Of a stretch of DNA of 64,000 nt, positions 1 to 64,000 are shown one piece after another (position 1 is the stretch's first letter; each line of letters starts with the position of its first letter). The notes under the pieces are model-generated. The model was not told where the DNA came from and did no database searches. It worked only from the letters and a program-made list of their open reading frames with translations. The stretch lies in assembly GCA_016195025.1 (NCBI GenBank), contig JACQAL010000076.1:1-64000 (forward strand). The letters run 5' to 3'. The position numbers were made by a program, and so were the translations under genes. Source of the DNA: Bacteroidota bacterium (GTDB lineage Bacteria > Bacteroidota > Bacteroidia > Palsa-948).

Positions 1-90
1 GATAAAGGAAGGTGACTTTTTTTCACCCAAAAGTGTCTCGATTACGACACGCTCTTTATAACTTAATCTGTGATAATTCTGTGTTTCCAT
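1..90 (-). CDS. IS30-family transposase, N-terminal fragment (runs off window)
   Basis: Reading the minus strand from an ATG at 90-88 gives 30 open codons to the window edge. The peptide contains YHRLSYKERVVIETLL, which resembles the N-terminal helix-turn-helix entry of IS30-family transposases (pattern YxxLTxEERxxIexLL). IS30 transposases are DDE recombinases that move an element with short terminal inverted repeats. The catalytic part would lie left of base 1. The neighbour on the right is a rarA gene that lacks its 5' end, as expected if the element inserted there. The fragment is short, so the family call rests on one motif, but motif, orientation and broken target agree. Confidence 0.72.
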   Translation of the reverse strand, partial: METQNYHRLSYKERVVIETLLGEKKSPSFI

Positions 91-91
91 A

Positions 92-118
92 CAACAAATC
101 TACTAGGTCGATTTGTTG
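92..118 (-). promoter_or_regulatory. Hairpin just upstream of the transposase start
   Basis: CAACAAATC (92-100) and GATTTGTTG (110-118) form a perfect 9-bp inverted repeat with a 9-base loop. It ends one base before the ATG of the minus-strand transposase (90-88). In the transposase mRNA it would cover the translation start region. Hairpins in this place in insertion sequences can limit transposase translation, especially from read-through transcripts. That role is inferred here. Confidence 0.4.
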
Positions 119-139
119 CGCTAAGTTCTTGAATTCGGG

Positions 140-1087
140 AAATCGCAGCAGGATTCTTTGCTTGGCGCTGTTGAAAAAGGAACAGTGACTTTAATTGGAG
201 CAACAACTGAAAATCCTTCGTTCGAAGTTATTTCTGCTTTGCTTTCGCGCTGCCAGGTGTATGTGCTTAAGCCGATGGAAAAAGATGAATTGCTTAAGTT
301 GATTGATATTGCAATTCGCAATGATGAATTTCTGAAAAAGAAAAAAATAATTGTAAAAGAAACGGATGCGCTCCTTCGTCTTTCAGGAGGAGATGTTCGA
401 AAACTTTACAATGCGCTGGAACTTTATGTGAATTCAATTTCAGAAAAGGAAGTGGTAATCACAGATGAAAAACTTCTCAGTGTTGTTCAGCAGAAGATGG
501 CGCTGTATGATAAAACAGGCGAACAGCATTACGATATTATTTCTGCCTTCATAAAATCCATTCGCGGCAGCGATCCCAATGCGGGAGTTTATTATCTGGC
601 GCGAATGATTGAAGGAGGCGAAGACCCGCTTTTCATTGCAAGAAGATTAGTGATTCTTGCTTCGGAAGATATTGGCAACGCAAACCCGATGGGATTGGTT
701 CTCGCCAACAATTGTTTTCAGGCGGTGAATGTGATTGGCATGCCGGAAGCAAGAATTATTCTGGCGCAAACTGTTGTTTACCTCGCGTGTTCGCCAAAGA
801 GCAATGCTTCTTACAAAGCAATTGGTGAAGCGCAGGATGTTGTGAAAAAGACCGGAGATTTATCTGTGCCGCTTCCTGTCAGAAATGCTCCAACAAAGTT
901 GATGAAAGAGTTGAATTACGGAAAAGAATATCAGTATGCGCATTCATTCGAAGGAAATTTTGTGAACATGGAATTTCTTCCCGAAGAATTAAAAGGAACA
1001 AAATTGTATGAGCCGGCAGAAAATGATGTGGAGAAAAGATTCAGGGAATATTTAAGAAAGAATTGGAAAGAGAAGTATGGATATTAA
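140..1087 (+). pseudogene. rarA: rarA, 5'-truncated replication-associated recombination ATPase
   Basis: The reading frame gives KSQQDSLLGAVEKG followed by sensor-1-like TLIGATTENPSFEV, an arginine-finger-like SRCQVYVL stretch and the RarA/MgsA C-terminal tetramerisation region ending KNWKEKYGY. RarA (Mgs1/WRNIP1 family) is an AAA+ clamp-loader-like ATPase acting at stalled replication forks and is usually about 420 residues. Here only about 315 remain. The Walker A loop and the DEIHRF Walker B segment should lie upstream but are replaced by IS30-like sequence. A TTG at 158 is open as a start, but a protein from there could not bind ATP. The 3' end overlaps the convergent membrane gene by 4 bp. 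An assembly chimera at a contig end is the alternative explanation. Confidence 0.8.
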
Positions 1088-1563
1088 TCCTCGCCCATCA
1101 TTTTCCGTGTAATCACCTGCACAGGATTCCCATCGTAAATCCAGATGTAAACAAATGCCACCGCCATTCCGCCAAGAGTTTGTTCCACCGTTTGCCACAT
1201 AAGGTCAAAAAGAATGTAAGAGGGTTTTAGTTGAGTGCTGAAAGAAACTCCAACCACAAGCGCGACAATGTACGTTGTAATTCCCAGTGCGGCTCCCGAA
1301 ATTATTCCACGTACAAGAGGCCTGCGTGCAATTGCTTTTGGAAATTCCATCAGATAAACTTTTGTGACAAGAAAACCGAGAATAAGATACGTGATGATGG
1401 CGCCTGTAAGAAAAATTTCTTTCGGATAGGAAAGCCGTTCCAAATCATTCAGAAAAAGTCCATGCCATGCATACGATGCACCGAACATCAGAATGGAACT
1501 GAAAATCCAGGAAAGAAAAAATCGCGGAACGTTCATGGGGTTCTTTACGAAATTGCTCTGCAC
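1084..1563 (-). CDS. Conserved-looking four-helix membrane protein, unknown function
   Basis: This gene encodes 159 residues with about four hydrophobic segments: FFLSWIFSSILMFGASYAWH, an ITYLILGFLV stretch, a GIISGAALGITTYIVALVVG stretch, and a final GGMAVAFVYIWIY helix before a short polar tail. It should be an integral inner-membrane protein. I recognise no enzymatic motif. An in-frame ATG nine codons downstream (codon 10, MNVPRFF) is an equally good start, giving 150 residues. It converges on rarA with a 4-bp overlap and is followed by cinA on the same strand after a 30-bp gap, so a shared transcript with the downstream minus-strand genes is not implied. Confidence 0.6.
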   Translation of the reverse strand: MQSNFVKNPMNVPRFFLSWIFSSILMFGASYAWHGLFLNDLERLSYPKEIFLTGAIITYLILGFLVTKVYLMEFPKAIARRPLVRGIISGAALGITTYIVALVVGVSFSTQLKPSYILFDLMWQTVEQTLGGMAVAFVYIWIYDGNPVQVITRKMMGED

Positions 1564-1593
1564 AAAGTTACACTAATTTGAAGGGTTACAAAA

Positions 1594-2868
1594 TTATTTT
1601 TTAAACAACATTCTTAACATATTTAATGCAGTAATTCCCGATTTTTGAATATTCCTTTCCCGGTTGTTCCCAAAATTAAATTTTTGTGAAATAATTTTCT
1701 TAGAAGATGAAACGGCTATCCAAACCGTTCCTACGGGTTTTTTTTTTGTTCCTCCTGTTGGTCCTGCAATTCCTGTAGTGGAAATTCCAAAATCAGCGTT
1801 AAGTTTTTTTCTCACTCCTTGCGCCATTTGTTCTGCTATTTCTTTACTTACTGCTCCTTTTTCTTTCAGAGTTTTTTTATTTACTCCAAGTTCTATTATT
1901 TTCACTTCGTTTGAATAAGCAATAATTCCTCCTTTGAAATAATCTGAACTTCCCGAAACACTTGTAATTAAATGCCCGATGAAGCCGCCTGTGCAACTTT
2001 CGGCAACAGCGAGAGTTTTCTTTTTCTTTCGAAGAATTTCCCCTATTATTTTTTCAAGTGATTCAGGTTCTTTGCCGAATTCTTCTATGGAAAAAATTAA
2101 TTCGGGAATTATTTTTTTTAGTTCGTTTATTTTTTTATTGATTGCTTTAGTAATTTTTTTATTGTCATTTCGAGCGGAGTCGAGAAATCCTTTTGCCGAC
2201 AACCGAAGTTTCACTATTCCCGGAGAAGGAAGATATGCCAGTTTTATTCCTTCAGAAGAAAGTGAATCTTCCCATGTTTTTATTTTTTCTGCAAGTGTAG
2301 ATTCTCCGACTCCCTGCGTGTAAATTGTTTTGTGCAGGATAAATTCTTTTGAAAATCTTTTTAGTAATTCAGGAATTACAAAATCATTCATCATCGCTTT
2401 CATTTCATAGGGAACTCCGGGGAGTGAAATCCATATTTTATTTTCTATTTCAAAAAACATTCCGGGCGCTGTTCCGTTTTTATTTCGAATGGGAGTGCAA
2501 TTCTCCGGAACTTCAGCTTGCCCGCGATTCATGGCAGGCATTTTTATTCCGTGCAATTCAAATTGAAATTTTACATCCTTAAATAATTCTTCTTTGAAAA
2601 TTAATTTAGTTCCGAAAAATTCGCAGAGAACGGGTTTGGTAATATCATCGCTGGTTGGGCCAAGTCCGCCAGTGATGAGAATAATATCTGCTCTCTTACG
2701 TGTTTCTAAAAAAATCCGCAAAAGTTCCTGCTTGTCATCTCCCACAGTTGAAATCTGCCTCACGGAAATTCCAATCAGGTTTAATTGCTGCGCCATCCAT
2801 GCTGCATTGTTGTTTACAATCTGCCCTATGAGAATTTCATCGCCAATGGAAATTATTTCTGCGTTCAT
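1594..2868 (-). CDS. cinA: CinA family nicotinamide-nucleotide amidohydrolase / competence-damage protein
   Basis: The 424-residue protein has the two expected domains. An N-terminal MoCF-type fold starts AEIISIGDEILIGQIVNNNAAW and includes ITGGLGPTSDD. A C-terminal PncC domain contains VAESCTGGFIGHLIT and STTGIAGPTGG. The PncC domain deamidates nicotinamide mononucleotide to nicotinate mononucleotide in pyridine nucleotide salvage; the N-terminal domain of some CinA proteins has ADP-ribose pyrophosphatase activity. Length matches the family. A stretch reading GFLDSARNDNKK, in the linker between domains, is encoded by a REP-like palindrome (2164-2190) and looks like an in-frame insertion. The gene lies 6 bp after the upstream small gene on the same strand, so co-transcription is likely. 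Confidence 0.93.
   Translation of the reverse strand: MNAEIISIGDEILIGQIVNNNAAWMAQQLNLIGISVRQISTVGDDKQELLRIFLETRKRADIILITGGLGPTSDDITKPVLCEFFGTKLIFKEELFKDVKFQFELHGIKMPAMNRGQAEVPENCTPIRNKNGTAPGMFFEIENKIWISLPGVPYEMKAMMNDFVIPELLKRFSKEFILHKTIYTQGVGESTLAEKIKTWEDSLSSEGIKLAYLPSPGIVKLRLSAKGFLDSARNDNKKITKAINKKINELKKIIPELIFSIEEFGKEPESLEKIIGEILRKKKKTLAVAESCTGGFIGHLITSVSGSSDYFKGGIIAYSNEVKIIELGVNKKTLKEKGAVSKEIAEQMAQGVRKKLNADFGISTTGIAGPTGGTKKKPVGTVWIAVSSSKKIISQKFNFGNNRERNIQKSGITALNMLRMLFKK
2164..2190 (-). repeat. REP-like palindrome inside cinA
   Basis: The plus strand reads GTCATTTCGAGCGGAGTCGAGAAATCC, an imperfect palindrome. The same core, with variations, occurs as an inverted pair in the MITE at 50636-50754 and inside the S8 peptidase gene at 56582-56610. 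In cinA it is read in frame as part of GFLDSARNDN, between the two conserved domains. Confidence 0.7.
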
Positions 2869-2874
2869 TAAAAT

Positions 2875-3312
2875 TTATTTACTGTAGGGTCCCCGAATAA
2901 TTTTCTTCAGCCACCCGGCAATCATTCCAAGAAAATCGCCTTCGTTTTCTATAATCAGTTCGCTGCGTATGGCATTTGCCAAATAAAAATAATGGTCGAG
3001 TTTATGCTGCATGAGCCACAGGGCTGCGTCTTTTTTCTTTTTAATAGTTCGGATAGTTGCTACCCATTCGTATTTTTTGTTTTTCACAAGCCAGTTGAAT
3101 GCGCTTGTATTTCCCGTTACCGCATTTGCAAAGGCTGCAACTTCAAAATATTTTTTTGATACCAGTTCTTTCAGTGCGCCATCGTAACCTTTCAAAGCAT
3201 AGTAGAGCAATTCAAGTTCTTTCAGATTATTTTTTATGAGCCAATCCAGCGCTTCTTTATCACCTTTGATAAATTTTGTGAGGTGCTCAATTGCTTCCTT
3301 GTTGTAATTCAT
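2875..3312 (-). CDS. Small alpha-helical protein, unknown function
   Basis: From the ATG at 3312 the product is 145 residues: MNYNKEAIEHLTKF to a basic WLKKIIRGPYSK end. It has repeated blocks of the type ALDWLIKNNLKELELLYYAL, ALKELVSKKYFEVAAFANAV and AFNWLVKNKKYEWVATI. These look like degenerate 30-residue helical-hairpin repeats, so a small alpha-solenoid is likely. A longer frame from 3360 exists, but its extra residues are basic and lie inside the upstream gene, so the later start is preferred. It overlaps the upstream gene by 26 bp and precedes cinA by 6 bp, consistent with a three-gene operon. I do not recognise the family. Confidence 0.6.
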   Translation of the reverse strand: MNYNKEAIEHLTKFIKGDKEALDWLIKNNLKELELLYYALKGYDGALKELVSKKYFEVAAFANAVTGNTSAFNWLVKNKKYEWVATIRTIKKKKDAALWLMQHKLDHYFYLANAIRSELIIENEGDFLGMIAGWLKKIIRGPYSK

Positions 3313-3691
3313 GAGTGCGTTTTTTCTTTTTTGCTTTTGGAATTTTCCCAATTCGTTCATCGCCTTTCAAAATCAGTTCACAAATTTTTATTACTGACTC
3401 TTCAAAATCTTCTGCGTTTTCATGAATTATCTGCCAGTTGGTTTCTCCTTTTCCTTCGCTCAGAATGTAAACTGATTGCATGGAAGGGAATTCTTTTTTC
3501 AAACTTTCGTGATGTTCTTTTCCGGTGGCAATCCAAACTCCGTTCGCATCAGCATGGTCGAATTTTTTTCTTACGATTAAAAGAATTTTTCCATGGGAAT
3601 AAATCGCATGGCAGCCAAACATGGGACGAATAGTTATTTCCAATGGATGCAGATAATCCAAAATAAAATCAAATGGAATTTTCTTTTTCAT
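3287..3691 (-). CDS. TfoX-N-like small protein (tentative)
   Basis: The product is 134 residues with the segment RPMFGCHAIYSHGKILLIV, similar to the N-terminal domain of TfoX/Sxy-type proteins (pattern MFGxxGIYxxGKxFxLI). The tail (IGKIPKAKKKKRTHE) is very basic. TfoX-domain proteins are small, often of unknown role, and include the competence regulator Sxy of Gammaproteobacteria; no such role is claimed here. A promoter-like TACTTTCG lies about 15-20 bases upstream on the minus strand. The gene is the first of an apparent operon with the helical protein and cinA. Confidence 0.5.
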   Translation of the reverse strand: MKKKIPFDFILDYLHPLEITIRPMFGCHAIYSHGKILLIVRKKFDHADANGVWIATGKEHHESLKKEFPSMQSVYILSEGKGETNWQIIHENAEDFEESVIKICELILKGDERIGKIPKAKKKKRTHELQQGSN

Positions 3692-3718
3692 CTGTAAATA
3701 CGAAAGTACAAAAGAAAA

Positions 3719-3837
3719 AGCGGATGCACCTGCTTCCTGAATGCACTCGGTGCCGATTCATTTTTGCAGATGCTTTCCGCTTCTGATTTCTTCCATCCCC
3801 CGGTTCTTTCATGGGCGAGAGCCGACTCTTCAGGAAG
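3719..3837 (-). ncRNA. Candidate structured RNA with pseudoknot topology
   Basis: This intergenic segment between purA and the next minus-strand gene contains two long complementary pairs that interleave. Pair A is CTTCCTGAA (3733-3741) with TTCAGGAAG (3829-3837), 9 bp perfect. Pair B is 3719-3733 with 3766-3781, 6 bp plus 8 bp around a small internal loop. The order on the minus strand is A5', B5', A3', B3', then TTTTTCTTTT. That could be an H-type pseudoknot, or an intrinsic terminator (pair B plus U-tract) for purA with a competing outer helix. A small GAG/CTC hairpin and CCAT/ATGG complementarity lie inside. I match it to no known RNA family, and a plain double terminator is possible. Confidence 0.4.
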
Positions 3838-3941
3838 AAATGCTTTTTATATCATAACGAAGAACGTGCCAAATGGTTTCGGCATTTTAATAACTGGTCG
3901 TTTTGGTGAGTAAGTGGTAAGAGAAACAGCAGTAAAATACC

Positions 3942-5261
3942 TCACCTGCTTATATTCGCATTTTCTTTTCTGCTTTCTTTCCCTCTTTGAATAATCTGCG
4001 TGCGGTCAGGACCTATTGAAATGAGGGTGATGGGCGTGTTCACTTCTTTTTCTATAAAATGAATGTAATCGAGTAACGGTTGAGGAAGATTTCTGCCGGC
4101 ATTGCGGCAATCGGTTTTCCAGCCGTTGAAGTCTTTATATATAGGTAGAAGCGGAATGGAAATGTCATAGGGAAGAAAATCAATCTTTCCCTCTCCTTGC
4201 TCAAGGAGAGGGGAGTGAGGGGTGAGGTAATGCGTGCAAACTTTAATAGTATCCAACCCTGCAAGCACATCGGCTTTCATCATGATGAGTTCGGTAACAC
4301 CGCTGATGGCAATGGCATATTTCAGCGCGGGCAAATCAAGCCAGCCGCAGCGTCTTGGACGTCCGGTGGTGGAGCCGAATTCATTTCCCGCCTTGCGAAT
4401 GAGTTCTCCGGTGGCATCATTCAGTTCGGTGGGGAAAGGTCCGCTGCCCACGCGCGTGCAATACGCTTTGAAGATTCCAATTACGTTCCCGATTTTGTTG
4501 GGAGCAATTCCCAAGCCCGTGCACGCGCCCGCGCAAACGGTGTTGGAGGAAGTTACATACGGATAGGTGCCGAAGTCAATATCAAGCAGCGAACCCTGCG
4601 CGCCTTCCGCCAGAACGGTTTTCTTTTCTGCGAATGCATCGTGCAAATATTTTTCGCTCTCTATGCAGTTAAATTGCTTGAGGGTTTCTATTCCGTCAAA
4701 CCACGCGGGCTCATGCTCTTTTAAATCGTATTTGAAATCATAAAGCGCAAGAAGTTGTTTATGCTTCTCTACTAAGAAATCATATTTTTTTTTGAAGTCA
4801 GGAGAAAAAATATCTCCCACGCGCAAACCGTTTCTTCCTGTCTTGTCCATATACGCAGGACCGATTCCTTTGAGAGTTGAACCGATTTTTTCTTTTCCCT
4901 TCGCTGCTTCGCTGGCAGCATCTAACAATCGGTGCGTGGGAAGAATCAAATGCGCACGCTTTGAAATGAAAAGATTTTTTCTTGATTGAGCTCCGAGTTT
5001 TTCAAGTGCAAGAATTTCTTTCTTGAAAACCGTGGGGTCAATCACCACTCCGTTGCCGATAATGTTTACAATCCGCTCGTGAAAAATTCCTGAGGGAATC
5101 AGATGTAGAACGTGCTTGAGCCCGTTGAATTCAAGCGTGTGCCCTGCGTTGGGTCCGCCCTGAAAGCGCGCAACAATATCGTACTTGTCGGCAATGACGT
5201 CAACAATTTTTCCTTTGCCTTCATCGCCCCACTGCAAACCGAGCAAAACATCTGCTTTCAT
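3942..5261 (-). CDS. purA: Adenylosuccinate synthetase
   Basis: PurA joins IMP and aspartate with GTP to make adenylosuccinate, the first committed step to AMP. The 439-residue protein begins with the family signature MKADVLLGLQWGDEGKGKIVD and has QGGPNAGHT, KGIGPAYMDK, LAEGAQGSLLDIDFGTYPYV and the C-terminal SIGPDRTQII. Near residue 355 the conserved VCTHY is followed by LTPHSPLLEQGEG before KIDFLPYD. Those extra residues are encoded by a palindromic repeat (4189-4228), so a short in-frame insertion has entered a surface loop. The gene stands alone on the minus strand between a hairpin upstream (5291-5339) and the structured segment downstream. Confidence 0.96.
   Translation of the reverse strand: MKADVLLGLQWGDEGKGKIVDVIADKYDIVARFQGGPNAGHTLEFNGLKHVLHLIPSGIFHERIVNIIGNGVVIDPTVFKKEILALEKLGAQSRKNLFISKRAHLILPTHRLLDAASEAAKGKEKIGSTLKGIGPAYMDKTGRNGLRVGDIFSPDFKKKYDFLVEKHKQLLALYDFKYDLKEHEPAWFDGIETLKQFNCIESEKYLHDAFAEKKTVLAEGAQGSLLDIDFGTYPYVTSSNTVCAGACTGLGIAPNKIGNVIGIFKAYCTRVGSGPFPTELNDATGELIRKAGNEFGSTTGRPRRCGWLDLPALKYAIAISGVTELIMMKADVLAGLDTIKVCTHYLTPHSPLLEQGEGKIDFLPYDISIPLLPIYKDFNGWKTDCRNAGRNLPQPLLDYIHFIEKEVNTPITLISIGPDRTQIIQRGKESRKENANISR
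4189..4228 (-). repeat. Palindromic repeat inserted in frame in purA
   Basis: CCCTCTCCTT (4189-4198) pairs with AAGGAGAGGG (4203-4212) across a 4-base loop, followed by a GAGTGAGGGGTGAGGT tail. The same type of unit (C/T-rich palindrome plus a GGGGTGAG tail) occurs between genes at 10385-10562 and in the T9SS gene at 10575-10597. Here it codes for residues that PurA proteins normally lack. Confidence 0.7.
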
Positions 5262-5290
5262 ATAAAGAAATTGCGAACTGCGAAATGAAA

Positions 5291-5339
5291 ATTGCGGATT
5301 GACAATACCTACTCGCTGCGAAGAAAATCAATCCGCAAT
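5291..5339 (-). terminator. Inverted repeat downstream of the histone gene, possible terminator
   Basis: ATTGCGGATTGA (5291-5302) and TCAATCCGCAAT (5328-5339) are perfect 12-bp complements with a 25-base loop. Read on the minus strand, the hairpin follows the histone H1-like gene and is followed by TTTTCATTT, so it could end that transcript before purA. The arms also resemble the short intergenic repeats common in this genome. Confidence 0.4.
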
Positions 5340-5366
5340 CTAAAATCCGAAATCCGAAATGGATTC

Positions 5367-5549
5367 TTACGCGTCCTTGCGTCCTTTGCGGATTTCCTGC
5401 ACTTCATCGCGCATGTCCTGGCAGGCGCGTTTAACATCCTGCAGGTGCTTGCGAACGCGCGTTCCTGCTGCGTTGTTTCCGCCATAGAATTTCTGAACAT
5501 CGTTGTCCATGTTGGCAACTAATTGTTTGAGGGCTTCGTACTTTTGCAT
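5367..5549 (-). CDS. Histone H1-like (Hc1-type) small protein
   Basis: This 60-residue protein begins MQKYEALKQLVANMDNDVQK and contains AAGTRVRKHLQDVKRACQ followed by a lysine- and arginine-rich end. This matches the small histone H1-like family of Bacteroidota and chlamydiae (Hc1 domain), helical DNA-binding proteins thought to help compact the nucleoid. The residues AAGTRVRK are the family's most conserved block. It sits between the PLP synthase gene and purA, both on the same strand, separated from purA by a candidate terminator. Confidence 0.8.
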   Translation of the reverse strand: MQKYEALKQLVANMDNDVQKFYGGNNAAGTRVRKHLQDVKRACQDMRDEVQEIRKGRKDA

Positions 5550-5594
5550 TTTGATTTGGGTTTGAGTTGTTGTTTTAGATTTATGATTCGTGAT

Positions 5595-6842
5595 TTAAGT
5601 TACGGCTGCAATTTTTTCAGATTGAAATTCTCCTTTTGCAAGTTTCTCTTTAACTTTTTTGAAGCAATCTATGGTGTAATTCACATCTTCAAGCGTGTGG
5701 GCTGCTGTGGGAATAATGCGCAGTATCATCATGCCTTTTGGAATAACCGGATAAACCACAATGGAGCAGAAGATGTTGTATTTCTCTCTGAGTTCAATCA
5801 CAATATTTGTTGCTTCGGGAATGGAACCCTTCATGTAAACAGGAGTAACGCATGAATTTGTATCGCCAATATCAAAGCCGGCTTTCTTTAATCCGCTTTG
5901 AAGAGCATGAGTTATGTCCCATGCTTTTTTTCTGAACTCAGGATGATTGCGCATGAGTTCGAGTCGTTTTAATCCGCCAATCACAAGTGGCATGGGCATT
6001 GCTTTGGCGTAAACCTGAGAGCGCATATTGTAGCGCAGGTATTCAATAATGTTTTCTTCGCTGGCAATGAATCCTCCAATCATGGCGAAAGATTTTGCAA
6101 ACGTGCCGAAATAAATATCCACTTCATCCTGGCAGTTTTGTTCTTCGCCTGTGCCGCCACCGTTTTTTCCTTCGATTCCGATTCCGTGTGCGTCATCTAC
6201 AAACAAGCGGAACTTGAATTTCTTTTTCAGCGAAACAATTTCTTTTAGTTTTCCCTGGTCACCGCGCATTCCGAAAACGCCTTCGGTGATTACAAGAATG
6301 GCTCCTCCGGTTTCTTCCACAATTTTTGTGGCGCGTTCAAGAAGTTTTTCCAAACTCTGCATATCGTTATGAAGGAAAGCAAATCTTTTTCCAATGTGAA
6401 GGCGAACGCCATCCACTATGCAGGCATGCGCTTCGGCATCATACACAATTACATCTCTGCGGTCAACCAAGCAATCAATGGCTGAAACCATTGCCTGGTA
6501 GCCGAAGTTTACAAGAATGGCTTCCTGCTTGTGAACAAAATCGGCAAGTTCGTTTTCAAACTGTTCGTGAAAATTTGAATTGCCGCTCATCATGCGCGCT
6601 CCCATGGGAAGCGCAAGCCCGTATTTTTCTGCGGCTTCTTTATCTGTTTTTCTTACTTCAGGATGATTGGCAAGCCCGAGATAATTATTCAAACTCCAAA
6701 CGAGTCGTTCTTTTCCGCGAAAAATCATTCGGTTAGAAATTTCTCCTTCTAATTTAGGAAAAGCAAAATAGCCGTGCGCTAGTTTTGCGTACTGTCCAAT
6801 GGCTCCACGATTTTCTTTTATTTTTTCAAATAAATCTTTCAT
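5595..6842 (-). CDS. Alpha-oxoamine synthase, probably serine palmitoyltransferase-like
   Basis: This 415-residue fold-type I PLP enzyme carries the alpha-oxoamine synthase signatures: NNYLGLANHPEV near the N terminus, the glycine-rich GARMMSGNSNFHEQFE, VDDAHGIG before the cofactor site, and FGTFAKSFAMIGGF with the Schiff-base lysine. The family condenses an amino acid with an acyl-CoA and includes serine palmitoyltransferase, glycine C-acetyltransferase and AONS (BioF). Bacteroidota commonly make sphingolipids with such an enzyme, and no biotin or threonine genes lie nearby, so serine palmitoyltransferase is the favoured guess but is not proven. The gene is divergent from bamD with about 100 bp between starts. 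An upstream TAATATTG on the minus strand resembles the -7 promoter element. Confidence 0.85.
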   Translation of the reverse strand: MKDLFEKIKENRGAIGQYAKLAHGYFAFPKLEGEISNRMIFRGKERLVWSLNNYLGLANHPEVRKTDKEAAEKYGLALPMGARMMSGNSNFHEQFENELADFVHKQEAILVNFGYQAMVSAIDCLVDRRDVIVYDAEAHACIVDGVRLHIGKRFAFLHNDMQSLEKLLERATKIVEETGGAILVITEGVFGMRGDQGKLKEIVSLKKKFKFRLFVDDAHGIGIEGKNGGGTGEEQNCQDEVDIYFGTFAKSFAMIGGFIASEENIIEYLRYNMRSQVYAKAMPMPLVIGGLKRLELMRNHPEFRKKAWDITHALQSGLKKAGFDIGDTNSCVTPVYMKGSIPEATNIVIELREKYNIFCSIVVYPVIPKGMMILRIIPTAAHTLEDVNYTIDCFKKVKEKLAKGEFQSEKIAAVT

Positions 6843-6921
6843 GTTTGCGTTGAAGTTTTTTCTTTACGTAATTAAAATTCGCACAATATTAGATATTTTC
6901 TTCAATCAAAGCCGAAAAAAC

Positions 6922-6929
6922 TATCTTTG
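6922..6929 (+). promoter_or_regulatory. Bacteroidota -7 promoter element for bamD
   Basis: TATCTTTG exactly matches the Bacteroidota -7 consensus TAnnTTTG. It ends 15 bases before the ATG at 6945. A TTG codon inside the element (6927) opens the same frame but would lie upstream of the transcription start, which favours the ATG at 6945. Confidence 0.7.
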
Positions 6930-6944
6930 CGTGCCATAAAAGAA

Positions 6945-7823
6945 ATGAACAATAAATTCACAAAATCAGCGTCCCGAAGGGATTCAGAGCAAAAAAACGA
7001 ATTTGTACGAAAAATACGAAATATAAATCTTGTAATTCTGTGCAGCATTTGCTTCGTATTTTTTTCCTGCAGCGACTATAACCGGCTTCTGAAAAGCACC
7101 GACTATAATAAAAAGTACGAAGCCGCCATTAAATATTATGACGATAAGCAATATACCAAGGCACTCACACTGCTTGAAGAATTGGTGAGTGTTTACCGCG
7201 GAACAAACAAAGCGGAAAAAATAATGTACTACTATGCGTATGCCACTTATTCCACAGGGGATTATCTTTTAGCCGGCTATCATTTCGAAAATTTTGTGAA
7301 AACATTTCCTGCCAGCGATAAAACCGAAGAATGTTCTTTCATGTATGCTTATTGTTATTATCTCGAATCGCCTCGCTATAGTTTAGACCAGACGGATACA
7401 AAAAATGCAATCAAAGAATTGCAGATGTTCATCAATAAATATCCCGACAGCAAGCGCAAGGAAGAATGCAACGAACTTATGTCGAAACTCCGCGCCAAAC
7501 TTGAAATGAAATACTACGAAATTGCCAAGCAATATTATTTTCTGGAGGATTATAAAGCCGCTGTGGTTGCGTGCGGAGGCGTGCTCAAAGATTTTCCCGA
7601 TACAAAATACCGCGAAGAATTAATGTTCTTAATTGTAAAATCTAATTATCTTTACGCCTCCAAAAGCATAGAGAAGAAAAAAATAGAACGGCTTAAATTA
7701 ACCGTGGATGCGTTTAATAAATTTGTAAGTTATTATTCTGAAACCAATAAATATTACAGTGAGGCGGAAGGATATTCGCTGAACGCAAAAAAACAATTAG
7801 ACAATTTAAAAGCAACTCCTTAA
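6945..7823 (+). CDS. bamD: Outer membrane protein assembly factor BamD (lipoprotein)
   Basis: BamD is the essential TPR lipoprotein partner of BamA in inserting beta-barrels into the outer membrane. From the ATG at 6945 the 292-residue protein has an N-terminal stretch (KSASRRDSEQKNEFVRK, partly encoded by a repeat), a hydrophobic segment ending VFFSC (lipobox; the Cys would be the lipidated residue), then CSDYNRLLKSTDYNKKYEAAIKYY with TPR-type helices, including AGYHFENFVKTFPAS and AIKELQMFINKYPDS. The family length is about 260-300. It leads the set bamD-rpoZ-coaBC-porD, an order conserved in Bacteroidota, with short gaps and one overlap. Confidence 0.92.
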   Translation: MNNKFTKSASRRDSEQKNEFVRKIRNINLVILCSICFVFFSCSDYNRLLKSTDYNKKYEAAIKYYDDKQYTKALTLLEELVSVYRGTNKAEKIMYYYAYATYSTGDYLLAGYHFENFVKTFPASDKTEECSFMYAYCYYLESPRYSLDQTDTKNAIKELQMFINKYPDSKRKEECNELMSKLRAKLEMKYYEIAKQYYFLEDYKAAVVACGGVLKDFPDTKYREELMFLIVKSNYLYASKSIEKKKIERLKLTVDAFNKFVSYYSETNKYYSEAEGYSLNAKKQLDNLKATP

Positions 7824-7838
7824 AAAAACAATACCGAT

Positions 7839-8171
7839 ATGGACTACAAAAAATCAAACGCAGAACTAAACACCATCACCCGCGACCTTCGGACATTTGA
7901 AGCCAAGACAGGGAATTTATATGAATCAGTGGTGGTGGTGGGAAAGCGCGCCAACCAGCTTAACCAGGAAATAAAAGAAGAACTCACAGGCAAACTTGCC
8001 GATTTTGCTTCGCACACCGACAACCTCGAAGAAATTTTTGAGAACCGCGAGCAGATTGAAGTTTCAAAATACTACGAGCGTTTGCCAAAGCCGCACGCCA
8101 TTGCCACCCAGGAATTCATGGAAGATAAAATCTATTTCAGAAATCCTGCCAAGGGCTCGAAGAGTTTCTAA
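7839..8171 (+). CDS. rpoZ: RNA polymerase omega subunit (Bacteroidota type)
   Basis: This 110-residue protein lies between bamD and coaBC, where Bacteroidota encode an omega/Rpb6-like RNA polymerase subunit. The central LYESVVVVGKRANQLNQEIKEEL corresponds to the omega helix that clasps the beta' C terminus (pattern xYxxvvvvakRArqi). The C-terminal part with ENREQIEVSKYYERLPKPHAIATQEF is typical of the longer Bacteroidota form. It starts 15 bp after bamD and is probably co-transcribed. Confidence 0.88.
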   Translation: MDYKKSNAELNTITRDLRTFEAKTGNLYESVVVVGKRANQLNQEIKEELTGKLADFASHTDNLEEIFENREQIEVSKYYERLPKPHAIATQEFMEDKIYFRNPAKGSKSF

Positions 8172-8195
8172 TTAGTTTCCAGTTTACTGTTTCCA

Positions 8196-8239
8196 GTTTC
8201 CGGTTTTTGATTTTGAACTGTAAACTGCAGACCGGAAAC
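8196..8239. repeat. Inverted repeat between rpoZ and coaBC
   Basis: GTTTCCGGT (8196-8204) and ACCGGAAAC (8231-8239) are perfect 9-bp complements. The whole 80-bp gap is built from variants of GTTTCCAGTTTAC, a simple repeat. No U-tract follows, so this is more likely repeat DNA than a terminator. Confidence 0.5.
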
Positions 8240-8250
8240 CGTAAACCGAA

Positions 8251-9462
8251 ATGTTAACCGGAAAAAATATTCTGCTTGGAATCACCGGCAGTATTGCCGC
8301 CTATAAAAGCGCATTCCTCACACGGTTATTAGTTAAAGCAGGAGCGAATGTGAAAGTGGTAATGACTCCTTTCGCAAAAGAATTTATTACACCGCTCACG
8401 CTTTCCACGCTTTCAAAAAATCCGGTTTACTCGGAGTTTATTGCCAATGCGCACGGAGAATGGAACAATCATGTTGACCTTGCGCTGTGGGCAGATTATA
8501 TTTTAATTGCTCCCGCCACTGCTGATGCAATGGCGAAAATGGCAAACGGAATCTGCGATAATCTTCTTCTCGCAATTTATCTTTCCGCTAAATCTCAAGT
8601 TGTAGTTGCGCCTGCAATGGATTTGGATATGTGGAAACATGCTGCCACAAAAGAAAATCTGAAAAAGTTAAAATCATTCGGCAACATAATCATTCCTCCC
8701 GATAGCGGTGAACTTGCCAGCGGACTGGAAGGCGAAGGAAGAATGGCAGAGCCCCAAGCAATTGTTCAGTTTCTTTCTGAGCAGATAAAAAAAAACTCTC
8801 CGCTCAGCGGTAAGAAAGCGCTTGTAACTGCCGGTCCCACTTACGAAGCCATTGACCCTGTGCGTTTCATCGGTAATCATTCATCGGGCAAAATGGGGTT
8901 TGCGGTGGCGGAAGCGTTAGCAAAGAGTGGGGCAGAGGTAACGTTGGTTTGCGGACCAAATTCTCTCTCGGTAAAAAATAATTCCATAAAAAGAATTGAT
9001 GTTACAACAGCAGATGAAATGTATGCGCAATGCAAAAAGAATTCTAAAGCAGATATAATTGTAATGGCGGCTGCCGTGGCTGACTTCACGCCCAGGGAAA
9101 AGGCAAAAGCAAAGATTAAAAAGGGAATAACGGAAATACAGGAAATAAAGGTTGAGCCCACAAAAGATATTTTATCTGAACTCGGCAAACACAAAAACGG
9201 AAGTTTGCTCGTTGGCTTTGCGCTTGAAACGGAAAACGCAATTCAGAATGCAAAAAAGAAACTATACAATAAAAACATGGACTTGATCGTTCTCAATTCG
9301 CCAACATCTGAAACCGGCTTTATGCACGATACAAACAAAATCACTATTATTGAAAAACGCTTTGACTCCGCTCAGCGTGACAAAGTGAAAAAGTTTGAAC
9401 TGATGAGCAAAGAAAACTGCGCAAAGGAAATTGTGAATGAAATAATAAGGAAAGTAAAATGA
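8251..9462 (+). CDS. coaBC: Bifunctional phosphopantothenoylcysteine synthetase/decarboxylase
   Basis: CoaBC makes 4'-phosphopantetheine for coenzyme A in two steps: CTP-dependent ligation of cysteine to phosphopantothenate (CoaB) and FMN-dependent decarboxylation (CoaC). The 403 residues show the CoaC flavoprotein half (ILLGITGSIAAYKS, PATADAMAKMANGICDNLL, PAMDLDMW) and the CoaB half (ALVTAGPTYEAIDPVRFIGNHSSGKMG, MAAAVADF, VGFALETE). A stretch near residue 370 reading KRFDSAQRDKVKK is encoded by a REP-like unit (9361-9385) in a poorly conserved place near the C terminus. The stop overlaps the porD start by 4 bp (ATGA), suggesting translational coupling. Confidence 0.96.
   Translation: MLTGKNILLGITGSIAAYKSAFLTRLLVKAGANVKVVMTPFAKEFITPLTLSTLSKNPVYSEFIANAHGEWNNHVDLALWADYILIAPATADAMAKMANGICDNLLLAIYLSAKSQVVVAPAMDLDMWKHAATKENLKKLKSFGNIIIPPDSGELASGLEGEGRMAEPQAIVQFLSEQIKKNSPLSGKKALVTAGPTYEAIDPVRFIGNHSSGKMGFAVAEALAKSGAEVTLVCGPNSLSVKNNSIKRIDVTTADEMYAQCKKNSKADIIVMAAAVADFTPREKAKAKIKKGITEIQEIKVEPTKDILSELGKHKNGSLLVGFALETENAIQNAKKKLYNKNMDLIVLNSPTSETGFMHDTNKITIIEKRFDSAQRDKVKKFELMSKENCAKEIVNEIIRKVK
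9361..9385 (+). repeat. REP-like unit inside coaBC
   Basis: TTTGACTCCGCTCAGCGTGAC belongs to the same GACTCCGCTC/GAGCGGAGTC repeat family as the unit in cinA (2164-2190), in the opposite reading direction. It is read in frame as FDSAQRDK. Confidence 0.5.
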
Positions 9463-10385
9463 TTCGGAATAGAATAATAATTTCACTTGTAGTTTTATTA
9501 GTCATTAGTCATTGGTCGTTGGTCATTGGTCAGGAACTCAATTGCTCGGTGCAGATTCTTTCTCCGCAGTTTCAAAATTCAACCGACAAAAAAATATTTC
9601 AAACGCTTCAGCAGTCCCTTTTCGAATTCATGAACACCCGCAAATGGACCAACGATGTGTTTCAGCAGGACGAACGCATTGAATGCAGTTTGGTCATTAC
9701 CATTACCGACCATCCTTCTTCCGATGTGTTCAAAGGCGATGTGCAGGTGCAGGTGCGAAGGCCCGTTTATAAATCATCGTATAATTCTCTACTCTTAAAT
9801 GTGCGCGACAAAGACCTTGAGTTTAAATACGTGGAATACCAGCCGCTCGAATACATTGAAAATACTTTCACCTACAATCTCACTTCCATGCTGGCGTATT
9901 ATGCCTATGTGATTCTCGGAACCGATTACGATAGTTATTCGCAGGAAGGCGGAACTGCGTTTTATCAGAAAGCGCAAACCATTGTTTCTGTTGCGCAGAA
10001 TGCCGCAGAAAAAGGATGGCAGAGCAATCAGAACGATCACAACCGCTACTGGTTAGTGGAAAATATTCTGAACTCATCGTACAAGCCGCTGCGCGAGTGC
10101 ATCTATAAATATCACCGCATGGGTTTTGACCAGATGTCGCAGGATGTGGTGAGCGCGCGCGCGGTGGTGCTTGCTGCGCTGCTGCCTTTGAAAAGCGTGT
10201 ATGAAACCAAGCCCGGCAATTATAGTTTAACGGTTTTCTTTCTTGCCAAGAGCGATGAAATTGTAAACCTCTTTATGCCTGCCGAGCAGGAAGAAAAAAC
10301 AAAACTTCTTGAGTTGGTGAATTTAATTGACCCCGCCAACACCGTTAAGTACAATAAAATTAAAGAGCAGAGCAGCGGGCAGTAG
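9459..10385 (+). CDS. porD: T9SS protein PorD (DUF4835 family)
   Basis: This 308-residue secreted protein follows coaBC, the standard place for DUF4835 proteins, which correspond to PorD of the Porphyromonas type IX secretion system. Recognisable blocks are NCSVQILSPQFQNSTDKKIFQTLQQSL, TRKWTNDVFQQDERIECS, VQVQVRRPVYKSSYNS and AYVILGTDYDSYSQEGG. The signal peptide core (VLLVISHWSLVIGQ) is encoded by tandem copies of a 7-8 base unit, ATTAGTC/ATTGGTC (about 9498-9530). PorD is needed for T9SS function, but its exact role is unclear. Other T9SS genes in the window (PorP/SprF, PorE-like, cargo proteins) support an active system. Confidence 0.88.
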   Translation: MIRNRIIISLVVLLVISHWSLVIGQELNCSVQILSPQFQNSTDKKIFQTLQQSLFEFMNTRKWTNDVFQQDERIECSLVITITDHPSSDVFKGDVQVQVRRPVYKSSYNSLLLNVRDKDLEFKYVEYQPLEYIENTFTYNLTSMLAYYAYVILGTDYDSYSQEGGTAFYQKAQTIVSVAQNAAEKGWQSNQNDHNRYWLVENILNSSYKPLRECIYKYHRMGFDQMSQDVVSARAVVLAALLPLKSVYETKPGNYSLTVFFLAKSDEIVNLFMPAEQEEKTKLLELVNLIDPANTVKYNKIKEQSSGQ

Positions 10386-10562
10386 GACTCACCCCTCTTT
10401 CCCCTCTCTACTTGGTAGAGAGGGGATGAAAGGGGAGAGTTATTTATCGGTGATTAGTAATTTGTTTGTCACAGGACTCACCCCTCTTTCCCCTCTCTAC
10501 TTGGTAGAGAGGGGATGAAAGGGGAGAGTTATTTGTCGGTGATTACTAATTTGCCTGTGTAG
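10385..10562. repeat. 89-bp tandem duplication with a C/T-rich palindrome
   Basis: Two copies, starting at 10385 and 10474, each contain CCCCTCTCTAC-TTG-GTAGAGAGGGG (first copy stem 10401-10411 with 10415-10425). The right copy includes the last codons of the minus-strand T9SS gene. The left copy repeats those codons with a few changes (reading TNKLLITDK and a stop), so the duplication unit spans the gene end. It lies in the convergent gap between porD and the T9SS gene. Confidence 0.85.
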
Positions 10563-13435
10563 ACCTCACCCCCGCCCTCTCCTAAAACAGGAGAGGGAGT
10601 TGTCAGCCGAACGAAATACAGTCCGCTTGAGAGATTGCCACGAGAGAAAGTAACCGTCTGCCCGCTGATATTTTTTATTTGCGCAACTGTCTGCCCGAAA
10701 CAATTGTAAACCGTGAGAGTTGCGTTATGTAAAAGATTGTCTGTCTGCAAAACTGTCTGTGTGGAAAAAGGATTCGGAAAAATCGTTACTGATTGATTAT
10801 CGGAAAAAGTTTGAAGCCCTGTGCACAAATCCACATATATCTGTGCAGATGAACTGTCGGTGCATCCGTTTACATCGGTATAAGAATAAGTTATGGTGTG
10901 AGTGCCGGTTCCTGCTACAGCCGGGTCAAAATTTCCTGCGCTTACTCCGGTGCCGGAATAAATTCCTCCGTTGGGTGAACCCCCGGTAAGCGCATACGCG
11001 CCAGAACCGATGCAAACAGTATCTGGATTCAATGCAAGTGCAACAGAGGGCAAAGAATTAACTGTTACCATAACACTATCATTGTTCGTGCATCCGCTAG
11101 CATCCGCTATAGTTACAGTATAAGTTGTGGAAGCGGTGGGCGTTATTGCGATACACGCAAAAGTTTGATTGCCGGGCGCCCAGGAATAAAATATACCACC
11201 GCTTGCGCATAAGGTTGCACTTTGTCCAGTACATATTGAAACAGGACTCATAGGACCCACGGTTGGAATCGGATTAACAGTAACAGAAATACTTGTTGTG
11301 GAGTTGCCGCAGTTATTGGAAACTGTCGCGCTGTATGTTCCAGTTTGATTCACAACAATTGTTTGTGTGCTTTCGCCCGTTGACCATTGATACGAAGAAT
11401 ATCCTGTGCCTACATTCAGCATCACACTGTCTCCCTGACAAAATATGGTCTGTCCGCTTGGAGTAATTGTTGGATTGGGAAGTGTATCCACCGCAATATA
11501 ATTTGTCATAGTGATAGAATCGCTGCCGGCAATATTTGTTACAACTAATTTCACAGAATATGTTCCGGAATTATAATAAATCACTTTCGGATTTTGTGCC
11601 GATGACACTGCGGGCATTCCACCGGGAAAACTCCATGACCATGTTGTGTTGGTGTATGAATAAGTAGTAGGAGTAAGGTCTGTAAAAAATACGGTATCGC
11701 CTGCGCAGACAGGAATGGGCGATGCAGAAAAAGCAGGAATGGGTTTTCCCACCGCATTGGTAAACCAACTTTCATGTCCTTCAAACATATCTTTTGTTCC
11801 GTCTGCAAGAGAATCATAAGCAGTTAAAGCAATAGTGTCAGTAATAGAGGTGGATGAAAGCGTGTATGTATTTACATTGCCGGCATTTATAAAATTTGCA
11901 AATGAATATCCCGTAGGAGAGCCGTAATAAATTTTATATCCTGCCAAATCAATTTCAGGATTTGTATTCCATGTTACTTTTATTTTTCCTCCTCCCAAAT
12001 CGGTTTTAATCACATTCACCGGTGGAGTAACAGGTGCAGTTGTATCGGGTGATGATTTGTAAGGAGCATAATATACTATGCCAAGGGTGGCATTATCAAA
12101 GTAGTCCCATATTTTTGAATCAATCACAGAAGTTGATGTAGTACCCCACCAGCAGTTTTTTGCCATTATATCATTTCCTGTAAGGTTGGCATTCCATATT
12201 TCATAAGTTGCATAATCGCCATAAATATTATTATTATAGAAAGGAAAAGTACCGGCACCCGGAGCAGATAAATAAACTACAGAAGTAACAGGAGCAGAAG
12301 ATGTACCCGTTGTTATGTTCCTTGTAATTGTATTATAATTAAAAGCCGTAAGACCCAAATACTGTCCTATGGCCTGGTTTTGGTCTGTAGAAGTGTTATC
12401 TACTATATGGTTTCTTACAATATTGTCAGCGTTACATATAGCGCCAGAATTGCTTGCCGAATTATGTGCTATAACATTATTGGTAATGAGCGGAGATGAA
12501 AAAACAGCAATACCACCTCCATAATAAGGAGTGTTGTTATTATAAATGATATTATCCTTCATCAAACCACTGGCATAAAATGATATTCCTCCGCCATATT
12601 GGTATGCGCTGTTATTACAAATAACATTGTCTGAAATAAGAACCGATCCGCCTAAATTCATTGCTCCGCCCGAACTGTTAACGCTGCCCCAAGTGGAATT
12701 ATTTAAAAAAGTGTTTCCCGTAATGTAAAAAGTATATCCTGAAGGAGCACCGCCACCGCCTTCAATAGCGCCTCCTCCGTTAACAGCCGAGTTATTGCTG
12801 AACAGGCAGCCGGTGATATAAAACCTTCTGTAACCAGCGCCTCCTTCAAGATATGCTCCTCCTCCGCCACCTGTAGTAGTGTTATTATTTGTAAATGTGC
12901 TGTTGATAATATATACCGTCTTAAAGGCAGGACCAGAGGCATTAATGAATAATCCTGAGTTTGCGTTATTGCGTATATTGCAGTAATTAAAATAAGGAAC
13001 AGCGTCTGGTGCATGTACCGCACCCTTTGAGGGATCTCCGCCACCATATTCCACTATGCAGTATTGCATGATGCAGCCGGTTTTAGCAGTGGTGTCATAA
13101 TCGGTTGCCTGTGTATTAAAAAGAATATAATCCCAATCTCCAGACGCTGGAGTAATCGTATTGCTTGTAAAAGTAATCTGAGCCGTGTTTGTTCCTATTG
13201 CCCGTAATATTCCGCTTATCTGCAGAGATTTCTTGCTGTTGAATTTCACCATCACTCCGGGGTCAATGGTCAGCGTAAAACCGCTGTCCAATAAAGTATT
13301 TCCTACTATAATGTATGGACTGCCCGCAAGAGTCCATGTAGTATTGGAAGAAATGAAACCGCTTACATTGGTTTGCGAATATCCAATTTTAAAAATCAGT
13401 GTCGCACTTGTCAGAAGGAGAAAATATTTTTTCAT
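10529..13435 (-). CDS. Secreted right-handed beta-helix protein with T9SS type A sorting domain
   Basis: The 968-residue protein has a signal peptide (MKKYFLLLTSATLIFKIGYS) and a long parallel beta-helix region of about residues 60-450. That region shows repeated NNTTTGGGGGAYL, NNSAVNGGGAIEGGGG and SGGAMNLGGSVLISDN patterns, as in polymorphic outer-membrane and pectate-lyase-like proteins. Then come an FN3-like segment (TAPVTPPVNVIKT), a PKD domain (FSASPIPVCAGDTVFFTDLTP, YNSGTYSVKLVVTN), Ig-like repeats, and a C-terminal sorting domain with VTIFPNPFSTQTVLQT and SGLYFVRL. It should be exported by the Sec system and the T9SS and anchored at the cell surface. The C terminus includes residues encoded by a palindrome (PSPVLGEGGGEV; 10575-10597), unusual so close to the sorting signal. 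Confidence 0.9.
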   Translation of the reverse strand: MKKYFLLLTSATLIFKIGYSQTNVSGFISSNTTWTLAGSPYIIVGNTLLDSGFTLTIDPGVMVKFNSKKSLQISGILRAIGTNTAQITFTSNTITPASGDWDYILFNTQATDYDTTAKTGCIMQYCIVEYGGGDPSKGAVHAPDAVPYFNYCNIRNNANSGLFINASGPAFKTVYIINSTFTNNNTTTGGGGGAYLEGGAGYRRFYITGCLFSNNSAVNGGGAIEGGGGAPSGYTFYITGNTFLNNSTWGSVNSSGGAMNLGGSVLISDNVICNNSAYQYGGGISFYASGLMKDNIIYNNNTPYYGGGIAVFSSPLITNNVIAHNSASNSGAICNADNIVRNHIVDNTSTDQNQAIGQYLGLTAFNYNTITRNITTGTSSAPVTSVVYLSAPGAGTFPFYNNNIYGDYATYEIWNANLTGNDIMAKNCWWGTTSTSVIDSKIWDYFDNATLGIVYYAPYKSSPDTTAPVTPPVNVIKTDLGGGKIKVTWNTNPEIDLAGYKIYYGSPTGYSFANFINAGNVNTYTLSSTSITDTIALTAYDSLADGTKDMFEGHESWFTNAVGKPIPAFSASPIPVCAGDTVFFTDLTPTTYSYTNTTWSWSFPGGMPAVSSAQNPKVIYYNSGTYSVKLVVTNIAGSDSITMTNYIAVDTLPNPTITPSGQTIFCQGDSVMLNVGTGYSSYQWSTGESTQTIVVNQTGTYSATVSNNCGNSTTSISVTVNPIPTVGPMSPVSICTGQSATLCASGGIFYSWAPGNQTFACIAITPTASTTYTVTIADASGCTNNDSVMVTVNSLPSVALALNPDTVCIGSGAYALTGGSPNGGIYSGTGVSAGNFDPAVAGTGTHTITYSYTDVNGCTDSSSAQIYVDLCTGLQTFSDNQSVTIFPNPFSTQTVLQTDNLLHNATLTVYNCFGQTVAQIKNISGQTVTFSRGNLSSGLYFVRLTTPSPVLGEGGGEVYTGKLVITDK
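10575..10597 (-). repeat. Palindromic element inside the T9SS gene's sorting domain
   Basis: CCCTCTCCT (10575-10583) pairs with AGGAGAGGG (10589-10597) around AAAAC. It is the same class as the purA element. It encodes part of PSPVLGEGGGEV, about 10 residues from the C terminus. Confidence 0.7.
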
Positions 13436-13556
13436 TGTCGTTAGTTAGAATGTTTTATTTTTAAAAGTTATTGCCAACAGAGAGAGGTCAAAGTTATAAA
13501 TTATCTGTTGAGAAATTGTCGGGGTCATTTTTTTTGCATTGTTGCTAACTTGTTAT

Positions 13557-13578
13557 ACCTGCCTGCCTACCGGCAGGT
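13557..13578. repeat. Small palindrome in a 205-bp gap
   Basis: ACCTGCC (13557-13563) and GGCAGGT (13572-13578) form a 7-bp stem. The rest of the gap (13436-13640) shows AT-rich sequence and no gene. Confidence 0.5.
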
Positions 13579-13640
13579 CCGCCACAAACATACGCATATT
13601 CATGCAATTTATTGCGGATAAGCGTAACAACACATATTAC

Positions 13641-14009
13641 TCATTTCCACCCCAGCAGTTTTTTCTTTGCCTTCCATTTTTTGTTTTCTTCTTTGGCTTG
13701 CAGCATGGCAACGGTTTCAATTAAATAATTGCAGGGCGTGTGATTCATTGCATAATCTGGTTTTGGTTTTTCTATAATGAATCCGTACTGCACCGCCTCG
13801 TGGCAGAGTTCTTTCCAGCCGCCCTTCACATCAAACAACTGAATAAGTTCCTTGCGTATTTTTTTTATGCAGTCCACATTGGCATCACGCGCGGCATATT
13901 TTTTTCCTAATTGGGCTTGGCTCATGCCGTTTTCTTTGTCCTGCAGTATTTCGCGCCACAGCGGGCGCTTGCTGAAAACTATTTCGAGCAGTTCTTTTTT
14001 GTTTTGCAT
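13641..14009 (-). CDS. Small hypothetical protein with helix-turn-helix-like segment
   Basis: The 122-residue product begins MQNKKELLEIVFSKRPLWREILQ. It then has a possible helix-turn-helix stretch (NGMSQAQLGKKYAARDANVDCIKKIRKELI) and a lysine-rich end. The middle (GGWKELCHEAVQYGFIIEKPKPDYAMNHTPCNYLIETVAML) looks like real protein, not random translation. I do not recognise the family. It lies just before the first 21-bp array, on the opposite strand, at the edge of an accessory block. DNA binding is possible, but only from the one segment. Confidence 0.5.
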   Translation of the reverse strand: MQNKKELLEIVFSKRPLWREILQDKENGMSQAQLGKKYAARDANVDCIKKIRKELIQLFDVKGGWKELCHEAVQYGFIIEKPKPDYAMNHTPCNYLIETVAMLQAKEENKKWKAKKKLLGWK

Positions 14010-14063
14010 ATAAAAGAAGATTTTGGTGTATGTGCTATTTCCAAAAATTATGCTTCTTCAGCA

Positions 14064-14077
14064 TACCCCATGGGGTA
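14064..14077. repeat. Perfect 14-bp palindrome TACCCCATGGGGTA
   Basis: A perfect two-fold symmetric site lies 55 bp upstream of the small minus-strand gene ending at 13641 and about 220 bp before the 21-bp array. It could be a protein-binding site. Nothing else supports that. Confidence 0.4.
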
Positions 14078-14282
14078 CAACGGCTGTAAAATACCCCTGT
14101 ATGTTTGCCGCTGTTTTTGAAAAACACACCGATGCAGCAAGGAAAAGGAAGAATAGAATGTTGGAAGAGTGGAAGAATGGAAGAATGGAATATTGGGAAA
14201 CAGCCCAACATTCTCACCTTCCATGCAATTTCCATGAAACCATTCGGCAGAACTTTCAAACGGCTGTACAGATACATTCACT

Positions 14283-14450
14283 CATCTGCTCTATCTGCAC
14301 GGTCATTACATATATCTGTACAACCACTGAATATATCTCTACAGTCATTGTATGTATCTCTGCAATCATTGAATATATCTCTACAACCATTCAATGTATC
14401 TGTACAGTCATTACATATATCTGTACAACCACTGAATATATCTGTACAAT
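14283..14450. repeat. 21-bp-period tandem array 1 (8 units)
   Basis: Eight contiguous imperfect 21-base units run without spacers. The consensus is close to CATTGAATATATCTCTACAAC; examples start at 14304, 14325, 14346, 14367, 14388, 14409 and 14430, and the first unit (14283) is more diverged. The array ends 94 bp before the start of the 266-aa gene. Because 21 is a multiple of 3, more than one frame stays open on the plus strand and gives heptapeptide-like repeats; no frame looks like a real gene. The surrounding 14010-14544 gap holds only this array, purine-rich GGAAGAATGGAAG repeats and AATCATTA repeats. Confidence 0.88.
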
Positions 14451-14544
14451 GGAATAAAATGCGAAAACTTTATTTTTTTCAATCTTTTGTTTACCCCAAT
14501 GGCTCATCAATAATCATTAATCAATAATCACTAATCATTAATTT

Positions 14545-15345
14545 ATGGCAAAAAGCAAAAAAGCATCACAGCAGGAATGGATAGGCGTAGGCGATGCCGA
14601 TTTCGACAGCGGGCAGAGCGGCTTCATGGTGCAGGTAAACGCCAACTTCGGAGCGTGGAACATTCCGGCAGCCGATGTAACCAACCTTCAAAACCTGCAG
14701 GCAGCATGGAACACCGCCTATGCCGCAGGCGGAAAAGGGCACCGCGCCACGCGCGATGAAGGCGACACGCAAGCGAAAAAAGACGCCAAGAAATTTTATG
14801 TGGCGGGCATCCGCCAGTTCATTGCGCAGTGGCTCCGGAAAAATAAATCGGTGAGCGATGCGCAGCGCAAACTCATGCGCATAACGGTTGCCGACACCAC
14901 CAAAACCAAACACAAAGACCCCATTGAAGCAAACATTTTTTATGAACACAAGAACATGGGCGGAGGCAAGCACCAAATCCTTTGCCGCGATTTGGAGAAC
15001 ATAAAAAAATCGCACACTGCCGATACTGCCGATGGCGTGCTGGTGTCTTATTCCATCGTGGATGTGCGCGCTCTGCAGGCGAAAGCCGAACTGCTGGCTG
15101 AAATGGCGCAGGAAAATCCTTCGCCTGCGGCAAATAAAAAAGCAGCCGATGCGCTGGTGCTCATTGACCCGCCCGATTCACCCGATAATTGCGACAAGCA
15201 AAAGGTTTTTTCAGGCGCAAAGTTTATTCTCGACCTTGGAAACGCGAATATCGGCAAAACGCTGTTCATGTATTTGCAGTGGAACGACAGCAAAAACCCC
15301 GTGCGCGCAAGTTCTGCAAGTGATTTGATTACGATTTCGATTTAG
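14545..15345 (+). CDS. Uncharacterised protein of the C-terminal GKT(L/V)(F/Y)..L.W family
   Basis: The product is 266 residues with no signal peptide. The N-terminal half is helical (NLQNLQAAWNTAYAAGGKGHRATRD, AGIRQFIAQWLRKNKSVSDAQRKLMRI). The C-terminal half looks beta-rich and ends IGKTLFMYLQWNDSKNPVRA, like a fibronectin-type end with the pattern RGKTVYFxLRW seen in uncharacterised proteins of Bacteroidota and spirochaetes. That link is from memory. The gene follows array 1 and is followed by a double GC-rich palindrome. Its last 66 bp recur at 16466-16531 (60 of 66 identical), and a more diverged relic lies at 52132-52230 beside array 3. Function unknown. Confidence 0.75.
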   Translation: MAKSKKASQQEWIGVGDADFDSGQSGFMVQVNANFGAWNIPAADVTNLQNLQAAWNTAYAAGGKGHRATRDEGDTQAKKDAKKFYVAGIRQFIAQWLRKNKSVSDAQRKLMRITVADTTKTKHKDPIEANIFYEHKNMGGGKHQILCRDLENIKKSHTADTADGVLVSYSIVDVRALQAKAELLAEMAQENPSPAANKKAADALVLIDPPDSPDNCDKQKVFSGAKFILDLGNANIGKTLFMYLQWNDSKNPVRASSASDLITISI

Positions 15346-15425
15346 CCCCCCCTCCCCCCGAAGGGGGGAACACAGATGAGGGCTGTTTTTCATGATTCCC
15401 CCTTCGGGGGATTGAGGGGGCTTGG
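15346..15425. repeat. Two GC-rich palindromes after the 266-aa gene
   Basis: CCCCCC-GAA-GGGGGG (about 15353-15368) and TCCCCC-TTC-GGGGGA (about 15397-15411) sit in the convergent gap between the 266-aa gene and the minus-strand regulator, followed by TTGAGGGGGC. The CCCCCTTCGGGGG core is also found inside mksB (32813-32827) and the ABC ATPase pseudogene (about 57103-57122). The pair could act as a transcription barrier, but no U-tract follows. Confidence 0.7.
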
Positions 15426-15500
15426 GCATCTTCATTTTGAGTGGCAGGTTTTTGAAACCTGTCAGGACTGATTTTGTCATGTTGCATATAGGCGGGAAGT

Positions 15501-16412
15501 TTATTTCGCTCGGAAAGGAATATTAGATTTTTTAAAAAAACTTTCTACTTCTGTAATTTCCTTTTCATCAAACCCTCTATAGGACAAAGAATATTTTGTG
15601 TGTGTGCTTAACTCTTGAATGCTGTTAATATCATGTACCAGGCAACGGGCTTTCACTTCATCACTGAAGGAGGAATCGAGTATTTTCGTGAGAAGAATTT
15701 TGTCCGCGCGCTTGACGGAGGGCTTTGAAGTTTTGCTCTTTAATTTATTAAACTTTTCTTCAAGTACTGAATATTGATACTTCAAATGAGAATTTTTGTC
15801 TCTCAGTTCAGTGTTTTGTTTGTCATATTCTTCGTACTTTTTAATGCCGTGTAACACTCTTTGAACAGCATAAAGCATCCTGCGTTCAGTTTTAGCAATT
15901 ATCTGTCTCACCCGTTCAGGTGTGAGAGAATATTTATTTGCTATTTGTTCCCTTGATATGTCTTCAAAATAATACATTCTTAACATGAGATAATTTCTGG
16001 GCTGCATTTCTTTTTCCTTATATAAAACCCGTGCAAGATGGTCGGCTAAACGGGCTATTTTCATGCGGTCTGCCTGCGAATGAGTAAGCAGCAAGTGATT
16101 TTCTTTTTCAAGTTCCGATTTTAAAAACAAGACCTTGCTGCCTGCTGCTGAAACAAGTTGATAACTCGAAATTATTTTATGTCGTGCAAAATGCAGCATC
16201 GTTTCCTCTGTAACATTATATGCTTTGCTCGCTTCGGCAACATCATATGCGCCATTGTTTCTGAACCGGGCAAGCAGTTCTTTCAGGGCTTCGTCCGTCA
16301 CCTGCACATTTTTAGAATCAAGAGCGGTGATTTTATTTACAAGCCCTCTTTTGATTTGCCTGTTGTCTTTTATTTTAAACAACTGTTCTAATTCTTCAAA
16401 AGTAGTTTGCAT
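15501..16412 (-). CDS. Composite regulator: HTH_17-like + sigma-70 region 4-like + alpha-CTD-like
   Basis: From the ATG at 16412 the protein has 303 residues. Residues 56-105 (YDVAEASKAYNVTEETMLHF, KVLFLKSELEKE) resemble an excisionase/MerR-like helix-turn-helix. Residues 140-185 (YLMLRMYYFEDISREQIANK, YSLTPERVRQIIAKTERRML) match sigma-70 region 4, which reads the -35 element and binds the RNA polymerase flap. A coiled coil follows (195-228). Residues 240-298 (ILDSSFSDEVKARCLVHDIN, SIQELSTHTKYSLSYRGF) resemble the C-terminal domain of the RNA polymerase alpha subunit. Regions 2 and 3 of a sigma factor are absent, so it is not a normal sigma factor. The frame stays open to 16505 only because it runs into the relic at 16466-16531. 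A TACTTTAG promoter-like element lies 25-35 bases upstream. Confidence 0.72.
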   Translation of the reverse strand: MQTTFEELEQLFKIKDNRQIKRGLVNKITALDSKNVQVTDEALKELLARFRNNGAYDVAEASKAYNVTEETMLHFARHKIISSYQLVSAAGSKVLFLKSELEKENHLLLTHSQADRMKIARLADHLARVLYKEKEMQPRNYLMLRMYYFEDISREQIANKYSLTPERVRQIIAKTERRMLYAVQRVLHGIKKYEEYDKQNTELRDKNSHLKYQYSVLEEKFNKLKSKTSKPSVKRADKILLTKILDSSFSDEVKARCLVHDINSIQELSTHTKYSLSYRGFDEKEITEVESFFKKSNIPFRAK

Positions 16413-16465
16413 GGTGTATGTTTTTTTTAATGATGCAAGTGCTAAAGTATGAAAGATTTTTCTAA

Positions 16466-16531
16466 TGGAACGACAGCAAAAACTCCACCCGCGCAAGTTC
16501 GCCAAGTGATTTGATTACGATTTCGATTTAG
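16466..16531 (+). pseudogene. Relic copy of the 266-aa gene's last 22 codons
   Basis: This stretch matches 15280-15345 at 60 of 66 bases and reads WNDSKNSTRASSPSDLITIS to a stop. It has no upstream coding part. Together the two copies flank the minus-strand composite regulator as direct repeats about 1.19 kb apart. Either a second tandem paralogue was lost except for its tail, or the regulator segment entered with a duplication of the gene end. Confidence 0.85.
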
Positions 16532-16567
16532 CAGAAGGGGGAATGTGTGTGCAGCGGTAATGGAGGG

Positions 16568-17122
16568 CTACTTCTCCGGCAGTTTATATTCAATTCCAAA
16601 ATGCTTTGCATAATCTTCCAAAGGTTCAAGGCCAACTTCTGCTCTGCGCTTGTTCACATTCTTTTCGTCCAGGATGGTATAAAAGCTGTTGCCCTGCACT
16701 TGCGAGCCATAAATCTGCGGGCGGTTGTTGCGCATTTCAACGCGGTCAATCAGCAATGCAAGAGAGGAGGCGCGCGCTTTTTTATTCTTCACAGCTTCTT
16801 TCATCACGGGCAAATATTTTTCCTGTGTTTTCAAATCGGCATGTTGTATCACTAAGAACAAAGCGGTGTTTCCGTTTGCGCCAACTTCATCAGCGCCAAG
16901 CCATCCGTATTTATCTAAAATCACTTTTACTTTCACAAGGTTGACGGAATCCTGTTTCCTGATTATTCTCCCTATCGAATCATTATCAAACCGCATTGCA
17001 ATCTCGCGGTATTTCTGGTCATCATTAAAAATGCTGTCTAATTGCCGGGCGAGGGGTTTGTTCTTTTGCGCGAAGGCGCTAAGTGCGAATGAGCAAATAA
17101 AAAAGAAAACAATTCTTTTCAT
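16568..17122 (-). CDS. DUF6624-type secreted protein
   Basis: The 184-residue protein has a signal peptide (MKRIVFFFICSFALSAFAQ). It also has blocks I associate with DUF6624: YGWLGADEVGANGNTALFLV, VIQHADLKTQEKYLPVMKEA and SSLALLIDRVEMRNNRPQIY with YGSQV. The family is common in Bacteroidota; the role is unknown. It is probably periplasmic. It lies after a gap with the relic described above and before the POT transporter, on the same strand. Confidence 0.75.
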   Translation of the reverse strand: MKRIVFFFICSFALSAFAQKNKPLARQLDSIFNDDQKYREIAMRFDNDSIGRIIRKQDSVNLVKVKVILDKYGWLGADEVGANGNTALFLVIQHADLKTQEKYLPVMKEAVKNKKARASSLALLIDRVEMRNNRPQIYGSQVQGNSFYTILDEKNVNKRRAEVGLEPLEDYAKHFGIEYKLPEK

Positions 17123-17156
17123 TTTATTTTTTATTGAACTGTAATTGAAATTATGA

Positions 17157-17202
17157 ATTATAGATTAGGAATGCATTTCATCCATAATTTATAATCTATA
17201 AT
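17157..17202. repeat. AT-rich inverted repeat between DUF6624 and POT genes
   Basis: ATTATAGATTA (17157-17167) pairs with TAATCTATAAT (17192-17202). It could form a weak hairpin in the minus-strand transcript after the transporter gene. It also resembles the simple ATTA/ATCA repeats found elsewhere in the window. Confidence 0.4.
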
Positions 17203-17204
17203 CC

Positions 17205-18749
17205 CTACCGTATGCCATGCATCCTCTTTTCCAACCAGCGGAAAAGTAAAAACAGAAACACCGCTGCCGCACCGCTGAGCGCAATGAAGAGCGTGAAAAA
17301 AGTAAACAGGTTGTGAATTTCCATTCCAAGGAAAGTGGGAATTTTTGCTTCTGCAACTTTTGCTTCGCCTGCGCCCGGTGGAATGAGCGCGCTTAATGTG
17401 CCTGCAAATTTATTGGCAGCCGCGTTGGCAAGAAACCAGGTTCCCATCAGCAAAGAAGAAAAACGCAAAGGCGCAAGTTTGGAAACCATGCTCAATCCGA
17501 TAGGTGATAAACTGAGTTCGCCCATGGTGTGAAGAATGTAAAGCGTGATGAGCCACCACATGGAAATTTTTGTGGAAGCATCCACTCCGTGCACGCCAAA
17601 AGCAATCACCACATAGCCCAGCGCGAGCAGCAATAATCCGAAAGCCATTTTGAGAGGAGAAGAGGGTTCAAGGTTTTTTCTGTTTAAAAAATTCCACAGC
17701 ATGGTGAACAGCGGAGCCATCACGATAATGCCCAGCGGGTTCACCGATTGAAACCACGATGCGGGCATTTCCCACGAACCCAGATGCCGCTCGGTTTGCG
17801 AATCGGCAAAGAGCGTGAGTGATGCGCCTGCCTGCTCAAAGCACGCCCAGAAAAAGATTACGAAGAAGGCGAGAATAAAAATTACAGAGATGCGCTGCTT
17901 CTCTTCTTTCGTTAATGACTTATCCGATATAATCATTCCGGGAATTCCGAACATGCAGGAGAAAATAATGGAGCCAATCATGTCAATATGCACCACAAAA
18001 TAAAAGAGGAGGAATAACAATACTGCAACCAAGCCCATGAACACCATGTAGCCGGGCACTTGCATGGGCGCGGTGCGTTTGCTTTCCACTTTTGGCGGCA
18101 TGCCCACGGGTTTTCCTTCGGGTGTAACAATGAATTTGTTTTTCAGAAGTTCAAAGGTGATGGTGCTGACAATCATTCCCGTTCCCGCAGCCATAAATCC
18201 CCATCTGAAATCATGAATGTTTCCGGTATCGCCCAATCCTCCGCACACCAGCGGAGAGAAGAACGCACCCAGATTTATTCCCATATAGAAAATAGTGAAC
18301 GCGCTGTCAATGCGGTGGTCGCCTTTCGGGTAAATCTGCCCGACCATGGTGGAAATATTCGGCTTGAAAAATCCGTTGCCTATAATAAGGAAGGTTAATC
18401 CCGTCCACATTAAAGTGATGGCAGAAGGGTTTTGCGCGCCATCGGTAATAAAACTTCCGCTGGTGAACATCAGGAACTGCCCGATTGCCATCAGGATTCC
18501 GCCCACGAGAATGCTTCTGCGGTTTCCCCAGTAGCGGTCGGAAATATATCCGCCCAAAAGAGGAGTGAGATATACTAATCCGGTATAACTGCCGTAAATG
18601 TTTGACGCATCGGCTTTGGTCATGAACAGCGCTTTGGTCATGAACAGAATAAATATGGCGCGCATTCCATAGTAAGAAAAACGCTCCCACATTTCGGTGG
18701 CAAAGAGAAGGTAGAGTCCTTTCGGATGGCTTTGTTTTAGTTCAGGCAT
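17205..18749 (-). CDS. POT family peptide MFS transporter
   Basis: The 514-residue inner-membrane protein has the proton-coupled oligopeptide transporter signature: HPKGLYLLFATEMWERFSYYGMRAI with the ExxER-like motif, then GGYISDRYWGNRRSI, GNGFFKPNISTMVGQIYP and IFYMGINLGAFFSP. It has about 12-14 hydrophobic helices. It imports di- and tripeptides with protons, which fits with the peptidases nearby. The segment MTKALFMTKA in helix 1-2 comes from an 18-bp tandem duplication (18613-18648) that adds six residues. An AATGATT repeat occupies its upstream region. Confidence 0.92.
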   Translation of the reverse strand: MPELKQSHPKGLYLLFATEMWERFSYYGMRAIFILFMTKALFMTKADASNIYGSYTGLVYLTPLLGGYISDRYWGNRRSILVGGILMAIGQFLMFTSGSFITDGAQNPSAITLMWTGLTFLIIGNGFFKPNISTMVGQIYPKGDHRIDSAFTIFYMGINLGAFFSPLVCGGLGDTGNIHDFRWGFMAAGTGMIVSTITFELLKNKFIVTPEGKPVGMPPKVESKRTAPMQVPGYMVFMGLVAVLLFLLFYFVVHIDMIGSIIFSCMFGIPGMIISDKSLTKEEKQRISVIFILAFFVIFFWACFEQAGASLTLFADSQTERHLGSWEMPASWFQSVNPLGIIVMAPLFTMLWNFLNRKNLEPSSPLKMAFGLLLLALGYVVIAFGVHGVDASTKISMWWLITLYILHTMGELSLSPIGLSMVSKLAPLRFSSLLMGTWFLANAAANKFAGTLSALIPPGAGEAKVAEAKIPTFLGMEIHNLFTFFTLFIALSGAAAVFLFLLFRWLEKRMHGIR

Positions 18750-18750
18750 A

Positions 18751-18798
18751 ATAATTAATGATTAATGACTAATGATTAATGACTAATGATTAATGATT
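18751..18798. repeat. Microsatellite of ATTAATGACTA units
   Basis: The gap upstream of the POT gene is built of repeated ATTAATGATTAATGACTA units. The same family (ATTAGTCATT, AATCATTA) appears at 14505-14540 and, translated, in the porD signal peptide. No other feature is seen here. Confidence 0.8.
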
Positions 18799-18896
18799 TT
18801 AAATCTTAAATCGCAATTCATTAATCCGTAATCTTGATTTGGCGAAGATAGGAAAATGTTTTTTGACGAAAAGTTTATTTCAATTTGGATTGAATG

Positions 18897-18904
18897 TATA
18901 TTTG
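18897..18904 (+). promoter_or_regulatory. -7 promoter element for the cupin gene
   Basis: TATATTTG matches TAnnTTTG exactly and ends only 5 bases before the ATG at 18910. Transcription would start at or within a few bases of the ATG, so the mRNA is probably leaderless or nearly so. An in-frame ATG at 18856 lies upstream of this element and is not the likely start. Confidence 0.65.
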
Positions 18905-18909
18905 CCATT

Positions 18910-19254
18910 ATGAATATTCCATTTCAACTCACCAACTGGAAAAAAATTCCTGCTACGGAACACAAAGGTGAAAGCGGAATTGCTTACTGGAAAACATTGC
19001 AACTCGGAGGACTGAGAATAAGAATGGTGGAGTATTCCAAAAACTACAAAGCCGACCACTGGTGCGAGAAAGGACATATCATTTACTGCATTGAAGGGGA
19101 AATGGACACAGAACTTTCTGACGGAAGAATAATTAAACTATCGAAAGGAATGTCGTATGAAGTTTCGGATGAGTTGAGTTCGCATCGCACAAGTTCAACA
19201 AATGGCGTGAAACTTTTTATTGTTGACGGAGATTTTCTAAAACGGAAGAAATAA
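18910..19254 (+). CDS. DHCW-motif cupin-fold protein
   Basis: The 114-residue protein (from MNIPFQLTNW) is a single small cupin barrel. It has YKADHWCEKGHIIYCIEGEM, where the DHWCEKGH block matches the DHCW-motif cupin family, followed by the second cupin motif region MSYEVSDELSSHRTSS. Family members are small, of unknown function, with possible metal-binding His and Glu residues in the barrel. It stands alone between the divergent POT gene and the racemase. Confidence 0.82.
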   Translation: MNIPFQLTNWKKIPATEHKGESGIAYWKTLQLGGLRIRMVEYSKNYKADHWCEKGHIIYCIEGEMDTELSDGRIIKLSKGMSYEVSDELSSHRTSSTNGVKLFIVDGDFLKRKK

Positions 19255-19376
19255 TTTCTATACGAATGATATAATGCCAATCTACAAATGAATACTAATG
19301 AAACAAATAATACGAATGGCTGTTAAAATTAGTAGCATTAGTATCAATTTGTATAGTAGCATTTGAAGGATTTAGT

Positions 19377-20066
19377 ATGAAAACACTCGGATTGATTGGC
19401 GGCACCAGTTGGATTTCCACCGTGGATTATTATACCTATATAAATAAGTTCGTGAATGAACGATTGGGCGGAGTGAATTCCGCAAAACTCTTTCTCTGCT
19501 CCGTGAACATGGATGATTTTCTGAAACACGCGCAGGCAAACGATTGGGACGGGCTGTTAAAAATGGCGGCAGGCATTGCAAAAGAACTGGAGCGCAGCGG
19601 AGCCCAGGCGCTGGTGCTTTGCGCCAACACTCCGCATATAATAGCGAATCAACTTCAGTCAGAAATAAAAATTCCCATCATTCATATAGCAGAAGAAACC
19701 GCAAAGGAAATCATAAGGCAGAAAATAAACAGAGTGATTCTGCTTGGAACAAAGTTTACAATGGAAAAAGATTTCTTCAAAGACATTCTTCACAAGCACG
19801 GCATTGAAACAATAATTCCATCAGCAGACGAACGGGAATTTATTCATGCCTCCATCTTCGCTGAATTGGGAAAAGGAATTATCAAAACGGAAACAAAGAA
19901 AAAATACCTGGAAATAATTTCTTCGCTTCAACAACAAGGTGCGCAGGGAGTGATTCTCGGCTGCACGGAAATTCCTTTGCTCATTAAGCCCGAAGATTGT
20001 TCCATCAAAACTTTTGATACCACCCTCATTCACGCAAGAGCCGCAGCCGAGTTTGCGCTGAGTTAA
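19377..20066 (+). CDS. Aspartate/glutamate racemase family protein
   Basis: The 229-residue enzyme has the cofactor-independent racemase fold: GLIGGTSWISTVDYY at the N terminus, ALVLCANTPHIIANQ with the first catalytic cysteine, and GVILGCTEIPLLI with the second. Such enzymes interconvert L- and D-aspartate or related acids by a two-cysteine mechanism. The sequence fits the aspartate racemase (RacD/YgeA-like) branch better than MurI, but substrate is not certain. It converges with the cytochrome gene and overlaps it by 4 bp. Confidence 0.88.
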   Translation: MKTLGLIGGTSWISTVDYYTYINKFVNERLGGVNSAKLFLCSVNMDDFLKHAQANDWDGLLKMAAGIAKELERSGAQALVLCANTPHIIANQLQSEIKIPIIHIAEETAKEIIRQKINRVILLGTKFTMEKDFFKDILHKHGIETIIPSADEREFIHASIFAELGKGIIKTETKKKYLEIISSLQQQGAQGVILGCTEIPLLIKPEDCSIKTFDTTLIHARAAAEFALS

Positions 20067-20368
20067 TTATCGGGCGCTCCTGCTTCCAGCCAGCAGTAAA
20101 TCTTTTTTCGCTCTTTAAGTGTGAGCCGTTTTTGCCCGCCTGGCGGCATGCTTCGTTCGGTAATGGTAACCGCTCTTAATCTTCCGTCATCGGCAAGCTG
20201 TTTTGCTTTGGCATACGAATCCCATGAATGGCACTTGTTGCAATGCGCGTCAAACAGCGGCTGAATATCGTTTGCGTAACTCACATCCTCATCGCACTTC
20301 CATTTTGTTTTCCGGCAGGAAATTTCAATGAGCAGTAAAATAACCAGGAGGAAGAAAACTTTTTTCAT
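20063..20368 (-). CDS. Small c-type cytochrome lipoprotein
   Basis: The 101-residue protein has a lipoprotein signal (LLLIEISC, lipidation at Cys18) and one haem-binding site CNKCH (Cys43, Cys46, His47). A MPPGG segment downstream could supply the axial methionine. It resembles the planctomycete-type or generic cytochrome c domains used in periplasmic electron transfer. Upstream, the DPP-IV-like gene ends where this one starts on the same strand, so both are likely on one transcript, although no functional link is obvious. Confidence 0.85.
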   Translation of the reverse strand: MKKVFFLLVILLLIEISCRKTKWKCDEDVSYANDIQPLFDAHCNKCHSWDSYAKAKQLADDGRLRAVTITERSMPPGGQKRLTLKERKKIYCWLEAGAPDN

Positions 20369-22579
20369 CTATAAATTTTCTAAAATAAAATTCGTGAGCA
20401 TGTTGTATAAATGCAGGCGCGTGTTTCCTCCGTAAATGCTGTGGTTTTTATCGGGATAAGCAAAGAAAGTGAATTGTTTATTTGCTTTCACCAGCGCGCT
20501 CACCATCTCCATTGAATTTTGAAAATGCACGTTGTCATCTGCCGTTCCGTGCACGAGCAAAAATTTTCCTTTCAGTTTATCCACGTGGTTGATGGGAGAA
20601 TTATCATCGTAGCCATTTGCATTCTCTTTCGGCAGAGCCATGTAGCGCTCGGTGTAAATGTTATCGTAATAACGCCAGTTGGTAACAGGCGCAACAGCCA
20701 TTGCCATTTTAAATGTTTCTGCGCCTTTGAAAATGCAGAGCGAACTCATGTAGCCGCCATAACTCCATCCCCATATTCCGATTCTGTTCTTATCCACATA
20801 CGGAAGCGTGCCGAGATAGTTTGCTGCTTCCATCTGGTCTTCGGTTTCTGATTTTCCCAATTGCTTGTAGGTGCAGTCGCGGAATTTTTTGCCGCGCCCT
20901 CCTGTTCCGCGGTTATCCACGGAAACAATCATGTATCCTTTTTCGTAGAGCATCTGATACCATATATAATCTCTGTCCCACGTATTGTTCACCGTGTTCG
21001 CACCGGGACCTCCATAGACGAACATTAGCACAGGAAACCCTTGTCCCCCGCTTTTGTTTTTGTCTTCTCCCTTTAGGGAAGGGGCTTTGGGCTCCATCCT
21101 CCATCCGTTCAATTCAGTTCCGCCCGAAGTTTTGAAAGTGAAAAATTCTTTTTTGGTGAGAGAATATTCGCTGAGCGTTTTATTCAGCGCGGCATTGTCT
21201 TCGAGCGTACGAAGCATTTCTCCGCCTGCATTGCAAACAGAAATTACCGGGGGAGTGTTGGCATCGGAATGCGTGAAGATGTAATAGGAATACGTGGAAC
21301 TGAACTCGGCATCATCGGTTCCTGCTTTGGAGAATAATTGTTTTTCGGAAGAGCCGTCAGTTTTGTTGCTGAATAAAGTTCTGTCGTTAGCAGAAACTTT
21401 TGTAGAGGTGTAAAAAACAGTTTGTGTTTTTTCGTCATAGCCAAAGAATTTTTCCACATCAAAATTTCCTTTGGTGATTTGGTTAAGCAGTTTCCCGCTG
21501 AGGTCGTAGAGATAAAGTTCATTGAATCCATCGCGCTCGCTGCTCCAGATGAATTTATTTCCATCGGGAAGAAAAGTTAAGTTATCGGAAATCTCAAGGT
21601 AGGTATCGCTGGTTTCCGTGAGAATTATTTTCGGCTTTCCGCCCGATGACTCCGCAAGCAGCAGTTCCAGTTTGTTTTGCAGGCGGTTCATGCGCTGAAT
21701 GGAGAGGAGGGGATTAGGAACAAATCCCGGAGCCATGCTGTGCGTCCATTTTATTCTTGGAATATATTCGTAATCGTTTCCCAAATCAACTTTCATTTTA
21801 TTTCCGTTTCGCATATCATAAATGTAAATATCAACTTTGGAATTATCTTCTCCTGCTTTCGGATATTTGAATTTATATTCGGTGGGGTAGAGGGTGCCGT
21901 ATTTGTTCATGGAAAACTCTTTAACGTTTGATTCATCAAAACGGTAATAGGCAATTCTGCTTCCATCGGGCGACCAGAACCACGCTTTGTCAAACGAAAA
22001 TTCTTCTTCATACACCCAATCGGTTGCGCCATTGATGATGTTATTTATTTTTCCATCGCTGGTGATTTGCGTTTCTTTTCCGGAAAGAATATCATATACG
22101 AAAAGATTATTCTCGCGCACAAAGCCGATTTTGCTTCCATCGGGAGAAAACTCAGCATACATCTGTTTTCCGTTTTCAGAAATAAATTTTGTGGCTTTGC
22201 TTTTCCTGTCATAGATATAATAGTTTTCTCTCTTTGAATGGCGGTAAATCTGTTCCGATTCGGATGAAATGAGAATTTTATTTTCATCTTCGCTGAAGCG
22301 GTAATCGTCCATTTCAATTTTTGGAACCAAGCCATCGCTTTTCAAAATAGTATCGCTTACTTTTCCGGTTTTGTAATCGTGCTTCACGATGAATTGTTGT
22401 TTTCCGTTATCATCGAGGGTGGTGTAATGCTCTCCGTCTTTCATGGAGCGGATGCCGTAAATTCTTTTTACGGCAAAGGTGTTTTTCTGAAAGATGTCTT
22501 CGAGGGTGATTTGTTTCTTTTGAGCAAATGAAATAAATGAACAATGAATAATGAATAATGAAAGAAGAATCTTTTTCAT
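20369..22579 (-). CDS. S9 family peptidase, dipeptidyl peptidase IV-like
   Basis: The 736-residue exported serine peptidase has a signal peptide (MKKILLSLFIIHCSFISFAQ), an N-terminal eight-bladed beta-propeller (DPP-IV N-terminal domain) and a C-terminal alpha/beta hydrolase domain. The latter shows LMFVYGGPGANTVNNTWDRD, VDNRGTGGRGKKFRD, the nucleophile motif GWSYGGYMS, and a late HGTADDNVHFQNS and DKNHSIYGG for Asp and His. It should release dipeptides from peptides in the periplasm. The stretch APSLKGEDKNKSGGQGF between the domains' conserved EPK and PVLMFVYGG is an in-frame repeat insertion (21044-21090). The signal peptide core is encoded by AATGAATAATGAAC repeats. Confidence 0.93.
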   Translation of the reverse strand: MKKILLSLFIIHCSFISFAQKKQITLEDIFQKNTFAVKRIYGIRSMKDGEHYTTLDDNGKQQFIVKHDYKTGKVSDTILKSDGLVPKIEMDDYRFSEDENKILISSESEQIYRHSKRENYYIYDRKSKATKFISENGKQMYAEFSPDGSKIGFVRENNLFVYDILSGKETQITSDGKINNIINGATDWVYEEEFSFDKAWFWSPDGSRIAYYRFDESNVKEFSMNKYGTLYPTEYKFKYPKAGEDNSKVDIYIYDMRNGNKMKVDLGNDYEYIPRIKWTHSMAPGFVPNPLLSIQRMNRLQNKLELLLAESSGGKPKIILTETSDTYLEISDNLTFLPDGNKFIWSSERDGFNELYLYDLSGKLLNQITKGNFDVEKFFGYDEKTQTVFYTSTKVSANDRTLFSNKTDGSSEKQLFSKAGTDDAEFSSTYSYYIFTHSDANTPPVISVCNAGGEMLRTLEDNAALNKTLSEYSLTKKEFFTFKTSGGTELNGWRMEPKAPSLKGEDKNKSGGQGFPVLMFVYGGPGANTVNNTWDRDYIWYQMLYEKGYMIVSVDNRGTGGRGKKFRDCTYKQLGKSETEDQMEAANYLGTLPYVDKNRIGIWGWSYGGYMSSLCIFKGAETFKMAMAVAPVTNWRYYDNIYTERYMALPKENANGYDDNSPINHVDKLKGKFLLVHGTADDNVHFQNSMEMVSALVKANKQFTFFAYPDKNHSIYGGNTRLHLYNMLTNFILENL
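21044..21090 (-). repeat. Palindromic repeat insertion inside the S9 peptidase gene
   Basis: The segment contains GTCCCCCGC, then TCTCCCTTTAGGGAAGGGGC. It resembles the class CTTCCCT(N)AGGGAAG repeats and is translated as APSLKGEDKNKSGGQG, absent from typical DPP-IV sequences at this place. Confidence 0.6.
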
Positions 22580-22805
22580 AAAATAATTTTTAAGGCGGTG
22601 AATTTACATTTTTATACGCAAATCAAAATCTGTTATTCGAATATTTGCAGCTAATTCGCTTCCGTACCTCTTACTAACACCGGTGTATTAAAAAATAAGT
22701 ATGCACCTATTGACTTATATCCATAAATAATTTACCTTCGGCATTCCTTTCAACACCAGAAAGTCATGCGCCCCGAAATCCAGAATGCATACAGATTCTC
22801 CTCTT

Positions 22806-22813
22806 TACATTTG
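22806..22813 (+). promoter_or_regulatory. -7 promoter element before the CotH-type gene
   Basis: TACATTTG matches TAnnTTTG and ends 6 bases before the ATG at 22820. A second similar site, TACCTTCG, lies at about 22733. The longer frame from 22766 has a poor signal peptide; the start at 22820 gives a good one. Confidence 0.6.
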
Positions 22814-22819
22814 CGCGCC

Positions 22820-25800
22820 ATGAAAAAGATTTTTATTATTGCATTTACTTCTGCCTTCTTACATCTTACTTCTTACATTTCTTTTTCTCAGGTTGTCATT
22901 AACGAATATTCGGCTTCCAATATTAATTCTTTCACCGATAACTTCGGCAACTACGAAGATTGGGTTGAACTTTACAATACTACTGCTTCTTCTGTAAATC
23001 TCACGGGCTGGTATCTGAGCAACAATAAAAACAAACCCACCAAATGGCAGTTGGGAAATGTTACCATTAATGCAAACGGCTTTCTCAGAATATGGGCTTC
23101 GGGCAGAGGAATAAATTCAGGCGCCAATCTTCACGCAAGTTTTAAACTCACGCAGTGCAAACCCAACCAGATTATTCTTACAAATGCTTCTGCAGTTATT
23201 GTTGATTCGCTCACCATGCAGCGCACGCAAGCGGCACATTCGCGCGGAAGAACCACCAACGGTGCAGGCACATGGAATGTTTTTTTGAATCCAACTCCCA
23301 ATGCTTCGAACAACACCGCCACTCCTTATCAGAATTATGCCACCACTCCGGCCATGAGCATTGCTCCCGGGTTTTATGCCGGTGCGCAAAGCATAACGCT
23401 TTCTACTCCCGATCCGAATATTACCATTCGTTACACCACAAACGGAAGCACTCCCACTGCTGCTTCCACCGCTTATTCATCTCCAATAAATATTTCAACC
23501 ACCACTGTTCTTCGTGCCAAAGCGTTCAGTTCAACTGCAAATATTCCGGCAAGTTTTGTCGCGAGCAATACTTACTTTATAAATATTACTCATAAGGTGG
23601 GTGTGGTTTCAATTTTTGGCGACCAGATTGCCACGCTGATGAACGGAACGCAAATTTTTCCTCAAACCGGAATAGAATATTTTGATTCGCTCGGAGTTTT
23701 TCAAACTGAAAGTTACGGAGAAACCAACAAGCACGGCAACGATTCATGGTCGTATCCGCAGCGCGGAATTGATTTTGCAACCAAAGACCAATACGGATAT
23801 AATTATGCGCTGCAATATCCCTTCTTCAATATAAAACCAAGAAAAGAATTTGAGCGCATCATTTTAAAAGCGGCAGCAAATGATAATTATCCTTTTGAAA
23901 ATCCCGGCAATCCTTATTCATGGGGACCTCCTTCGCAGTTAGGCGCCTGCCATATCCGTGATGCATACGTAGAAACAATGGCACAAAAAGCAAATCTTCA
24001 TCTCGATGAAAGAACCTGGTCGCCTTGCGTAATGTATGTAAACGGAAATTACTGGGGAGTATATGACCTGCGGGAAAAAGTGGATGACGCTGATTTCACC
24101 AGTTACTATTACAACGCGCCTTCCCGCTTTCAACTCACTCCCGATCAGGATTCATTGCAGATGCTGAAAACATGGGGAGGAACCTGGTCGGAATACGGAG
24201 GTGTCACCGCGCAGAACGAATGGAATGCACTTGAAACTTTTATTACCACTAATAACATGGCGATTGCTGCCAATTATAATTATGTTGACAGCGTTTACAA
24301 TGTAAAAAGTTTGGCAGATTATATTATTCTTAATTCGCTCTGCGTTACCTCCGACTGGCTCAACTGGAATACAGAATGGTGGAGAGGAAAAAATGTAAAA
24401 TCCACAAAGAAGAAATGGCGCTATAACTTATGGGATGAAGATGCAACCTTCGGGCATTATATTGATTATACAGGCGTAGGAAATCAAACTCCCACTGCCG
24501 ACCCATGCACTCCGCAAAATTTAGGCGACCCCGGCAACCAGGGGCATGTTCCTATTCTGAATGCGCTCATGCAAAATCCAACCTTCAAACAATATTATGT
24601 GATGCGCTATTTCGATTTGATGAATACAAGTTTGAGTTGCACGCGCATGGTGCAGATTCTCGACAGCATGATAAACGAAATCAAACCCGAAATGCAGGGG
24701 CAGGTAAATAAATGGGGCGGAACTTTTGCTCAATGGCAAAGCAATGTGCTGGCATTGAAAAATTTTATTCTTCAGCGCTGCACCTATGTGGTAAATAATT
24801 ATGCGCCCTGCAACGGAGCCACCGGTCCTTTCGCAATTAAAGTGAATGTTGACCCACCCGGTTCAGGAACTGTAGATGTAAACTCCGTTAACATTTCTAC
24901 TTTTGTCTGGAGCGCAAATTATCCCGGAGGCATTCCCATGATTTTTACCGCGCATTCAAATTCTCCCTATTGCTTCGACCATTGGGAATTTCAAAATCAC
25001 ACTCCCTCTCCCAGTAAATTCGATACAACGGTCAACGTTACGCTCACACAATCCGACAGCATCATTGCGCATTTCACTACCAGCGGAAGCGCGCCCACTG
25101 TTACCGCAAGCACTCCCACCATTTGCGTGGGCGATTCATCCATTCTTCAGCCCAGCAACGGAAACACGTTCAGTTGGAGTCCTTCCACCGGCTTGAGTTG
25201 CACAACTTGTCCCAATCCGGTTGCCACTCCGTCAACCACCACAACCTATACTGTTTTTGTAACCGGAAATTGCGCCAACGGAAAAGCAACCGTTACAGTG
25301 AATGTTACACAGCCCGGTCCGCCAACAGTATTTGCAGTCAATCCCACAATTTGCATTGGCAACTCAACCACATTAGGTGTCAATGGCGGAACTTCTTTTA
25401 CATGGAGTCCTTCCACCGGTTTAAGTTGCACCAATTGTTCCAACCCGGTTGCTTCACCAACTTCTACCACTACTTACTCGGTTACTGTGAGCGGAGGAAA
25501 ATGTGTGAACGGCTCAAACGCATTCACATTGAATGTAACAGGTCCGCCTGTTCCTTCTTCCGGTGGAAATCAAACCACGTGCTCTACCAGCAGCGTTGAA
25601 CTTTCTGCTTCTGGCGGAACAGGATATTCATGGAGCCCTTCTTACGCGCTTAGTTGCACCAATTGCCCGAGCCCCATGGCAAGCCCGACCACCACCACAA
25701 CTTATTATTTCACCGTTTCAAATGCAGCGCCCAATTGTTTTGCACTTGATTCGGTGGTTGTATATATCACAGGCGATTGTCCCGAAATTTATGTTCCCAC

Positions 25801-26050
25801 CGGCTTTTCTCCCAATGGCGATAATCACAATGACCTGCTCACTGTTTGGGGTGACATGAAAGAAATGCATCTCGTGATTTACAACCGGTGGGGGCAAGTG
25901 GTGTTTGAAACCACCGACCAGAAAACAAGTTGGGATGGAACTTTCAACGGCTCGCCCGTTCAATCCGGAATTTACGCCTATAAATTCTCTGCCACAAGCA
26001 GCGAAGGAAAACCGGTTGTTCAATCCGGAAACATTACGGTAGTTCGATAA
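22820..26050 (+). CDS. Secreted CotH-kinase-like protein with lamin-tail domain and T9SS type B sorting domain
   Basis: From 22820 the product is about 1,076 residues. It has a signal peptide (MKKIFIIAFTSAFLHLTSYI), a lamin-tail domain (VVINEYSASNINSFTDNFGN, WVELYNTT), a chitobiase/FN3-like segment (ITIRYTTNGSTPTAASTAYS) and a CotH-like region at about residues 340-640 (RIILKAAANDN, YVETMAQKANLHLDERTWSP, GVYDLREKVDDADF, NLWDEDATFGHYID). Three tandem PKD/Ig-like repeats follow with SWSPSTGLSCTTCPNPVATP-type motifs. The gliding-motility-associated C-terminal domain (EIYVPTGFSPNGDNHNDLLT) ends it. CotH proteins can be atypical protein kinases; the activity here is untested. It is secreted by the T9SS and lies upstream of PorP/SprF, a pairing typical of type B cargo. 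Confidence 0.9.
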   Translation: MKKIFIIAFTSAFLHLTSYISFSQVVINEYSASNINSFTDNFGNYEDWVELYNTTASSVNLTGWYLSNNKNKPTKWQLGNVTINANGFLRIWASGRGINSGANLHASFKLTQCKPNQIILTNASAVIVDSLTMQRTQAAHSRGRTTNGAGTWNVFLNPTPNASNNTATPYQNYATTPAMSIAPGFYAGAQSITLSTPDPNITIRYTTNGSTPTAASTAYSSPINISTTTVLRAKAFSSTANIPASFVASNTYFINITHKVGVVSIFGDQIATLMNGTQIFPQTGIEYFDSLGVFQTESYGETNKHGNDSWSYPQRGIDFATKDQYGYNYALQYPFFNIKPRKEFERIILKAAANDNYPFENPGNPYSWGPPSQLGACHIRDAYVETMAQKANLHLDERTWSPCVMYVNGNYWGVYDLREKVDDADFTSYYYNAPSRFQLTPDQDSLQMLKTWGGTWSEYGGVTAQNEWNALETFITTNNMAIAANYNYVDSVYNVKSLADYIILNSLCVTSDWLNWNTEWWRGKNVKSTKKKWRYNLWDEDATFGHYIDYTGVGNQTPTADPCTPQNLGDPGNQGHVPILNALMQNPTFKQYYVMRYFDLMNTSLSCTRMVQILDSMINEIKPEMQGQVNKWGGTFAQWQSNVLALKNFILQRCTYVVNNYAPCNGATGPFAIKVNVDPPGSGTVDVNSVNISTFVWSANYPGGIPMIFTAHSNSPYCFDHWEFQNHTPSPSKFDTTVNVTLTQSDSIIAHFTTSGSAPTVTASTPTICVGDSSILQPSNGNTFSWSPSTGLSCTTCPNPVATPSTTTTYTVFVTGNCANGKATVTVNVTQPGPPTVFAVNPTICIGNSTTLGVNGGTSFTWSPSTGLSCTNCSNPVASPTSTTTYSVTVSGGKCVNGSNAFTLNVTGPPVPSSGGNQTTCSTSSVELSASGGTGYSWSPSYALSCTNCPSPMASPTTTTTYYFTVSNAAPNCFALDSVVVYITGDCPEIYVPTGFSPNGDNHNDLLTVWGDMKEMHLVIYNRWGQVVFETTDQKTSWDGTFNGSPVQSGIYAYKFSATSSEGKPVVQSGNITVVR

Positions 26051-26081
26051 CAGCCCTGGTTACGAATTACTAATTCTATAA

Positions 26082-26142
26082 CGAATGTTACGAATTAAAA
26101 CAAAAAGAAATTATGCTGCCTGCCTTGGATTCGTAACATTCG
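26082..26142 (+). promoter_or_regulatory. 14-bp inverted repeat over the PorP/SprF start codon
   Basis: CGAATGTTACGAAT (26082-26095) and ATTCGTAACATTCG (26129-26142) are perfect complements separated by 33 bases. The ATG of the PorP/SprF gene (26085) lies in the left arm. A weaker outer pair (GGTTACGAATTAC near 26059 and GTTAATTAGTAACC near 26153) extends it. In mRNA it could hide the start. It also resembles the ATTCGTAA-type filler repeats, so regulation is only possible. Confidence 0.45.
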
Positions 26143-27149
26143 TATCCTATTCGTTAATTAGTAACCAGTGTATTTCCCAAGACATTCATTTCGCCCAACT
26201 TTCCGAAACTCCCTTATTAATCAACCCCGCTCTCACCGGTTTTTACGATGGCTATTATCGCGGCATTCTCAATTACAGAAACCAATGGCCCGCAATGGGA
26301 AAATCATTCAATACCTTCATGGGCTCTTTTGACATGCCCCTCGAACTCAAAAAGAAAAAAGGAGCAACCATCGGCTTGGGCGCTTATTTTTATTCCGACC
26401 GCGCGGGCGATTCCCATTTCGGAACCACCCAGGGAAATCTTTCCGCTTCCGGCATTCTCCCTCTTAATCCGAAAAGTAAAATTTCTCTCGGGCTCTCATG
26501 CGGTTTCGCCCAGCATAGTTTATCCCTTGCCGCCATTCAATGGCCCAATCAATACAATGGCTACACCTATGACCCAACCATCACTCCCAATGAACAAATC
26601 ACCAGAACATCTTTTACCTATATAGATGTAGGCGCAGGTGCCAACTATGAATATCTCGATACGCATAACACCATTGAAGGAAAAAATGTAATTAAACTTA
26701 ACGCAGGCGCATCCTTCTCTCATGCCACCATGCCTTCGCAGGACTATTCAAATTTCTCCGATGAAAATCTCTATTGGAAATTAATCGCCCACACTTCTCT
26801 TCGCTATGATTTTCCCGGAAGCCCAATCGGAATTGTTCCTTCAGCCATTTATATGATGCAAGGTCCCGCAAGCGAACTATTCTTAGGAACACTCCTTCGC
26901 TATAAAATCAATCAGGGAACAAAAGTTACAAACTTCTACACCGAATCCGCTTTCTCTGCCGGAGTTTTTTACCGCTACAAAGATGCCATCAGCCCGCAGG
27001 TCTATTTTGAATTTGCAAATTACGGCATCGGCATTTCTTACGATTTCAATATTTCCTCCTATGGCGAAGTAAAAAAATCTGCAGGCGGATTTGAAATCTC
27101 CATCAAGTATGCAAACATGAAAGGCGCACTCAGGAAAGGAAAAGAATAA
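26085..27149 (+). CDS. PorP/SprF family T9SS membrane protein
   Basis: The 354-residue outer-membrane beta-barrel has the family opening QDIHFAQLSETPLLINPALT and FYDGYYRGILNYRNQWPAM, the middle GAYFYSDRAGDSHFGTTQGN, and repeated amphipathic strands. PorP/SprF proteins bind T9SS type B cargo at the outer membrane. The gene directly follows the type B cargo gene (35 bp), so the two probably form a cargo-and-receptor pair. The signal peptide is unusual in that its start lies in an inverted repeat (26082-26142). Confidence 0.92.
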   Translation: MLRIKTKRNYAACLGFVTFVSYSLISNQCISQDIHFAQLSETPLLINPALTGFYDGYYRGILNYRNQWPAMGKSFNTFMGSFDMPLELKKKKGATIGLGAYFYSDRAGDSHFGTTQGNLSASGILPLNPKSKISLGLSCGFAQHSLSLAAIQWPNQYNGYTYDPTITPNEQITRTSFTYIDVGAGANYEYLDTHNTIEGKNVIKLNAGASFSHATMPSQDYSNFSDENLYWKLIAHTSLRYDFPGSPIGIVPSAIYMMQGPASELFLGTLLRYKINQGTKVTNFYTESAFSAGVFYRYKDAISPQVYFEFANYGIGISYDFNISSYGEVKKSAGGFEISIKYANMKGALRKGKE

Positions 27150-27270
27150 ATTTTTCGTTGGTTGCTCATTCGCAGATTCGTTATCCGTACAATTAAATAC
27201 TTTTTTATATTTGCAAACTCTTCCTCAAAAAGAAAATACAGGTAAATGAAAAACTACTCTCTCCCTCTTT

Positions 27271-27293
27271 CCCTCTCTTTCAGAAAGAGAGGG
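27271..27293. repeat. C/T-rich palindrome after PorP/SprF
   Basis: CCCTCTCTTTC (27271-27281) pairs with GAAAGAGAGGG (27283-27293). It is another member of the palindrome class seen at 4189, 10401 and 10575, here between genes. Two GTCCG/CGGAC-type arms follow (27296-27300 or 27318-27322 with 27333-27337) and an enclosed CTCCG/CGGAG hairpin (27301-27318). Confidence 0.7.
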
Positions 27294-27352
27294 ATGTCCG
27301 CTCCGAAGAATTACGGAGTCCGTCATTTTGTGCGGACAGGACAGGGTGAGTT

Positions 27353-27383
<31 letters not shown>

Positions 27384-27538
27384 TTTTTTCATTAGGATAA
27401 TCAGGAGAACACATCTCCTTGTTTTTAAGAAAAGTTTCCAAAACATAATTGAACGTAACAATGACTCTGTAATGCGTTTTGCATTGCAGCGGCATTTTAT
27501 TTTTTATTAACTCAAACAACAATTAAAACAAAACCAAA

Positions 27539-29290
27539 ATGAAAAATTTTAACTTTACAAAAACATTAATGTTCGGAACGACAATGTTGCTAATGGCAAA
27601 TGCAATCTTTGCTCAAACCGTACAATGGGCAGATTTTTATACAACAAATACCGATTACGATGAAGCATATGCAGTAACAGCAGGTGGAGATGCAAGAATA
27701 TATGTTGCAGGATATACAGCAACTACGAAAGCAATGCTTATTTCATATCTCGCAGGTGGTACAAGAAACTGGGTTAAAACCTATGCTCCTGCAAATAGTC
27801 CTTATCTTGATAGATACAATGTAGTTAATACATTTGGTTCGGGAACTTCAATTCATATTTATGCAGCAGGCACTCATGAAGCAAACACAACGAATAGTTA
27901 TGATGCTATTATATCAAAATATGACCAAAGCGGAAATCTGATTTCTCCATTCCCTGTGCTATGGAATAGATCGGGAGGAGGAGATGATAAGGCAACTTTA
28001 ATTGCCCTAGACGCTTCTGAGAATATTTACATTTGCGGAACCAGCAGTCAAAACGGAGGAGATATTATTATTGTTAAATATAATTCTTCAGGAGTTAAAC
28101 AATGGGAAACTTCCTATAACAGTTCAGGCATCCAGAATGATGTTCCAACATTCATGAAATTATCCGGCAGTTATCTTTATATTTCAGGCATTACCACCGT
28201 GAGCAGTCCCAATACAGTTGCATTTGTAAAAAAAGTAGATATAAGCAATGGATCAGTCGTATGGACTTATCCATTTGATAATAATTCAACCGATGCCGAT
28301 AACCTTTATGCTTTAGATGTTCTTACGTTACAGACCGGAAAATATATCTATGCAGTTGGCTCAACAAAAAACTCTACGCTCGATGCTGTACTTTTAAAGA
28401 TTGACGATACGGGGAGTTTGCTTTGCCATGATTACTATGATGGACCAAATGCTTTAAGTGATGAATTTTATTCTATAGCAACACAAGCGCCCACTAACGG
28501 ACCTGAAATATATGTTACAGGCGGCAGCCAAACATCATCATCCTGTGCCACCGGCTGGGATTATACAACTATAAGATACAATGATTGTGCTACCCGTTCA
28601 TGGGTTAAATCTTATCCGGGACACAACCCCACATGCGGCTGCCCCGCTGTTACAACCAAAGCAAAAATGATTCTAATAAGTCCTTATAGCGGGAAAATAT
28701 TTGTCACAGGCGATACTTATTGTTATGTGAACGGAATGGACGAATCAACCGTTCGTTATACTCCTTCGAACGGAACACAGGAATGGGCTGATACTTATGA
28801 TAGGGGTTTTGTTAATAATGTTGCTAATCAAACTGCTGATAAATTTCCTATGGCTATAGGCGCAACGAATAATTGCGGAAGTGAGGCTGTTTATATTACA
28901 GGTTGGTCACAAGAATCTTCTAGCAGCGGTAAAGATGCTACAACCTATCAATATGATGTTTCCTGTTGTCCAGGTTGCGGTGGTCCGAGTGGAGGAAGAT
29001 ATATGACTCCAAATGAACCTACAAGAACAGAAAAAGAAATATCAGTTGCAGGACTATATCCTAATCCTTTCAGTCAATCCGCTACCTTCAAATTTGCTGG
29101 TGAAACCATTTATCCTAATTCTTCGTTAATAGTATATGATATGTTCGGCAAAGAAATGAAACGGATTGAAAACATTAATACGAATGAAGTGCAAATAAAT
29201 CGAGACGAGATGAAAAGCGGAATATATTATTATCGCTGTATTCAAGGTGAAAATGTTTTATCATCAGGAAAATTTATAATTACTAACTAA
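27539..29290 (+). CDS. Secreted beta-propeller protein (SBBP-like repeats) with T9SS type A sorting domain
   Basis: This 583-residue protein has a signal peptide (MKNFNFTKTLMFGTTMLLMA, cleaved near IFAQ). Repeats of the type NIYICGTSSQNGGDIIIVKY, IYVTGGSQTSSSCATGWDYT and IFVTGDTYCYV are beta-propeller-repeat (SBBP) blades. The type A sorting domain reads VAGLYPNPFSQSATFKFAGE with MKSGIYYYRCIQGENVLSSG. It is a surface or secreted protein with unknown binding partner. Codon use is more AT-rich than in the flanking PorP gene. Together with the next gene it forms a T9SS cargo pair on one strand, separated by a strong hairpin. Confidence 0.88.
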   Translation: MKNFNFTKTLMFGTTMLLMANAIFAQTVQWADFYTTNTDYDEAYAVTAGGDARIYVAGYTATTKAMLISYLAGGTRNWVKTYAPANSPYLDRYNVVNTFGSGTSIHIYAAGTHEANTTNSYDAIISKYDQSGNLISPFPVLWNRSGGGDDKATLIALDASENIYICGTSSQNGGDIIIVKYNSSGVKQWETSYNSSGIQNDVPTFMKLSGSYLYISGITTVSSPNTVAFVKKVDISNGSVVWTYPFDNNSTDADNLYALDVLTLQTGKYIYAVGSTKNSTLDAVLLKIDDTGSLLCHDYYDGPNALSDEFYSIATQAPTNGPEIYVTGGSQTSSSCATGWDYTTIRYNDCATRSWVKSYPGHNPTCGCPAVTTKAKMILISPYSGKIFVTGDTYCYVNGMDESTVRYTPSNGTQEWADTYDRGFVNNVANQTADKFPMAIGATNNCGSEAVYITGWSQESSSSGKDATTYQYDVSCCPGCGGPSGGRYMTPNEPTRTEKEISVAGLYPNPFSQSATFKFAGETIYPNSSLIVYDMFGKEMKRIENINTNEVQINRDEMKSGIYYYRCIQGENVLSSGKFIITN

Positions 29291-29299
29291 CATTAACCT

Positions 29300-29326
29300 G
29301 TCCCGCACATAAATTATGTGCGGGAC
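29300..29326 (+). repeat. Near-perfect 27-base palindrome between two T9SS genes
   Basis: GTCCCGCACATAA (29300-29312) and TTATGTGCGGGAC (29314-29326) are complementary over 13 bp with a single base between. It is followed by a run of A, not T, on the plus strand, so it is not a standard plus-strand intrinsic terminator. It could stabilise the upstream mRNA end or be a protein site. Confidence 0.7.
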
Positions 29327-29342
29327 AAAAAAAAATAAAAAT

Positions 29343-30110
29343 ATGAAAACACTATTTACACTTTGCTTTTATGTTGGCTTAATATTTCATTCTTTTAGCC
29401 AAGCAGTAACTTGTACTGTAACCTGTGGGTGTACTTCATGCTTTGGAATGTGTGATGCTTCAGCAACAATAAATGTAATAGGAGGAACACTTCCATATAC
29501 ATATTTTTGGTCTGGTGGAACTACTACCTCAGCGGCATCAGGACTTTGTCCAGGGACTGTAACCTGTACAGTTACTGACGCTATGGGCAATTTCGCATGG
29601 GATTCCTGTTTCATTTGCCAACCTTCTGCTCTTAGCAATTCCGTTACGCCTACAAATTCTTCCTGCACAACTTGCAATAATGGCTCTGCCACAGCAACAG
29701 CAAACGGAGGCAGCCCTCCCTATACATACTCATGGAGCAACGGGCAATCAACCCAAACGGCAACAGGGCTTTCTCCGGGCACTTATACTATAATCATTGC
29801 AGATTCGCATGGCTGTAATAATACAACAACAATTACTATTACATCTGCAAGCGGCATCGATGAACTAAGTTTTGAAAATATTATTTCTATTTATCCCAAT
29901 CCTACAAACGGAATCTTTTCAATTCAATCTTCAGAAAAAATTTCTTCAATAGAAATTTATAGTGTTCTCGGAGAAAAAATTTATTCTTCAACTCATCAAC
30001 TCAATAACTCAATAACTCTTGACCTTTCTGCAAAGCCCAACGGAATTTATTTCCTTCAATTAAGAACGGAGCAAGGCACAGCAACTAAAAAAATAATCAT
30101 ACAAAAATAA
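29343..30110 (+). CDS. Small secreted SprB-repeat protein with T9SS type A sorting domain
   Basis: From the ATG at 29343 the product is about 255 residues. It has a signal peptide (MKTLFTLCFYVGLIFHSFSQ), two SprB-type repeats (CDASATINVIGGTLPYTYFW; NNGSATATANGGSPPYTYSW followed by SNGQSTQTATGLSPGTYTI), and a type A sorting domain (ENIISIYPNPTNGIFSIQSS, with GIYFLQLRTEQGT). SprB repeats occur in gliding adhesins of Flavobacterium; this short version is likely a cell-surface protein. An earlier in-frame ATG (29316) lies right after the palindrome and gives no better signal peptide, so 29343 is preferred. Confidence 0.85.
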   Translation: MKTLFTLCFYVGLIFHSFSQAVTCTVTCGCTSCFGMCDASATINVIGGTLPYTYFWSGGTTTSAASGLCPGTVTCTVTDAMGNFAWDSCFICQPSALSNSVTPTNSSCTTCNNGSATATANGGSPPYTYSWSNGQSTQTATGLSPGTYTIIIADSHGCNNTTTITITSASGIDELSFENIISIYPNPTNGIFSIQSSEKISSIEIYSVLGEKIYSSTHQLNNSITLDLSAKPNGIYFLQLRTEQGTATKKIIIQK

Positions 30111-30152
30111 TTTTCAAATTTTCAAATTAACGAATCTTCAAATTAATCCTCT

Positions 30153-31055
30153 ATGAACAACATCCAGCACAACCAACTCGACATGTTCCGCGCAGTATCG
30201 CTCCATGCATCCACCTATCAGAATATAACAAACTCCATCAGCGCCTTCGCAAACGGCATCAACGCCCTCAATGCAAAAATTGCCTCCATCGAACAAACCT
30301 CAGGCGAACAAGCCCAAGCCCTCACAGGCGCAGCAAAAGATAAAAGCGCCTTCCGCACCACGCTCATTGACATGACTTACGCATCCATCACACCCGTAAA
30401 AGCATTCGCCCTCGCAAACAATAACCAAACCCTCGCAGCCCAAATGAAATATTCCCCCTCCGATTTAAAAAGAATTCAGGACGACCAAATCGGGCAAATT
30501 GCACAAAACCTTTTAAACATCGTAACCCCGCTTCTCCCTCAACTTTCCGCTTACGGAATCACACAAGCCACACTCAATTCATGGCAGGGCGCAATAAATA
30601 ATTACATGCCCAGCATTGAAAAACCCCGAAACGCAATCGCCCACCGCACCACTTTAACAACCGACCTCTCCGACCTCTTCACCGAAGCAAACACCATTCT
30701 CAAAAATACGTTGGACGCAACCTCCATCACCTTCAAAACTTCCGCATCCGATTATTACCGCGATTATAAAAAAGCCCGCGAAATAATTGACACCGGAAAA
30801 GGACACACACGCATCAAAGGAAAATGCACACATGCCCTAACAGGTTCTGCAATCTATAATGTAAAAGTCCGCGTAAACGAACAAGCAATCGAAACCAATT
30901 CAGATGTAGACGGGCTTTACGAACAACATCTCAAACCCGCAACAGTAACCTGCACCATATCTGCCGATGGATTCCAAACTCAAACAACCCCTCCCTTTGC
31001 AGTAGACAGAGGCGCAACCCTCACAAAGGACTTCGCCCTCACGCCCGCACCTTAG
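30153..31055 (+). CDS. Helical protein with C-terminal carboxypeptidase-regulatory-like domain
   Basis: This 300-residue protein has no signal peptide. Residues 1-220 are mostly helical (FRAVSLHASTYQNITNSISA, LNAKIASIEQTSGEQAQALT, SQDDQIGQ-like and NLLNIVTPLLPQLSAYG segments). Residues 225-300 form a carboxypeptidase-regulatory-like beta sandwich (KGKCTHALTGSAIYNVKVRV, then VDGLYEQHLKPATVTCTISA). That domain usually appears in exported proteins, so its use here without a leader is odd. Codon use is C-rich at third positions compared with the AT-rich gene before it. It is followed by two palindromes and the second 21-bp array. I do not recognise the family. Confidence 0.65.
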   Translation: MNNIQHNQLDMFRAVSLHASTYQNITNSISAFANGINALNAKIASIEQTSGEQAQALTGAAKDKSAFRTTLIDMTYASITPVKAFALANNNQTLAAQMKYSPSDLKRIQDDQIGQIAQNLLNIVTPLLPQLSAYGITQATLNSWQGAINNYMPSIEKPRNAIAHRTTLTTDLSDLFTEANTILKNTLDATSITFKTSASDYYRDYKKAREIIDTGKGHTRIKGKCTHALTGSAIYNVKVRVNEQAIETNSDVDGLYEQHLKPATVTCTISADGFQTQTTPPFAVDRGATLTKDFALTPAP

Positions 31056-31071
31056 AAAAACATCAGCCCAT

Positions 31072-31162
31072 AACCTGCAAGGTCTTACCCGAACCTTGCA
31101 GGTTTTATATTTTATCTCTATCAGCCCATAACCTGCAAGGTCTGCCCCGAACCTTGCAGGTT
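31072..31162. repeat. Two copies of the AACCTGCAAGGT palindrome
   Basis: Each copy is AACCTGCAAGGT, nine bases, then ACCTTGCAGGTT followed by TTATATTTTATCT. Copy 1 arms are 31072-31083 and 31093-31104; copy 2 arms are 31130-31141 and 31151-31162. A T-rich tail follows each on the plus strand, so either could end the upstream transcript. A third copy lies after the 21-bp array at 31549-31581. Confidence 0.85.
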
Positions 31163-31220
31163 TTATATTTTATCTGTGTTAATCTGTGCAATCTGTGGCT
31201 ATTAGTGAAAATTAGAGCAA

Positions 31221-31545
31221 TTCATCTCTCGCAAACCCCGCTCGAAGTCAAACAAACGCCATTTCAATCGAAACAAACGCTGCTTCATCTCTCGCAAACC
31301 CCGCTTCAACCTTCGCAAACCCCATCTTGACCGCCACAAAGGCAATCTCGACTGCCGCAAAGGCAGCTTTAACCTTCGCAAAGCCCATCTCATCTCTCGC
31401 AAACCCAATCTCGACCTTCGCAAACGCCATTTGAACCCTCGCAAACCCCATTTCAACCATCGCAAACCCCATCTGAATGAAAACAAATGCCATTTCAATC
31501 GAAACAAAAGCCATCTGTACGAAAACAAACACCATTTGAATCGAG
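31221..31545. repeat. 21-bp-period tandem array 2 (15.5 units)
   Basis: Fifteen contiguous 21-base units plus ten bases of a sixteenth, consensus close to TTCAACCTTCGCAAACCCCAT, without spacers. The minus strand holds an open frame of heptapeptides (MAFVSIE, MGFARVQ, MGFAKVE and so on) from an ATG at 31535. Another minus frame is open as well, which is expected for a 21-bp period. Palindromes lie on both sides (31072-31162 and 31549-31581). The 31056-31686 gap holds nothing else but short ATTCGTAA-type repeats near 31610-31680. Confidence 0.92.
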
Positions 31546-31548
31546 TAT

Positions 31549-31581
31549 AACCTGCAAGGTCTGCCCCGAACCTTGCAGGTT
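31549..31581. repeat. Third copy of the AACCTGCAAGGT palindrome
   Basis: Arms AACCTGCAAGGT (31549-31560) and ACCTTGCAGGTT (31570-31581) match the copies at 31072-31162. The palindromes therefore flank array 2 on both sides. Confidence 0.85.
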
Positions 31582-31686
31582 TTATTTCAAACTCCTCTCT
31601 TAGTGCATTTATTCGCAGATTCGTAAAAGATTCGCTATCCGTACCAGCCGCAACAAGATTCGTTACCTCGTTACCAGCCAGGTTCG

Positions 31687-32421
31687 CTATTCAACAACTA
31701 TCCTGAACCGCAAATCACGCCTCGCCTGCAAGCAATACGGCACCACAATCGAAGCATCCACCACCAGCGTTTCAATATTTTTCAACTCGCAAATAGAATT
31801 CGGAAACCCAAGCATCGCACCGCTCCCCGCCACATTCAATTCAACCAGATGAGAAAGTTTCCCAACCTCCTCCGGCAGTTGCTTCAGCCGGTTTCGCCCT
31901 ATAATAAGGAAACGAAGTTCCGAAAGATTCCCCAGCGAAGCAGGCAATGAGGTGAGATGATTCCGCCCAACCGAAAGCGTCACTAATGAATTATCATTCC
32001 CCAGTTCCGCAGGCAGTTCAGATAAATTATTCCCATCCAGCGTCAGCGTTTCAAGCACCCGCAACTCGCCCATCTCCTTCGGAAGTTCTTCCAGTTCGTT
32101 GTACGAAACATTCAGATGCTTCAGTTTTTCCAGATAACCGATTTCCGCAGGAAGTTTTTTCAACTTGTTCCCGCTCAGCGAAAGCACCTCAAGGTTTCCA
32201 AGTTTCCCAATCTCCTTCGGAAGCGAATCCAGCCCGCACTTATAAATCTTCAACTCCCTCAGGTTTTTCAACTTCCCTATCTCAGGCGGAAGCGAATGCA
32301 TTTTGCACCGGCTGATTGTAAGTTTAGTCGCCTCATTCGGATGCGCAAGCGCCTTATCTAAATTTTTACACGTGGAACACGAGAGAAACAAAAACAAAAA
32401 TGCAATAACACCGCTCTGCAT
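31687..32421 (-). CDS. Leucine-rich-repeat lipoprotein
   Basis: The 244-residue protein has a short lipoprotein signal (IAFLFLFLSC, lipidation at Cys15). It has about seven LRR units of the 23-residue bacterial type, for example LPKEIGKLGNLEVLSLSGNK and LPAEIGYLEKLKHLNVSYNE. LRR proteins bind other proteins; this one should be attached to a membrane facing the periplasm or exterior. It is downstream of mksB on the same strand with a 100-bp gap. TATCTTTT, close to the -7 consensus, lies about 15 bases upstream of its start, so it probably has its own promoter. Confidence 0.88.
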   Translation of the reverse strand: MQSGVIAFLFLFLSCSTCKNLDKALAHPNEATKLTISRCKMHSLPPEIGKLKNLRELKIYKCGLDSLPKEIGKLGNLEVLSLSGNKLKKLPAEIGYLEKLKHLNVSYNELEELPKEMGELRVLETLTLDGNNLSELPAELGNDNSLVTLSVGRNHLTSLPASLGNLSELRFLIIGRNRLKQLPEEVGKLSHLVELNVAGSGAMLGFPNSICELKNIETLVVDASIVVPYCLQARRDLRFRIVVE

Positions 32422-32521
32422 TATTGCATTTAAAAGATAGTTGTCTGTTTTGATTGGTATATTGGTATGAATTAGTATTTAGTAGGGTTCATCTTTGTAA
32501 TCATTTTCAGATTTCTGTTCA

Positions 32522-35500
32522 TCATTTCACCGCATCATTCCCTTCCGCATTCTCATCCTTCTTTTCCTCCTCAGTTTTTCCCTCTCCGCTCAATCCCAAA
32601 AACTCTTCCTTCCGCTCTTCTTGAAGTTCATCAGATATTTTTGGAAGTTCAGGAACCTCACCTTTCACTTCTTCTACAATAATTTGAGTTGAAGCTTCAG
32701 CATCCATCTCCGCTTCCACAATTGTCTCCGCATCACCAATCGCATCGCTCACAGAAATATTTTCTTCATTTGACTCTTCTGGAATAATTGTAACTGCTCC
32801 GGAAATAATCTCTCCCCCTTCGGGGGAGTCGGAGGGGGCCGGAGAAACAGTCAGCATTTCCTTCGCCTCAATTTTTCCTCCGCTCATATATTCTTCCAGT
32901 TTTTGTTTGCCCATCCGCGTGCGGAAGAAACTCATCGGAGTGTAGTTTATATTTTTATCCTTCCCGCGAATCAGCATATGCAGATACCACTCGCTTTCAC
33001 TGTACGAGCCGAACGGTTTTGGCGTCATCGTCAGCAACTGATAGCCGAACATCTTTGCAATCTCCGGGAACAAACCAAAATTTGTATCATCAATGTTCGA
33101 CAACTCTTCAATGATGATAAACCTTACACCCGCGCGGTTCTTATCCCGCTGAATCACCGACATTCTTCCAATGCACAAAAGCGCAAGAGCCGTGTACGCC
33201 TCGCCCCCCGAGCCCGGATAGCGCGCGCCAAGTTCATCGTACAATCCCACGCGCAGTTCAAAATAAAATTTCGGGTCCAGCAAATCAGAAATCTCGCAAT
33301 CGCCTACTTCGCTCAGCGTCTTCGCTATGGTAAGAATCAACTTCTCTGGCGAAACTTCCGCCTCGGAGTCAGCCGTAATGAAAAGTTTTGCCGACAACCG
33401 CTGATGCTTCGCGTGCTCGCGCATCCTGCGAATCCAATCAATCGTAATGTCGCGCCTGTCATTAAAGTCCACCTGAAAATTATACACCCCGCTTATTCTG
33501 TTTTCCTTGAAGAAGAAGTTCAATTCGGTAATCAGTTTTCGAAAAGCAGTGTATTGCGTCTCCACTTTCTTGAACACATCGAGAATAATCGTCAGTTGCA
33601 GGTCGCCAAACTTCTTCAACTCTTCATTCAGCCGCTCAAGTTCCGGACCAAGTCCCTCCAGTCCTAATTTTCCGCAGAGAATATTTACCAGCGTGCGGAA
33701 ATTATATTTATCCATCACCAACTCAGGATTTCTATTTCCCTTCGTCTCCTCAAATGTTTCCGCCACGCGCGTAAATTCCTCGTGATACAATTCTAAAAGT
33801 TCCTCGCTCTTCTTCTCCAGCCGCTCAATAATAGTTTCATTCAGTTCAATCGTAATCAGATTCGCCTCAAACACAATTCCTGTTTCCCCTTCCAGAATTT
33901 GTTTCTTCTCATTGAAAACAGCAAGCGCTTCTTCCATCTGTTGTTTGTAAACGGGCTCGCTGCTTCTGAATCCGCGCAGTTCACCTTCAGCAGCAATTAT
34001 ATATTTCTCCGAAAATATCTTCTGCTCGTTCTGTGTTCTTATTTTTGCTTCGTATGAAATTTTATTTTCATCGAGCAGTTCAATTTCTTTTTTCGAATGG
34101 TCTTCGGCAACTGCTTCCAAATCCATACTGCTTTCCAATCGCAACTTGGTAAATTCATATTCGCACGAATCAAGCCCTTGCTTTGCCGAATTCATTTTGT
34201 TGCGTATGTCCGATTGCTTCTTCGCAAGTTCAATGGCTTCATTATCGAGCGAAGAAAATTCCGTTTGAAGCGTTTCGAGTTTCTGTAAATCATTCCAATG
34301 CTCCTTAAGGAGAGCAATTTTTTCTTCGTTCAGCGAATTATCAATCGCATAATTCTCGATTGACTTCTTCTTCCTATATATATCAGAAAGTTCCTGGTTG
34401 AAACCAATCGCTGTAAGTTCATCCGACAAACGCTGAATCGCGTTCAACTCCTCATGCGCTTCTTCAAGTTCCGTCTTAATCGCCTTAGTATCCTTTTCAA
34501 GAACAGTTTTCAGGTTCTTTGTGTTCGTGAAGCGCTGCTTCTTTATAATAGGAACAAACTCGCGCAGTTCACCAAACGCAATCCATATCCCATCTTCATC
34601 CTTTTCAAATGAACTTAAAAGCGCGGAAGGATTTTTTATATATCGCGTTCCCGTTTCAACCTGTTCGGGTTTTGAAACAGGCAGTTCTTTCAGATACATT
34701 AAAACTGTTTCCTGTTCTTTTGTGAGCGGTTTGTTGTGTTGAATCGCCCAGTGGAAAAAAGAATCATCTCGTGTTCCTTCAAAAAGTTCAACCAGCGTTT
34801 CAAGTTCCTCAATTTGCTGAGGAAGTTCACTTAGTTTTTCATTATAATGTTTCGAAGCCGTCTGATAATCTTCCTTCGCCCATTCCGAAGTTTCAAAATC
34901 AGAAAAAGAATAAAGAGAAAGAATTTTATTCAGGTTATTCTTCTTCTCACGAAACGATTCCTGCTCCTTGAACTTCTTTTCAATCTTTTCAATGCTCTTA
35001 TATTCTTCCGCAATCGGAGCAAGCGAAGAGAGAAGATTAATCTTATCGCGAAGAATTCCCGCTTCTTCCTGTCGTTTTCGGATTGTTTCATCGCTGAAGT
35101 CCTTCAGAAGCGTTTCATATTTCCCTCGCATCAACTGGCAAACCTTCTGCAGGTTTGTATAGCAGTGAAAAAGTTCTTCAGTGGTTTTCTCCAGTTCATT
35201 TTTCTGGCGAAGTAAATTCTTTGTGGAAGTTTCAATCTGCTTTGTATTGTTCTCGTGCCGGTTTAATGCATCCTGATAACGGTTATGCGTGAACGTTGCA
35301 TTCGATTTCAGAAACTCTTCGCGCGCCTGCGTGCTCTTGCGGTGAGTTTCGAGCAGCGCCAACAATTTTTTTTGCTTCTGCTGAAGTTCCTGCGTGTGAA
35401 AATAATTTTCTCTATACTGTTTAATCAAACTATGCAGTTGGTCTTTCTGCTCTTCAAACGTACGCTTGATTTCTTCGTTGTCTTCAAATAAAAAGTTCTG

Positions 35501-36169
35501 CAAACTTTTCGAATTAGTAATGTCTAAAGATTTCGCTCGCGCGAAACTTTGAATCACTTTCGCATATGTTTTCAGATTATCCGGCTTCGTCAGATTCACA
35601 GGCAGAATATTATTCTTGTACATCAAATCATAGTACTTCATAATTCCTTCCGTCTGGAAAAAATCTTTCATAAACAATCCGTGCTTCTCCTTAAAATGTT
35701 TCGCAAGTTCACGCAAATCGAAAATAGTTTTGTTATCAGCGAGAAAATCTTCCGGATGAAGCGGACGACTGAATGGAACTAATCCTCCGCCTTCAAAATT
35801 ATTTCCCGCCTGCACGATGAACGGGCGCACGGGAATGCGCGGAGTTTTTGAAATGTAAACTCCGATGGTTAGAAACTGTCCTTGCTTGCGCTCAATATTC
35901 AGAAACGCATACGCATACTGAATATATTCTTTGTTGAGCGGAATTCCTTCCACCCGCCTTTCGTCTTTGCCGATTCCTTCAGTGCCCGGCTTCCACATAT
36001 CGCGTCTCGGCACAATCACGAGCTGCATCAAATCCGCGATGATGGATTTTCCAAGCCCGTTTCCTCCTGTGAAATCCGTGCGCACAGGATGAAAAAGATA
36101 TTCGGAGTTGTAGTGCTGCCTCACACCCACGGTGCAGAGCGAATAAATTCTGGGGAATGTTGTTGCCAT
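32522..36169 (-). CDS. mksB: SMC-like ATPase of an MksBEF/Wadjet-type complex (MksB/JetC)
   Basis: This 1,215-residue protein has the SMC/MukB layout. The N-terminal Walker A loop is GGNGLGKS (residues 35-42), after HPVRTDFT. Long coiled-coil regions surround a central globular hinge around residues 470-560. The C-terminal ATPase half has the signature motif SGGEAYTALALL and Walker B FIIIEELSNID. Such proteins dimerise and extrude DNA loops with a kleisin (MksF) and MksE. In Walker B the usual aspartate is a glutamate (IIIEE). A 100-residue acidic, low-complexity tail follows the ATPase domain and contains an in-frame palindrome (APSDSPEGGE; 32813-32827). It is 14 bp downstream of mksE. A JetD-like nuclease, needed by Wadjet defence systems, is not present in the window. 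Confidence 0.72.
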   Translation of the reverse strand: MATTFPRIYSLCTVGVRQHYNSEYLFHPVRTDFTGGNGLGKSIIADLMQLVIVPRRDMWKPGTEGIGKDERRVEGIPLNKEYIQYAYAFLNIERKQGQFLTIGVYISKTPRIPVRPFIVQAGNNFEGGGLVPFSRPLHPEDFLADNKTIFDLRELAKHFKEKHGLFMKDFFQTEGIMKYYDLMYKNNILPVNLTKPDNLKTYAKVIQSFARAKSLDITNSKSLQNFLFEDNEEIKRTFEEQKDQLHSLIKQYRENYFHTQELQQKQKKLLALLETHRKSTQAREEFLKSNATFTHNRYQDALNRHENNTKQIETSTKNLLRQKNELEKTTEELFHCYTNLQKVCQLMRGKYETLLKDFSDETIRKRQEEAGILRDKINLLSSLAPIAEEYKSIEKIEKKFKEQESFREKKNNLNKILSLYSFSDFETSEWAKEDYQTASKHYNEKLSELPQQIEELETLVELFEGTRDDSFFHWAIQHNKPLTKEQETVLMYLKELPVSKPEQVETGTRYIKNPSALLSSFEKDEDGIWIAFGELREFVPIIKKQRFTNTKNLKTVLEKDTKAIKTELEEAHEELNAIQRLSDELTAIGFNQELSDIYRKKKSIENYAIDNSLNEEKIALLKEHWNDLQKLETLQTEFSSLDNEAIELAKKQSDIRNKMNSAKQGLDSCEYEFTKLRLESSMDLEAVAEDHSKKEIELLDENKISYEAKIRTQNEQKIFSEKYIIAAEGELRGFRSSEPVYKQQMEEALAVFNEKKQILEGETGIVFEANLITIELNETIIERLEKKSEELLELYHEEFTRVAETFEETKGNRNPELVMDKYNFRTLVNILCGKLGLEGLGPELERLNEELKKFGDLQLTIILDVFKKVETQYTAFRKLITELNFFFKENRISGVYNFQVDFNDRRDITIDWIRRMREHAKHQRLSAKLFITADSEAEVSPEKLILTIAKTLSEVGDCEISDLLDPKFYFELRVGLYDELGARYPGSGGEAYTALALLCIGRMSVIQRDKNRAGVRFIIIEELSNIDDTNFGLFPEIAKMFGYQLLTMTPKPFGSYSESEWYLHMLIRGKDKNINYTPMSFFRTRMGKQKLEEYMSGGKIEAKEMLTVSPAPSDSPEGGEIISGAVTIIPEESNEENISVSDAIGDAETIVEAEMDAEASTQIIVEEVKGEVPELPKISDELQEERKEEFLGLSGEGKTEEEKKDENAEGNDAVK
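32813..32827 (-). repeat. Palindromic element in the mksB tail
   Basis: TCCCCC-TTC-GGGGGA followed by GTCGGAGGGGGCC is the same class as the palindromes at 15397 and about 57103. It is translated as APSDSPEGGE in the acidic C-terminal tail, outside the conserved domain. Confidence 0.7.
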
Positions 36170-36183
36170 AATTATTTTCTCAG

Positions 36184-36876
36184 TTATGCTGGTAAATTAT
36201 TATCTAAATATTCTGTTAAGAGTTCCACGTTATTAATTTCCGTCTGGTAAAGTTTTGCAATGCGGTCGATGCTCGGCATAATTTCAAAATGAAGTTCTTC
36301 ATAACTTATCCAGCGAATCCATCCCATTCGTTCGCAAACTTGCAGTGTGCGCTCGATTTTTTTTCGCACATCTTCTTTTTCCTGCGGAGTGTAATTGCGT
36401 TTTGCATCTCCGTATAAAAGTTTTTGCCAGAGTTCTTTGTTCTCGCCTTCTTCAATGATGTAAAGCAGTTCGTCCCATTTTACTTCTTTGTTCTCGAAAA
36501 ATTTTTCTTTGTAAAGATTCAACAGGAGAATTGCAAAAATCACAAGGCGGTCATCGAGCGCGTAAGTTCTGTCATAGCCAAATTTTCCTTTGTTGCCTTC
36601 TTCCGGAAAATCCAAAAAGAAATATGCTTCGCGGTCGTTGTATTCTTTTTTCAAAATCATTCCCAGAAGTTCGGAGTAATAGCGCGCAAGACCCTTGTCG
36701 AAATAATCATTCACAAAATCCCACAACTTGAAATCATTTCCGAAATTCTGAATGTGTTTTCCGCTTCTTAGGGCGAAATCGGTGTCGGCAAAAAATTTTC
36801 TCGCCCGCTCCGAATTCAGAAATTCATAGGTGTAGTTGTATTCGTAGTTGTCGGTTGTTGCTACTTGTTCATCCAT
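36184..36876 (-). CDS. mksE: MksE/JetB-like condensin accessory subunit
   Basis: The 230-residue protein lies between the mksF-like and mksB-like genes, the position of MksE (JetB). It has winged-helix-like helical stretches (LRSGKHIQNFGNDFKLWDFV, DKGLARYYSELLGMILKKEY) and ends with GWIRWISYEELHFEIMPSID before a short C-terminal helix. KITE-type subunits such as MukE and MksE bind the kleisin and DNA. Two bases separate it from mksF. The call rests mainly on position, length and the winged-helix look. Confidence 0.65.
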   Translation of the reverse strand: MDEQVATTDNYEYNYTYEFLNSERARKFFADTDFALRSGKHIQNFGNDFKLWDFVNDYFDKGLARYYSELLGMILKKEYNDREAYFFLDFPEEGNKGKFGYDRTYALDDRLVIFAILLLNLYKEKFFENKEVKWDELLYIIEEGENKELWQKLLYGDAKRNYTPQEKEDVRKKIERTLQVCERMGWIRWISYEELHFEIMPSIDRIAKLYQTEINNVELLTEYLDNNLPA

Positions 36877-36878
36877 AT

Positions 36879-38252
36879 TTATTGTTCTTTATTTTGATTT
36901 TGTTCCTGTGGTGTAATTTTAAATTTCCAAATTGCTACGTTTGAACTCAGCGGCATTATAAGTTTCTTCTCGATTTCGATTTGAACATCTTCGCGGTTTT
37001 TATATTCGTCAATCAGCCCGAAGCAAACATCAATCGGCACTTCGAGGTTTTGTTCCTTGTCAATAATTTTATTCATCCACTGTTCGAAAATCACCTGGCG
37101 GCCAAGTTCAATTTCTCCGCGCAGGTTTTCCAGCCACTTGATTGTATTTTCCTGTCTTGCGAGTTGTTTCATTTTTTCCTGTTCAGTTAATCGCTTGTAT
37201 TCTTCGTCTTCCTGGTAAAACGGTGATTCCATTTTATGATACTCCGCAAAATCAACCATCGGCACAAACCAGAATTTATCGCGGTGATATGGAATTTCTT
37301 TTTTGTGAATGCTCGAAGGAAGAACAACTTTTTGTTTTCCATCGGGAGTTTCAACCAACTTGCTTCCTTTCAGAAGTAGTAGTAAAAATTTTTCTATGCG
37401 AAGTTTGTATTGCTGCTTATAGCGAAGATTATCATAGAGAGATTTTAACCGCGTGCGCGCTTGCTGGATTTTATCATTGATGCTCAGTACGCGGCTGTCA
37501 ATGTTCTCGAAGAAAGATATTACTTCGTTGTAAATCCTGTCATACTGCTCCCATTCCTCGCGGGAATTTTTAAAAGTGAGTTCAGCATTTTTTATTTTAT
37601 CAATCACATCCTGTTTGAAGTTGAGCGCCTGCGTGATGCCTTCGATTTGTTTTCCGAGTTGCTCGAAGATGATGAGGAACTGCGAGATCATTTCTTTCGG
37701 GTTCTCCACATTCGGCTTCAGCAAAACTCTGAGTTCAGAAACTTTTTTGTCTACGAAGCGCTGGAGATTATCCGTGTGCGCCATAATAAATTTCTTCGAA
37801 GCATTGTAGTGATGCGCATACCAATAATTGAAGTTGTCAATGTTGGTCACGTCATCTTCCTGCACGGGAAGCGTGCGCCTGAAAGTGTGAACGAGTTCAA
37901 GATTTTCATAGTTGGGAGAAACTTCGTTCAGTAAAAGTTTTGTAAAATCTTTTGCAAACACAGTGAGCTCATAGCGGTATTCTTCTCCAAGTTTGAGCGT
38001 AGTGTAAAAATGCTGGCTGAGGCGTTTCGAAATATTTTCTTTCTGAATTCCGCGTTCGCGTTTTAACATTGCCGTGACTTCATCCACTGCATCTTCAAAA
38101 TCTTTCTGCGAAAAAATTTCGTCTATCTCCTTGTTTTCAATTTTTGCCTGAAGATTGAGCAGAAGAAAAATAGTTTCCACATCGCGCGGAATCAGGTAAT
38201 CGAAATCACCCGCAATGGTTTCAAAAAGTTTTTCTTTATCTGTTTGTGTCAT
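36879..38252 (-). CDS. mksF: MksF/JetA-like kleisin subunit
   Basis: From the ATG at 38252 the protein has 457 residues: an N-terminal helical domain (DKEKLFETIAGDFDYLIPRD), a winged-helix-like part, a long middle coiled coil (AELTFKNSREEWEQYDRIYN to RLKSLYDNLRYKQQYKLRIE) and a C-terminal domain that may bind the SMC head. Kleisins of the MukF/MksF type bridge the SMC dimer and bind MksE. The start overlaps the dapF stop as ATGA, so translation is coupled to dapF. The alternative upstream start (38300) lies inside dapF and is not needed. Confidence 0.65.
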   Translation of the reverse strand: MTQTDKEKLFETIAGDFDYLIPRDVETIFLLLNLQAKIENKEIDEIFSQKDFEDAVDEVTAMLKRERGIQKENISKRLSQHFYTTLKLGEEYRYELTVFAKDFTKLLLNEVSPNYENLELVHTFRRTLPVQEDDVTNIDNFNYWYAHHYNASKKFIMAHTDNLQRFVDKKVSELRVLLKPNVENPKEMISQFLIIFEQLGKQIEGITQALNFKQDVIDKIKNAELTFKNSREEWEQYDRIYNEVISFFENIDSRVLSINDKIQQARTRLKSLYDNLRYKQQYKLRIEKFLLLLLKGSKLVETPDGKQKVVLPSSIHKKEIPYHRDKFWFVPMVDFAEYHKMESPFYQEDEEYKRLTEQEKMKQLARQENTIKWLENLRGEIELGRQVIFEQWMNKIIDKEQNLEVPIDVCFGLIDEYKNREDVQIEIEKKLIMPLSSNVAIWKFKITPQEQNQNKEQ

Positions 38253-39031
38253 ATTTTTATTTCGCCTTTGAAAACAAATGTTGCCGGGCCTTCGAGCCAA
38301 ATATCGTTGAATGAATTGCCATTTCCTCTATGAAAACGCACGGTTAATTCACCGCCCAATGTTGATATCTTGCAGTGGTTTTCCGCTGTAGAAATTCCTT
38401 TGACTGCAGACGCGAGAGCAGTCGCAGTCACTCCCGTTCCACAGGAGAGAGTTTCATCTTCCACACCGCGCTCGTACGTGCGCACGAAAATGCTTTTTCC
38501 ATTTTTCTCCGCGAAGTTTATGTTCACACCTTCTTTGCTGAACCTCTCGCTGTAACGAATTCTTTTTGCTTCGGAAATTATTTCTGCGCTCTTGACTCCT
38601 TCAGTAAATTTTACATAGTGCGGAGAGCCGGTATTCAGCAAATAATAATTTTCATCCTCTTCAATATTTTTTACATCGCGCATTTTTATACCGATAATGT
38701 CCCCTTTAATTTTTGCTTCGTGAATTCCATCTGTAGCAATAAAAGTTGTTTCAGACTTTTTAATTACTTTCAGTTCTTTCGCAAACACCACAATGCAACG
38801 GCTTCCGTTTCCGCAGAAGGAACTTTCGTTGCCATCGGAATTGAAATAAACCATTTCGAAATCGAATCCCTTTTTATTCTGAAGCAACATCAAACCATCC
38901 GCGCCAATTCCAAATCTTCTATGGCATAAATGCGCAATCTTCTTTGTGTTCAATTTCACTTTCAACTTGCGATTGTCAATGATGATGAAATCATTCCCTG
39001 TACCGTGATATTTATAAAATTCAAATTTCAT
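38249..39031 (-). CDS. dapF: Diaminopimelate epimerase
   Basis: DapF interconverts LL- and meso-diaminopimelate for lysine and peptidoglycan synthesis, using two cysteines. The 260-residue protein shows KYHGTGNDFIIIDNR, the first catalytic cysteine in SSFCGNGSRCIV and the second in LSCGTGVTATA, with the family's length. It overlaps the upstream gene by 4 bp and the downstream mksF start by 4 bp. This overlap chain makes one operon likely: TM protein, dapF, mksF, mksE, mksB. Confidence 0.95.
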   Translation of the reverse strand: MKFEFYKYHGTGNDFIIIDNRKLKVKLNTKKIAHLCHRRFGIGADGLMLLQNKKGFDFEMVYFNSDGNESSFCGNGSRCIVVFAKELKVIKKSETTFIATDGIHEAKIKGDIIGIKMRDVKNIEEDENYYLLNTGSPHYVKFTEGVKSAEIISEAKRIRYSERFSKEGVNINFAEKNGKSIFVRTYERGVEDETLSCGTGVTATALASAVKGISTAENHCKISTLGGELTVRFHRGNGNSFNDIWLEGPATFVFKGEIKI

Positions 39032-39750
39032 TTCAGTTTCGCAATTACAGAAGCGTCTGTTACTTTTTCAAATTGCTTGAACTCGTCTGTAAAATATAAT
39101 TTATAAAAATTTTGGTTATGTTTCATATAGACATTTTCTTCCAGATGAAAAAGTTTTATGTTTTCATCCGAATTTATTCCGTACAAAACAATTTTGTTTT
39201 TTGTCATCTTATATCCCTTGTAATTAATCGGTGATTGCCAGAATTCTACTTTCAACGATGAAGCGCTCTTCGTATTTTTTATTCCGCTCACTTTTTCCAG
39301 AAGAGAATCCGAAGGATTGCTTTCTTCATTTTGCAGGTTCACTACCTGAAAATTTTTTGTGCCAAGCAATTCATCCTTTCTAACTATGAAATTTTCTGAA
39401 GTGTTTTCATTCTGAACAATCGCAGAAGAATCTTTTAGGAGAGAATCCGCCTCAGCCATCACTCGTTTGATGGGAACTTCGCGGGAATATTTTTGCGCCA
39501 GCAGTTCGGCAGAGTTCATAGAATTTTTTCCGGTGTCTTTTCCAATGTATTTTTTTATGTCCGTTTTATTTTTTTTCTCTTCAGTTATGTTTGGTTGCTG
39601 CTGAATGATGATGGTGTCTTTTTTCGATGAACTGAAAACATTCACTTTTTTCAGAATGTCATCCATTTTGAAAATAAAGAACCCGGCACCTGCCAGCAAT
39701 CCCAAAACGAGTCCTAAAAAGAACAATAATGACTTATTTGAAGCCGACAT
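39028..39750 (-). CDS. Single-pass membrane protein of unknown function
   Basis: The 240-residue protein has one N-terminal transmembrane helix (LLFFLGLVLGLLAGAGFFIF), then a Ser/Lys/Asn-rich extracytoplasmic linker. A C-terminal part follows (SLKVEFWQSPINYKGYKMTK, IVLYGINSDENIKLFHLEEN, YMKHNQNFYKLYFTDEF) that may be a small beta domain. I recognise no family. It is the first gene of the dapF-mksFEB transcript and overlaps dapF by 4 bp. Confidence 0.65.
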   Translation of the reverse strand: MSASNKSLLFFLGLVLGLLAGAGFFIFKMDDILKKVNVFSSSKKDTIIIQQQPNITEEKKNKTDIKKYIGKDTGKNSMNSAELLAQKYSREVPIKRVMAEADSLLKDSSAIVQNENTSENFIVRKDELLGTKNFQVVNLQNEESNPSDSLLEKVSGIKNTKSASSLKVEFWQSPINYKGYKMTKNKIVLYGINSDENIKLFHLEENVYMKHNQNFYKLYFTDEFKQFEKVTDASVIAKLK

Positions 39751-39835
39751 TTTGACAATCTTTTCCGCCTGAAAATTCTATAGCAAATCAGATTTCCGCA
39801 AAGTTATTTTAATAGAACTCTTAAATCAAAGGTTT

Positions 39836-39849
39836 TTAACATATGTTAA
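39836..39849. promoter_or_regulatory. 14-bp palindrome TTAACATATGTTAA
   Basis: This perfect palindrome lies in the 278-bp divergent gap between the TM-protein gene and htrA, about 180 bp before the htrA start. Such a site could be an operator for a dimeric regulator of either gene. A promoter-like AATCTTTG lies closer to htrA at about 39976-39983. No other feature is seen in the gap. Confidence 0.4.
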
Positions 39850-40028
39850 CAAAAGAATTCGAAAAGAATTTCTTAGATTCACAAATGAAATCCCCTAGGA
39901 GAAATTGAATTGCCAAAAACTGCCTTGTTCTATTAAAAAATGTTAAACTTCTTGCCTAAATAAAACTTTGGCAGAATCTTTGCGTTATCAATGCGACAAT
40001 ACAAAACAAAAACTAAAAACACATAAAT

Positions 40029-41483
40029 ATGAAACGTATCGTATCAATTTTTTTCGTAGCGCTGCTCGGTGGAGTTGGCGCGCTGACCATTGACCATTTT
40101 GTCAATAAAAATCAAACTTCAATCAATGCAGCTCTTCCTGCGAATTATCAGGTAAAGTTTGCCAACTTCAATGGAATGGTTCCTGAAAATGTTTCAGGAG
40201 ATTTCGTGAAGGCGTCAGAAATTTCTTTGCCTGCCGTAGTGCACGTGAAAACCGAATACGCTCCTCAGCAGCAAGACCAATTTTTCTTTTCTCCTTTTGG
40301 CTGGGGACAAAATGTTCCACAGTCGAGGCCGCAAATGGGCTCGGGATCGGGCGTGATAATTTCCGGTGACGGATATATTGTAACAAACAATCACGTGATT
40401 GATGACGCGCAAAAAGTGGAAGTGACTTTATATGACCACCGAACTTACAAGGCGAAAGTGATTGGCAAAGATCCTTCGACTGATATTGCGCTTCTGAAAA
40501 TTGATGAGGCCAATCTTCCTTACCTATTATATGGCAACTCTGACAATGTGAAAGTAGGCGAATGGGTTCTTGCGGTTGGAAATCCTTTCAACCTCACTTC
40601 AACTGTTACTGCGGGAATCGTTAGTGCGAAGGCGCGCAACATAAATATTCTGAACAGCGACCCTGACAGAAATTTTTTTCCTGTCGAATCTTACATTCAA
40701 ACGGATGCTGCTGTGAATCCCGGAAACAGCGGTGGCGCACTTGTGAATACACAGGGTCAACTTGTTGGAATAAATGCTGCGATTGCTTCCAACACCGGCT
40801 CATATACCGGATATTCTTTTGCAGTGCCTGTGAATCTCGCAAAGAAAGTTGTGAACGATTTGATTGAATTCGGAAAAGTTCAACGTGCGTTTCTTGGCGT
40901 GAGCATTCGCGATATTGATTCAAAACTTATTGAGGAGAAAAAACTGAAAAGCACGAAAGGAGTTTACGTGACTGGAATTTCAAAAGAAGGCGGAGCGCAC
41001 GAAGCAGGAATTCAGGAAGGCGACCAGATTCTGAAAATAGGAGAAGTGCCGGTTGAAAATGCTTCTGAACTTCAGGAACAAATTTCGCACTACCGCCCGG
41101 GCGATAAAGTTTCTGTGTCTTTGAATCGCGAAGGAGAAGACAAAACTATTCTTGTCGCACTGAAAGATAAAAGCGGAAACACAATGCTTGCGAAAACGGA
41201 AAAGAACGAAGTGCTTTCAATTCTTGGCGCAACCTTCGAGCCGATTACAGAAACAGATATGAAAAAACTCGGAATCAATAGTGGAGTAAAAATTACTTCG
41301 CTCGATGCAGGAAAACTTCGCAGCGCGGGAATTAAAGAAGGTTTCATAATTACGAACATTGACAAGAAGAAAATTTCTTCGCTCAATGATGTGAAACTTG
41401 CGCTCGAGAATAAAGAAGGCGGAGTTTTGATTGAAGGAATTTATATAAACGGAATGAAATCATATTATGCTTTTGGACTTTAA
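40029..41483 (+). CDS. Do-family serine endoprotease (DegP/HtrA-like)
   Basis: The 484-residue periplasmic protease and chaperone has an N-terminal hydrophobic anchor or signal (IVSIFFVALLGGVGALTIDH). Its trypsin-like domain has the catalytic triad His122 (NNHVID), Asp152 (PSTDIALLKID) and Ser234 (PGNSGGALVN). Two PDZ domains follow (residues about 290-380 and 395-484). It degrades or refolds damaged envelope proteins, fitting a cell that exports many large surface proteins. It has its own upstream region, with a palindrome that could serve stress control. Confidence 0.93.
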   Translation: MKRIVSIFFVALLGGVGALTIDHFVNKNQTSINAALPANYQVKFANFNGMVPENVSGDFVKASEISLPAVVHVKTEYAPQQQDQFFFSPFGWGQNVPQSRPQMGSGSGVIISGDGYIVTNNHVIDDAQKVEVTLYDHRTYKAKVIGKDPSTDIALLKIDEANLPYLLYGNSDNVKVGEWVLAVGNPFNLTSTVTAGIVSAKARNINILNSDPDRNFFPVESYIQTDAAVNPGNSGGALVNTQGQLVGINAAIASNTGSYTGYSFAVPVNLAKKVVNDLIEFGKVQRAFLGVSIRDIDSKLIEEKKLKSTKGVYVTGISKEGGAHEAGIQEGDQILKIGEVPVENASELQEQISHYRPGDKVSVSLNREGEDKTILVALKDKSGNTMLAKTEKNEVLSILGATFEPITETDMKKLGINSGVKITSLDAGKLRSAGIKEGFIITNIDKKKISSLNDVKLALENKEGGVLIEGIYINGMKSYYAFGL

Positions 41484-41585
41484 TAGTATATTCTAAACCA
41501 AGTATATATATTGATTAAATAAATAGAAGAATTATATTAGAAAATAAAGCACCTAGTCAGCGAAAATAAAAAGATAGAAAAGGCG

Positions 41586-41593
41586 TAACTTTG
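41586..41593 (+). promoter_or_regulatory. -7 promoter element for the primary sigma factor gene
   Basis: TAACTTTG matches TAnnTTTG. A TTG start at 41591 that would extend the protein lies inside this element, so the ATG at 41642 is the better start, leaving a leader of about 40 bases. Confidence 0.65.
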
Positions 41594-41641
41594 TGCACCT
41601 TTTCGCGTAATAAGAGCGAACTTAAAAACAAAAAACAATTT

Positions 41642-42508
41642 ATGAGACAACTTAAGATAACAAAATCGATAACGAATCGTGAGAGTGCATCGTTGGATAA
41701 ATACCTGCAGGAAATCGGACGCGAAGGATTGATTACGGCAGAAGATGAAGTGGCTTTGGCGAAACGAATTAAAGAAGGCGAGCAAGCAGCATTAGAATCT
41801 CTTGTACGCGCTAATCTTCGTTTCGTAGTTTCTGTTGCAAAGCAATATCAGAACCAGGGATTGAGTTTACCTGATTTAATTAACGAAGGAAATCTCGGAC
41901 TTATCAAAGCTGCAAAACGTTTTGATGAAACGCGCGGATTCAAATTTATTTCTTACGCAGTATGGTGGATTCGCCAGTCCATTCTCCAGGCGTTGGCAGA
42001 ACAGTCGAGAATTGTTCGCTTGCCGCTGAATCAGGTTGGCGCGCTGAATAAAATGAATAAAACTTTTTCCAAACTGGAACAAAGTTACGAGCGTGAACCC
42101 ACCGCAGAAGAAATCGCAAAGGAGTTGGATATTCCGGAAGATAAAGTTGCAGACACGCAGCGCGTTTCCGGAAGGCACGTTTCAATGGATGCGCCTCTTC
42201 CCAATGCGGAAGAAAATTCTCTGGCAGATTTGCTCGTGAATAAAGACGCGCCCAATGCTGATTTTTCTCTTATCACAGAATCACTGAGAAGAGAGATTGA
42301 CCGCTCGCTTTCAACGTTGACAGACAGAGAGCGCGATGTAGTGAGATTATTTTTCGGATTAGGTGAACATCCGCACGGATTAACGCTCGAAGAAATAGGA
42401 GCGAAGTTTGACCTCACGCGCGAACGCGTTCGCCAGATAAAAGAAAAAGCAATACGAAGATTGCGCCACAATTCGAGAAGCAAATTATTAAAAGCATATC
42501 TCGGATAG
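41642..42508 (+). CDS. rpoD: Primary RNA polymerase sigma factor (RpoD/SigA, Bacteroidota type)
   Basis: The 288-residue protein is the short primary sigma factor of the phylum. Region 1.2 ([20 protein letters not shown]), region 2 with [20 protein letters not shown], the core-binding and -10-reading stretch [17 protein letters not shown], region 3 ([20 protein letters not shown]), and region 4 with [20 protein letters not shown] all appear in order. It directs most transcription through TAnnTTTG-type promoters. It is followed by a strong terminator, so it is likely monocistronic. Confidence 0.96.
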
Positions 42509-42536
42509 TGTTGAAAAAATGAAAGCAAATTTTTCA

Positions 42537-42579
42537 GCCCGCAAAGACCAAAAATTACATCTTTGCGGGCTTCTTTTTT
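42537..42579 (+). terminator. Intrinsic terminator after rpoD
   Basis: GCCCGCAAAGA (42537-42547) pairs with TCTTTGCGGGC (42560-42570), followed by TTCTTTTTT. A strong GC-containing stem with a U-tract is a clear intrinsic terminator on the plus strand. Confidence 0.9.
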
Positions 42580-42602
42580 AATAGTAACTTAACACCAAAA
42601 AT

Positions 42603-44090
42603 ATGTCAATCGAAACTCTTACTAAACCAACTTCCGCTATGAAAAACGGCTACGAGTCAGAACTTAATGATTGGATTAAACAGGAAAAAGCCGCCATTGA
42701 ATTAATCAGCATTATTGGAAATCTCTGGTTTGAAAAATCCATTGAGTTAATTCTTTTTCACAACGAACTCCGCGACCACAGCAGCAGCAAACTTTTGAAT
42801 CTTCATCTCTACGCGAAGAATGTGGTGAAGCAACCCATCACAATTTTGGATACGCTTCTTGTTGCCCGTGAAATTCAAAAATTAGATTTATCTCCTTCGA
42901 GAATTGATATCGGCAAACTTGCTTCGGAATGGATTTCTGAAAAATCTGTTTATGGAAATAACAGTTCACAATTCATCACAGATAAATTAAAAGGTTTTAT
43001 CGGGAAAGATAAACTTGTGCTGAAACCGAAAGATGTTGTGCTCTATGGTTTCGGACGAATCGGCCGAATTGCAGCACGCGAACTCACAGCGCAGGCAGGA
43101 AAAGGAGAGCAGCTTCGCCTTCGCGCAATTGTTACGCGCGGATATTCCGATGCTGATTTAGTAAAGCGCGCTGATTTGCTCCGCACAGATTCTGTTCACG
43201 GCCCCTTCCCCGGAACTGTGACGGAAGATTTCCAAAACAAAGCGCTCATCATCAACGGGCATACAGTGAAAATGATTGCCGCAAATAATTTTGAAGAGGT
43301 GGATTATACTTCCTACGGAATTCAGGATGCGCTTCTGATTGATAATACGGGAACCGTTCGCGACAGAGCAGGACTCGGCAAACATCTTCTCGCAAAAGGA
43401 ATTTCAAAAGTTCTTCTCACTGCTCCGGGCAAAGGCGATATTCCGAATATTGTTTTCGGAGTGAACCACGAAAAGTTTGACATAAGCAATGAGAAAATAT
43501 TTTCTGCCGCATCGTGCACCACCAATGCAATCATTCCTATTCTGAAAGTGATTGAACAATCGCTCGGAATAAAGAACGGGCACATTGAAACAGTTCACTC
43601 TTACACTAACGACCAAAACCTTCTCGACAACTATCATAAAAAATATCGCAGAGGACGTTCTGCTCCTTTGAATATGGTGATTACGGAAACAGGAGCATCA
43701 AGCGCAGTGGCAAAAGTTATTCCTTCTTTAAAAGGAAAACTCACAGCAAATTCCGTTCGTGTTCCCACTCCGAATGTTTCTCTTGCTATTCTCCATCTCG
43801 AAGTCGGAAAAAAAGTTTCCAAAGAAGAAGTGAACGAAGTAATACGCCAGGCCGCTCTTCACAGCGAACTCGTTGAACAAATTCAATATTGTTTTTCGAA
43901 TGAACTTGTTTCCACCGATGTGATTGGAAATCCTTGTCCCGCTGTTTTTGATTCGCAAGCGACCATTGTTTCCGAAGATGGAAATCGTGTGGTGCTTTAC
44001 GTTTGGTATGATAATGAATATGGCTATACCAAGCAGGTTTTCCGCCTTGCAAAGCATTTGGCGGAAGTGATTCGCCTGAGATATTACTAA
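42603..44090 (+). CDS. gap: Glyceraldehyde-3-phosphate dehydrogenase, long Bacteroidota form
   Basis: GAPDH oxidises glyceraldehyde 3-phosphate to 1,3-bisphosphoglycerate with NAD(P)+ in glycolysis. The C-terminal part has the catalytic cysteine block SAASCTTNAIIPILK, the NAD-binding GFGRIGRIAAREL, VHSYTNDQNLLDNYH, RRGRSAPLNMVITETGASSA and WYDNEYGYTKQVF. The extra 130-residue N-terminal region (NDWIKQEKAAIELISIIGNL) is typical of the roughly 480-residue GAPDH of this phylum; its role is not known. It sits after the rpoD terminator as its own unit. Confidence 0.93.
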   Translation: MSIETLTKPTSAMKNGYESELNDWIKQEKAAIELISIIGNLWFEKSIELILFHNELRDHSSSKLLNLHLYAKNVVKQPITILDTLLVAREIQKLDLSPSRIDIGKLASEWISEKSVYGNNSSQFITDKLKGFIGKDKLVLKPKDVVLYGFGRIGRIAARELTAQAGKGEQLRLRAIVTRGYSDADLVKRADLLRTDSVHGPFPGTVTEDFQNKALIINGHTVKMIAANNFEEVDYTSYGIQDALLIDNTGTVRDRAGLGKHLLAKGISKVLLTAPGKGDIPNIVFGVNHEKFDISNEKIFSAASCTTNAIIPILKVIEQSLGIKNGHIETVHSYTNDQNLLDNYHKKYRRGRSAPLNMVITETGASSAVAKVIPSLKGKLTANSVRVPTPNVSLAILHLEVGKKVSKEEVNEVIRQAALHSELVEQIQYCFSNELVSTDVIGNPCPAVFDSQATIVSEDGNRVVLYVWYDNEYGYTKQVFRLAKHLAEVIRLRYY

Positions 44091-44189
44091 GGTGCAGATA
44101 ACCGATTTACTCAGACTTTCTAATAATAATTTTAATTATATCCGTAAATTTTTACATTCATTAGTATATTAGCATAATCCATTAGTCCA

Positions 44190-44843
44190 GTGGCTGAAAT
44201 GGAAACACTGACAAAAAAAAATAACCTTTCCGTTGAAGAAGGAATGCTGCTTCCGCTGATGGAAGAATTTTTTTCCATTCAGGGAGAAGGATTCAATACC
44301 GGTAAGGCAGCGTACTTTATTCGCATTGGCGGCTGCGATGTGGGCTGTCATTGGTGCGATGTAAAAGAAAGCTGGGATGCGGGCATTCATCCGCTAACTG
44401 AAACAAAAAAAATTGTTGAGAATGTTTTCAACTCTTCTGCGAAAGCGGTGGTGATTACAGGCGGAGAGCCGTGCATGTATAATCTTTCTTATCTCACAAA
44501 AGAGCTGAAGAAAAAAAGGATTCAAACTTTTCTTGAAACATCGGGTGCATACGAAATTACTGGCGAGTGGGATTGGATTTGTCTTTCTCCTAAAAAAAAC
44601 AGGAAAGTGCTGAATGAAAACTTTTCTAAAGTGAACGAATTAAAAATAATTGTTTACAATAGAGATGATTTTCACTTTGCCGAAGAACAAACTTCAAACT
44701 CCAAACTCCAAATTCCGAACTTATTTTTACAACCTGAATGGAGCCGCAGAGAAAAAATACTTCCGCTTATTGTAGAATATGTTCAGCAAAATCCACAGTG
44801 GAGAATATCATTGCAAACACATAAATATATTGGCATTCCTTAG
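44190..44843 (+). CDS. queE: 7-carboxy-7-deazaguanine synthase (QueE)
   Basis: QueE is a radical-SAM enzyme that makes the 7-deazaguanine ring for queuosine tRNA modification. The 217-residue protein has FSIQGEGFNTGKAAYFIRIG and the iron-sulphur cluster motif C49-x3-C53-x2-C56 (CDVGCHWC), then ITGGEPCMYN and a C-terminal QTHKYIGIP. The start is GTG at 44190 or ATG at 44199. An internal stretch, QTSNSKLQIPNLF, is encoded by AACTCCAAACTCC repeats, another example of simple repeats in coding sequence. It is upstream of the PorE-like gene, with a 24-bp gap. Confidence 0.92.
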   Translation: MAEMETLTKKNNLSVEEGMLLPLMEEFFSIQGEGFNTGKAAYFIRIGGCDVGCHWCDVKESWDAGIHPLTETKKIVENVFNSSAKAVVITGGEPCMYNLSYLTKELKKKRIQTFLETSGAYEITGEWDWICLSPKKNRKVLNENFSKVNELKIIVYNRDDFHFAEEQTSNSKLQIPNLFLQPEWSRREKILPLIVEYVQQNPQWRISLQTHKYIGIP

Positions 44844-44867
44844 GAATGAATATTGATTATTAATTTT

Positions 44868-46817
44868 ATGATTAGAAAAATTTTCGCTGCTTGTTTCTTT
44901 CTTGCTTCTTTCTCTCTCTGCTTTGCGCAGCCAACCTATTCTTCCAAAAATAAAAAAGCAATCAGCAATTACGAAGAAGCGCTGAAATATTATGACGGAA
45001 GAAATCTGGAAGCCGCAAAAGAATATCTCGATAAGGCGCTCAAAGAAGATGCACACTTTGCGGAAGCGCACACGATGATGGCATATATCTACAGCGATTT
45101 GAATAAACCCGAAAAAGCAATTCTCTCTATAAAAAAAGCAATTGAAATCAACCCGGAATTTTTTCATGGAAATTATTTTACGCTCGCGCAATTGCAAATT
45201 CAGGTGACGGATTACAAAGGCGCAAAAGAAAATTACGAGAAGTTTCTGCTGAAGCCATCTGAAAATGCCGAGATGAATAAACTGGCGGAACTCGGAATTA
45301 AGAATTGTGATTTTGCAATTCCCGCTATGGAAAATCCTGTTCCCTTCAAGCCGGTGAATGCAGGCGATGGAATTAATTCTCCAAGCGATGAATATTTTCC
45401 TTCCATCACTGCCGATGAACAAATGTTTTTATTTACCCGAAAAGTTCCGCGCAAAGATGGCGAAGGCAAGCAGGAAGATTTTTATGTGAGCGAAAAAATT
45501 CCCGATGGAACATGGGGAACTGCCTACAGCATCGGACCGAAAATAAATACAGAAGGAAACGAAGGAGCGCCTTGTCTTTCTCCCGATGGTCAGCTTTTAT
45601 TTTTTGTGGCGTGCGAGAGCGATTACGGTTATGGCGCAGGTCGGCAGGGCTACGGTTCGTGCGATATTTTTTATTCCTTTAAAAATGGAAATGACTGGAG
45701 CGCTCCGCAGAATGCCAGCTCGCCTTTAAATTCCAGATGGTGGGAAACACAGCCGAGTTTTTCTTCCGATGGAAAAACACTTTACTTCATTCGGGGAATT
45801 ATGAACTCGAAAGGAAAAAAAGAAACAGATATTTATTCTTCAATTTTAAAGAGCGATGGCAAGTGGACAAATCCTGTGAAGTTGAGCGATAAAATAAATA
45901 CACCTTATGAAGAAGAATCTGTTTTTATTCATCCCGACAATCAAACATTATATTTTTCTTCGAACGGGCATCCGGGCATGGGCGGCATGGATATTTTCAT
46001 GTCGCGCAGGCAGGCGAATGGCGAATGGGGCGATGCGGTGAATCTCGGTTATCCGATTAACACGGCTGCCGATGAAAATAGTTTTTTGGTTTCGCGCGAT
46101 GGAAAAACCGCCTACTTCGCTTCCGACAGAGAAGGAGGAAAAGGAGGGCTTGATATTTATTCTTTTGATTTATATGAAGCCGCGCGCCCGGGAAAAACAA
46201 TTTATGTGAAAGGAAAAGTTTTTGACGCGGTAACCAAACTTCCGCTTGAAGCCGATATTGAGGTGGTGGACCTTCAGACAAAAAATTCTGTTCTTCAATA
46301 TACTTCTGATAAAAAGAAAGGAGAGTTTCTGATTTGTCTTCCCATAAATAAAAATTATGCGTTCAATACTGGAAAGCCCGGTTATCTTTTTCACTCTGAA
46401 AATTTCGCTCTGAATGAAAATAAAGAGTATAAGCCCATTATCATAAACATTCCTCTTTCTCCCATCACAAAAGATTCATCGGTGATTCTGCGGAATGTTT
46501 TTTTTGAGACCGATAAATTTAATCTGAAGGAAGAATCGAAAGTGGAGTTGAACAAGTTAGTTGACTTCCTGAAAAAAAATTCCGCTCTTAAAATTGAACT
46601 CAGCGGGCATACCGATAATGTGGGTGATAAAAAACATAATCAAACTCTTTCTGAGAATCGCGCAAAGTCGGTGGAAGAATATTTAGTTGCAAATGGAATT
46701 GTGAAAGAACGATTATCTCATAAGGGATATGGCGATACAAAGCCGGTTGCTCCGAATGATTCAGATGAACATAAGCAAATGAACCGCAGAACAGAGTTCA
46801 AAGTGATTTCAAATTAG
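44868..46817 (+). CDS. PorE-like OmpA family protein (TPR, PD40 propeller, CRD, OmpA)
   Basis: From the ATG at 44868 the product is 649 residues. It has a signal peptide (MIRKIFAACFFLASFSLCFA), TPR repeats (ALKEDAHFAEAHTMMAYIYS, AILSIKKAIEINPEF), a PD40/WD40-like propeller with repeated FSSDGKTLYFIRG and SRDGKTAYFASDREGGKGGL, a carboxypeptidase-regulatory-like domain (IYVKGKVFDAVTKLPLEADI), and a C-terminal OmpA peptidoglycan-binding domain (LSGHTDNVGDKKHNQTLSEN). This is the order of PorE, the T9SS protein thought to link the PorKN ring to the cell wall. Many other OmpA proteins share parts of this layout, so PorE is the best guess, not certain. Confidence 0.85.
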   Translation: MIRKIFAACFFLASFSLCFAQPTYSSKNKKAISNYEEALKYYDGRNLEAAKEYLDKALKEDAHFAEAHTMMAYIYSDLNKPEKAILSIKKAIEINPEFFHGNYFTLAQLQIQVTDYKGAKENYEKFLLKPSENAEMNKLAELGIKNCDFAIPAMENPVPFKPVNAGDGINSPSDEYFPSITADEQMFLFTRKVPRKDGEGKQEDFYVSEKIPDGTWGTAYSIGPKINTEGNEGAPCLSPDGQLLFFVACESDYGYGAGRQGYGSCDIFYSFKNGNDWSAPQNASSPLNSRWWETQPSFSSDGKTLYFIRGIMNSKGKKETDIYSSILKSDGKWTNPVKLSDKINTPYEEESVFIHPDNQTLYFSSNGHPGMGGMDIFMSRRQANGEWGDAVNLGYPINTAADENSFLVSRDGKTAYFASDREGGKGGLDIYSFDLYEAARPGKTIYVKGKVFDAVTKLPLEADIEVVDLQTKNSVLQYTSDKKKGEFLICLPINKNYAFNTGKPGYLFHSENFALNENKEYKPIIINIPLSPITKDSSVILRNVFFETDKFNLKEESKVELNKLVDFLKKNSALKIELSGHTDNVGDKKHNQTLSENRAKSVEEYLVANGIVKERLSHKGYGDTKPVAPNDSDEHKQMNRRTEFKVISN

Positions 46818-46883
46818 AGTTGTTAGCAATTTAATTTTCCTTTTTTATTTATAGCAAAGTATTTTTCATCTTTGTAAGAATTT

Positions 46884-48086
46884 ATGCGAAGGATTTTATT
46901 TTTGATTTTGTTGATTGCCGGTTGCCAGTGGTCAGTTGGTTTTTGCAAAGAGAAAAATCATAAACATAAAACAACCGACAACGGACAGCGGACAATCAGC
47001 ATCCGTCTTTTCGCCAGCAATATTATTTCCTCTGTCAATTTCATGAATGTTTCAGGCGATTATTCCGTTTTCGGAGATGGAGTAAAACTTTTTGATGCAG
47101 ATAAAATTTCGTTCATAACCGTTTCTCTTGCGGGCGATTCGGTTCTTCTTCAGAAACCGAATTACCAGAGAAAGTTTTTTACGGTGCAGTTTGTTCCGCA
47201 GACCTCTTCGTGCAGTTTTAAAATAAAATCGCTTCAGCCCGATTATAAAGTGAGAACGTATGACGATGAACTGGATGTTTCGGCACAAAATAAATCGCTG
47301 CGCATCATTAATAAGGTAGATATTGAAAAATATGTGGCGGGCGTTGTGCAATGGGAAGTGGGAACAAAAAATCCGCAGGAGTTCAATAAAGTAAAAACAA
47401 TTGTTGTGCGCACGTATGCGCTCGGCAACTGGCGCAGGCACGAAGACGAAGGTTTTCAACTCTGCGATGAAGTGCACTGCCAGGTTTTTCGCGGAAAAAC
47501 TTTCAGTCAGAATATATATGATGCCGCTTTTGCAACTTCAGAATATATTTTAGTGGACGACAGCGCGCGCATTATCACAGCAGGTTTTCATTCCAACTGC
47601 GGAGGGCAAACCATGAACTCGGAAGATGTGTGGAGTAAAAAAGTTTCCTGCCTGCGTTCCATCAACGATTCTTTTTGTTTGCAGAAATCAAACGCAGTGT
47701 GGGAGAAAAAAATTCCGAAGGACTTATGGCTTGATTACCTGAAAACAAAATACGGTTTCCCGGTGAATGATTCTTTACAGGTAAAAAAGATTTTGCACTT
47801 TGAGCAGCCAAACAGAAAAGTTTATTTAGTGAACGATGAATATTTCATTCCGCTTAAGTTTGTGCGCGAGGATATGAAACTGAAATCAACTTTCTTCGCC
47901 ATTCATGAAGAAGGAATTAATGTTGTTTTCACAGGCAAAGGTTTCGGGCATGGAGTTGGTTTATGCCAGGAAGGCGCAGAACGCATGGCGGAGAAAGGAT
48001 ATTCCTACATAAAAATTATTAATTACTATTACACCAACGTACACCTCATTCGTTTTTCGCAGTTGGATTTTTTCAGTTCGGAGTAA
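46884..48086 (+). CDS. SpoIID/LytB domain protein
   Basis: The 400-residue exported protein has a signal peptide (MRRILFLILLIAGCQWSVGF) and the SpoIID/LytB domain: VEKY/DIEKYVAGVVQWEVG, VKTIVVRTYALGNWRRHEDE, FHSNCGGQTMNSEDVWSKKV and the late VFTGKGFGHGVGLCQEGAE. The family includes SpoIID, which cuts peptidoglycan glycan strands in sporulating Firmicutes; other members are of uncertain role, likely in cell wall metabolism. The signal core and the following KEKNHKHKTTDNGQRTISI are encoded by short tandem repeats of the CCAGTGGTC and ACAACGGACAGC types. Confidence 0.85.
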   Translation: MRRILFLILLIAGCQWSVGFCKEKNHKHKTTDNGQRTISIRLFASNIISSVNFMNVSGDYSVFGDGVKLFDADKISFITVSLAGDSVLLQKPNYQRKFFTVQFVPQTSSCSFKIKSLQPDYKVRTYDDELDVSAQNKSLRIINKVDIEKYVAGVVQWEVGTKNPQEFNKVKTIVVRTYALGNWRRHEDEGFQLCDEVHCQVFRGKTFSQNIYDAAFATSEYILVDDSARIITAGFHSNCGGQTMNSEDVWSKKVSCLRSINDSFCLQKSNAVWEKKIPKDLWLDYLKTKYGFPVNDSLQVKKILHFEQPNRKVYLVNDEYFIPLKFVREDMKLKSTFFAIHEEGINVVFTGKGFGHGVGLCQEGAERMAEKGYSYIKIINYYYTNVHLIRFSQLDFFSSE

Positions 48087-48113
48087 TCTCGTATATTTTA
48101 TTGAAATTTAAAA

Positions 48114-48240
48114 TCACTCCACAATTATTTTCTTCGTCCGTCTTGTACTTCCTTCGCCTGCCTGAATAAAATAAATTCCTTTGGGCTGGTCAGAAATATC
48201 TATTTCATAGTTGTTTCTTTCATTTCCTGCTGAATAAATC
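48114..48240 (-). pseudogene. Relic of a T9SS type A sorting domain
   Basis: On the minus strand this stretch reads IYSAGNERNNYEIDISDQPK, then GIYFIQ and a TKKIIVE ending at a TGA (48116-48114). That is the conserved C-terminal half of a type A sorting domain. An in-frame TAG cuts it off from the preceding codons and no gene body remains upstream. It is the residue of a lost surface-protein gene in the 350-bp gap 48087-48436. The rest of the gap shows more decayed minus-strand codons and no other feature. Confidence 0.75.
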
Positions 48241-48436
48241 TATAATTCGGAAAACTGTTTTGAAAGAATTATGCCTTTGGAAGATGTTTCTGAGGTATGT
48301 AAAGCATTGCCCAATTGGAGAAATTCAAACCACAGCGATTGACCTGGCTTTTTATTTTTTCAGGAATGCCCTCCAATTTTTCATATAGTTATTCGTTGAG
48401 GTATAAATCTTTTTTTCTTCGTACCTTCGTTGAAAT

Positions 48437-49462
48437 ATGAAAGAGAAATTTTTACTCGTGATGATTTTATTTTCAATCGTTCATTTGAATGCTCAGCCGC
48501 AGAGTTTAAACCAGACAGACAAGAATGGAAAAAAACAGGGCAAGTGGATTAAACGATTCGAGGATGGCAAGCCGCTTTACGAAGGAAGTTTTAAGGATGA
48601 CAAGCCCTTTGGCGAATTCAAATATTATTACGACACCGGTGAAATGAAAGCCGATTTTCTTTTCTCAGATAACGGAACTGTGAGCCATACAAAATATTTT
48701 TTCCCCGGCAATATTCTGATGGCGGAAGGAAAATATGTGAATGAAAAAAAAGACAGCGTCTGGAGATTTTATGATGCGCCCAATGCATTGGTGTCGGAAG
48801 AAACCTACAAGAACGGGAAAAAGAACGGGCTGGAAAAAAATTATGACGGCAAAGGAAAATTGGTGGAAGAAAAAACATGGAAAGACAGCATTCTCCACGG
48901 TCCCTGGAAAAAATATTATAACGAAGGAGGCATTCAGGAAGAAGGCATTTACAACAATGGTTTTTTCGAAGGAGAAGTGAAATATTATTATCCGGAACAT
49001 ACGCTTGCTGTGAGCGGGCATTACCAACATTCGCTGAAGCACGGCAAATGGATTTATTACGGGAAGAATAAAGTCATCACTCAGGTTGAAAATTTTTCCC
49101 TCGGTGATTTGGATGGCTATTATGCCCAATGGTATGAAAAAGACGGAACGCCAAAATTAAAAGGCGGCTATAAGAAAGGCAGGCAAGACGGCACGTGGAC
49201 TTACTTCAACAGCAAAGGAAAATTGGAGAAGGACTCTTCTTTCTTTGCCGGCTACATTCATGGCGCGTGTTCGGAATATTATGAGAGCGGAACTAAAAAA
49301 GCGGAATGTAATTTTTATTACAGCCATCCCTGTGGAACATGGACACAGTGGAATGAAGACGGAAAAATTTCAAAAGAAGAAAAACACGATTCCATGGATG
49401 AAGTGAAAAAGAAAATGGCGCAGGAAGAAAAAGAAAAAAGAAAAAAGAAAAACAATGAGTAA
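48437..49462 (+). CDS. Secreted MORN-repeat protein
   Basis: This 341-residue protein has a signal peptide (MKEKFLLVMILFSIVHLNAQ). About nine MORN-type repeats follow, with the pattern GKKQGKWIKRFEDGKPLYEG, DGKGKLVEEKTWKDSILHGP and KKGRQDGTWTYFNSKGKLEK, then a Lys/Glu-rich tail. Such proteins are common in Bacteroidota and are sometimes annotated as YwqK-like; a real function is not established. Its end overlaps the mnmA start by 8 bp, so the two are likely co-transcribed. TACCTTCG, a promoter-like element, is at 48422-48429. Confidence 0.87.
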   Translation: MKEKFLLVMILFSIVHLNAQPQSLNQTDKNGKKQGKWIKRFEDGKPLYEGSFKDDKPFGEFKYYYDTGEMKADFLFSDNGTVSHTKYFFPGNILMAEGKYVNEKKDSVWRFYDAPNALVSEETYKNGKKNGLEKNYDGKGKLVEEKTWKDSILHGPWKKYYNEGGIQEEGIYNNGFFEGEVKYYYPEHTLAVSGHYQHSLKHGKWIYYGKNKVITQVENFSLGDLDGYYAQWYEKDGTPKLKGGYKKGRQDGTWTYFNSKGKLEKDSSFFAGYIHGACSEYYESGTKKAECNFYYSHPCGTWTQWNEDGKISKEEKHDSMDEVKKKMAQEEKEKRKKKNNE

Positions 49463-50552
49463 GGGAAAAGTTTTAGTGGCAATGAGCGGGGGAATTGATA
49501 GTTCCATGGCAGCGCTTTTTCTTCACGAGCAGGGTTACGAAGTGATTGGAATCACTATGAAAACATGGGACTATGCTTCTTCGGGCGGCTCGAAAAAAGA
49601 AACCGGCTGCTGCAGTTTGGATTCCATCAACGATGCACGCACTATTTCCGTTACCTACGGATTTCCGCATTACGTACTCGATTTGCGAAGCGAGTTTGGC
49701 GAATCCATCATCACTGATTTTGTAAACGAATATCTTGCCGGGCGCACTCCCAATCCCTGCGTGCTGTGCAACACCTATATTAAATGGGATGCGCTGCTCA
49801 GGCGTGCCGACCAGTTGAACTGTGAGTTCATTGCTACCGGACATTACGCGCGCATCCGCTATGAGAACGGGCGCTCTGTTTTGTCAAAGGGAATGGACGA
49901 TACAAAAGACCAGTCGTATGTGCTCTGGGGATTATCTCAGCAAAGTTTGAGGCGCACTATTTTTCCGCTTGCCAATCTTTCGAAGAAACAAGTGCGCGCC
50001 ATTGCTGTTGAAAAAGGATTTGCTGACCTTGCCAATAAGAGCGAGAGTTATGAAATATGTTTTATTCCCGATAATGATTACCGGAGTTTTCTCCGCAGGC
50101 GGGTTCCTGATATAAATACAAAAGCAGGCGAAGGAAATTTTATCTTAGCCGATGGAACTGTAGTTGGAAAACACAAGGGTTATCCTTTCTATACCATTGG
50201 GCAGCGCAAGGGTTTGGAAATTGCAGTGGGCGAGCCGCTCTACGTTACAAAAATAGAACCGCAAACCAACACCGTGATGCTTGGCTCTGCCGAAGACGTG
50301 AAACAACAGCGCATGAAAGTGAGCAAACTGAATTTAGTCAAGTACGCGCGGCTTCCTGAAAATTTCCAGGCGCTTACGCGAATCAGGCATAAGGATGCAG
50401 GCAGCATGAGCACCGTAAACCAGATTTCAGAAACCGAAGCTGAAGTTTTTTTCCACCGGAAGGTTTCCGCCATTGCGCCCGGGCAGTCGGCTGTGTTTTA
50501 TGAAGGAGAAGATGTGGTGGGCGGAGGAATTATTGAATCATCTGATAGTTGA
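49455..50552 (+). CDS. mnmA: tRNA-specific 2-thiouridylase MnmA
   Basis: MnmA puts sulphur on U34 of glutamate, glutamine and lysine tRNAs, using ATP and a persulphide. The 365-residue protein has the PP-loop VAMSGGIDSSMAALFLHEQG, a catalytic cysteine in GRTPNPCVLCNTYIKW, the GHYARI motif, DQSYVLWGLSQQSL, the second active-site cysteine in SESYEICFIPDNDYRSFL, and the C-terminal barrel. Length is normal. It ends at TGA 50550-50552, which is inside the left direct repeat of the MITE-like segment. Confidence 0.96.
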   Translation: MSKGKVLVAMSGGIDSSMAALFLHEQGYEVIGITMKTWDYASSGGSKKETGCCSLDSINDARTISVTYGFPHYVLDLRSEFGESIITDFVNEYLAGRTPNPCVLCNTYIKWDALLRRADQLNCEFIATGHYARIRYENGRSVLSKGMDDTKDQSYVLWGLSQQSLRRTIFPLANLSKKQVRAIAVEKGFADLANKSESYEICFIPDNDYRSFLRRRVPDINTKAGEGNFILADGTVVGKHKGYPFYTIGQRKGLEIAVGEPLYVTKIEPQTNTVMLGSAEDVKQQRMKVSKLNLVKYARLPENFQALTRIRHKDAGSMSTVNQISETEAEVFFHRKVSAIAPGQSAVFYEGEDVVGGGIIESSDS

Positions 50553-50806
50553 AATTTAATAATGTAAGTTGCCACCTATTGAATGATAGGAATTGATAAA
50601 ATAATGCAAATGCCGCGAACAAATGTTATCCATATAGGACTTACGCAGAAGTTTAGTGAGTATTGTCATTTCGACCATAGGGAGAAATCTCGTATGTTTG
50701 GCACAAAGGAGATTCCTCGCTTCGCTCGGAATGACACCGTTTTGCGTAAGTCCTGCCATATAAATGACCATTATTGAAGGTAGCAACTTGCGTTAATAGT
50801 TGAAAT
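50545..50806. mobile_element. Nested MITE-like element between mnmA and a lipoprotein gene
   Basis: Three nested features are visible. An 11-bp direct repeat ATAGTTGAAAT at 50545-50555 and 50796-50806 could be a target duplication. An outer inverted repeat AAGTTGCCACCT (50566-50577) pairs with AGGTAGCAACTT (50778-50789), one mismatch. An inner perfect inverted repeat AGGACTTACGCA (50636-50647) pairs with TGCGTAAGTCCT (50743-50754). The inner part (119 bp) carries two facing copies of the REP-like GTCATTTCGAnnnn...GAGAAATCTC unit. There is no open frame for a transposase, so it would need one from another locus. The right direct repeat includes the start codon of the next gene. Confidence 0.8.
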
Positions 50807-51476
50807 GAAAAAAATAGTACATATTACATTTTACTTTTTACTTCTCTCTTCCTGTCATAAAGATAAACCTGTTGTTCCGCCTCCCGATTTGGGCTATGCT
50901 TATTTTCCCCTTACCATAGGGCATTATGTGATTTATAATGTTGACTCCACAGTACTGGATACAAAATCAAATGTGGATACTACCTTCCGCTATCAACTCA
51001 AAGAAGTGGCGGCAGAACTATTTTACGATAATGCCGGAAGACCTACCTATAAGATATTCCGCTATAAAAGAAGTATTGATACCCTACCCTGGCAAAGCAC
51101 CCCGCAGCAGGTATGGACAGCCAACCGAACCGCCACCACTGCGGAAAGAACCGAAGAAAATATTCGCTACATCAAACTTGTGTTTCCCGTTAAGCAGGGC
51201 AAGCAATGGAACGGCAATGCCTTTAACATTCTCGGTGAAAAGGACTATGAAATCATTTCGCTTGACCAGAAAGAAACCATCGGCACGCTCAGTTTTGATT
51301 CAACGCTCACGGTTAAACAATTCGAGCAGAAAGATTTAATTGAAACTATTTACGAAGCCGAAAAGTATGCCCGTAATGCAGGGCTTGTGTATAAAGAGCG
51401 CGATAGTTTATACTGGGGCGGGGGAGATACCGTGGGTTATACATTCACACAAAAAATAGTTTCGTATGGAAAATAA
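50805..51476 (+). CDS. Hypothetical lipoprotein
   Basis: This 223-residue protein has a lipoprotein signal (ITFYFLLLSSC, lipidation at Cys17) followed by a proline-rich stretch (HKDKPVVPPPDLGYAYFPLT) and a mostly beta-looking domain (YFPLTIGHYVIYNVDSTVLD, TFRYQLKEVAAELFYD, KIFRYKRSIDTLPW, KLVFPVKQGKQWNGNAFNIL). I do not recognise the family, but similar short lipoproteins are common in Bacteroidota. It stands alone, with the MITE upstream and a terminator about 150 bp downstream. Its start codon lies in the MITE's right repeat. Confidence 0.7.
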   Translation: MKKIVHITFYFLLLSSCHKDKPVVPPPDLGYAYFPLTIGHYVIYNVDSTVLDTKSNVDTTFRYQLKEVAAELFYDNAGRPTYKIFRYKRSIDTLPWQSTPQQVWTANRTATTAERTEENIRYIKLVFPVKQGKQWNGNAFNILGEKDYEIISLDQKETIGTLSFDSTLTVKQFEQKDLIETIYEAEKYARNAGLVYKERDSLYWGGGDTVGYTFTQKIVSYGK

Positions 51477-51624
51477 TCAATTATCGAAATAATAAGCGCT
51501 ATCCGTTCCCGCAATAAAGGCGCTATTCATAATTGTTCATATCCTGTTCAGCAAAGGTGTATAAGTTTATTTGCTAAACTGTACATCCGCGTTTCTTAAC
51601 TGCCTTTTTGTTGTTTTCTGCCGG

Positions 51625-51660
51625 AGCAGCGCTTCCTGAAAAGGGGCGCTGCTTTTTTTT
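51625..51660 (+). terminator. Intrinsic terminator before array 3
   Basis: AGCAGCGC (51625-51632) pairs with GCGCTGCT (51646-51653), followed by eight T. It would end the plus-strand transcript of the lipoprotein gene, or at least shield the array that starts 30 bases later. Confidence 0.85.
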
Positions 51661-51690
51661 AGCAGGAAACGTGCCGGAACAGGCATTACT

Positions 51691-52047
51691 GCGGTTATTC
51701 TCATCGTATCAGCGGCTGTCCTCCTCGTGATGGCGGCTATCCTCCTCGTGATGGCGGCTGTCCTCCTCGTGATGGCGGCTGCCATCATCGTGACAGCGGC
51801 TGTCCTCATCGTGACAGCGGCTGCCCCAATCGTGACAGCGGCTATTCTCATCGGGACAACGCCTGCTACGATGATTGCAGTTATTGTCCTCCCCGGGACA
51901 ACGCCTGCTACGATGATTGCAGTTATTGTCCTCCCCGGGACAGCGCCTGCTACGATGATTGCGGTTATTGTCCTCCCCGGGGCAGCGCCTGCTACGATGA
52001 TTGCAGTTCCTGTCCTCAGCGTAGCAGTACCTGCAACGAGGATTGCG
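51691..52047. repeat. 21-bp-period tandem array 3 (17 units)
   Basis: Seventeen contiguous units of 21 bases. The first eight are close to GCGGCTGTCCTCCTCGTGATG; from 51859 two unit types alternate (ACGCCTGCTACGATGATTGCA and GTTATTGTCCTCCCCGGGACA), giving a 42-base higher period. The array is GC-rich, unlike array 1. Long frames stay open on both strands because the period is a multiple of three, so apparent ORFs here are not evidence of genes. It ends 84 bp before the relic at 52132-52230. Other parts of 51477-52386 show no gene. Confidence 0.92.
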
Positions 52048-52131
52048 GGACACATCCATTGCAAGGCGGCTCCACAAAAAAAATAGTTCAACAATATTTT
52101 GCATATTAACATTTTATTTTACATTTGTTCT

Positions 52132-52230
52132 CAAGCGGGAAAAACCTTTCTCGGCTATGTGCAGTGGAACGACAGCAAGAACAAAAACCGCAGAGGTCCG
52201 GCAGGTGACCTCATTACTTTTGTGATATGA
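52132..52230 (+). pseudogene. Relic of the 266-aa protein family (C-terminal 32 codons)
   Basis: The frame reads QAGKTFLGYVQWNDSKNKNR to a TGA at 52228-52230, clearly homologous to the end of the gene at 14545-15345 (IGKTLFMYLQWNDSKNPV). No upstream coding part remains; array 3 lies just before it. The pattern repeats the layout at array 1 with the gene body missing. Confidence 0.8.
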
Positions 52231-52386
52231 GAAAAGTGCGGATAGTGAAATGAAACTTTTCCTTCGCCTTGCCGGCACAACGAAAAGAAAAAATAAAAAT
52301 CATAAAATAACAAAAGGCAAAAACATAAAAAAAAACTTTGAAAGCCATGAAATTAAAATTAAATACTAACTTTTAAAATTAAAATT

Positions 52387-52971
52387 ATGAAAAAAAAGAT
52401 TAAATATTTTATTGTTTGTTTTTTATTGGGTTTTATCTTTTCATGTCAAAAAAAAGATTTAAATCCTGCTGTAGTTTCGACAAATTCTATTGATAACAAC
52501 ACAACAACTGCCTACCGCAGTAATAACAACAACGGGGATGGTTCTACTTCTAAGCCAAATTTATGCGTCTGCCCAGGATTTAAATTACAAAGCGATGCAA
52601 GTGGATTTAGTTGCCCTTCTGGAGATGGTTGCTCTAAAATAGTGCCATGCCCATGCCCTTCGTGTGGATGCGCTGCAAGAGTAAGAGGAGCATTTCTTAT
52701 ACCCAACTTTCATGCGTTTGAAAATGCTTTAAAGGCAGGCACACTCGCTGCTTTTTTCAATTCATCTCAATGGTTGCAAGTTTTTCCGGAATTAAATGAT
52801 GTACAAAATATATCATTACTTGTCAAGTTGCGCTCAGGCGCTGTTACTTTTGTTCAAGTTCCAAATGCAAATACAAATACTGTTTTTAATTTAGCAGTTA
52901 ATGCATCATTGGTAAACAACTTTACTGTATCAGATGTTCAATTTGCAGCAGAAACGCCTGCCGGAATTTAA
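52387..52971 (+). CDS. Cysteine-rich lipoprotein, unknown function
   Basis: The 194-residue protein has a lipoprotein signal (IVCFLLGFIFSC, lipidation at Cys20) and an Asn/Thr-rich linker. A cysteine cluster follows at about residues 58-95 (NLCVCPGFKLQ, CPSGDGCSKIVPCPCPSCGC) with eleven cysteines, and then a domain ending in SVSDVQF-like beta strands. The cluster could hold metal or form disulphides. Codon use is more AT-rich than in the core genes around it, so it may be recently acquired with the next two genes. A strong hairpin follows at 52991-53026. Confidence 0.7.
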   Translation: MKKKIKYFIVCFLLGFIFSCQKKDLNPAVVSTNSIDNNTTTAYRSNNNNGDGSTSKPNLCVCPGFKLQSDASGFSCPSGDGCSKIVPCPCPSCGCAARVRGAFLIPNFHAFENALKAGTLAAFFNSSQWLQVFPELNDVQNISLLVKLRSGAVTFVQVPNANTNTVFNLAVNASLVNNFTVSDVQFAAETPAGI

Positions 52972-52990
52972 AAATTAAAATAGAATCATT

Positions 52991-53030
52991 ATAATACCGA
53001 ATTACAATTGTGTAATTCGGTATTATCTTT
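52991..53030 (+). terminator. 16-bp perfect hairpin after the Cys-rich lipoprotein gene
   Basis: ATAATACCGAATTACA (52991-53006) pairs perfectly with TGTAATTCGGTATTAT (53011-53026) around ATTG, then CTTT. It ends at the start of the next gene (53031), so it may end the first transcript or serve as a start-site hairpin for the second. Confidence 0.75.
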
Positions 53031-54170
53031 ATGAACATGAAATTAATTTATTCATCAGGCATTTTGATATTGTTTTCTATTATTGGTTGTAAGAATCAAA
53101 CTTCTTTTTTAATACCGGATAGAGAGATAAAAATAAATTTTCCGGAACAAAAAAATGAGATATGGAGTTATTCAGATAATATATGCAATATAAACAAGCA
53201 GGAATATATTGCATACGCATCTAATAAAACTAAAAAACTCAATTTAATAAATATCGAAAACAATAAGATTGAATATAGTATCCCTCTTACGAATTTGGAT
53301 TCACTGTTCAATCAATATATGAATCCATTAAAATTTTTTATTCATAATTTAGATTCCATTTTCATACTTCCAAATGAATCAAAAAATATAATTCTAATTG
53401 GAAGACAAGGTGAAATATTAAATCAATGGCACATTAATTTGAGTAATAAATATGACTATGTTTTATCGGGTTTTTATACAAGTCCTTTTATATATTTGAA
53501 TCGTAAAATTTATATTCGTTTTGTTCCTCTGATTTCTGCATTTAAACAAAAAAGGGATTATTTTACTTGTCTACCAGAAATTGCTATTAACATTTTTAAC
53601 ACAAATGAATATATAAAATTTATTGGTGGTTGGCCTGAAAAATATTTAAAGGAAAATCATTATGGAGACTATCCTTCGCGCTGTATGGATAATTCAGAAC
53701 AATCAATTTATTCGTATGACTCAGAACATGATATTTATATTTATCATAATGATAAACTCATAAAAAAAGCATTAGCAAAAAGCAAATTTATAGATAATTT
53801 TGAATTATTTGCAGATGATAGCGTTGGTAACATATCTTATACTATGAAATATTTAATCACCGCCCCGCGATATGGAAAAATTTATTATGACCGCTATAGG
53901 AAATTAATATACCGAATTGCTTTTCCAAAAACAGAATATGTAAATGAAGATAAAACTACAGTAAAACGAATCACTGATAGGCCATGGTCAATTATTATTT
54001 TAAACTCTGATTTTCAAAAAATCGATGAGATTTTATTCGACCCATTTAAATATAATTCAGGTCCTTTATATGTAACAAACGATGGACTTTTAATTCCAAA
54101 AGCGAATGAGCATTCACAGCAAGATAATACTTACAACTGGAATTTTATTTTATTCAAAATAAAAAAATGA
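53031..54170 (+). CDS. DUF4221-type lipoprotein
   Basis: The 379-residue lipoprotein has a signal ending LFSIIGC (lipidation at Cys20) and a propeller-like body with repeated beta blocks (LNLINIENNKIEYSIPLTNL, NIILIGRQGEILNQWHINLS, YIRFVPLISAFK, GPLYVTNDGLLIPKANEHSQ). It resembles DUF4221 proteins of Bacteroidota, six-bladed propellers of unknown role, often near other lipoproteins and small exported peptides. Start choice between 53031 and 53037 is open. It overlaps the next lipoprotein gene by 4 bp, so they are coupled. The gene is clearly AT-rich. Confidence 0.72.
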   Translation: MNMKLIYSSGILILFSIIGCKNQTSFLIPDREIKINFPEQKNEIWSYSDNICNINKQEYIAYASNKTKKLNLINIENNKIEYSIPLTNLDSLFNQYMNPLKFFIHNLDSIFILPNESKNIILIGRQGEILNQWHINLSNKYDYVLSGFYTSPFIYLNRKIYIRFVPLISAFKQKRDYFTCLPEIAINIFNTNEYIKFIGGWPEKYLKENHYGDYPSRCMDNSEQSIYSYDSEHDIYIYHNDKLIKKALAKSKFIDNFELFADDSVGNISYTMKYLITAPRYGKIYYDRYRKLIYRIAFPKTEYVNEDKTTVKRITDRPWSIIILNSDFQKIDEILFDPFKYNSGPLYVTNDGLLIPKANEHSQQDNTYNWNFILFKIKK

Positions 54171-54649
54171 AAAGTTATTTACATTTTTTTATAGTTATTA
54201 CTTCTATTTTAGGTCTGTGTATATTACATTCGTGCAGCAATTCGCCCAAAAAAACTATCAACAAAAACACTTCTATATTTTCGAATTATCTACAGGAACA
54301 ATTTAATATACAGATTCCTCATAAAAAACATTTCTATATAACAGTTCCTCAAAATGGTTGTCAGGGTGCTATTGCAAATTCACTTAATTGTATTGATGAA
54401 TTTGCAAACCCATCTTCCAATATTTCAATACTTGTTGCAAATGAAGCGGCTGCCTCAAAATATTTAACTAAGAATTGGAATATAATAAACGATAAAGCTG
54501 ACGCTTTAGATATTCTAAATCTTCCCATCAGTAATGTTTCAATAATTATCACTGAAAATGATACGATAAGTTTAATCAAATCATCCAATCAGTGTGAGTA
54601 TAATATAATCAATGATTTTTTAGGTATGCTACAGGATACTATGCGTTAA
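54167..54649 (+). CDS. Small lipoprotein, partner of the DUF4221-type gene
   Basis: This 160-residue protein has a signal ending LCILHSC (lipidation at Cys23). The body (FNIQIPHKKHFYITVPQNGC, QGAIANSLNCIDEFANPSSN, ISILVANEAAASKYLTKNWN) could have a thioredoxin-like or Rossmann-like order, but no motif is convincing. The cysteines at C65 and C74 are spaced like neither a CXXC site nor a haem site. It overlaps the DUF4221 gene by 4 bp and shares its AT-rich codon use. Confidence 0.65.
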   Translation: MKSYLHFFIVITSILGLCILHSCSNSPKKTINKNTSIFSNYLQEQFNIQIPHKKHFYITVPQNGCQGAIANSLNCIDEFANPSSNISILVANEAAASKYLTKNWNIINDKADALDILNLPISNVSIIITENDTISLIKSSNQCEYNIINDFLGMLQDTMR

Positions 54650-54877
54650 AAATACACACAGTCATTTAATTTGTTTCGCGGACAAAAGCGCACAGGCGAT
54701 GTGATTGACGCGCTGCACACGCGCGAAACGAGTATTAAAACCTTGCTCCGAAAACTGCTGAACGATATTCCTGTGAGCACATGGAACGATACCGACCGCG
54801 GCACCTTCAAGTCTACAGAAGTGGGAGATACCTTTAACGTGCATGCCGAAGTTTTGGAGTGGGCATATCCTGCGTGA
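54650..54877 (+). pseudogene. Orphan 3' coding fragment, GC-richer than its neighbours
   Basis: The frame after the previous stop reads KYTQSFNLFRGQKRTGDVID to a stop at 54877 (ending VLEWAYPA), about 75 codons. It has no ATG near its start, only a TTG at 54671, and base composition closer to the core than to the AT-rich lipoprotein genes just before it. It looks like the 3' part of a gene whose 5' end was lost when the AT-rich segment was placed upstream. I do not recognise the protein. Confidence 0.45.
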
Positions 54878-54939
54878 GTTATTTCAGCCACCGAGACACT
54901 ACCAAACAGTACGCATATCAACGATTCTGCCTTTTCTTT

Positions 54940-54947
54940 TATCTTTG
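54940..54947 (+). promoter_or_regulatory. -7 promoter element for the S8 peptidase
   Basis: TATCTTTG matches TAnnTTTG and ends 6 bases before the ATG at 54954, so the transcript is probably nearly leaderless. Confidence 0.65.
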
Positions 54948-54953
54948 CGTTGA

Positions 54954-56702
54954 ATGAAACAGTTATTTACTTTTTTTCTTTTTGCCAACTGCCAACTGCT
55001 GATTGCCGACTGCTGTTTCGCCCAGCCCACCAAATACTGGATTCAGTTTACCGATAGGAATAATACGCCTTACAGCATTTCAAACCCTTCGCAATATCTT
55101 TCTGCGCGCGCCATTCAGCGCAGGGCGAATCAAAGCATTCCCGTTGTGCAGAATGATTTGCCGGTGAATGCAAATTATATTGACAGCGTTGCCAGCGTTC
55201 CGAACGTAACCGTTCTCAACCGCGAAAAATGGTTCAACGCCATTACCATTCAAACCAGCGATACCAATGCGGTGAATACCATCCTGGCGTTTCCGTTTGT
55301 AAAGAAAACACAGGCGGTGCAGCGGCACATCAAAACAAATGACGAATTACGAATGACGAATTATGAATTAGATAATCGCAACAACAAGTTTCCTTTTTAT
55401 CATCCAGTCATCCAGCCATCTAACCATCCGGTTATCGAACCATCCAACCATCCAGCCATCCAGTCATCCAATCTTCCAATCCTCCAATCCTCCTCTTCCT
55501 ACAATTATGGTTTATCCTTCAACCAGGTGAACATGCTTGGAGGCGTGTGCATGCATAACATGGGCTTTGACGGCAAGGGAGTGGTGATTGCCATTCTCGA
55601 TGTGGGCTTTCAGCATTATGATTCTGCCGCTGCGTTTGATTCCATCCGCGCCAACAAGCAGGTGCTCGGCTACTGGAATTTTGTGAACCGCGATTCTTCT
55701 TTTTATTCCGTTGCCGGAGATGTGCACGGTGCGTGGTGCCTTTCGCTCATGGCGGGAAACATTCCCGGACAATTAGTCGGCACGGCTCCCAAGGCAAAGT
55801 ATTGGCTGTTGGTTACCGAATACGGTCCTTCAGAAAATATTATTGAAGAAGATAACTGGGTGAGCGGTGCGGAATTTGCCGACAGCGCGGGCGCAGATGT
55901 TCTTTCCACTTCGCTCGGCTATACGCAGTTTGACGACAGCACCGTGAATCATACGTATGCCGATATGAACGGGCACACCGCGCGCATTTCCATTGCCAGC
56001 GCCATTGCCGCAAGCAAGGGAATGGTTCCGGTTTGCGCGGCAGGAAATTCAGGTTGGAGTCCCTGGCATTTTATTGGCGCGCCTGCCGATGCCGACAGCA
56101 CTCTTGCCGTGGGCGCGGTGGATTCCATGAGCAATTATGTCGGCTTCAGTTCAAAAGGTCCTTCATACGATGGAAGAGTGAAACCCAATGTTGCCGCGCA
56201 GGGCGATCATCCGTACACGACAGACCTTGCGGGAGGAACGTATAATTCTTTCAGCGGAACTTCTTTTGCCTGCCCGCTCACTGCGGGAATGACGGCTTGT
56301 TTGTGGCAGGCGCATACGGCAAAAACATCTATGGAAATTTACAATGCCATTCAGCAAAGCGCCAGCCATTATACAACTCCCGATACGCTGACGGGCTATG
56401 GCATTCCTGATTTCTGCAAAGCGCATCAGATTCTTACTTCGGTGCCCGAAAATTTTTCCGATGAAAATATTTTTGTGTTTCCGAATCCATCGGCTGACGG
56501 AAGGTTCACCGTTCAGAGTTCAGGGTTGAATGTTCAGGGTTTGGAAATTTACAATGTGTTGGGAGAAAAAGTGACACGAAGTGTCATTCCGAACACAGTG
56601 AGGAATCTCACCATTGATATTTCAAATCAGCCCGGAGGTGTTTATGTGCTGAAAGCAATTGCCGGGAATAAAAATTATTTGCTGAAACTTGTAAAGTATT
56701 AA
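54954..56702 (+). CDS. Subtilisin-like S8 serine peptidase with T9SS type A sorting domain
   Basis: The 582-residue protein has a signal peptide (MKQLFTFFLFANCQLLIADC), a propeptide-like N-terminal region, and the subtilase domain: Asp in VVIAILDVGFQHYD, His in GDVHGAWCLSLMAGN, the oxyanion Asn in VCAAGNSGWSPW, and Ser in FSGTSFACPLTAGMT. The type A sorting domain follows (NIFVFPNPSADGRFTVQSSG, GVYVLKAIAGNKNYLLKL). It is a secreted peptidase. Three repeats were read in frame: CGAATTACGAATGAC units (DELRMTNYELDN), CATCCAACCATCCAG units (HPVIQPSNHPVIEPSN; about 55405-55490) and a REP-like unit in the sorting domain (TRSVIPNTVRNL; 56582-56610). Confidence 0.92.
   Translation: MKQLFTFFLFANCQLLIADCCFAQPTKYWIQFTDRNNTPYSISNPSQYLSARAIQRRANQSIPVVQNDLPVNANYIDSVASVPNVTVLNREKWFNAITIQTSDTNAVNTILAFPFVKKTQAVQRHIKTNDELRMTNYELDNRNNKFPFYHPVIQPSNHPVIEPSNHPAIQSSNLPILQSSSSYNYGLSFNQVNMLGGVCMHNMGFDGKGVVIAILDVGFQHYDSAAAFDSIRANKQVLGYWNFVNRDSSFYSVAGDVHGAWCLSLMAGNIPGQLVGTAPKAKYWLLVTEYGPSENIIEEDNWVSGAEFADSAGADVLSTSLGYTQFDDSTVNHTYADMNGHTARISIASAIAASKGMVPVCAAGNSGWSPWHFIGAPADADSTLAVGAVDSMSNYVGFSSKGPSYDGRVKPNVAAQGDHPYTTDLAGGTYNSFSGTSFACPLTAGMTACLWQAHTAKTSMEIYNAIQQSASHYTTPDTLTGYGIPDFCKAHQILTSVPENFSDENIFVFPNPSADGRFTVQSSGLNVQGLEIYNVLGEKVTRSVIPNTVRNLTIDISNQPGGVYVLKAIAGNKNYLLKLVKY
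56582..56610 (+). repeat. REP-like unit inside the S8 peptidase sorting domain
   Basis: TGTCATTCCGAACACAGTGAGGAATCTCACC is a variant of the GTCATTTCGAGC...GAGAAATCTC unit seen in cinA and the MITE. It is read as SVIPNTVRNL, between the conserved GEKV and IDIS segments of the sorting domain. Confidence 0.65.
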
Positions 56703-57352
56703 TTTTTTGCCAGCACCAATTGGTTGTTGCAAAAAGAATATTCTTCCTTATTATAGTTGGAGCAAACAATTACCAATCGTTCATTGGCAAATTGTGAAAT
56801 GAGTTGCTGAAACCAGTTTACAGCATCTGCATCAAGATTGGTTGCCGGCTCATCGAGCAGGAGCAGGGGAGTGGCAGATAAAACAGCAAGCGAAAGTTTG
56901 GCGCGCTGTTTCATTCCCGAAGAAAAATTCCGTATCTCTTTGTTGGCTGATGATTTCAATCCGGAAATAGAAATTATATCTTCTTCCTTTAGAGAGGAAA
57001 TAAACTTTTTGAATTTGCCGTGAAACGAAACACATTCTTTCCATGTCATTTCTTCGGGCAATTCTAAATAGGGTGCGGCATACGATAAAAGCCCCCTTGC
57101 AACTTCCCCCGAAGGGGGAAGGGTTGTTCCTTGTTGGCTGTTTGCTTCTGACTTCTGACTTCTGACTTCTAACTTAACTTCTCCTTCCGTTTGACTCATG
57201 GCTCCTGAAATTATCTGAAGCAAGGTTGATTTGCCGTAACCGTTTGAACCGAGAATAACATATTTTTCTTTCTCTCAAAATTCATAATCAATGTTTCTGA
57301 AAACCCATTCACGGTTAAAACGCTTTCCTATATTTTCAAGAATAATTTTCAA
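56699..57352 (-). pseudogene. ABC transporter ATPase with a nonsense codon
   Basis: Read from a TTG at 57352 (overlapping the upstream patatin stop), the frame encodes MKIILENIGKRFNREWVFRN, then a TGA at 57277-57275 (codon 26). It continues in frame with Walker A (ILGSNGYGKSTLLQ), signature (NFSSGMKQRAKLSLAVLS) and Walker B (PLLLLDEPATNLDAD). The body also carries a repeat insertion of about 30 residues (RSQKSEANSQQGTTLPPSGE and following), formed by GACTTCT repeats and a GGGGGAAG palindrome. TGA is a normal stop in this genome (patatin and others). A shorter start at 57223 lacks Walker A and cannot make an active ATPase. A sequencing error at one base is the alternative. Confidence 0.75.
57089..57123 (-). 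repeat. Palindromic element inside the ABC ATPase pseudogene
   Basis: CTTCCCCC-GAA-GGGGGAAG (about 57103-57122), next to GCCCCCTTGC, is the same family as at 15397 and 32813. It reads as TLPPSGEVARG. Confidence 0.7.
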
Positions 57353-59631
57353 TCGGTAGATTTTTTATTAAAGATGATGTATCCGAAATGAAAAAGAAAA
57401 GTGAACGGCTGCTTTTCTCCATGATAATAATTTACGCTGAATGCAATGGGACCGATGGGTGTATGCCCGACCAGCGCGGCAGTTCCCATAAAATACCTCC
57501 GCAGAAAAGGCACAGTATAAATTTGCTGATTGCCCACGGTGTCAATTTGCTGGTAAGGTTGATAAATATATCCTTCCACTCTGAAATCAATTCTGTTTTT
57601 TATAGTGATAATGTTTTTTAATCCGGCTGCCGCGTAAGAGTGGGCGCGGAAGTTTGGCTGAAAAAGTGTTTTGCATTCCGCCAATGGCTGAAACGCAGGC
57701 GAAGCAAGCAAACTGGCAGTATAATTATTAAAACGCGGCTGTGTGGAGTAGGCGCTTTCAAAATAAATTCCCATTCTCAGCGTGCCGCGCTGCTTGTAAT
57801 ATTTATCATAAATCATTTTGAACTGCACCCATTGGTGAATTCTTCGTGAGGGATTTAATGAAGAGGTAGAACCCGGCTGCGTGAATTCTTCGCCCTGAAT
57901 GTAGCGCGTTTTAATTCCGAAATACGTTCCCTGCGTGGCGTACTGTTTTCGGTTGAGTGTGTTTCGTTCCAGCATAAGATGCGCGGTAGCCATGTCAAAA
58001 GTGGTAACATCGGGCGTATCTTTCGAAGTAAAAAATTGTGTCTGATAATAATTGTCGGAAGTGCTTCCGATTCCTCCCCCGATAATTAATTTGTCTTTGT
58101 TGCTTACGGGCATTCCCAAATTCAAATAAGCGTGCTGGTCATTCTGAATGAGGTAGGCGGGCTTCACGTCTTCAAAAAATAAATTGCTGCTCTTGTAAAA
58201 ATCCCAGCGGTTGAATGCAAGTTCGGGCTCAAGATAAAACGGCACGGAAAAAGGAAAATCCAAACGGGTGTTTACCTGCGCAGAGGTGTAAAGTTTTCCG
58301 AAGTATCCGTTTGCCATCAACCGGATTCCGAAGTTACCGAGGTATTTATATTCAAAGCCGGCAAACACTTCTGAAATGGGGCGGTTGGAAATGTTGCCTC
58401 CCACTTCGGCAACAATATCTTTTTCCTTTTTCACTTTCAGAAATAAATCGTAGTTGTTATTTTTCGGATTGAACTTTGCCTGCGGGTAAATTTGTTTTAT
58501 CTTGTCATCTTCTTCCAGCCGGAAGTAAGCGGGCTTGAATTTTTCCAGCGGAAGAGATTTCCCCCGCTTCCGCAATACTCCGTGCACATATTTTGTCTGG
58601 CCCTTTTTTAATCCTTCAATATAAATGTCTCCAAACACGAGCGGAGGTTTTTTTCCTATGAATTTTTTTCTTTTATCAGAAAGTTCTTCCGTATTCGCTC
58701 TTCGGGTAATTCTTGTTTTAATTGTATCTATTTTTCGGAGTGTTGCAGCATATCCGCTGTCAATCATTGCTTTTGGATTTCCGAAATCAAATGTTGAAAT
58801 AGTTGTTTGGGGCTCAATGAGAATTCCGTTCGGGCATTGAATGTCCATTTTCGAACGGTTAATCAGCATGGCTTTTAGTTGCGAGAGAAGATTGTCTTCA
58901 TCAGGAGGCGGAACTGCGCCTGAAACATTGCTGCCTATAATAATGTCGGGGAAGCATTGCTCGTACATCACATCGGAAGGAAAATTATTGTAGATGCCTC
59001 CGTCAAAAAGAAGTTTGCCATCTACTTTGAGCGGCTTGAGATAAAAAGGATAGGAAATGGAAGCGCGCACGGCTTCGCCCAAATCACCATTCTTAAATAA
59101 GACGGTGGTTTTTGTTTCAATGTCAGCCGCCACGCAGCGAAAAGGAATGAAGAGCGAATCGAAATTATATTTTGCCGCAGCGCTGGCGGGAGCCATTCCT
59201 TCCATCAGGGAAAAATCAAGGGCGGCAGGTGAAACAATATTGGTGGGAAGATTTGTTTCAAGTGAAGTATCGAGCGCAAGTTTCAGCGTAATCCACGAAG
59301 CGTTGTCTTCTTTCTTTTTGAAATAGTAAATATATTTTTTATCAATGTTGCCATACACCCAATTATTGAATTCATCTGTCTGAACAATTTCTTCCATTTG
59401 TTTCGGAGATAATCCGGTTGCATACATAGCTCCCACAAAAGCTCCAATGGAAGTTCCGCTGATGTAATCCACCGGAATATTATTTTCTTCCAGCGCTTTC
59501 AAAACTCCAATGTGCGCGAGCCCGCTTGCGCCACCGCCACTGAGTACAACCCCTACCTTCTGGGAAAATGACAAATGACAAATGACAAATGACAAAGTAA
59601 ATACAAGGAAAATCTTATGGCGTAAATACAT
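57349..59631 (-). CDS. Patatin-like phospholipase fused to an outer-membrane barrel domain
   Basis: From the ATG at 59631 the protein has 760 residues. It has a signal peptide (MYLRHKIFLVFTLSFVICHL) and a patatin domain with VGVVLSGGGASGLAHIGVL (oxyanion loop), the nucleophile motif GTSIG and the Asp in DGGIYNNFP. A POTRA-like segment follows (KGQTKYVHGVLRKRGKSLPL), then a BamA/surface-antigen-like barrel ending FLFHFGYIIFNKKSTD. This PlpD-like type VD autotransporter layout suggests a secreted or surface lipase; in Bacteroidota the patatin part may stay attached. The signal core (FTLSFVICHLSFSQ) is encoded by ACAAATG repeats. It overlaps the ABC pseudogene by 4 bp. Confidence 0.92.
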   Translation of the reverse strand: MYLRHKIFLVFTLSFVICHLSFSQKVGVVLSGGGASGLAHIGVLKALEENNIPVDYISGTSIGAFVGAMYATGLSPKQMEEIVQTDEFNNWVYGNIDKKYIYYFKKKEDNASWITLKLALDTSLETNLPTNIVSPAALDFSLMEGMAPASAAAKYNFDSLFIPFRCVAADIETKTTVLFKNGDLGEAVRASISYPFYLKPLKVDGKLLFDGGIYNNFPSDVMYEQCFPDIIIGSNVSGAVPPPDEDNLLSQLKAMLINRSKMDIQCPNGILIEPQTTISTFDFGNPKAMIDSGYAATLRKIDTIKTRITRRANTEELSDKRKKFIGKKPPLVFGDIYIEGLKKGQTKYVHGVLRKRGKSLPLEKFKPAYFRLEEDDKIKQIYPQAKFNPKNNNYDLFLKVKKEKDIVAEVGGNISNRPISEVFAGFEYKYLGNFGIRLMANGYFGKLYTSAQVNTRLDFPFSVPFYLEPELAFNRWDFYKSSNLFFEDVKPAYLIQNDQHAYLNLGMPVSNKDKLIIGGGIGSTSDNYYQTQFFTSKDTPDVTTFDMATAHLMLERNTLNRKQYATQGTYFGIKTRYIQGEEFTQPGSTSSLNPSRRIHQWVQFKMIYDKYYKQRGTLRMGIYFESAYSTQPRFNNYTASLLASPAFQPLAECKTLFQPNFRAHSYAAAGLKNIITIKNRIDFRVEGYIYQPYQQIDTVGNQQIYTVPFLRRYFMGTAALVGHTPIGPIAFSVNYYHGEKQPFTFLFHFGYIIFNKKSTD

Positions 59632-59676
59632 AATTAACAAACGAGAAAAGAATGCAATTATTTACCGCCAAATCTA

Positions 59677-60489
59677 CTAAAGATTTTTCAGCAAGCGCTC
59701 GAAATAGGAGGGCGCATAAAGCAAGCGTGTGCCGTACCACGAAAACATTTCGCCATCCACTAAAACTATTTTTCCCTTCGGGCAGAGCGATTGAAATTCT
59801 TCTATATGTTTCTGGCGGAAAGGATAGGGTTCGGAAGAAAGAAAAATTAATTCCGGATTCAGTTTCTGAATTTCTTCTGCGGAAATCTCCGGATAGCGAG
59901 TGCGTGTTACAACATTACTGAGCCCGCACATCTCCAGCAAGTGATTGATAAAAGTTTCTTTTCCTGCTGTAATAAATGGTTTTTTCCAAATCAGGTAAAG
60001 AACTTTTGAAGTTAGAAGTTTATCCGAAGGACTCCTTACGGAGAAGTTTGATGTCTGAAGTTTAAACAGCGAGAACTGCTCGCGGATGTTGTTTTGAATA
60101 TCGAGCGCACGCTTTTCTTTTCCTGTCATCTTGCCGATTGCTTCTATCATCTCTAATGCTTGTTCTAAATTTTTTATATCGCTAATCCAAACCGGAAAAT
60201 GTTTTTGCAGTTCCTGTATTTGTGATTTTTCATTCTCTTCTTTGTTGCCGATAATCAAATCGGGTTTCAGTTCTTTTATCTTTTCAATATTTAATTTTTT
60301 CGTTCCTCCGATTTTTATTTTTGTATCAAACCAGTTTTTCGGATGAACACAATATTTGGTAATTGCAACAACTTCTTCCTCCAATCCTAAATCGGAAAGT
60401 AATTCAGATTGCGAGGGAACGATGGAAATTATTTTAGAAGGAATTTTTTCTATGGAAATTTCGTTGCCAATCTGGTCTCGGAATTTCAT
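59677..60489 (-). CDS. Helical-backbone metal receptor protein (BtuF/FepB-like, no signal)
   Basis: The 270-residue protein has the class III substrate-binding fold of vitamin B12 and siderophore receptors: KIISIVPSQSELLSDLGLEE, KPDLIIGNKEENEKSQIQEL, a long backbone helix (LEQALEMIEAIGKMTGKEKR), then YPEISAEEIQKLNPELIFLS. It has no signal peptide, unlike typical periplasmic receptors; the Bacteroidota members often lack it, and their role is uncertain. The stretch RSPSDKLLTSK (about 60018-60050) is encoded by a palindrome, TCCGAAGGACTCCTTACGGA, and sits between the domains. No permease or ATPase genes are adjacent. Confidence 0.82.
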   Translation of the reverse strand: MKFRDQIGNEISIEKIPSKIISIVPSQSELLSDLGLEEEVVAITKYCVHPKNWFDTKIKIGGTKKLNIEKIKELKPDLIIGNKEENEKSQIQELQKHFPVWISDIKNLEQALEMIEAIGKMTGKEKRALDIQNNIREQFSLFKLQTSNFSVRSPSDKLLTSKVLYLIWKKPFITAGKETFINHLLEMCGLSNVVTRTRYPEISAEEIQKLNPELIFLSSEPYPFRQKHIEEFQSLCPKGKIVLVDGEMFSWYGTRLLYAPSYFERLLKNL

Positions 60490-60549
60490 TTTGAGATATG
60501 GTTATATGGCTGAATGATTATATGGTTAACCATTCAACCATTTAACAAT

Positions 60550-61206
60550 TTAACCATTCACTTTCTTATGGTCTGCTAAAAATTGTGCCAAGCCGTTATC
60601 TGTGAGCGGGTGTTTTAATAATCCGATGATTGCGCTGAGCGGGCAAGTGGCGACATCGGCTCCCACTTCCGCGCACTTGATAATGTGCATCACATGGCGA
60701 ATGCTCGCGGCAAGAATTTGTGTTTTGTATCCGTAGTTATCGTAAATCAAACGTATCTGGGCTATGAGTTCAACGCCATCGTAACCCACATCGTCCAATC
60801 TTCCTATGAAAGGAGAAACATAAGTGGCTCCGGCTTTCGCGGCAAGCAGCGCCTGTCCGGCAGTGAACACGAGCGTGCAGTTGGTTTTAATTCCTTTTTC
60901 AGAAAATTGTTTTATTGCTTTCACTCCTTCTTTAATCATCGGGACTTTCACCACAATCTGCTTGTGAAGTTTTGCCAGCGCTTCGCCTTCTTTAATGATT
61001 CCGTTGTAATCGGTGGAAATAACTTCCGCGCTCACATCGCCCGTAACGTGCTTGCAGATGTCCACGTAATGTTTTAAAATATTTTTTTCTCCTTTGATTC
61101 CTTCTTTCGCCATGAGCGAAGGATTGGTGGTAACTCCATCGAGCACTCCGAGGGCTTGTGCTTCTTTTATTTGTTCGAGGTTGGCGGTGTCAATGAAAAA
61201 TTTCAT
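60550..61206 (-). CDS. fsa: Fructose-6-phosphate aldolase / small transaldolase
   Basis: The 218-residue enzyme has the family's sequence: [34 protein letters not shown], the Schiff-base lysine in [26 protein letters not shown], and [11 protein letters not shown]. It belongs to the TalC/FSA group of class I aldolases in the pentose phosphate pathway or sugar metabolism; which reaction it performs in Bacteroidota (transaldolase or fructose-6-phosphate aldolase) cannot be read from sequence alone. It has a 2-bp gap to the lipoprotein gene upstream. Confidence 0.93.
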
Positions 61207-61207
61207 A

Positions 61208-61843
61208 TTAGTTTTTTTTGTGAAAGTAAAAAATGATTATTATGATGATAGCAATAATTACGAAAAGAATTAACAAGTTATTCAGGCGATAATCTAGAGA
61301 AGAAAAATATTTCTTATTAGTGAATTTACCAACATTTAATTTAATTAAATCTTTATCTAATTCTGAAAGGGTCAAATATAATTTTCCTTTTTTATCATTA
61401 AATCTTGTGTCAATTAAATAGTAAAGTGTAATCTCATTTTTTGATTTATCTATGAAGTCATTATATAAACCTAATTTAAAATTTTTCTTATACTTTATTG
61501 TTGCCAAGCTATCGGCTCGCCAATAAATATCGTCTTCCCAATTATTTTTTCTTAAACTATCGAATATCTTAGGATAGAAATCGCTAATTATAGCATTTTT
61601 GAAACTTGCAGGATGTTGCTTCGCTAAAATGTAATCATTATTCCATTCCACATCAAATACTGTTGGAGCAATAACTGTTGAGTTGGAATAATCCTCATTT
61701 TTGAATACAATACACATATTATCTGAAACATCAATTGCTAAAATAATATATTGATCATAAATATGAGTTTCTTCAACTGTATCAAAGCAACCAGTTAGAA
61801 ATAATATGAATATTAAAAAAAATAATAAAAATATTTTTTTCAT
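61208..61843 (-). CDS. Lipoprotein with C-terminal transmembrane helix (DUF3997-like, tentative)
   Basis: The 211-residue protein has a lipoprotein signal (ILFLTGC, lipidation at Cys19) and a segment like DUF3997 ([34 protein letters not shown]). It then has a helical middle and a C-terminal transmembrane stretch with a very hydrophobic [14 protein letters not shown], ending HKKN. A lipoprotein with a second membrane anchor is unusual. The gene is AT-rich compared with its fsa and tsaD neighbours (2 and 3 bp away), suggesting it entered a pre-existing operon. The DUF3997 link is weak. Confidence 0.6.
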
Positions 61844-61846
61844 TTT

Positions 61847-62905
61847 CTAAAATTTATACCTCGCACTTGCAGCCACATTCTGCTCTGCAAATTCTCCTTT
61901 CAAATATTTAAAATAACCGGCAACGGCAATCATAGCGGCATTGTCGGTGCAAAATTCAAAAGGAGGAATGTAAGTGTTCCAATGGAATTTTTTTCCGGCT
62001 TCTATAATTGCATTTCTTAGTCCTGAATTTGCAGCAACTCCTCCTGCAATTGCAATTTCTTTTATTCCTGTTTGTTTGGAAGCAGAAATTAATTTATCAA
62101 TTAAAATTTTTATAATCGTAGATTGAATAGAAGCGCAGAGGTTGTTCAGGTTTTTCTCTATGAAACTTTTATCTTTTTTTAATTCATCTCTTACAAAATA
62201 AAGAATGGAAGTTTTCAATCCGCTGAACGAAAAATTCAAATCAGGAATATTTGGCTCAGGAAATTTGAAGATAGGTTTTCCATGCTGCGCATATTTATCA
62301 ATCAGCGGCCCGCCAGGGTAGGGAAGCCCCAAAATTTTTGCTGCCTTATCGAATGCTTCTCCTGCTGCATCATCCACCGTTTCCCCTATGATTTTCATAT
62401 CTAAAAAATCTTTTGCCAAAATAATTTGTGTATGTCCTCCGCTTACGGTTAAACATAAGAATGGAAACTTGGGATTTGAGATTTGGGACTTGGAATTTGA
62501 GCCCACGAAGTGAGCAAGCACGTGCGCCTGCATGTGATTGACTTCAATGAGCGGAATATTTAATGAAAGCGCCATTGCTTTTGCAAAGGAGGAACCGACA
62601 AGAAGAGAGCCAATCAATCCCGGTCCTCGCGTGAAAGCAATTGCATTGAGTTCTTCTTTTTTTATTCCGGCTTGCTTCAGTGCTTCGTCAACAACCGGAA
62701 CAATATTTTTCTGATGTGCGCGCGATGCAAGTTCAGGAACAACTCCACCGTAGAGTTCATGAATTTTCTGATTCGCTATGAGATTGGCAAGAATAGTGCA
62801 GTTGCTCGTTACCGCTGCGGAAGTTTCATCACAGGAAGATTCAATTCCAAGAATGATTACTGGTTTTTTCTTCTCCAACCTTCCAATCTTCCAATCTTCC
62901 ATCAT
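61847..62905 (-). CDS. tsaD: tRNA N6-adenosine threonylcarbamoyltransferase (TsaD)
   Basis: TsaD transfers the threonylcarbamoyl group to A37 of tRNAs reading ANN codons, with TsaB and TsaE. The 352-residue protein has LGIESSCDETSAAV, the metal-binding HMQAH motif (EVNHMQAHVLAHF), SGGHTQIILA, DDAAGEAFDK, AIAGGVAANSGLRNAI and FCTDNAAMIAVAG. The start is uncertain: the first 13 residues (MMEDWKIGRLEKK) are encoded by TGGAAGATTGGAAGAT repeats and are not part of the family's fold. It is divergent from the TamB-like gene with an 85-bp shared upstream region, an arrangement common in the phylum. Confidence 0.95.
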   Translation of the reverse strand: MMEDWKIGRLEKKKPVIILGIESSCDETSAAVTSNCTILANLIANQKIHELYGGVVPELASRAHQKNIVPVVDEALKQAGIKKEELNAIAFTRGPGLIGSLLVGSSFAKAMALSLNIPLIEVNHMQAHVLAHFVGSNSKSQISNPKFPFLCLTVSGGHTQIILAKDFLDMKIIGETVDDAAGEAFDKAAKILGLPYPGGPLIDKYAQHGKPIFKFPEPNIPDLNFSFSGLKTSILYFVRDELKKDKSFIEKNLNNLCASIQSTIIKILIDKLISASKQTGIKEIAIAGGVAANSGLRNAIIEAGKKFHWNTYIPPFEFCTDNAAMIAVAGYFKYLKGEFAEQNVAASARYKF

Positions 62906-62990
62906 TTTGATTTTATTTTCAACTGTTAATGTTTGTTAATCACCGAAATCATAATTTTCATAGCGGCTATATTCGTAAATTCGTAGTGAA

Positions 62991-64000
62991 ATGAAAAGTA
63001 AAGTTATCAAAAAAATATTCCGGTTTTTTCTTTGGTTCATTGGAATTCTCCTTCTTGTGTTTGTAAGTTTTTATTTTGCTTTGCGAAGCCCTGAATTTCA
63101 AACATGGGCAACGAACAGGATTGGCGGATATTTTTCCGGAAAATGGAAAACAACCGTGCGCGTGGAAGGCGTAAGCGTTGAACTCTGGAAAAAAATTGTG
63201 CTCGAAGGAGTTTATGTAGAAGACCAGCACCGCGATACGCTTCTGTATGCGGAAAAACTGAAACTTGATATTGGGAATTTCAACAGCGACAGCAATACCA
63301 TTTTTGTGAACAATGTGATTTTTAAAAATGCAACCGTTAAACTGAAAAAATATATTGGCGACTCCGCTCTTAATCTTCAATTTATCATAGATGAATTTAC
63401 ATCGAAGGATACAACTAAAAAAGAAAAACAAAAATGGAATATCGGAATTGGCGGCATTGCGCTTGACAATATTCATTTTGCATATAAAACCGAAGAAGAT
63501 ACTTCTTACGCGAAGGGAATTAATTTTTCTGATTTGCGTGCGAATTCTATTTACGGAAAAATTTCAGATATAAAATTTGATGCAGATACTATTCGATGCA
63601 ATATCCGGGAGTTTTCTTTAGAGGAAAAAAGCGGTTTCGTGCTTAAAGATTTATATACCGAAGCAAGCATCAGTTCTGTTAAATTAAATCTTGAGCACAC
63701 AAAAATTTTTACCAACAACAGCCAGGTTACTGCAAATGTTTTTTTCAGTTACAATCATTATGATGACTTCAATCATTTTATTGACAGTATAAAAATAAAA
63801 TCTCAATTCAATAGTTCAAATATTGAAATGGCAGACATAGCATATTTCGCGCATGACTTATTTGGAATGAAAAAAAGAATTTTCTTCAATGGAAAGGTTA
63901 GCGGAAGAGTGAGCGATTTGAAAGGAAAAAATATTTTACTTGCCATCGGAGACGAAACCAGTTTCATGGGAAATTTTACGATGACCGGACTGCCTGACAT
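62991..64000 (+). CDS. tamB: TamB-like translocation/assembly protein, N-terminal part (runs off window)
   Basis: From the ATG at 62991 the frame is open to the window end (336 codons). The N terminus is an inner-membrane anchor (KKIFRFFLWFIGILLLVFVS, FYFALRSPEFQTWATNRIGG), followed by AsmA/TamB-type repeats (VRVEGVSVELWKKIVLEGVY, LKLDIGNFNSDSNTIFVNNV, IALDNIHFAYKTEED). TamB-like proteins span the periplasm and are linked to outer-membrane protein assembly or lipid transport. A TATATTCG promoter-like element lies about 15 bases upstream. The 3' end, where the conserved DUF490 domain would be, is outside the window. Confidence 0.85.
   Translation, partial: MKSKVIKKIFRFFLWFIGILLLVFVSFYFALRSPEFQTWATNRIGGYFSGKWKTTVRVEGVSVELWKKIVLEGVYVEDQHRDTLLYAEKLKLDIGNFNSDSNTIFVNNVIFKNATVKLKKYIGDSALNLQFIIDEFTSKDTTKKEKQKWNIGIGGIALDNIHFAYKTEEDTSYAKGINFSDLRANSIYGKISDIKFDADTIRCNIREFSLEEKSGFVLKDLYTEASISSVKLNLEHTKIFTNNSQVTANVFFSYNHYDDFNHFIDSIKIKSQFNSSNIEMADIAYFAHDLFGMKKRIFFNGKVSGRVSDLKGKNILLAIGDETSFMGNFTMTGLPD

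Follow-up and report, generated by a model that had tools for sequence, protein, structure and literature searches.

A small regulator family joining a helix-turn-helix, a sigma region 4 module and an alpha-CTD-like domain in one Bacteroidota genome

The window analyzed here, a 64,000-nt stretch of DNA from a Bacteroidota bacterium, encodes a protein from a small, lineage-restricted regulator family in which ordinary parts stand in a new order: an excisionase-type helix-turn-helix (HTH), a sigma region 4 module, a probable coiled coil, and a domain like the C-terminal domain of the RNA polymerase alpha subunit (alpha-CTD). We document its domain homology and paralogy, the predicted fold of its C terminus, its residue changes, and its gene neighbourhood; that it binds DNA, dimerises, contacts polymerase, and activates transcription we infer from the domains. 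On sequence and structure prediction, we consider it an even call that the protein, which has two diverged paralogues in the genome, is a transcription regulator that binds specific DNA sequences and would bring in, stabilise, or re-aim polymerase.

Results

Domain make-up of the window protein

The regulator gene lies on the minus strand as an intact reading frame of 303 aa (P0001), from an ATG at 16412 to a stop at 15501, and the plus strand over the same interval is interrupted by stops. The choice of ATG is supported by the two paralogues, which begin at the same point (M-x-TT). The features of the gene are as follows.

15501..16412, minus strand: regulator gene, 303 aa (P0001); intact reading frame with full-length paralogues at G000:C19:7813 and C17:49054
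16263..16412, minus strand: conserved N-terminal block, residues ~1-50, with no named domain; strongly conserved across the three paralogues
16098..16247, minus strand: excisionase/MerR-type HTH, residues ~56-105; HTH_17 and TIGR01764 in paralogues, weak in the window copy
15888..16007, minus strand: sigma region 4 module, residues 136-175, recognition helix TPERVRQI; PF04545 at E 9.3e-7 and alignment to the genome's own RpoD (TRERVRQI)
15735..15920, minus strand: long helices, probable coiled coil, residues ~165-226, overlapping the last part of the sigma-4 module; secondary structure predicted by AF2, with low confidence past residue 180
15525..15662, minus strand: alpha-CTD-like domain, residues ~251-296, with DNA-contact positions altered; RpoA shuffle test and Foldseek match to 1z3e_B (TMt 0.82, rmsd 2.2)

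An earlier note on this DNA, made from the sequence alone, had described an excisionase-like HTH at the N terminus, a region 4-like module, a coiled coil, and an alpha-CTD-like domain, with sigma regions 2 and 3 missing. The region 4 module is confirmed by a Pfam scan of the window copy, in which the Sigma70_r4 match exceeds its curated cut-off, and no Pfam model for sigma regions 2 or 3 scored in this protein, in agreement with the note; the region 2 model was likewise absent from the scans of both paralogues, and no alpha-NTD model scored in any of the three copies. HTH_17 matched the window copy weakly (E 0.07, residues 56-103), and PF03118, the alpha-CTD model, gave no match. Searches of this copy against NCBIfam, PHROGs, and PDB sequences added just weak matches, mainly of the sigma-4 type, and PADLOC returned nothing for it, so that in the window copy taken alone the sigma-4 part is the sole firm assignment. 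The HTH, weak in the window copy, is clear in the paralogues, but its placing at the very N terminus does not hold, because the conserved block of ~50 aa precedes it. The coiled coil is retained in part, as a long helix or coil predicted by AF2 at residues 165-226, mostly at low confidence.

Two diverged paralogues in the same genome

The same genome (79 contigs, 3.5 Mb) encodes two full-length relatives, of 317 aa (at C19:7813) and 335 aa (at C17:49054), that are 37% identical to the window protein. Both match HTH_17 (E 1.1e-5 and 5e-8), Sigma70_r4 (1e-5 and 4e-8), and RNA_pol_A_CTD (PF03118; 1.9e-15 and 1.3e-18) in that order in Pfam scans, and the domain order given in the earlier note was therefore right. 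The C19 HTH_17 score falls slightly below its cut-off (26.0 versus 27), and the remaining domain scores of both paralogues pass theirs. The C17 copy also matches the excisionase model TIGR01764 'excise' (6e-6), and NCBIfam rpoA models match the paralogues at the models' C-terminal end only. In PADLOC, the C17 copy gave a match to mad1 over its sigma-4/coil part (2.7e-6), which we take to be a probable case of shared HTH. The N-terminal half of the window copy is as conserved as that of the C17 and C19 copies, and intact frames together with full-length conservation at this level of identity argue for function.

The sigma-4 recognition helix, TRERVRQI in the genome's own RpoD, reads TPERVRQI in the window copy, TRERVRAC in C17, and SGEAVRRR in C19; it is thus largely kept in the first two and divergent in the third, and the three paralogues may read different DNA. 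The coil or linker of the C17 regulator contains a 42-nt (14-aa) internal repeat (L007:8299-8404) whose period equals that of the nearby array.

The C-terminal domain is an alpha-CTD by descent and predicted fold, with altered contact positions

The C terminus of the window copy aligned to the genome's own RpoA-CTD with a score of 62, a level reached by none of 2,000 shuffles (mean 24.6, maximum 48). An AF2 model built on a three-row alignment had a mean pLDDT of 55, with residues 251-295 at about 70-88, and its C-terminal fold matched alpha-CTD structures in Foldseek (1z3e_B, TM 0.82, rmsd 2.2). The C17 model (mean pLDDT 53) matched alpha-CTD structures at rmsd ~1.0, and its best matches were alpha-CTD chains, including 3n97, in which alpha-CTD and sigma-4 sit on UP/-35 DNA. 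No Foldseek match reached E 0.001, and the fold result accordingly backs the sequence result and does not stand alone. The proposed alpha-CTD-like domain is upheld by the shuffle test, by this fold, and by the PF03118 matches in both paralogues. The earlier note had called for structure prediction of the three domains; the HTH, and also the coil, came out at low confidence. Judged by sequence descent and predicted fold, the domain is an alpha-CTD.

The alpha-CTDs of the paralogues are 57-63% identical to the genome's own RpoA-CTD and retain its DNA-contact residues. At R265, N268, G296, K298, and S299, which we take to be the DNA-contact positions of E. coli alpha-CTD, C17 and C19 keep R, N, G, K, and S, whereas the window copy has V, R, D, K, and E, a change at four contact positions (the equivalents of R265, N268, G296, and S299) that both paralogues keep. 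The window alpha-CTD is therefore probably not a reader of UP elements. The C17 alpha-CTD most resembles RpoA-CTDs from within its genus and from near relatives, a pattern that fits capture from the RpoA line within this lineage or close to it, although ~55 residues are too few for proof.

The full-length form was found in one genome

With the HTH and sigma-4 part as query, a search of 395 genomes of the class matched the window's own genome alone, and a search of 396 genomes of the phylum with the full-length query gave the same outcome. Pattern scans of bacterial and viral contigs found no relatives, although these scans rest on short query motifs that could miss distant relatives and so test absence outside the phylum weakly. 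Six congeners lack the full-length form. One of them, G004, encodes a shorter protein, of 191 aa, that is limited to sigma-4, coil, and alpha-CTD. Its gene (L088:7351-7926, on G004:C176) has an HTH/ImmA-type gene on one side and HTH genes on the other; a series of unknown genes comes next and may represent an integrated element. A search of the phylum with this short form returned RpoA-sized frames.

In phage and plasmid sequences, tblastn produced alpha-CTD matches only. Four of its matches were inspected: two are rpoA in ribosomal operons, one is an alpha-CTD gene of Bacillus phage Goe8, and one is an unannotated record. The Goe8 gene encodes a 210-aa protein (L056:1560-2192) annotated as RNA polymerase subunit alpha and matched via its alpha-CTD, and the record has two such places. 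The earlier note knew of no named family with this domain order, and we too found none; the open-access literature yielded no description of the HTH, sigma-4, and alpha-CTD layout, which is weak evidence of absence. Layouts that pair sigma-4 with an alpha-CTD may occur elsewhere in domain databases.

The regulator gene lies beside array-linked genes

Beyond the regulator stop, and convergent with the regulator gene, lies a member of a multi-copy gene family accompanied by tandem repeats.

14292..14450, plus strand: array of 21-bp repeats ahead of the array-linked gene; 7.6 copies by TRF, identity of 0.79 at lag 21, with random windows averaging 0.43
14545..15345, plus strand: convergent array-linked gene of 266 aa, without a Pfam match above cut-off; reading frame and Pfam scan, family of ~23 loci in the genome
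15273..15346, plus strand: 3' tail of the array-linked gene, first copy (direct repeat D2)
16459..16532, plus strand: second, solo tail copy, immediately upstream of the regulator start (direct repeat D2, 88% identical)

The regulator was said to lie between two copies of the array-linked gene tail, and it does, with 74 nt at each place. It stands end to end with the array-linked gene at a distance of 155 bp; the C17 copy stands end to end, at 137 bp, with a different array-linked gene that has 42-bp repeats before it, and the C19 copy lies 4.3 kb from a third. By a post hoc estimate with ~22 other array loci in 3.5 Mb, the chance that two of three regulators fall at ~140-155 bp from an array gene is ~6e-4. 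The array-linked proteins beside the window and C17 copies are 18% identical in a joint alignment, which makes a recent co-duplication of regulator and array gene unlikely.

Array genes also occur in other genomes of the class, where most of those fetched have 21-bp arrays alongside. None of the fetched flanks of array genes from nine other genomes contained a relative of the regulator, which the array system thus does not require; one genome, G003, has array genes and lacks the regulator, and in G004, which has the short form, no array gene was detected. We rejected the regulator as an obligate partner of 21-bp arrays as a general rule, since the array genes of other genomes lack such a neighbour in the flanks fetched. 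The earlier note had asked whether homologues also lie near such arrays; they do so in the window's genome, but the link does not extend to the other genomes compared.

The ~23 loci of the family in this genome (G000), counted from searches, include 14292-15345 and 51700-52227 of the window. Most of them come after a tandem array, of 21 or 42 bp, whose sequence is private to each locus; no unit is common between loci. The pairing of tandem array and multi-copy gene is also seen in other genera of the class. At 51700-52227 of the window and at 3997-4356 of L102, an array stands before just the final 30-40 codons of the array-linked gene, whose body is missing. The window is rich in 7-bp tandem repeats and their multiples (14, 21, 42, 63, and 84), for example at 9497, 18749, 57145, and 59566.

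Discussion

Lacking sigma regions 2 and 3, the regulator cannot replace sigma or open DNA, and it must act on polymerase that carries an ordinary sigma factor, by bringing it in, stabilising it, or re-aiming it. In the mechanism that we propose, the excisionase-type HTH would bind an operator, the sigma-4 module would read a -35-like element, dock on the beta flap of RNA polymerase, or both, and the coiled coil would form dimers. The alpha-CTDs of C17 and C19 would bind AT-rich (UP-like) DNA and could touch neighbouring factors, and that of the window copy, with its fold kept, would probably make a protein contact instead. Activation by recruitment is the likeliest reading, and is favored by the sigma-4 match in the window copy and by the presence of all three domains in both paralogues. 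Counting against it are the lost contact positions of the window alpha-CTD, the divergent sigma-4 helix of C19, the poor whole-protein models, and the fact that the beta-flap site is normally occupied by sigma's own region 4. The earlier proposal that polymerase is held through two of its own promoter-reading folds fits C17 and C19, which keep their contacts, and fits the window copy only in part because of its four changed positions. A broader version, in which operator HTH, sigma-4, and an alpha-CTD of the RpoA line would make lineage-specific polymerase mimics, self-contained readers of operator, UP, and -35 elements that recruit polymerase to dedicated promoters, we consider doubtful.

The main rival to recruitment is displacement, in which the protein would be a polymerase-capturing repressor or appropriator whose sigma-4 module ousts sigma region 4 from the beta flap, shutting or redirecting -35-dependent promoters in the manner of T4 gp33, AsiA, and phage gp39. 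The module does resemble region 4 of the genome's own RpoD, gp33 is reported to mimic sigma-4 on the flap (PMC2988020), and sigma-4 and the flap are also the route by which AsiA, gp39, and P7 act (PMC7403470); in the congener, moreover, the short relative adjoins an HTH/ImmA-type regulator gene, and this gene could be part of a mobile element. However, the helix that recognizes -35 DNA has not been lost but is largely conserved, and the extra operator-type HTH suggests gene-specific action, and we regard displacement as unlikely. Quite unlikely, too, is a protein that merely reuses these folds to hold DNA, for instance on the neighbouring array or gene, and never contacts polymerase: three DNA-binding folds within one chain and the spacing of two copies from array genes would suit such a role, but the absence of regulator relatives from the fetched flanks in nine other genomes, the array genes of G003, which lacks the regulator, and the want of a common array unit speak against it. 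That the window copy is decaying and has already lost its alpha-CTD, leaving only C17 and C19 at work, is improbable and the least likely of these readings, since its altered contact positions, missing Pfam alpha-CTD match, and rearranged spot between two tail copies are set against a full-length open frame, a well-kept sigma-4 helix, an N-terminal half as conserved as in the other copies, and a still-predicted alpha-CTD fold.

The paralogues differ at sigma-4 and alpha-CTD contact residues and so offer a ready test of what each module contributes. Compared with known systems, the regulator shares with sigma-70 family factors a region 4 HTH with a recognition helix close to that of RpoD, but it adds an HTH and an alpha-CTD and, in the absence of regions 2-3, would neither bind the core clamp nor melt the -10 element. 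Its C-terminal domain is homologous to RpoA-CTD, but without an alpha-NTD it cannot assemble into core, and the window copy's DNA contacts are changed. YlxM/UPF0122 is a stand-alone sigma-4-like HTH that weakly matches the window copy (E 7e-4, 20.3 bits against a cut-off of 22.7; in NCBIfam the regulator falls far below the cut-off), but it is ~110 aa long and has no HTH_17 or alpha-CTD. Phage alpha-CTD proteins (Bacillus phage Goe8 and Caudovirales entries) also carry this domain outside RpoA, whereas no entry listed, compared by annotation, joins it to sigma-4 and HTH_17. The split sigma of T4, gp33/gp55, likewise has a sigma-4 mimic that acts apart from the sigma-2 part (PMC2988020); gp33, however, has 112 aa, no discernible sequence similarity to sigma (PMC2988020), and neither the HTH nor the alpha-CTD of the regulator. 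If the domains act as suggested, upstream promoter recognition, the reading of UP and -35 elements, could be taken out of polymerase and carried by a free-standing regulator, in natural parallel to the split sigma of T4.
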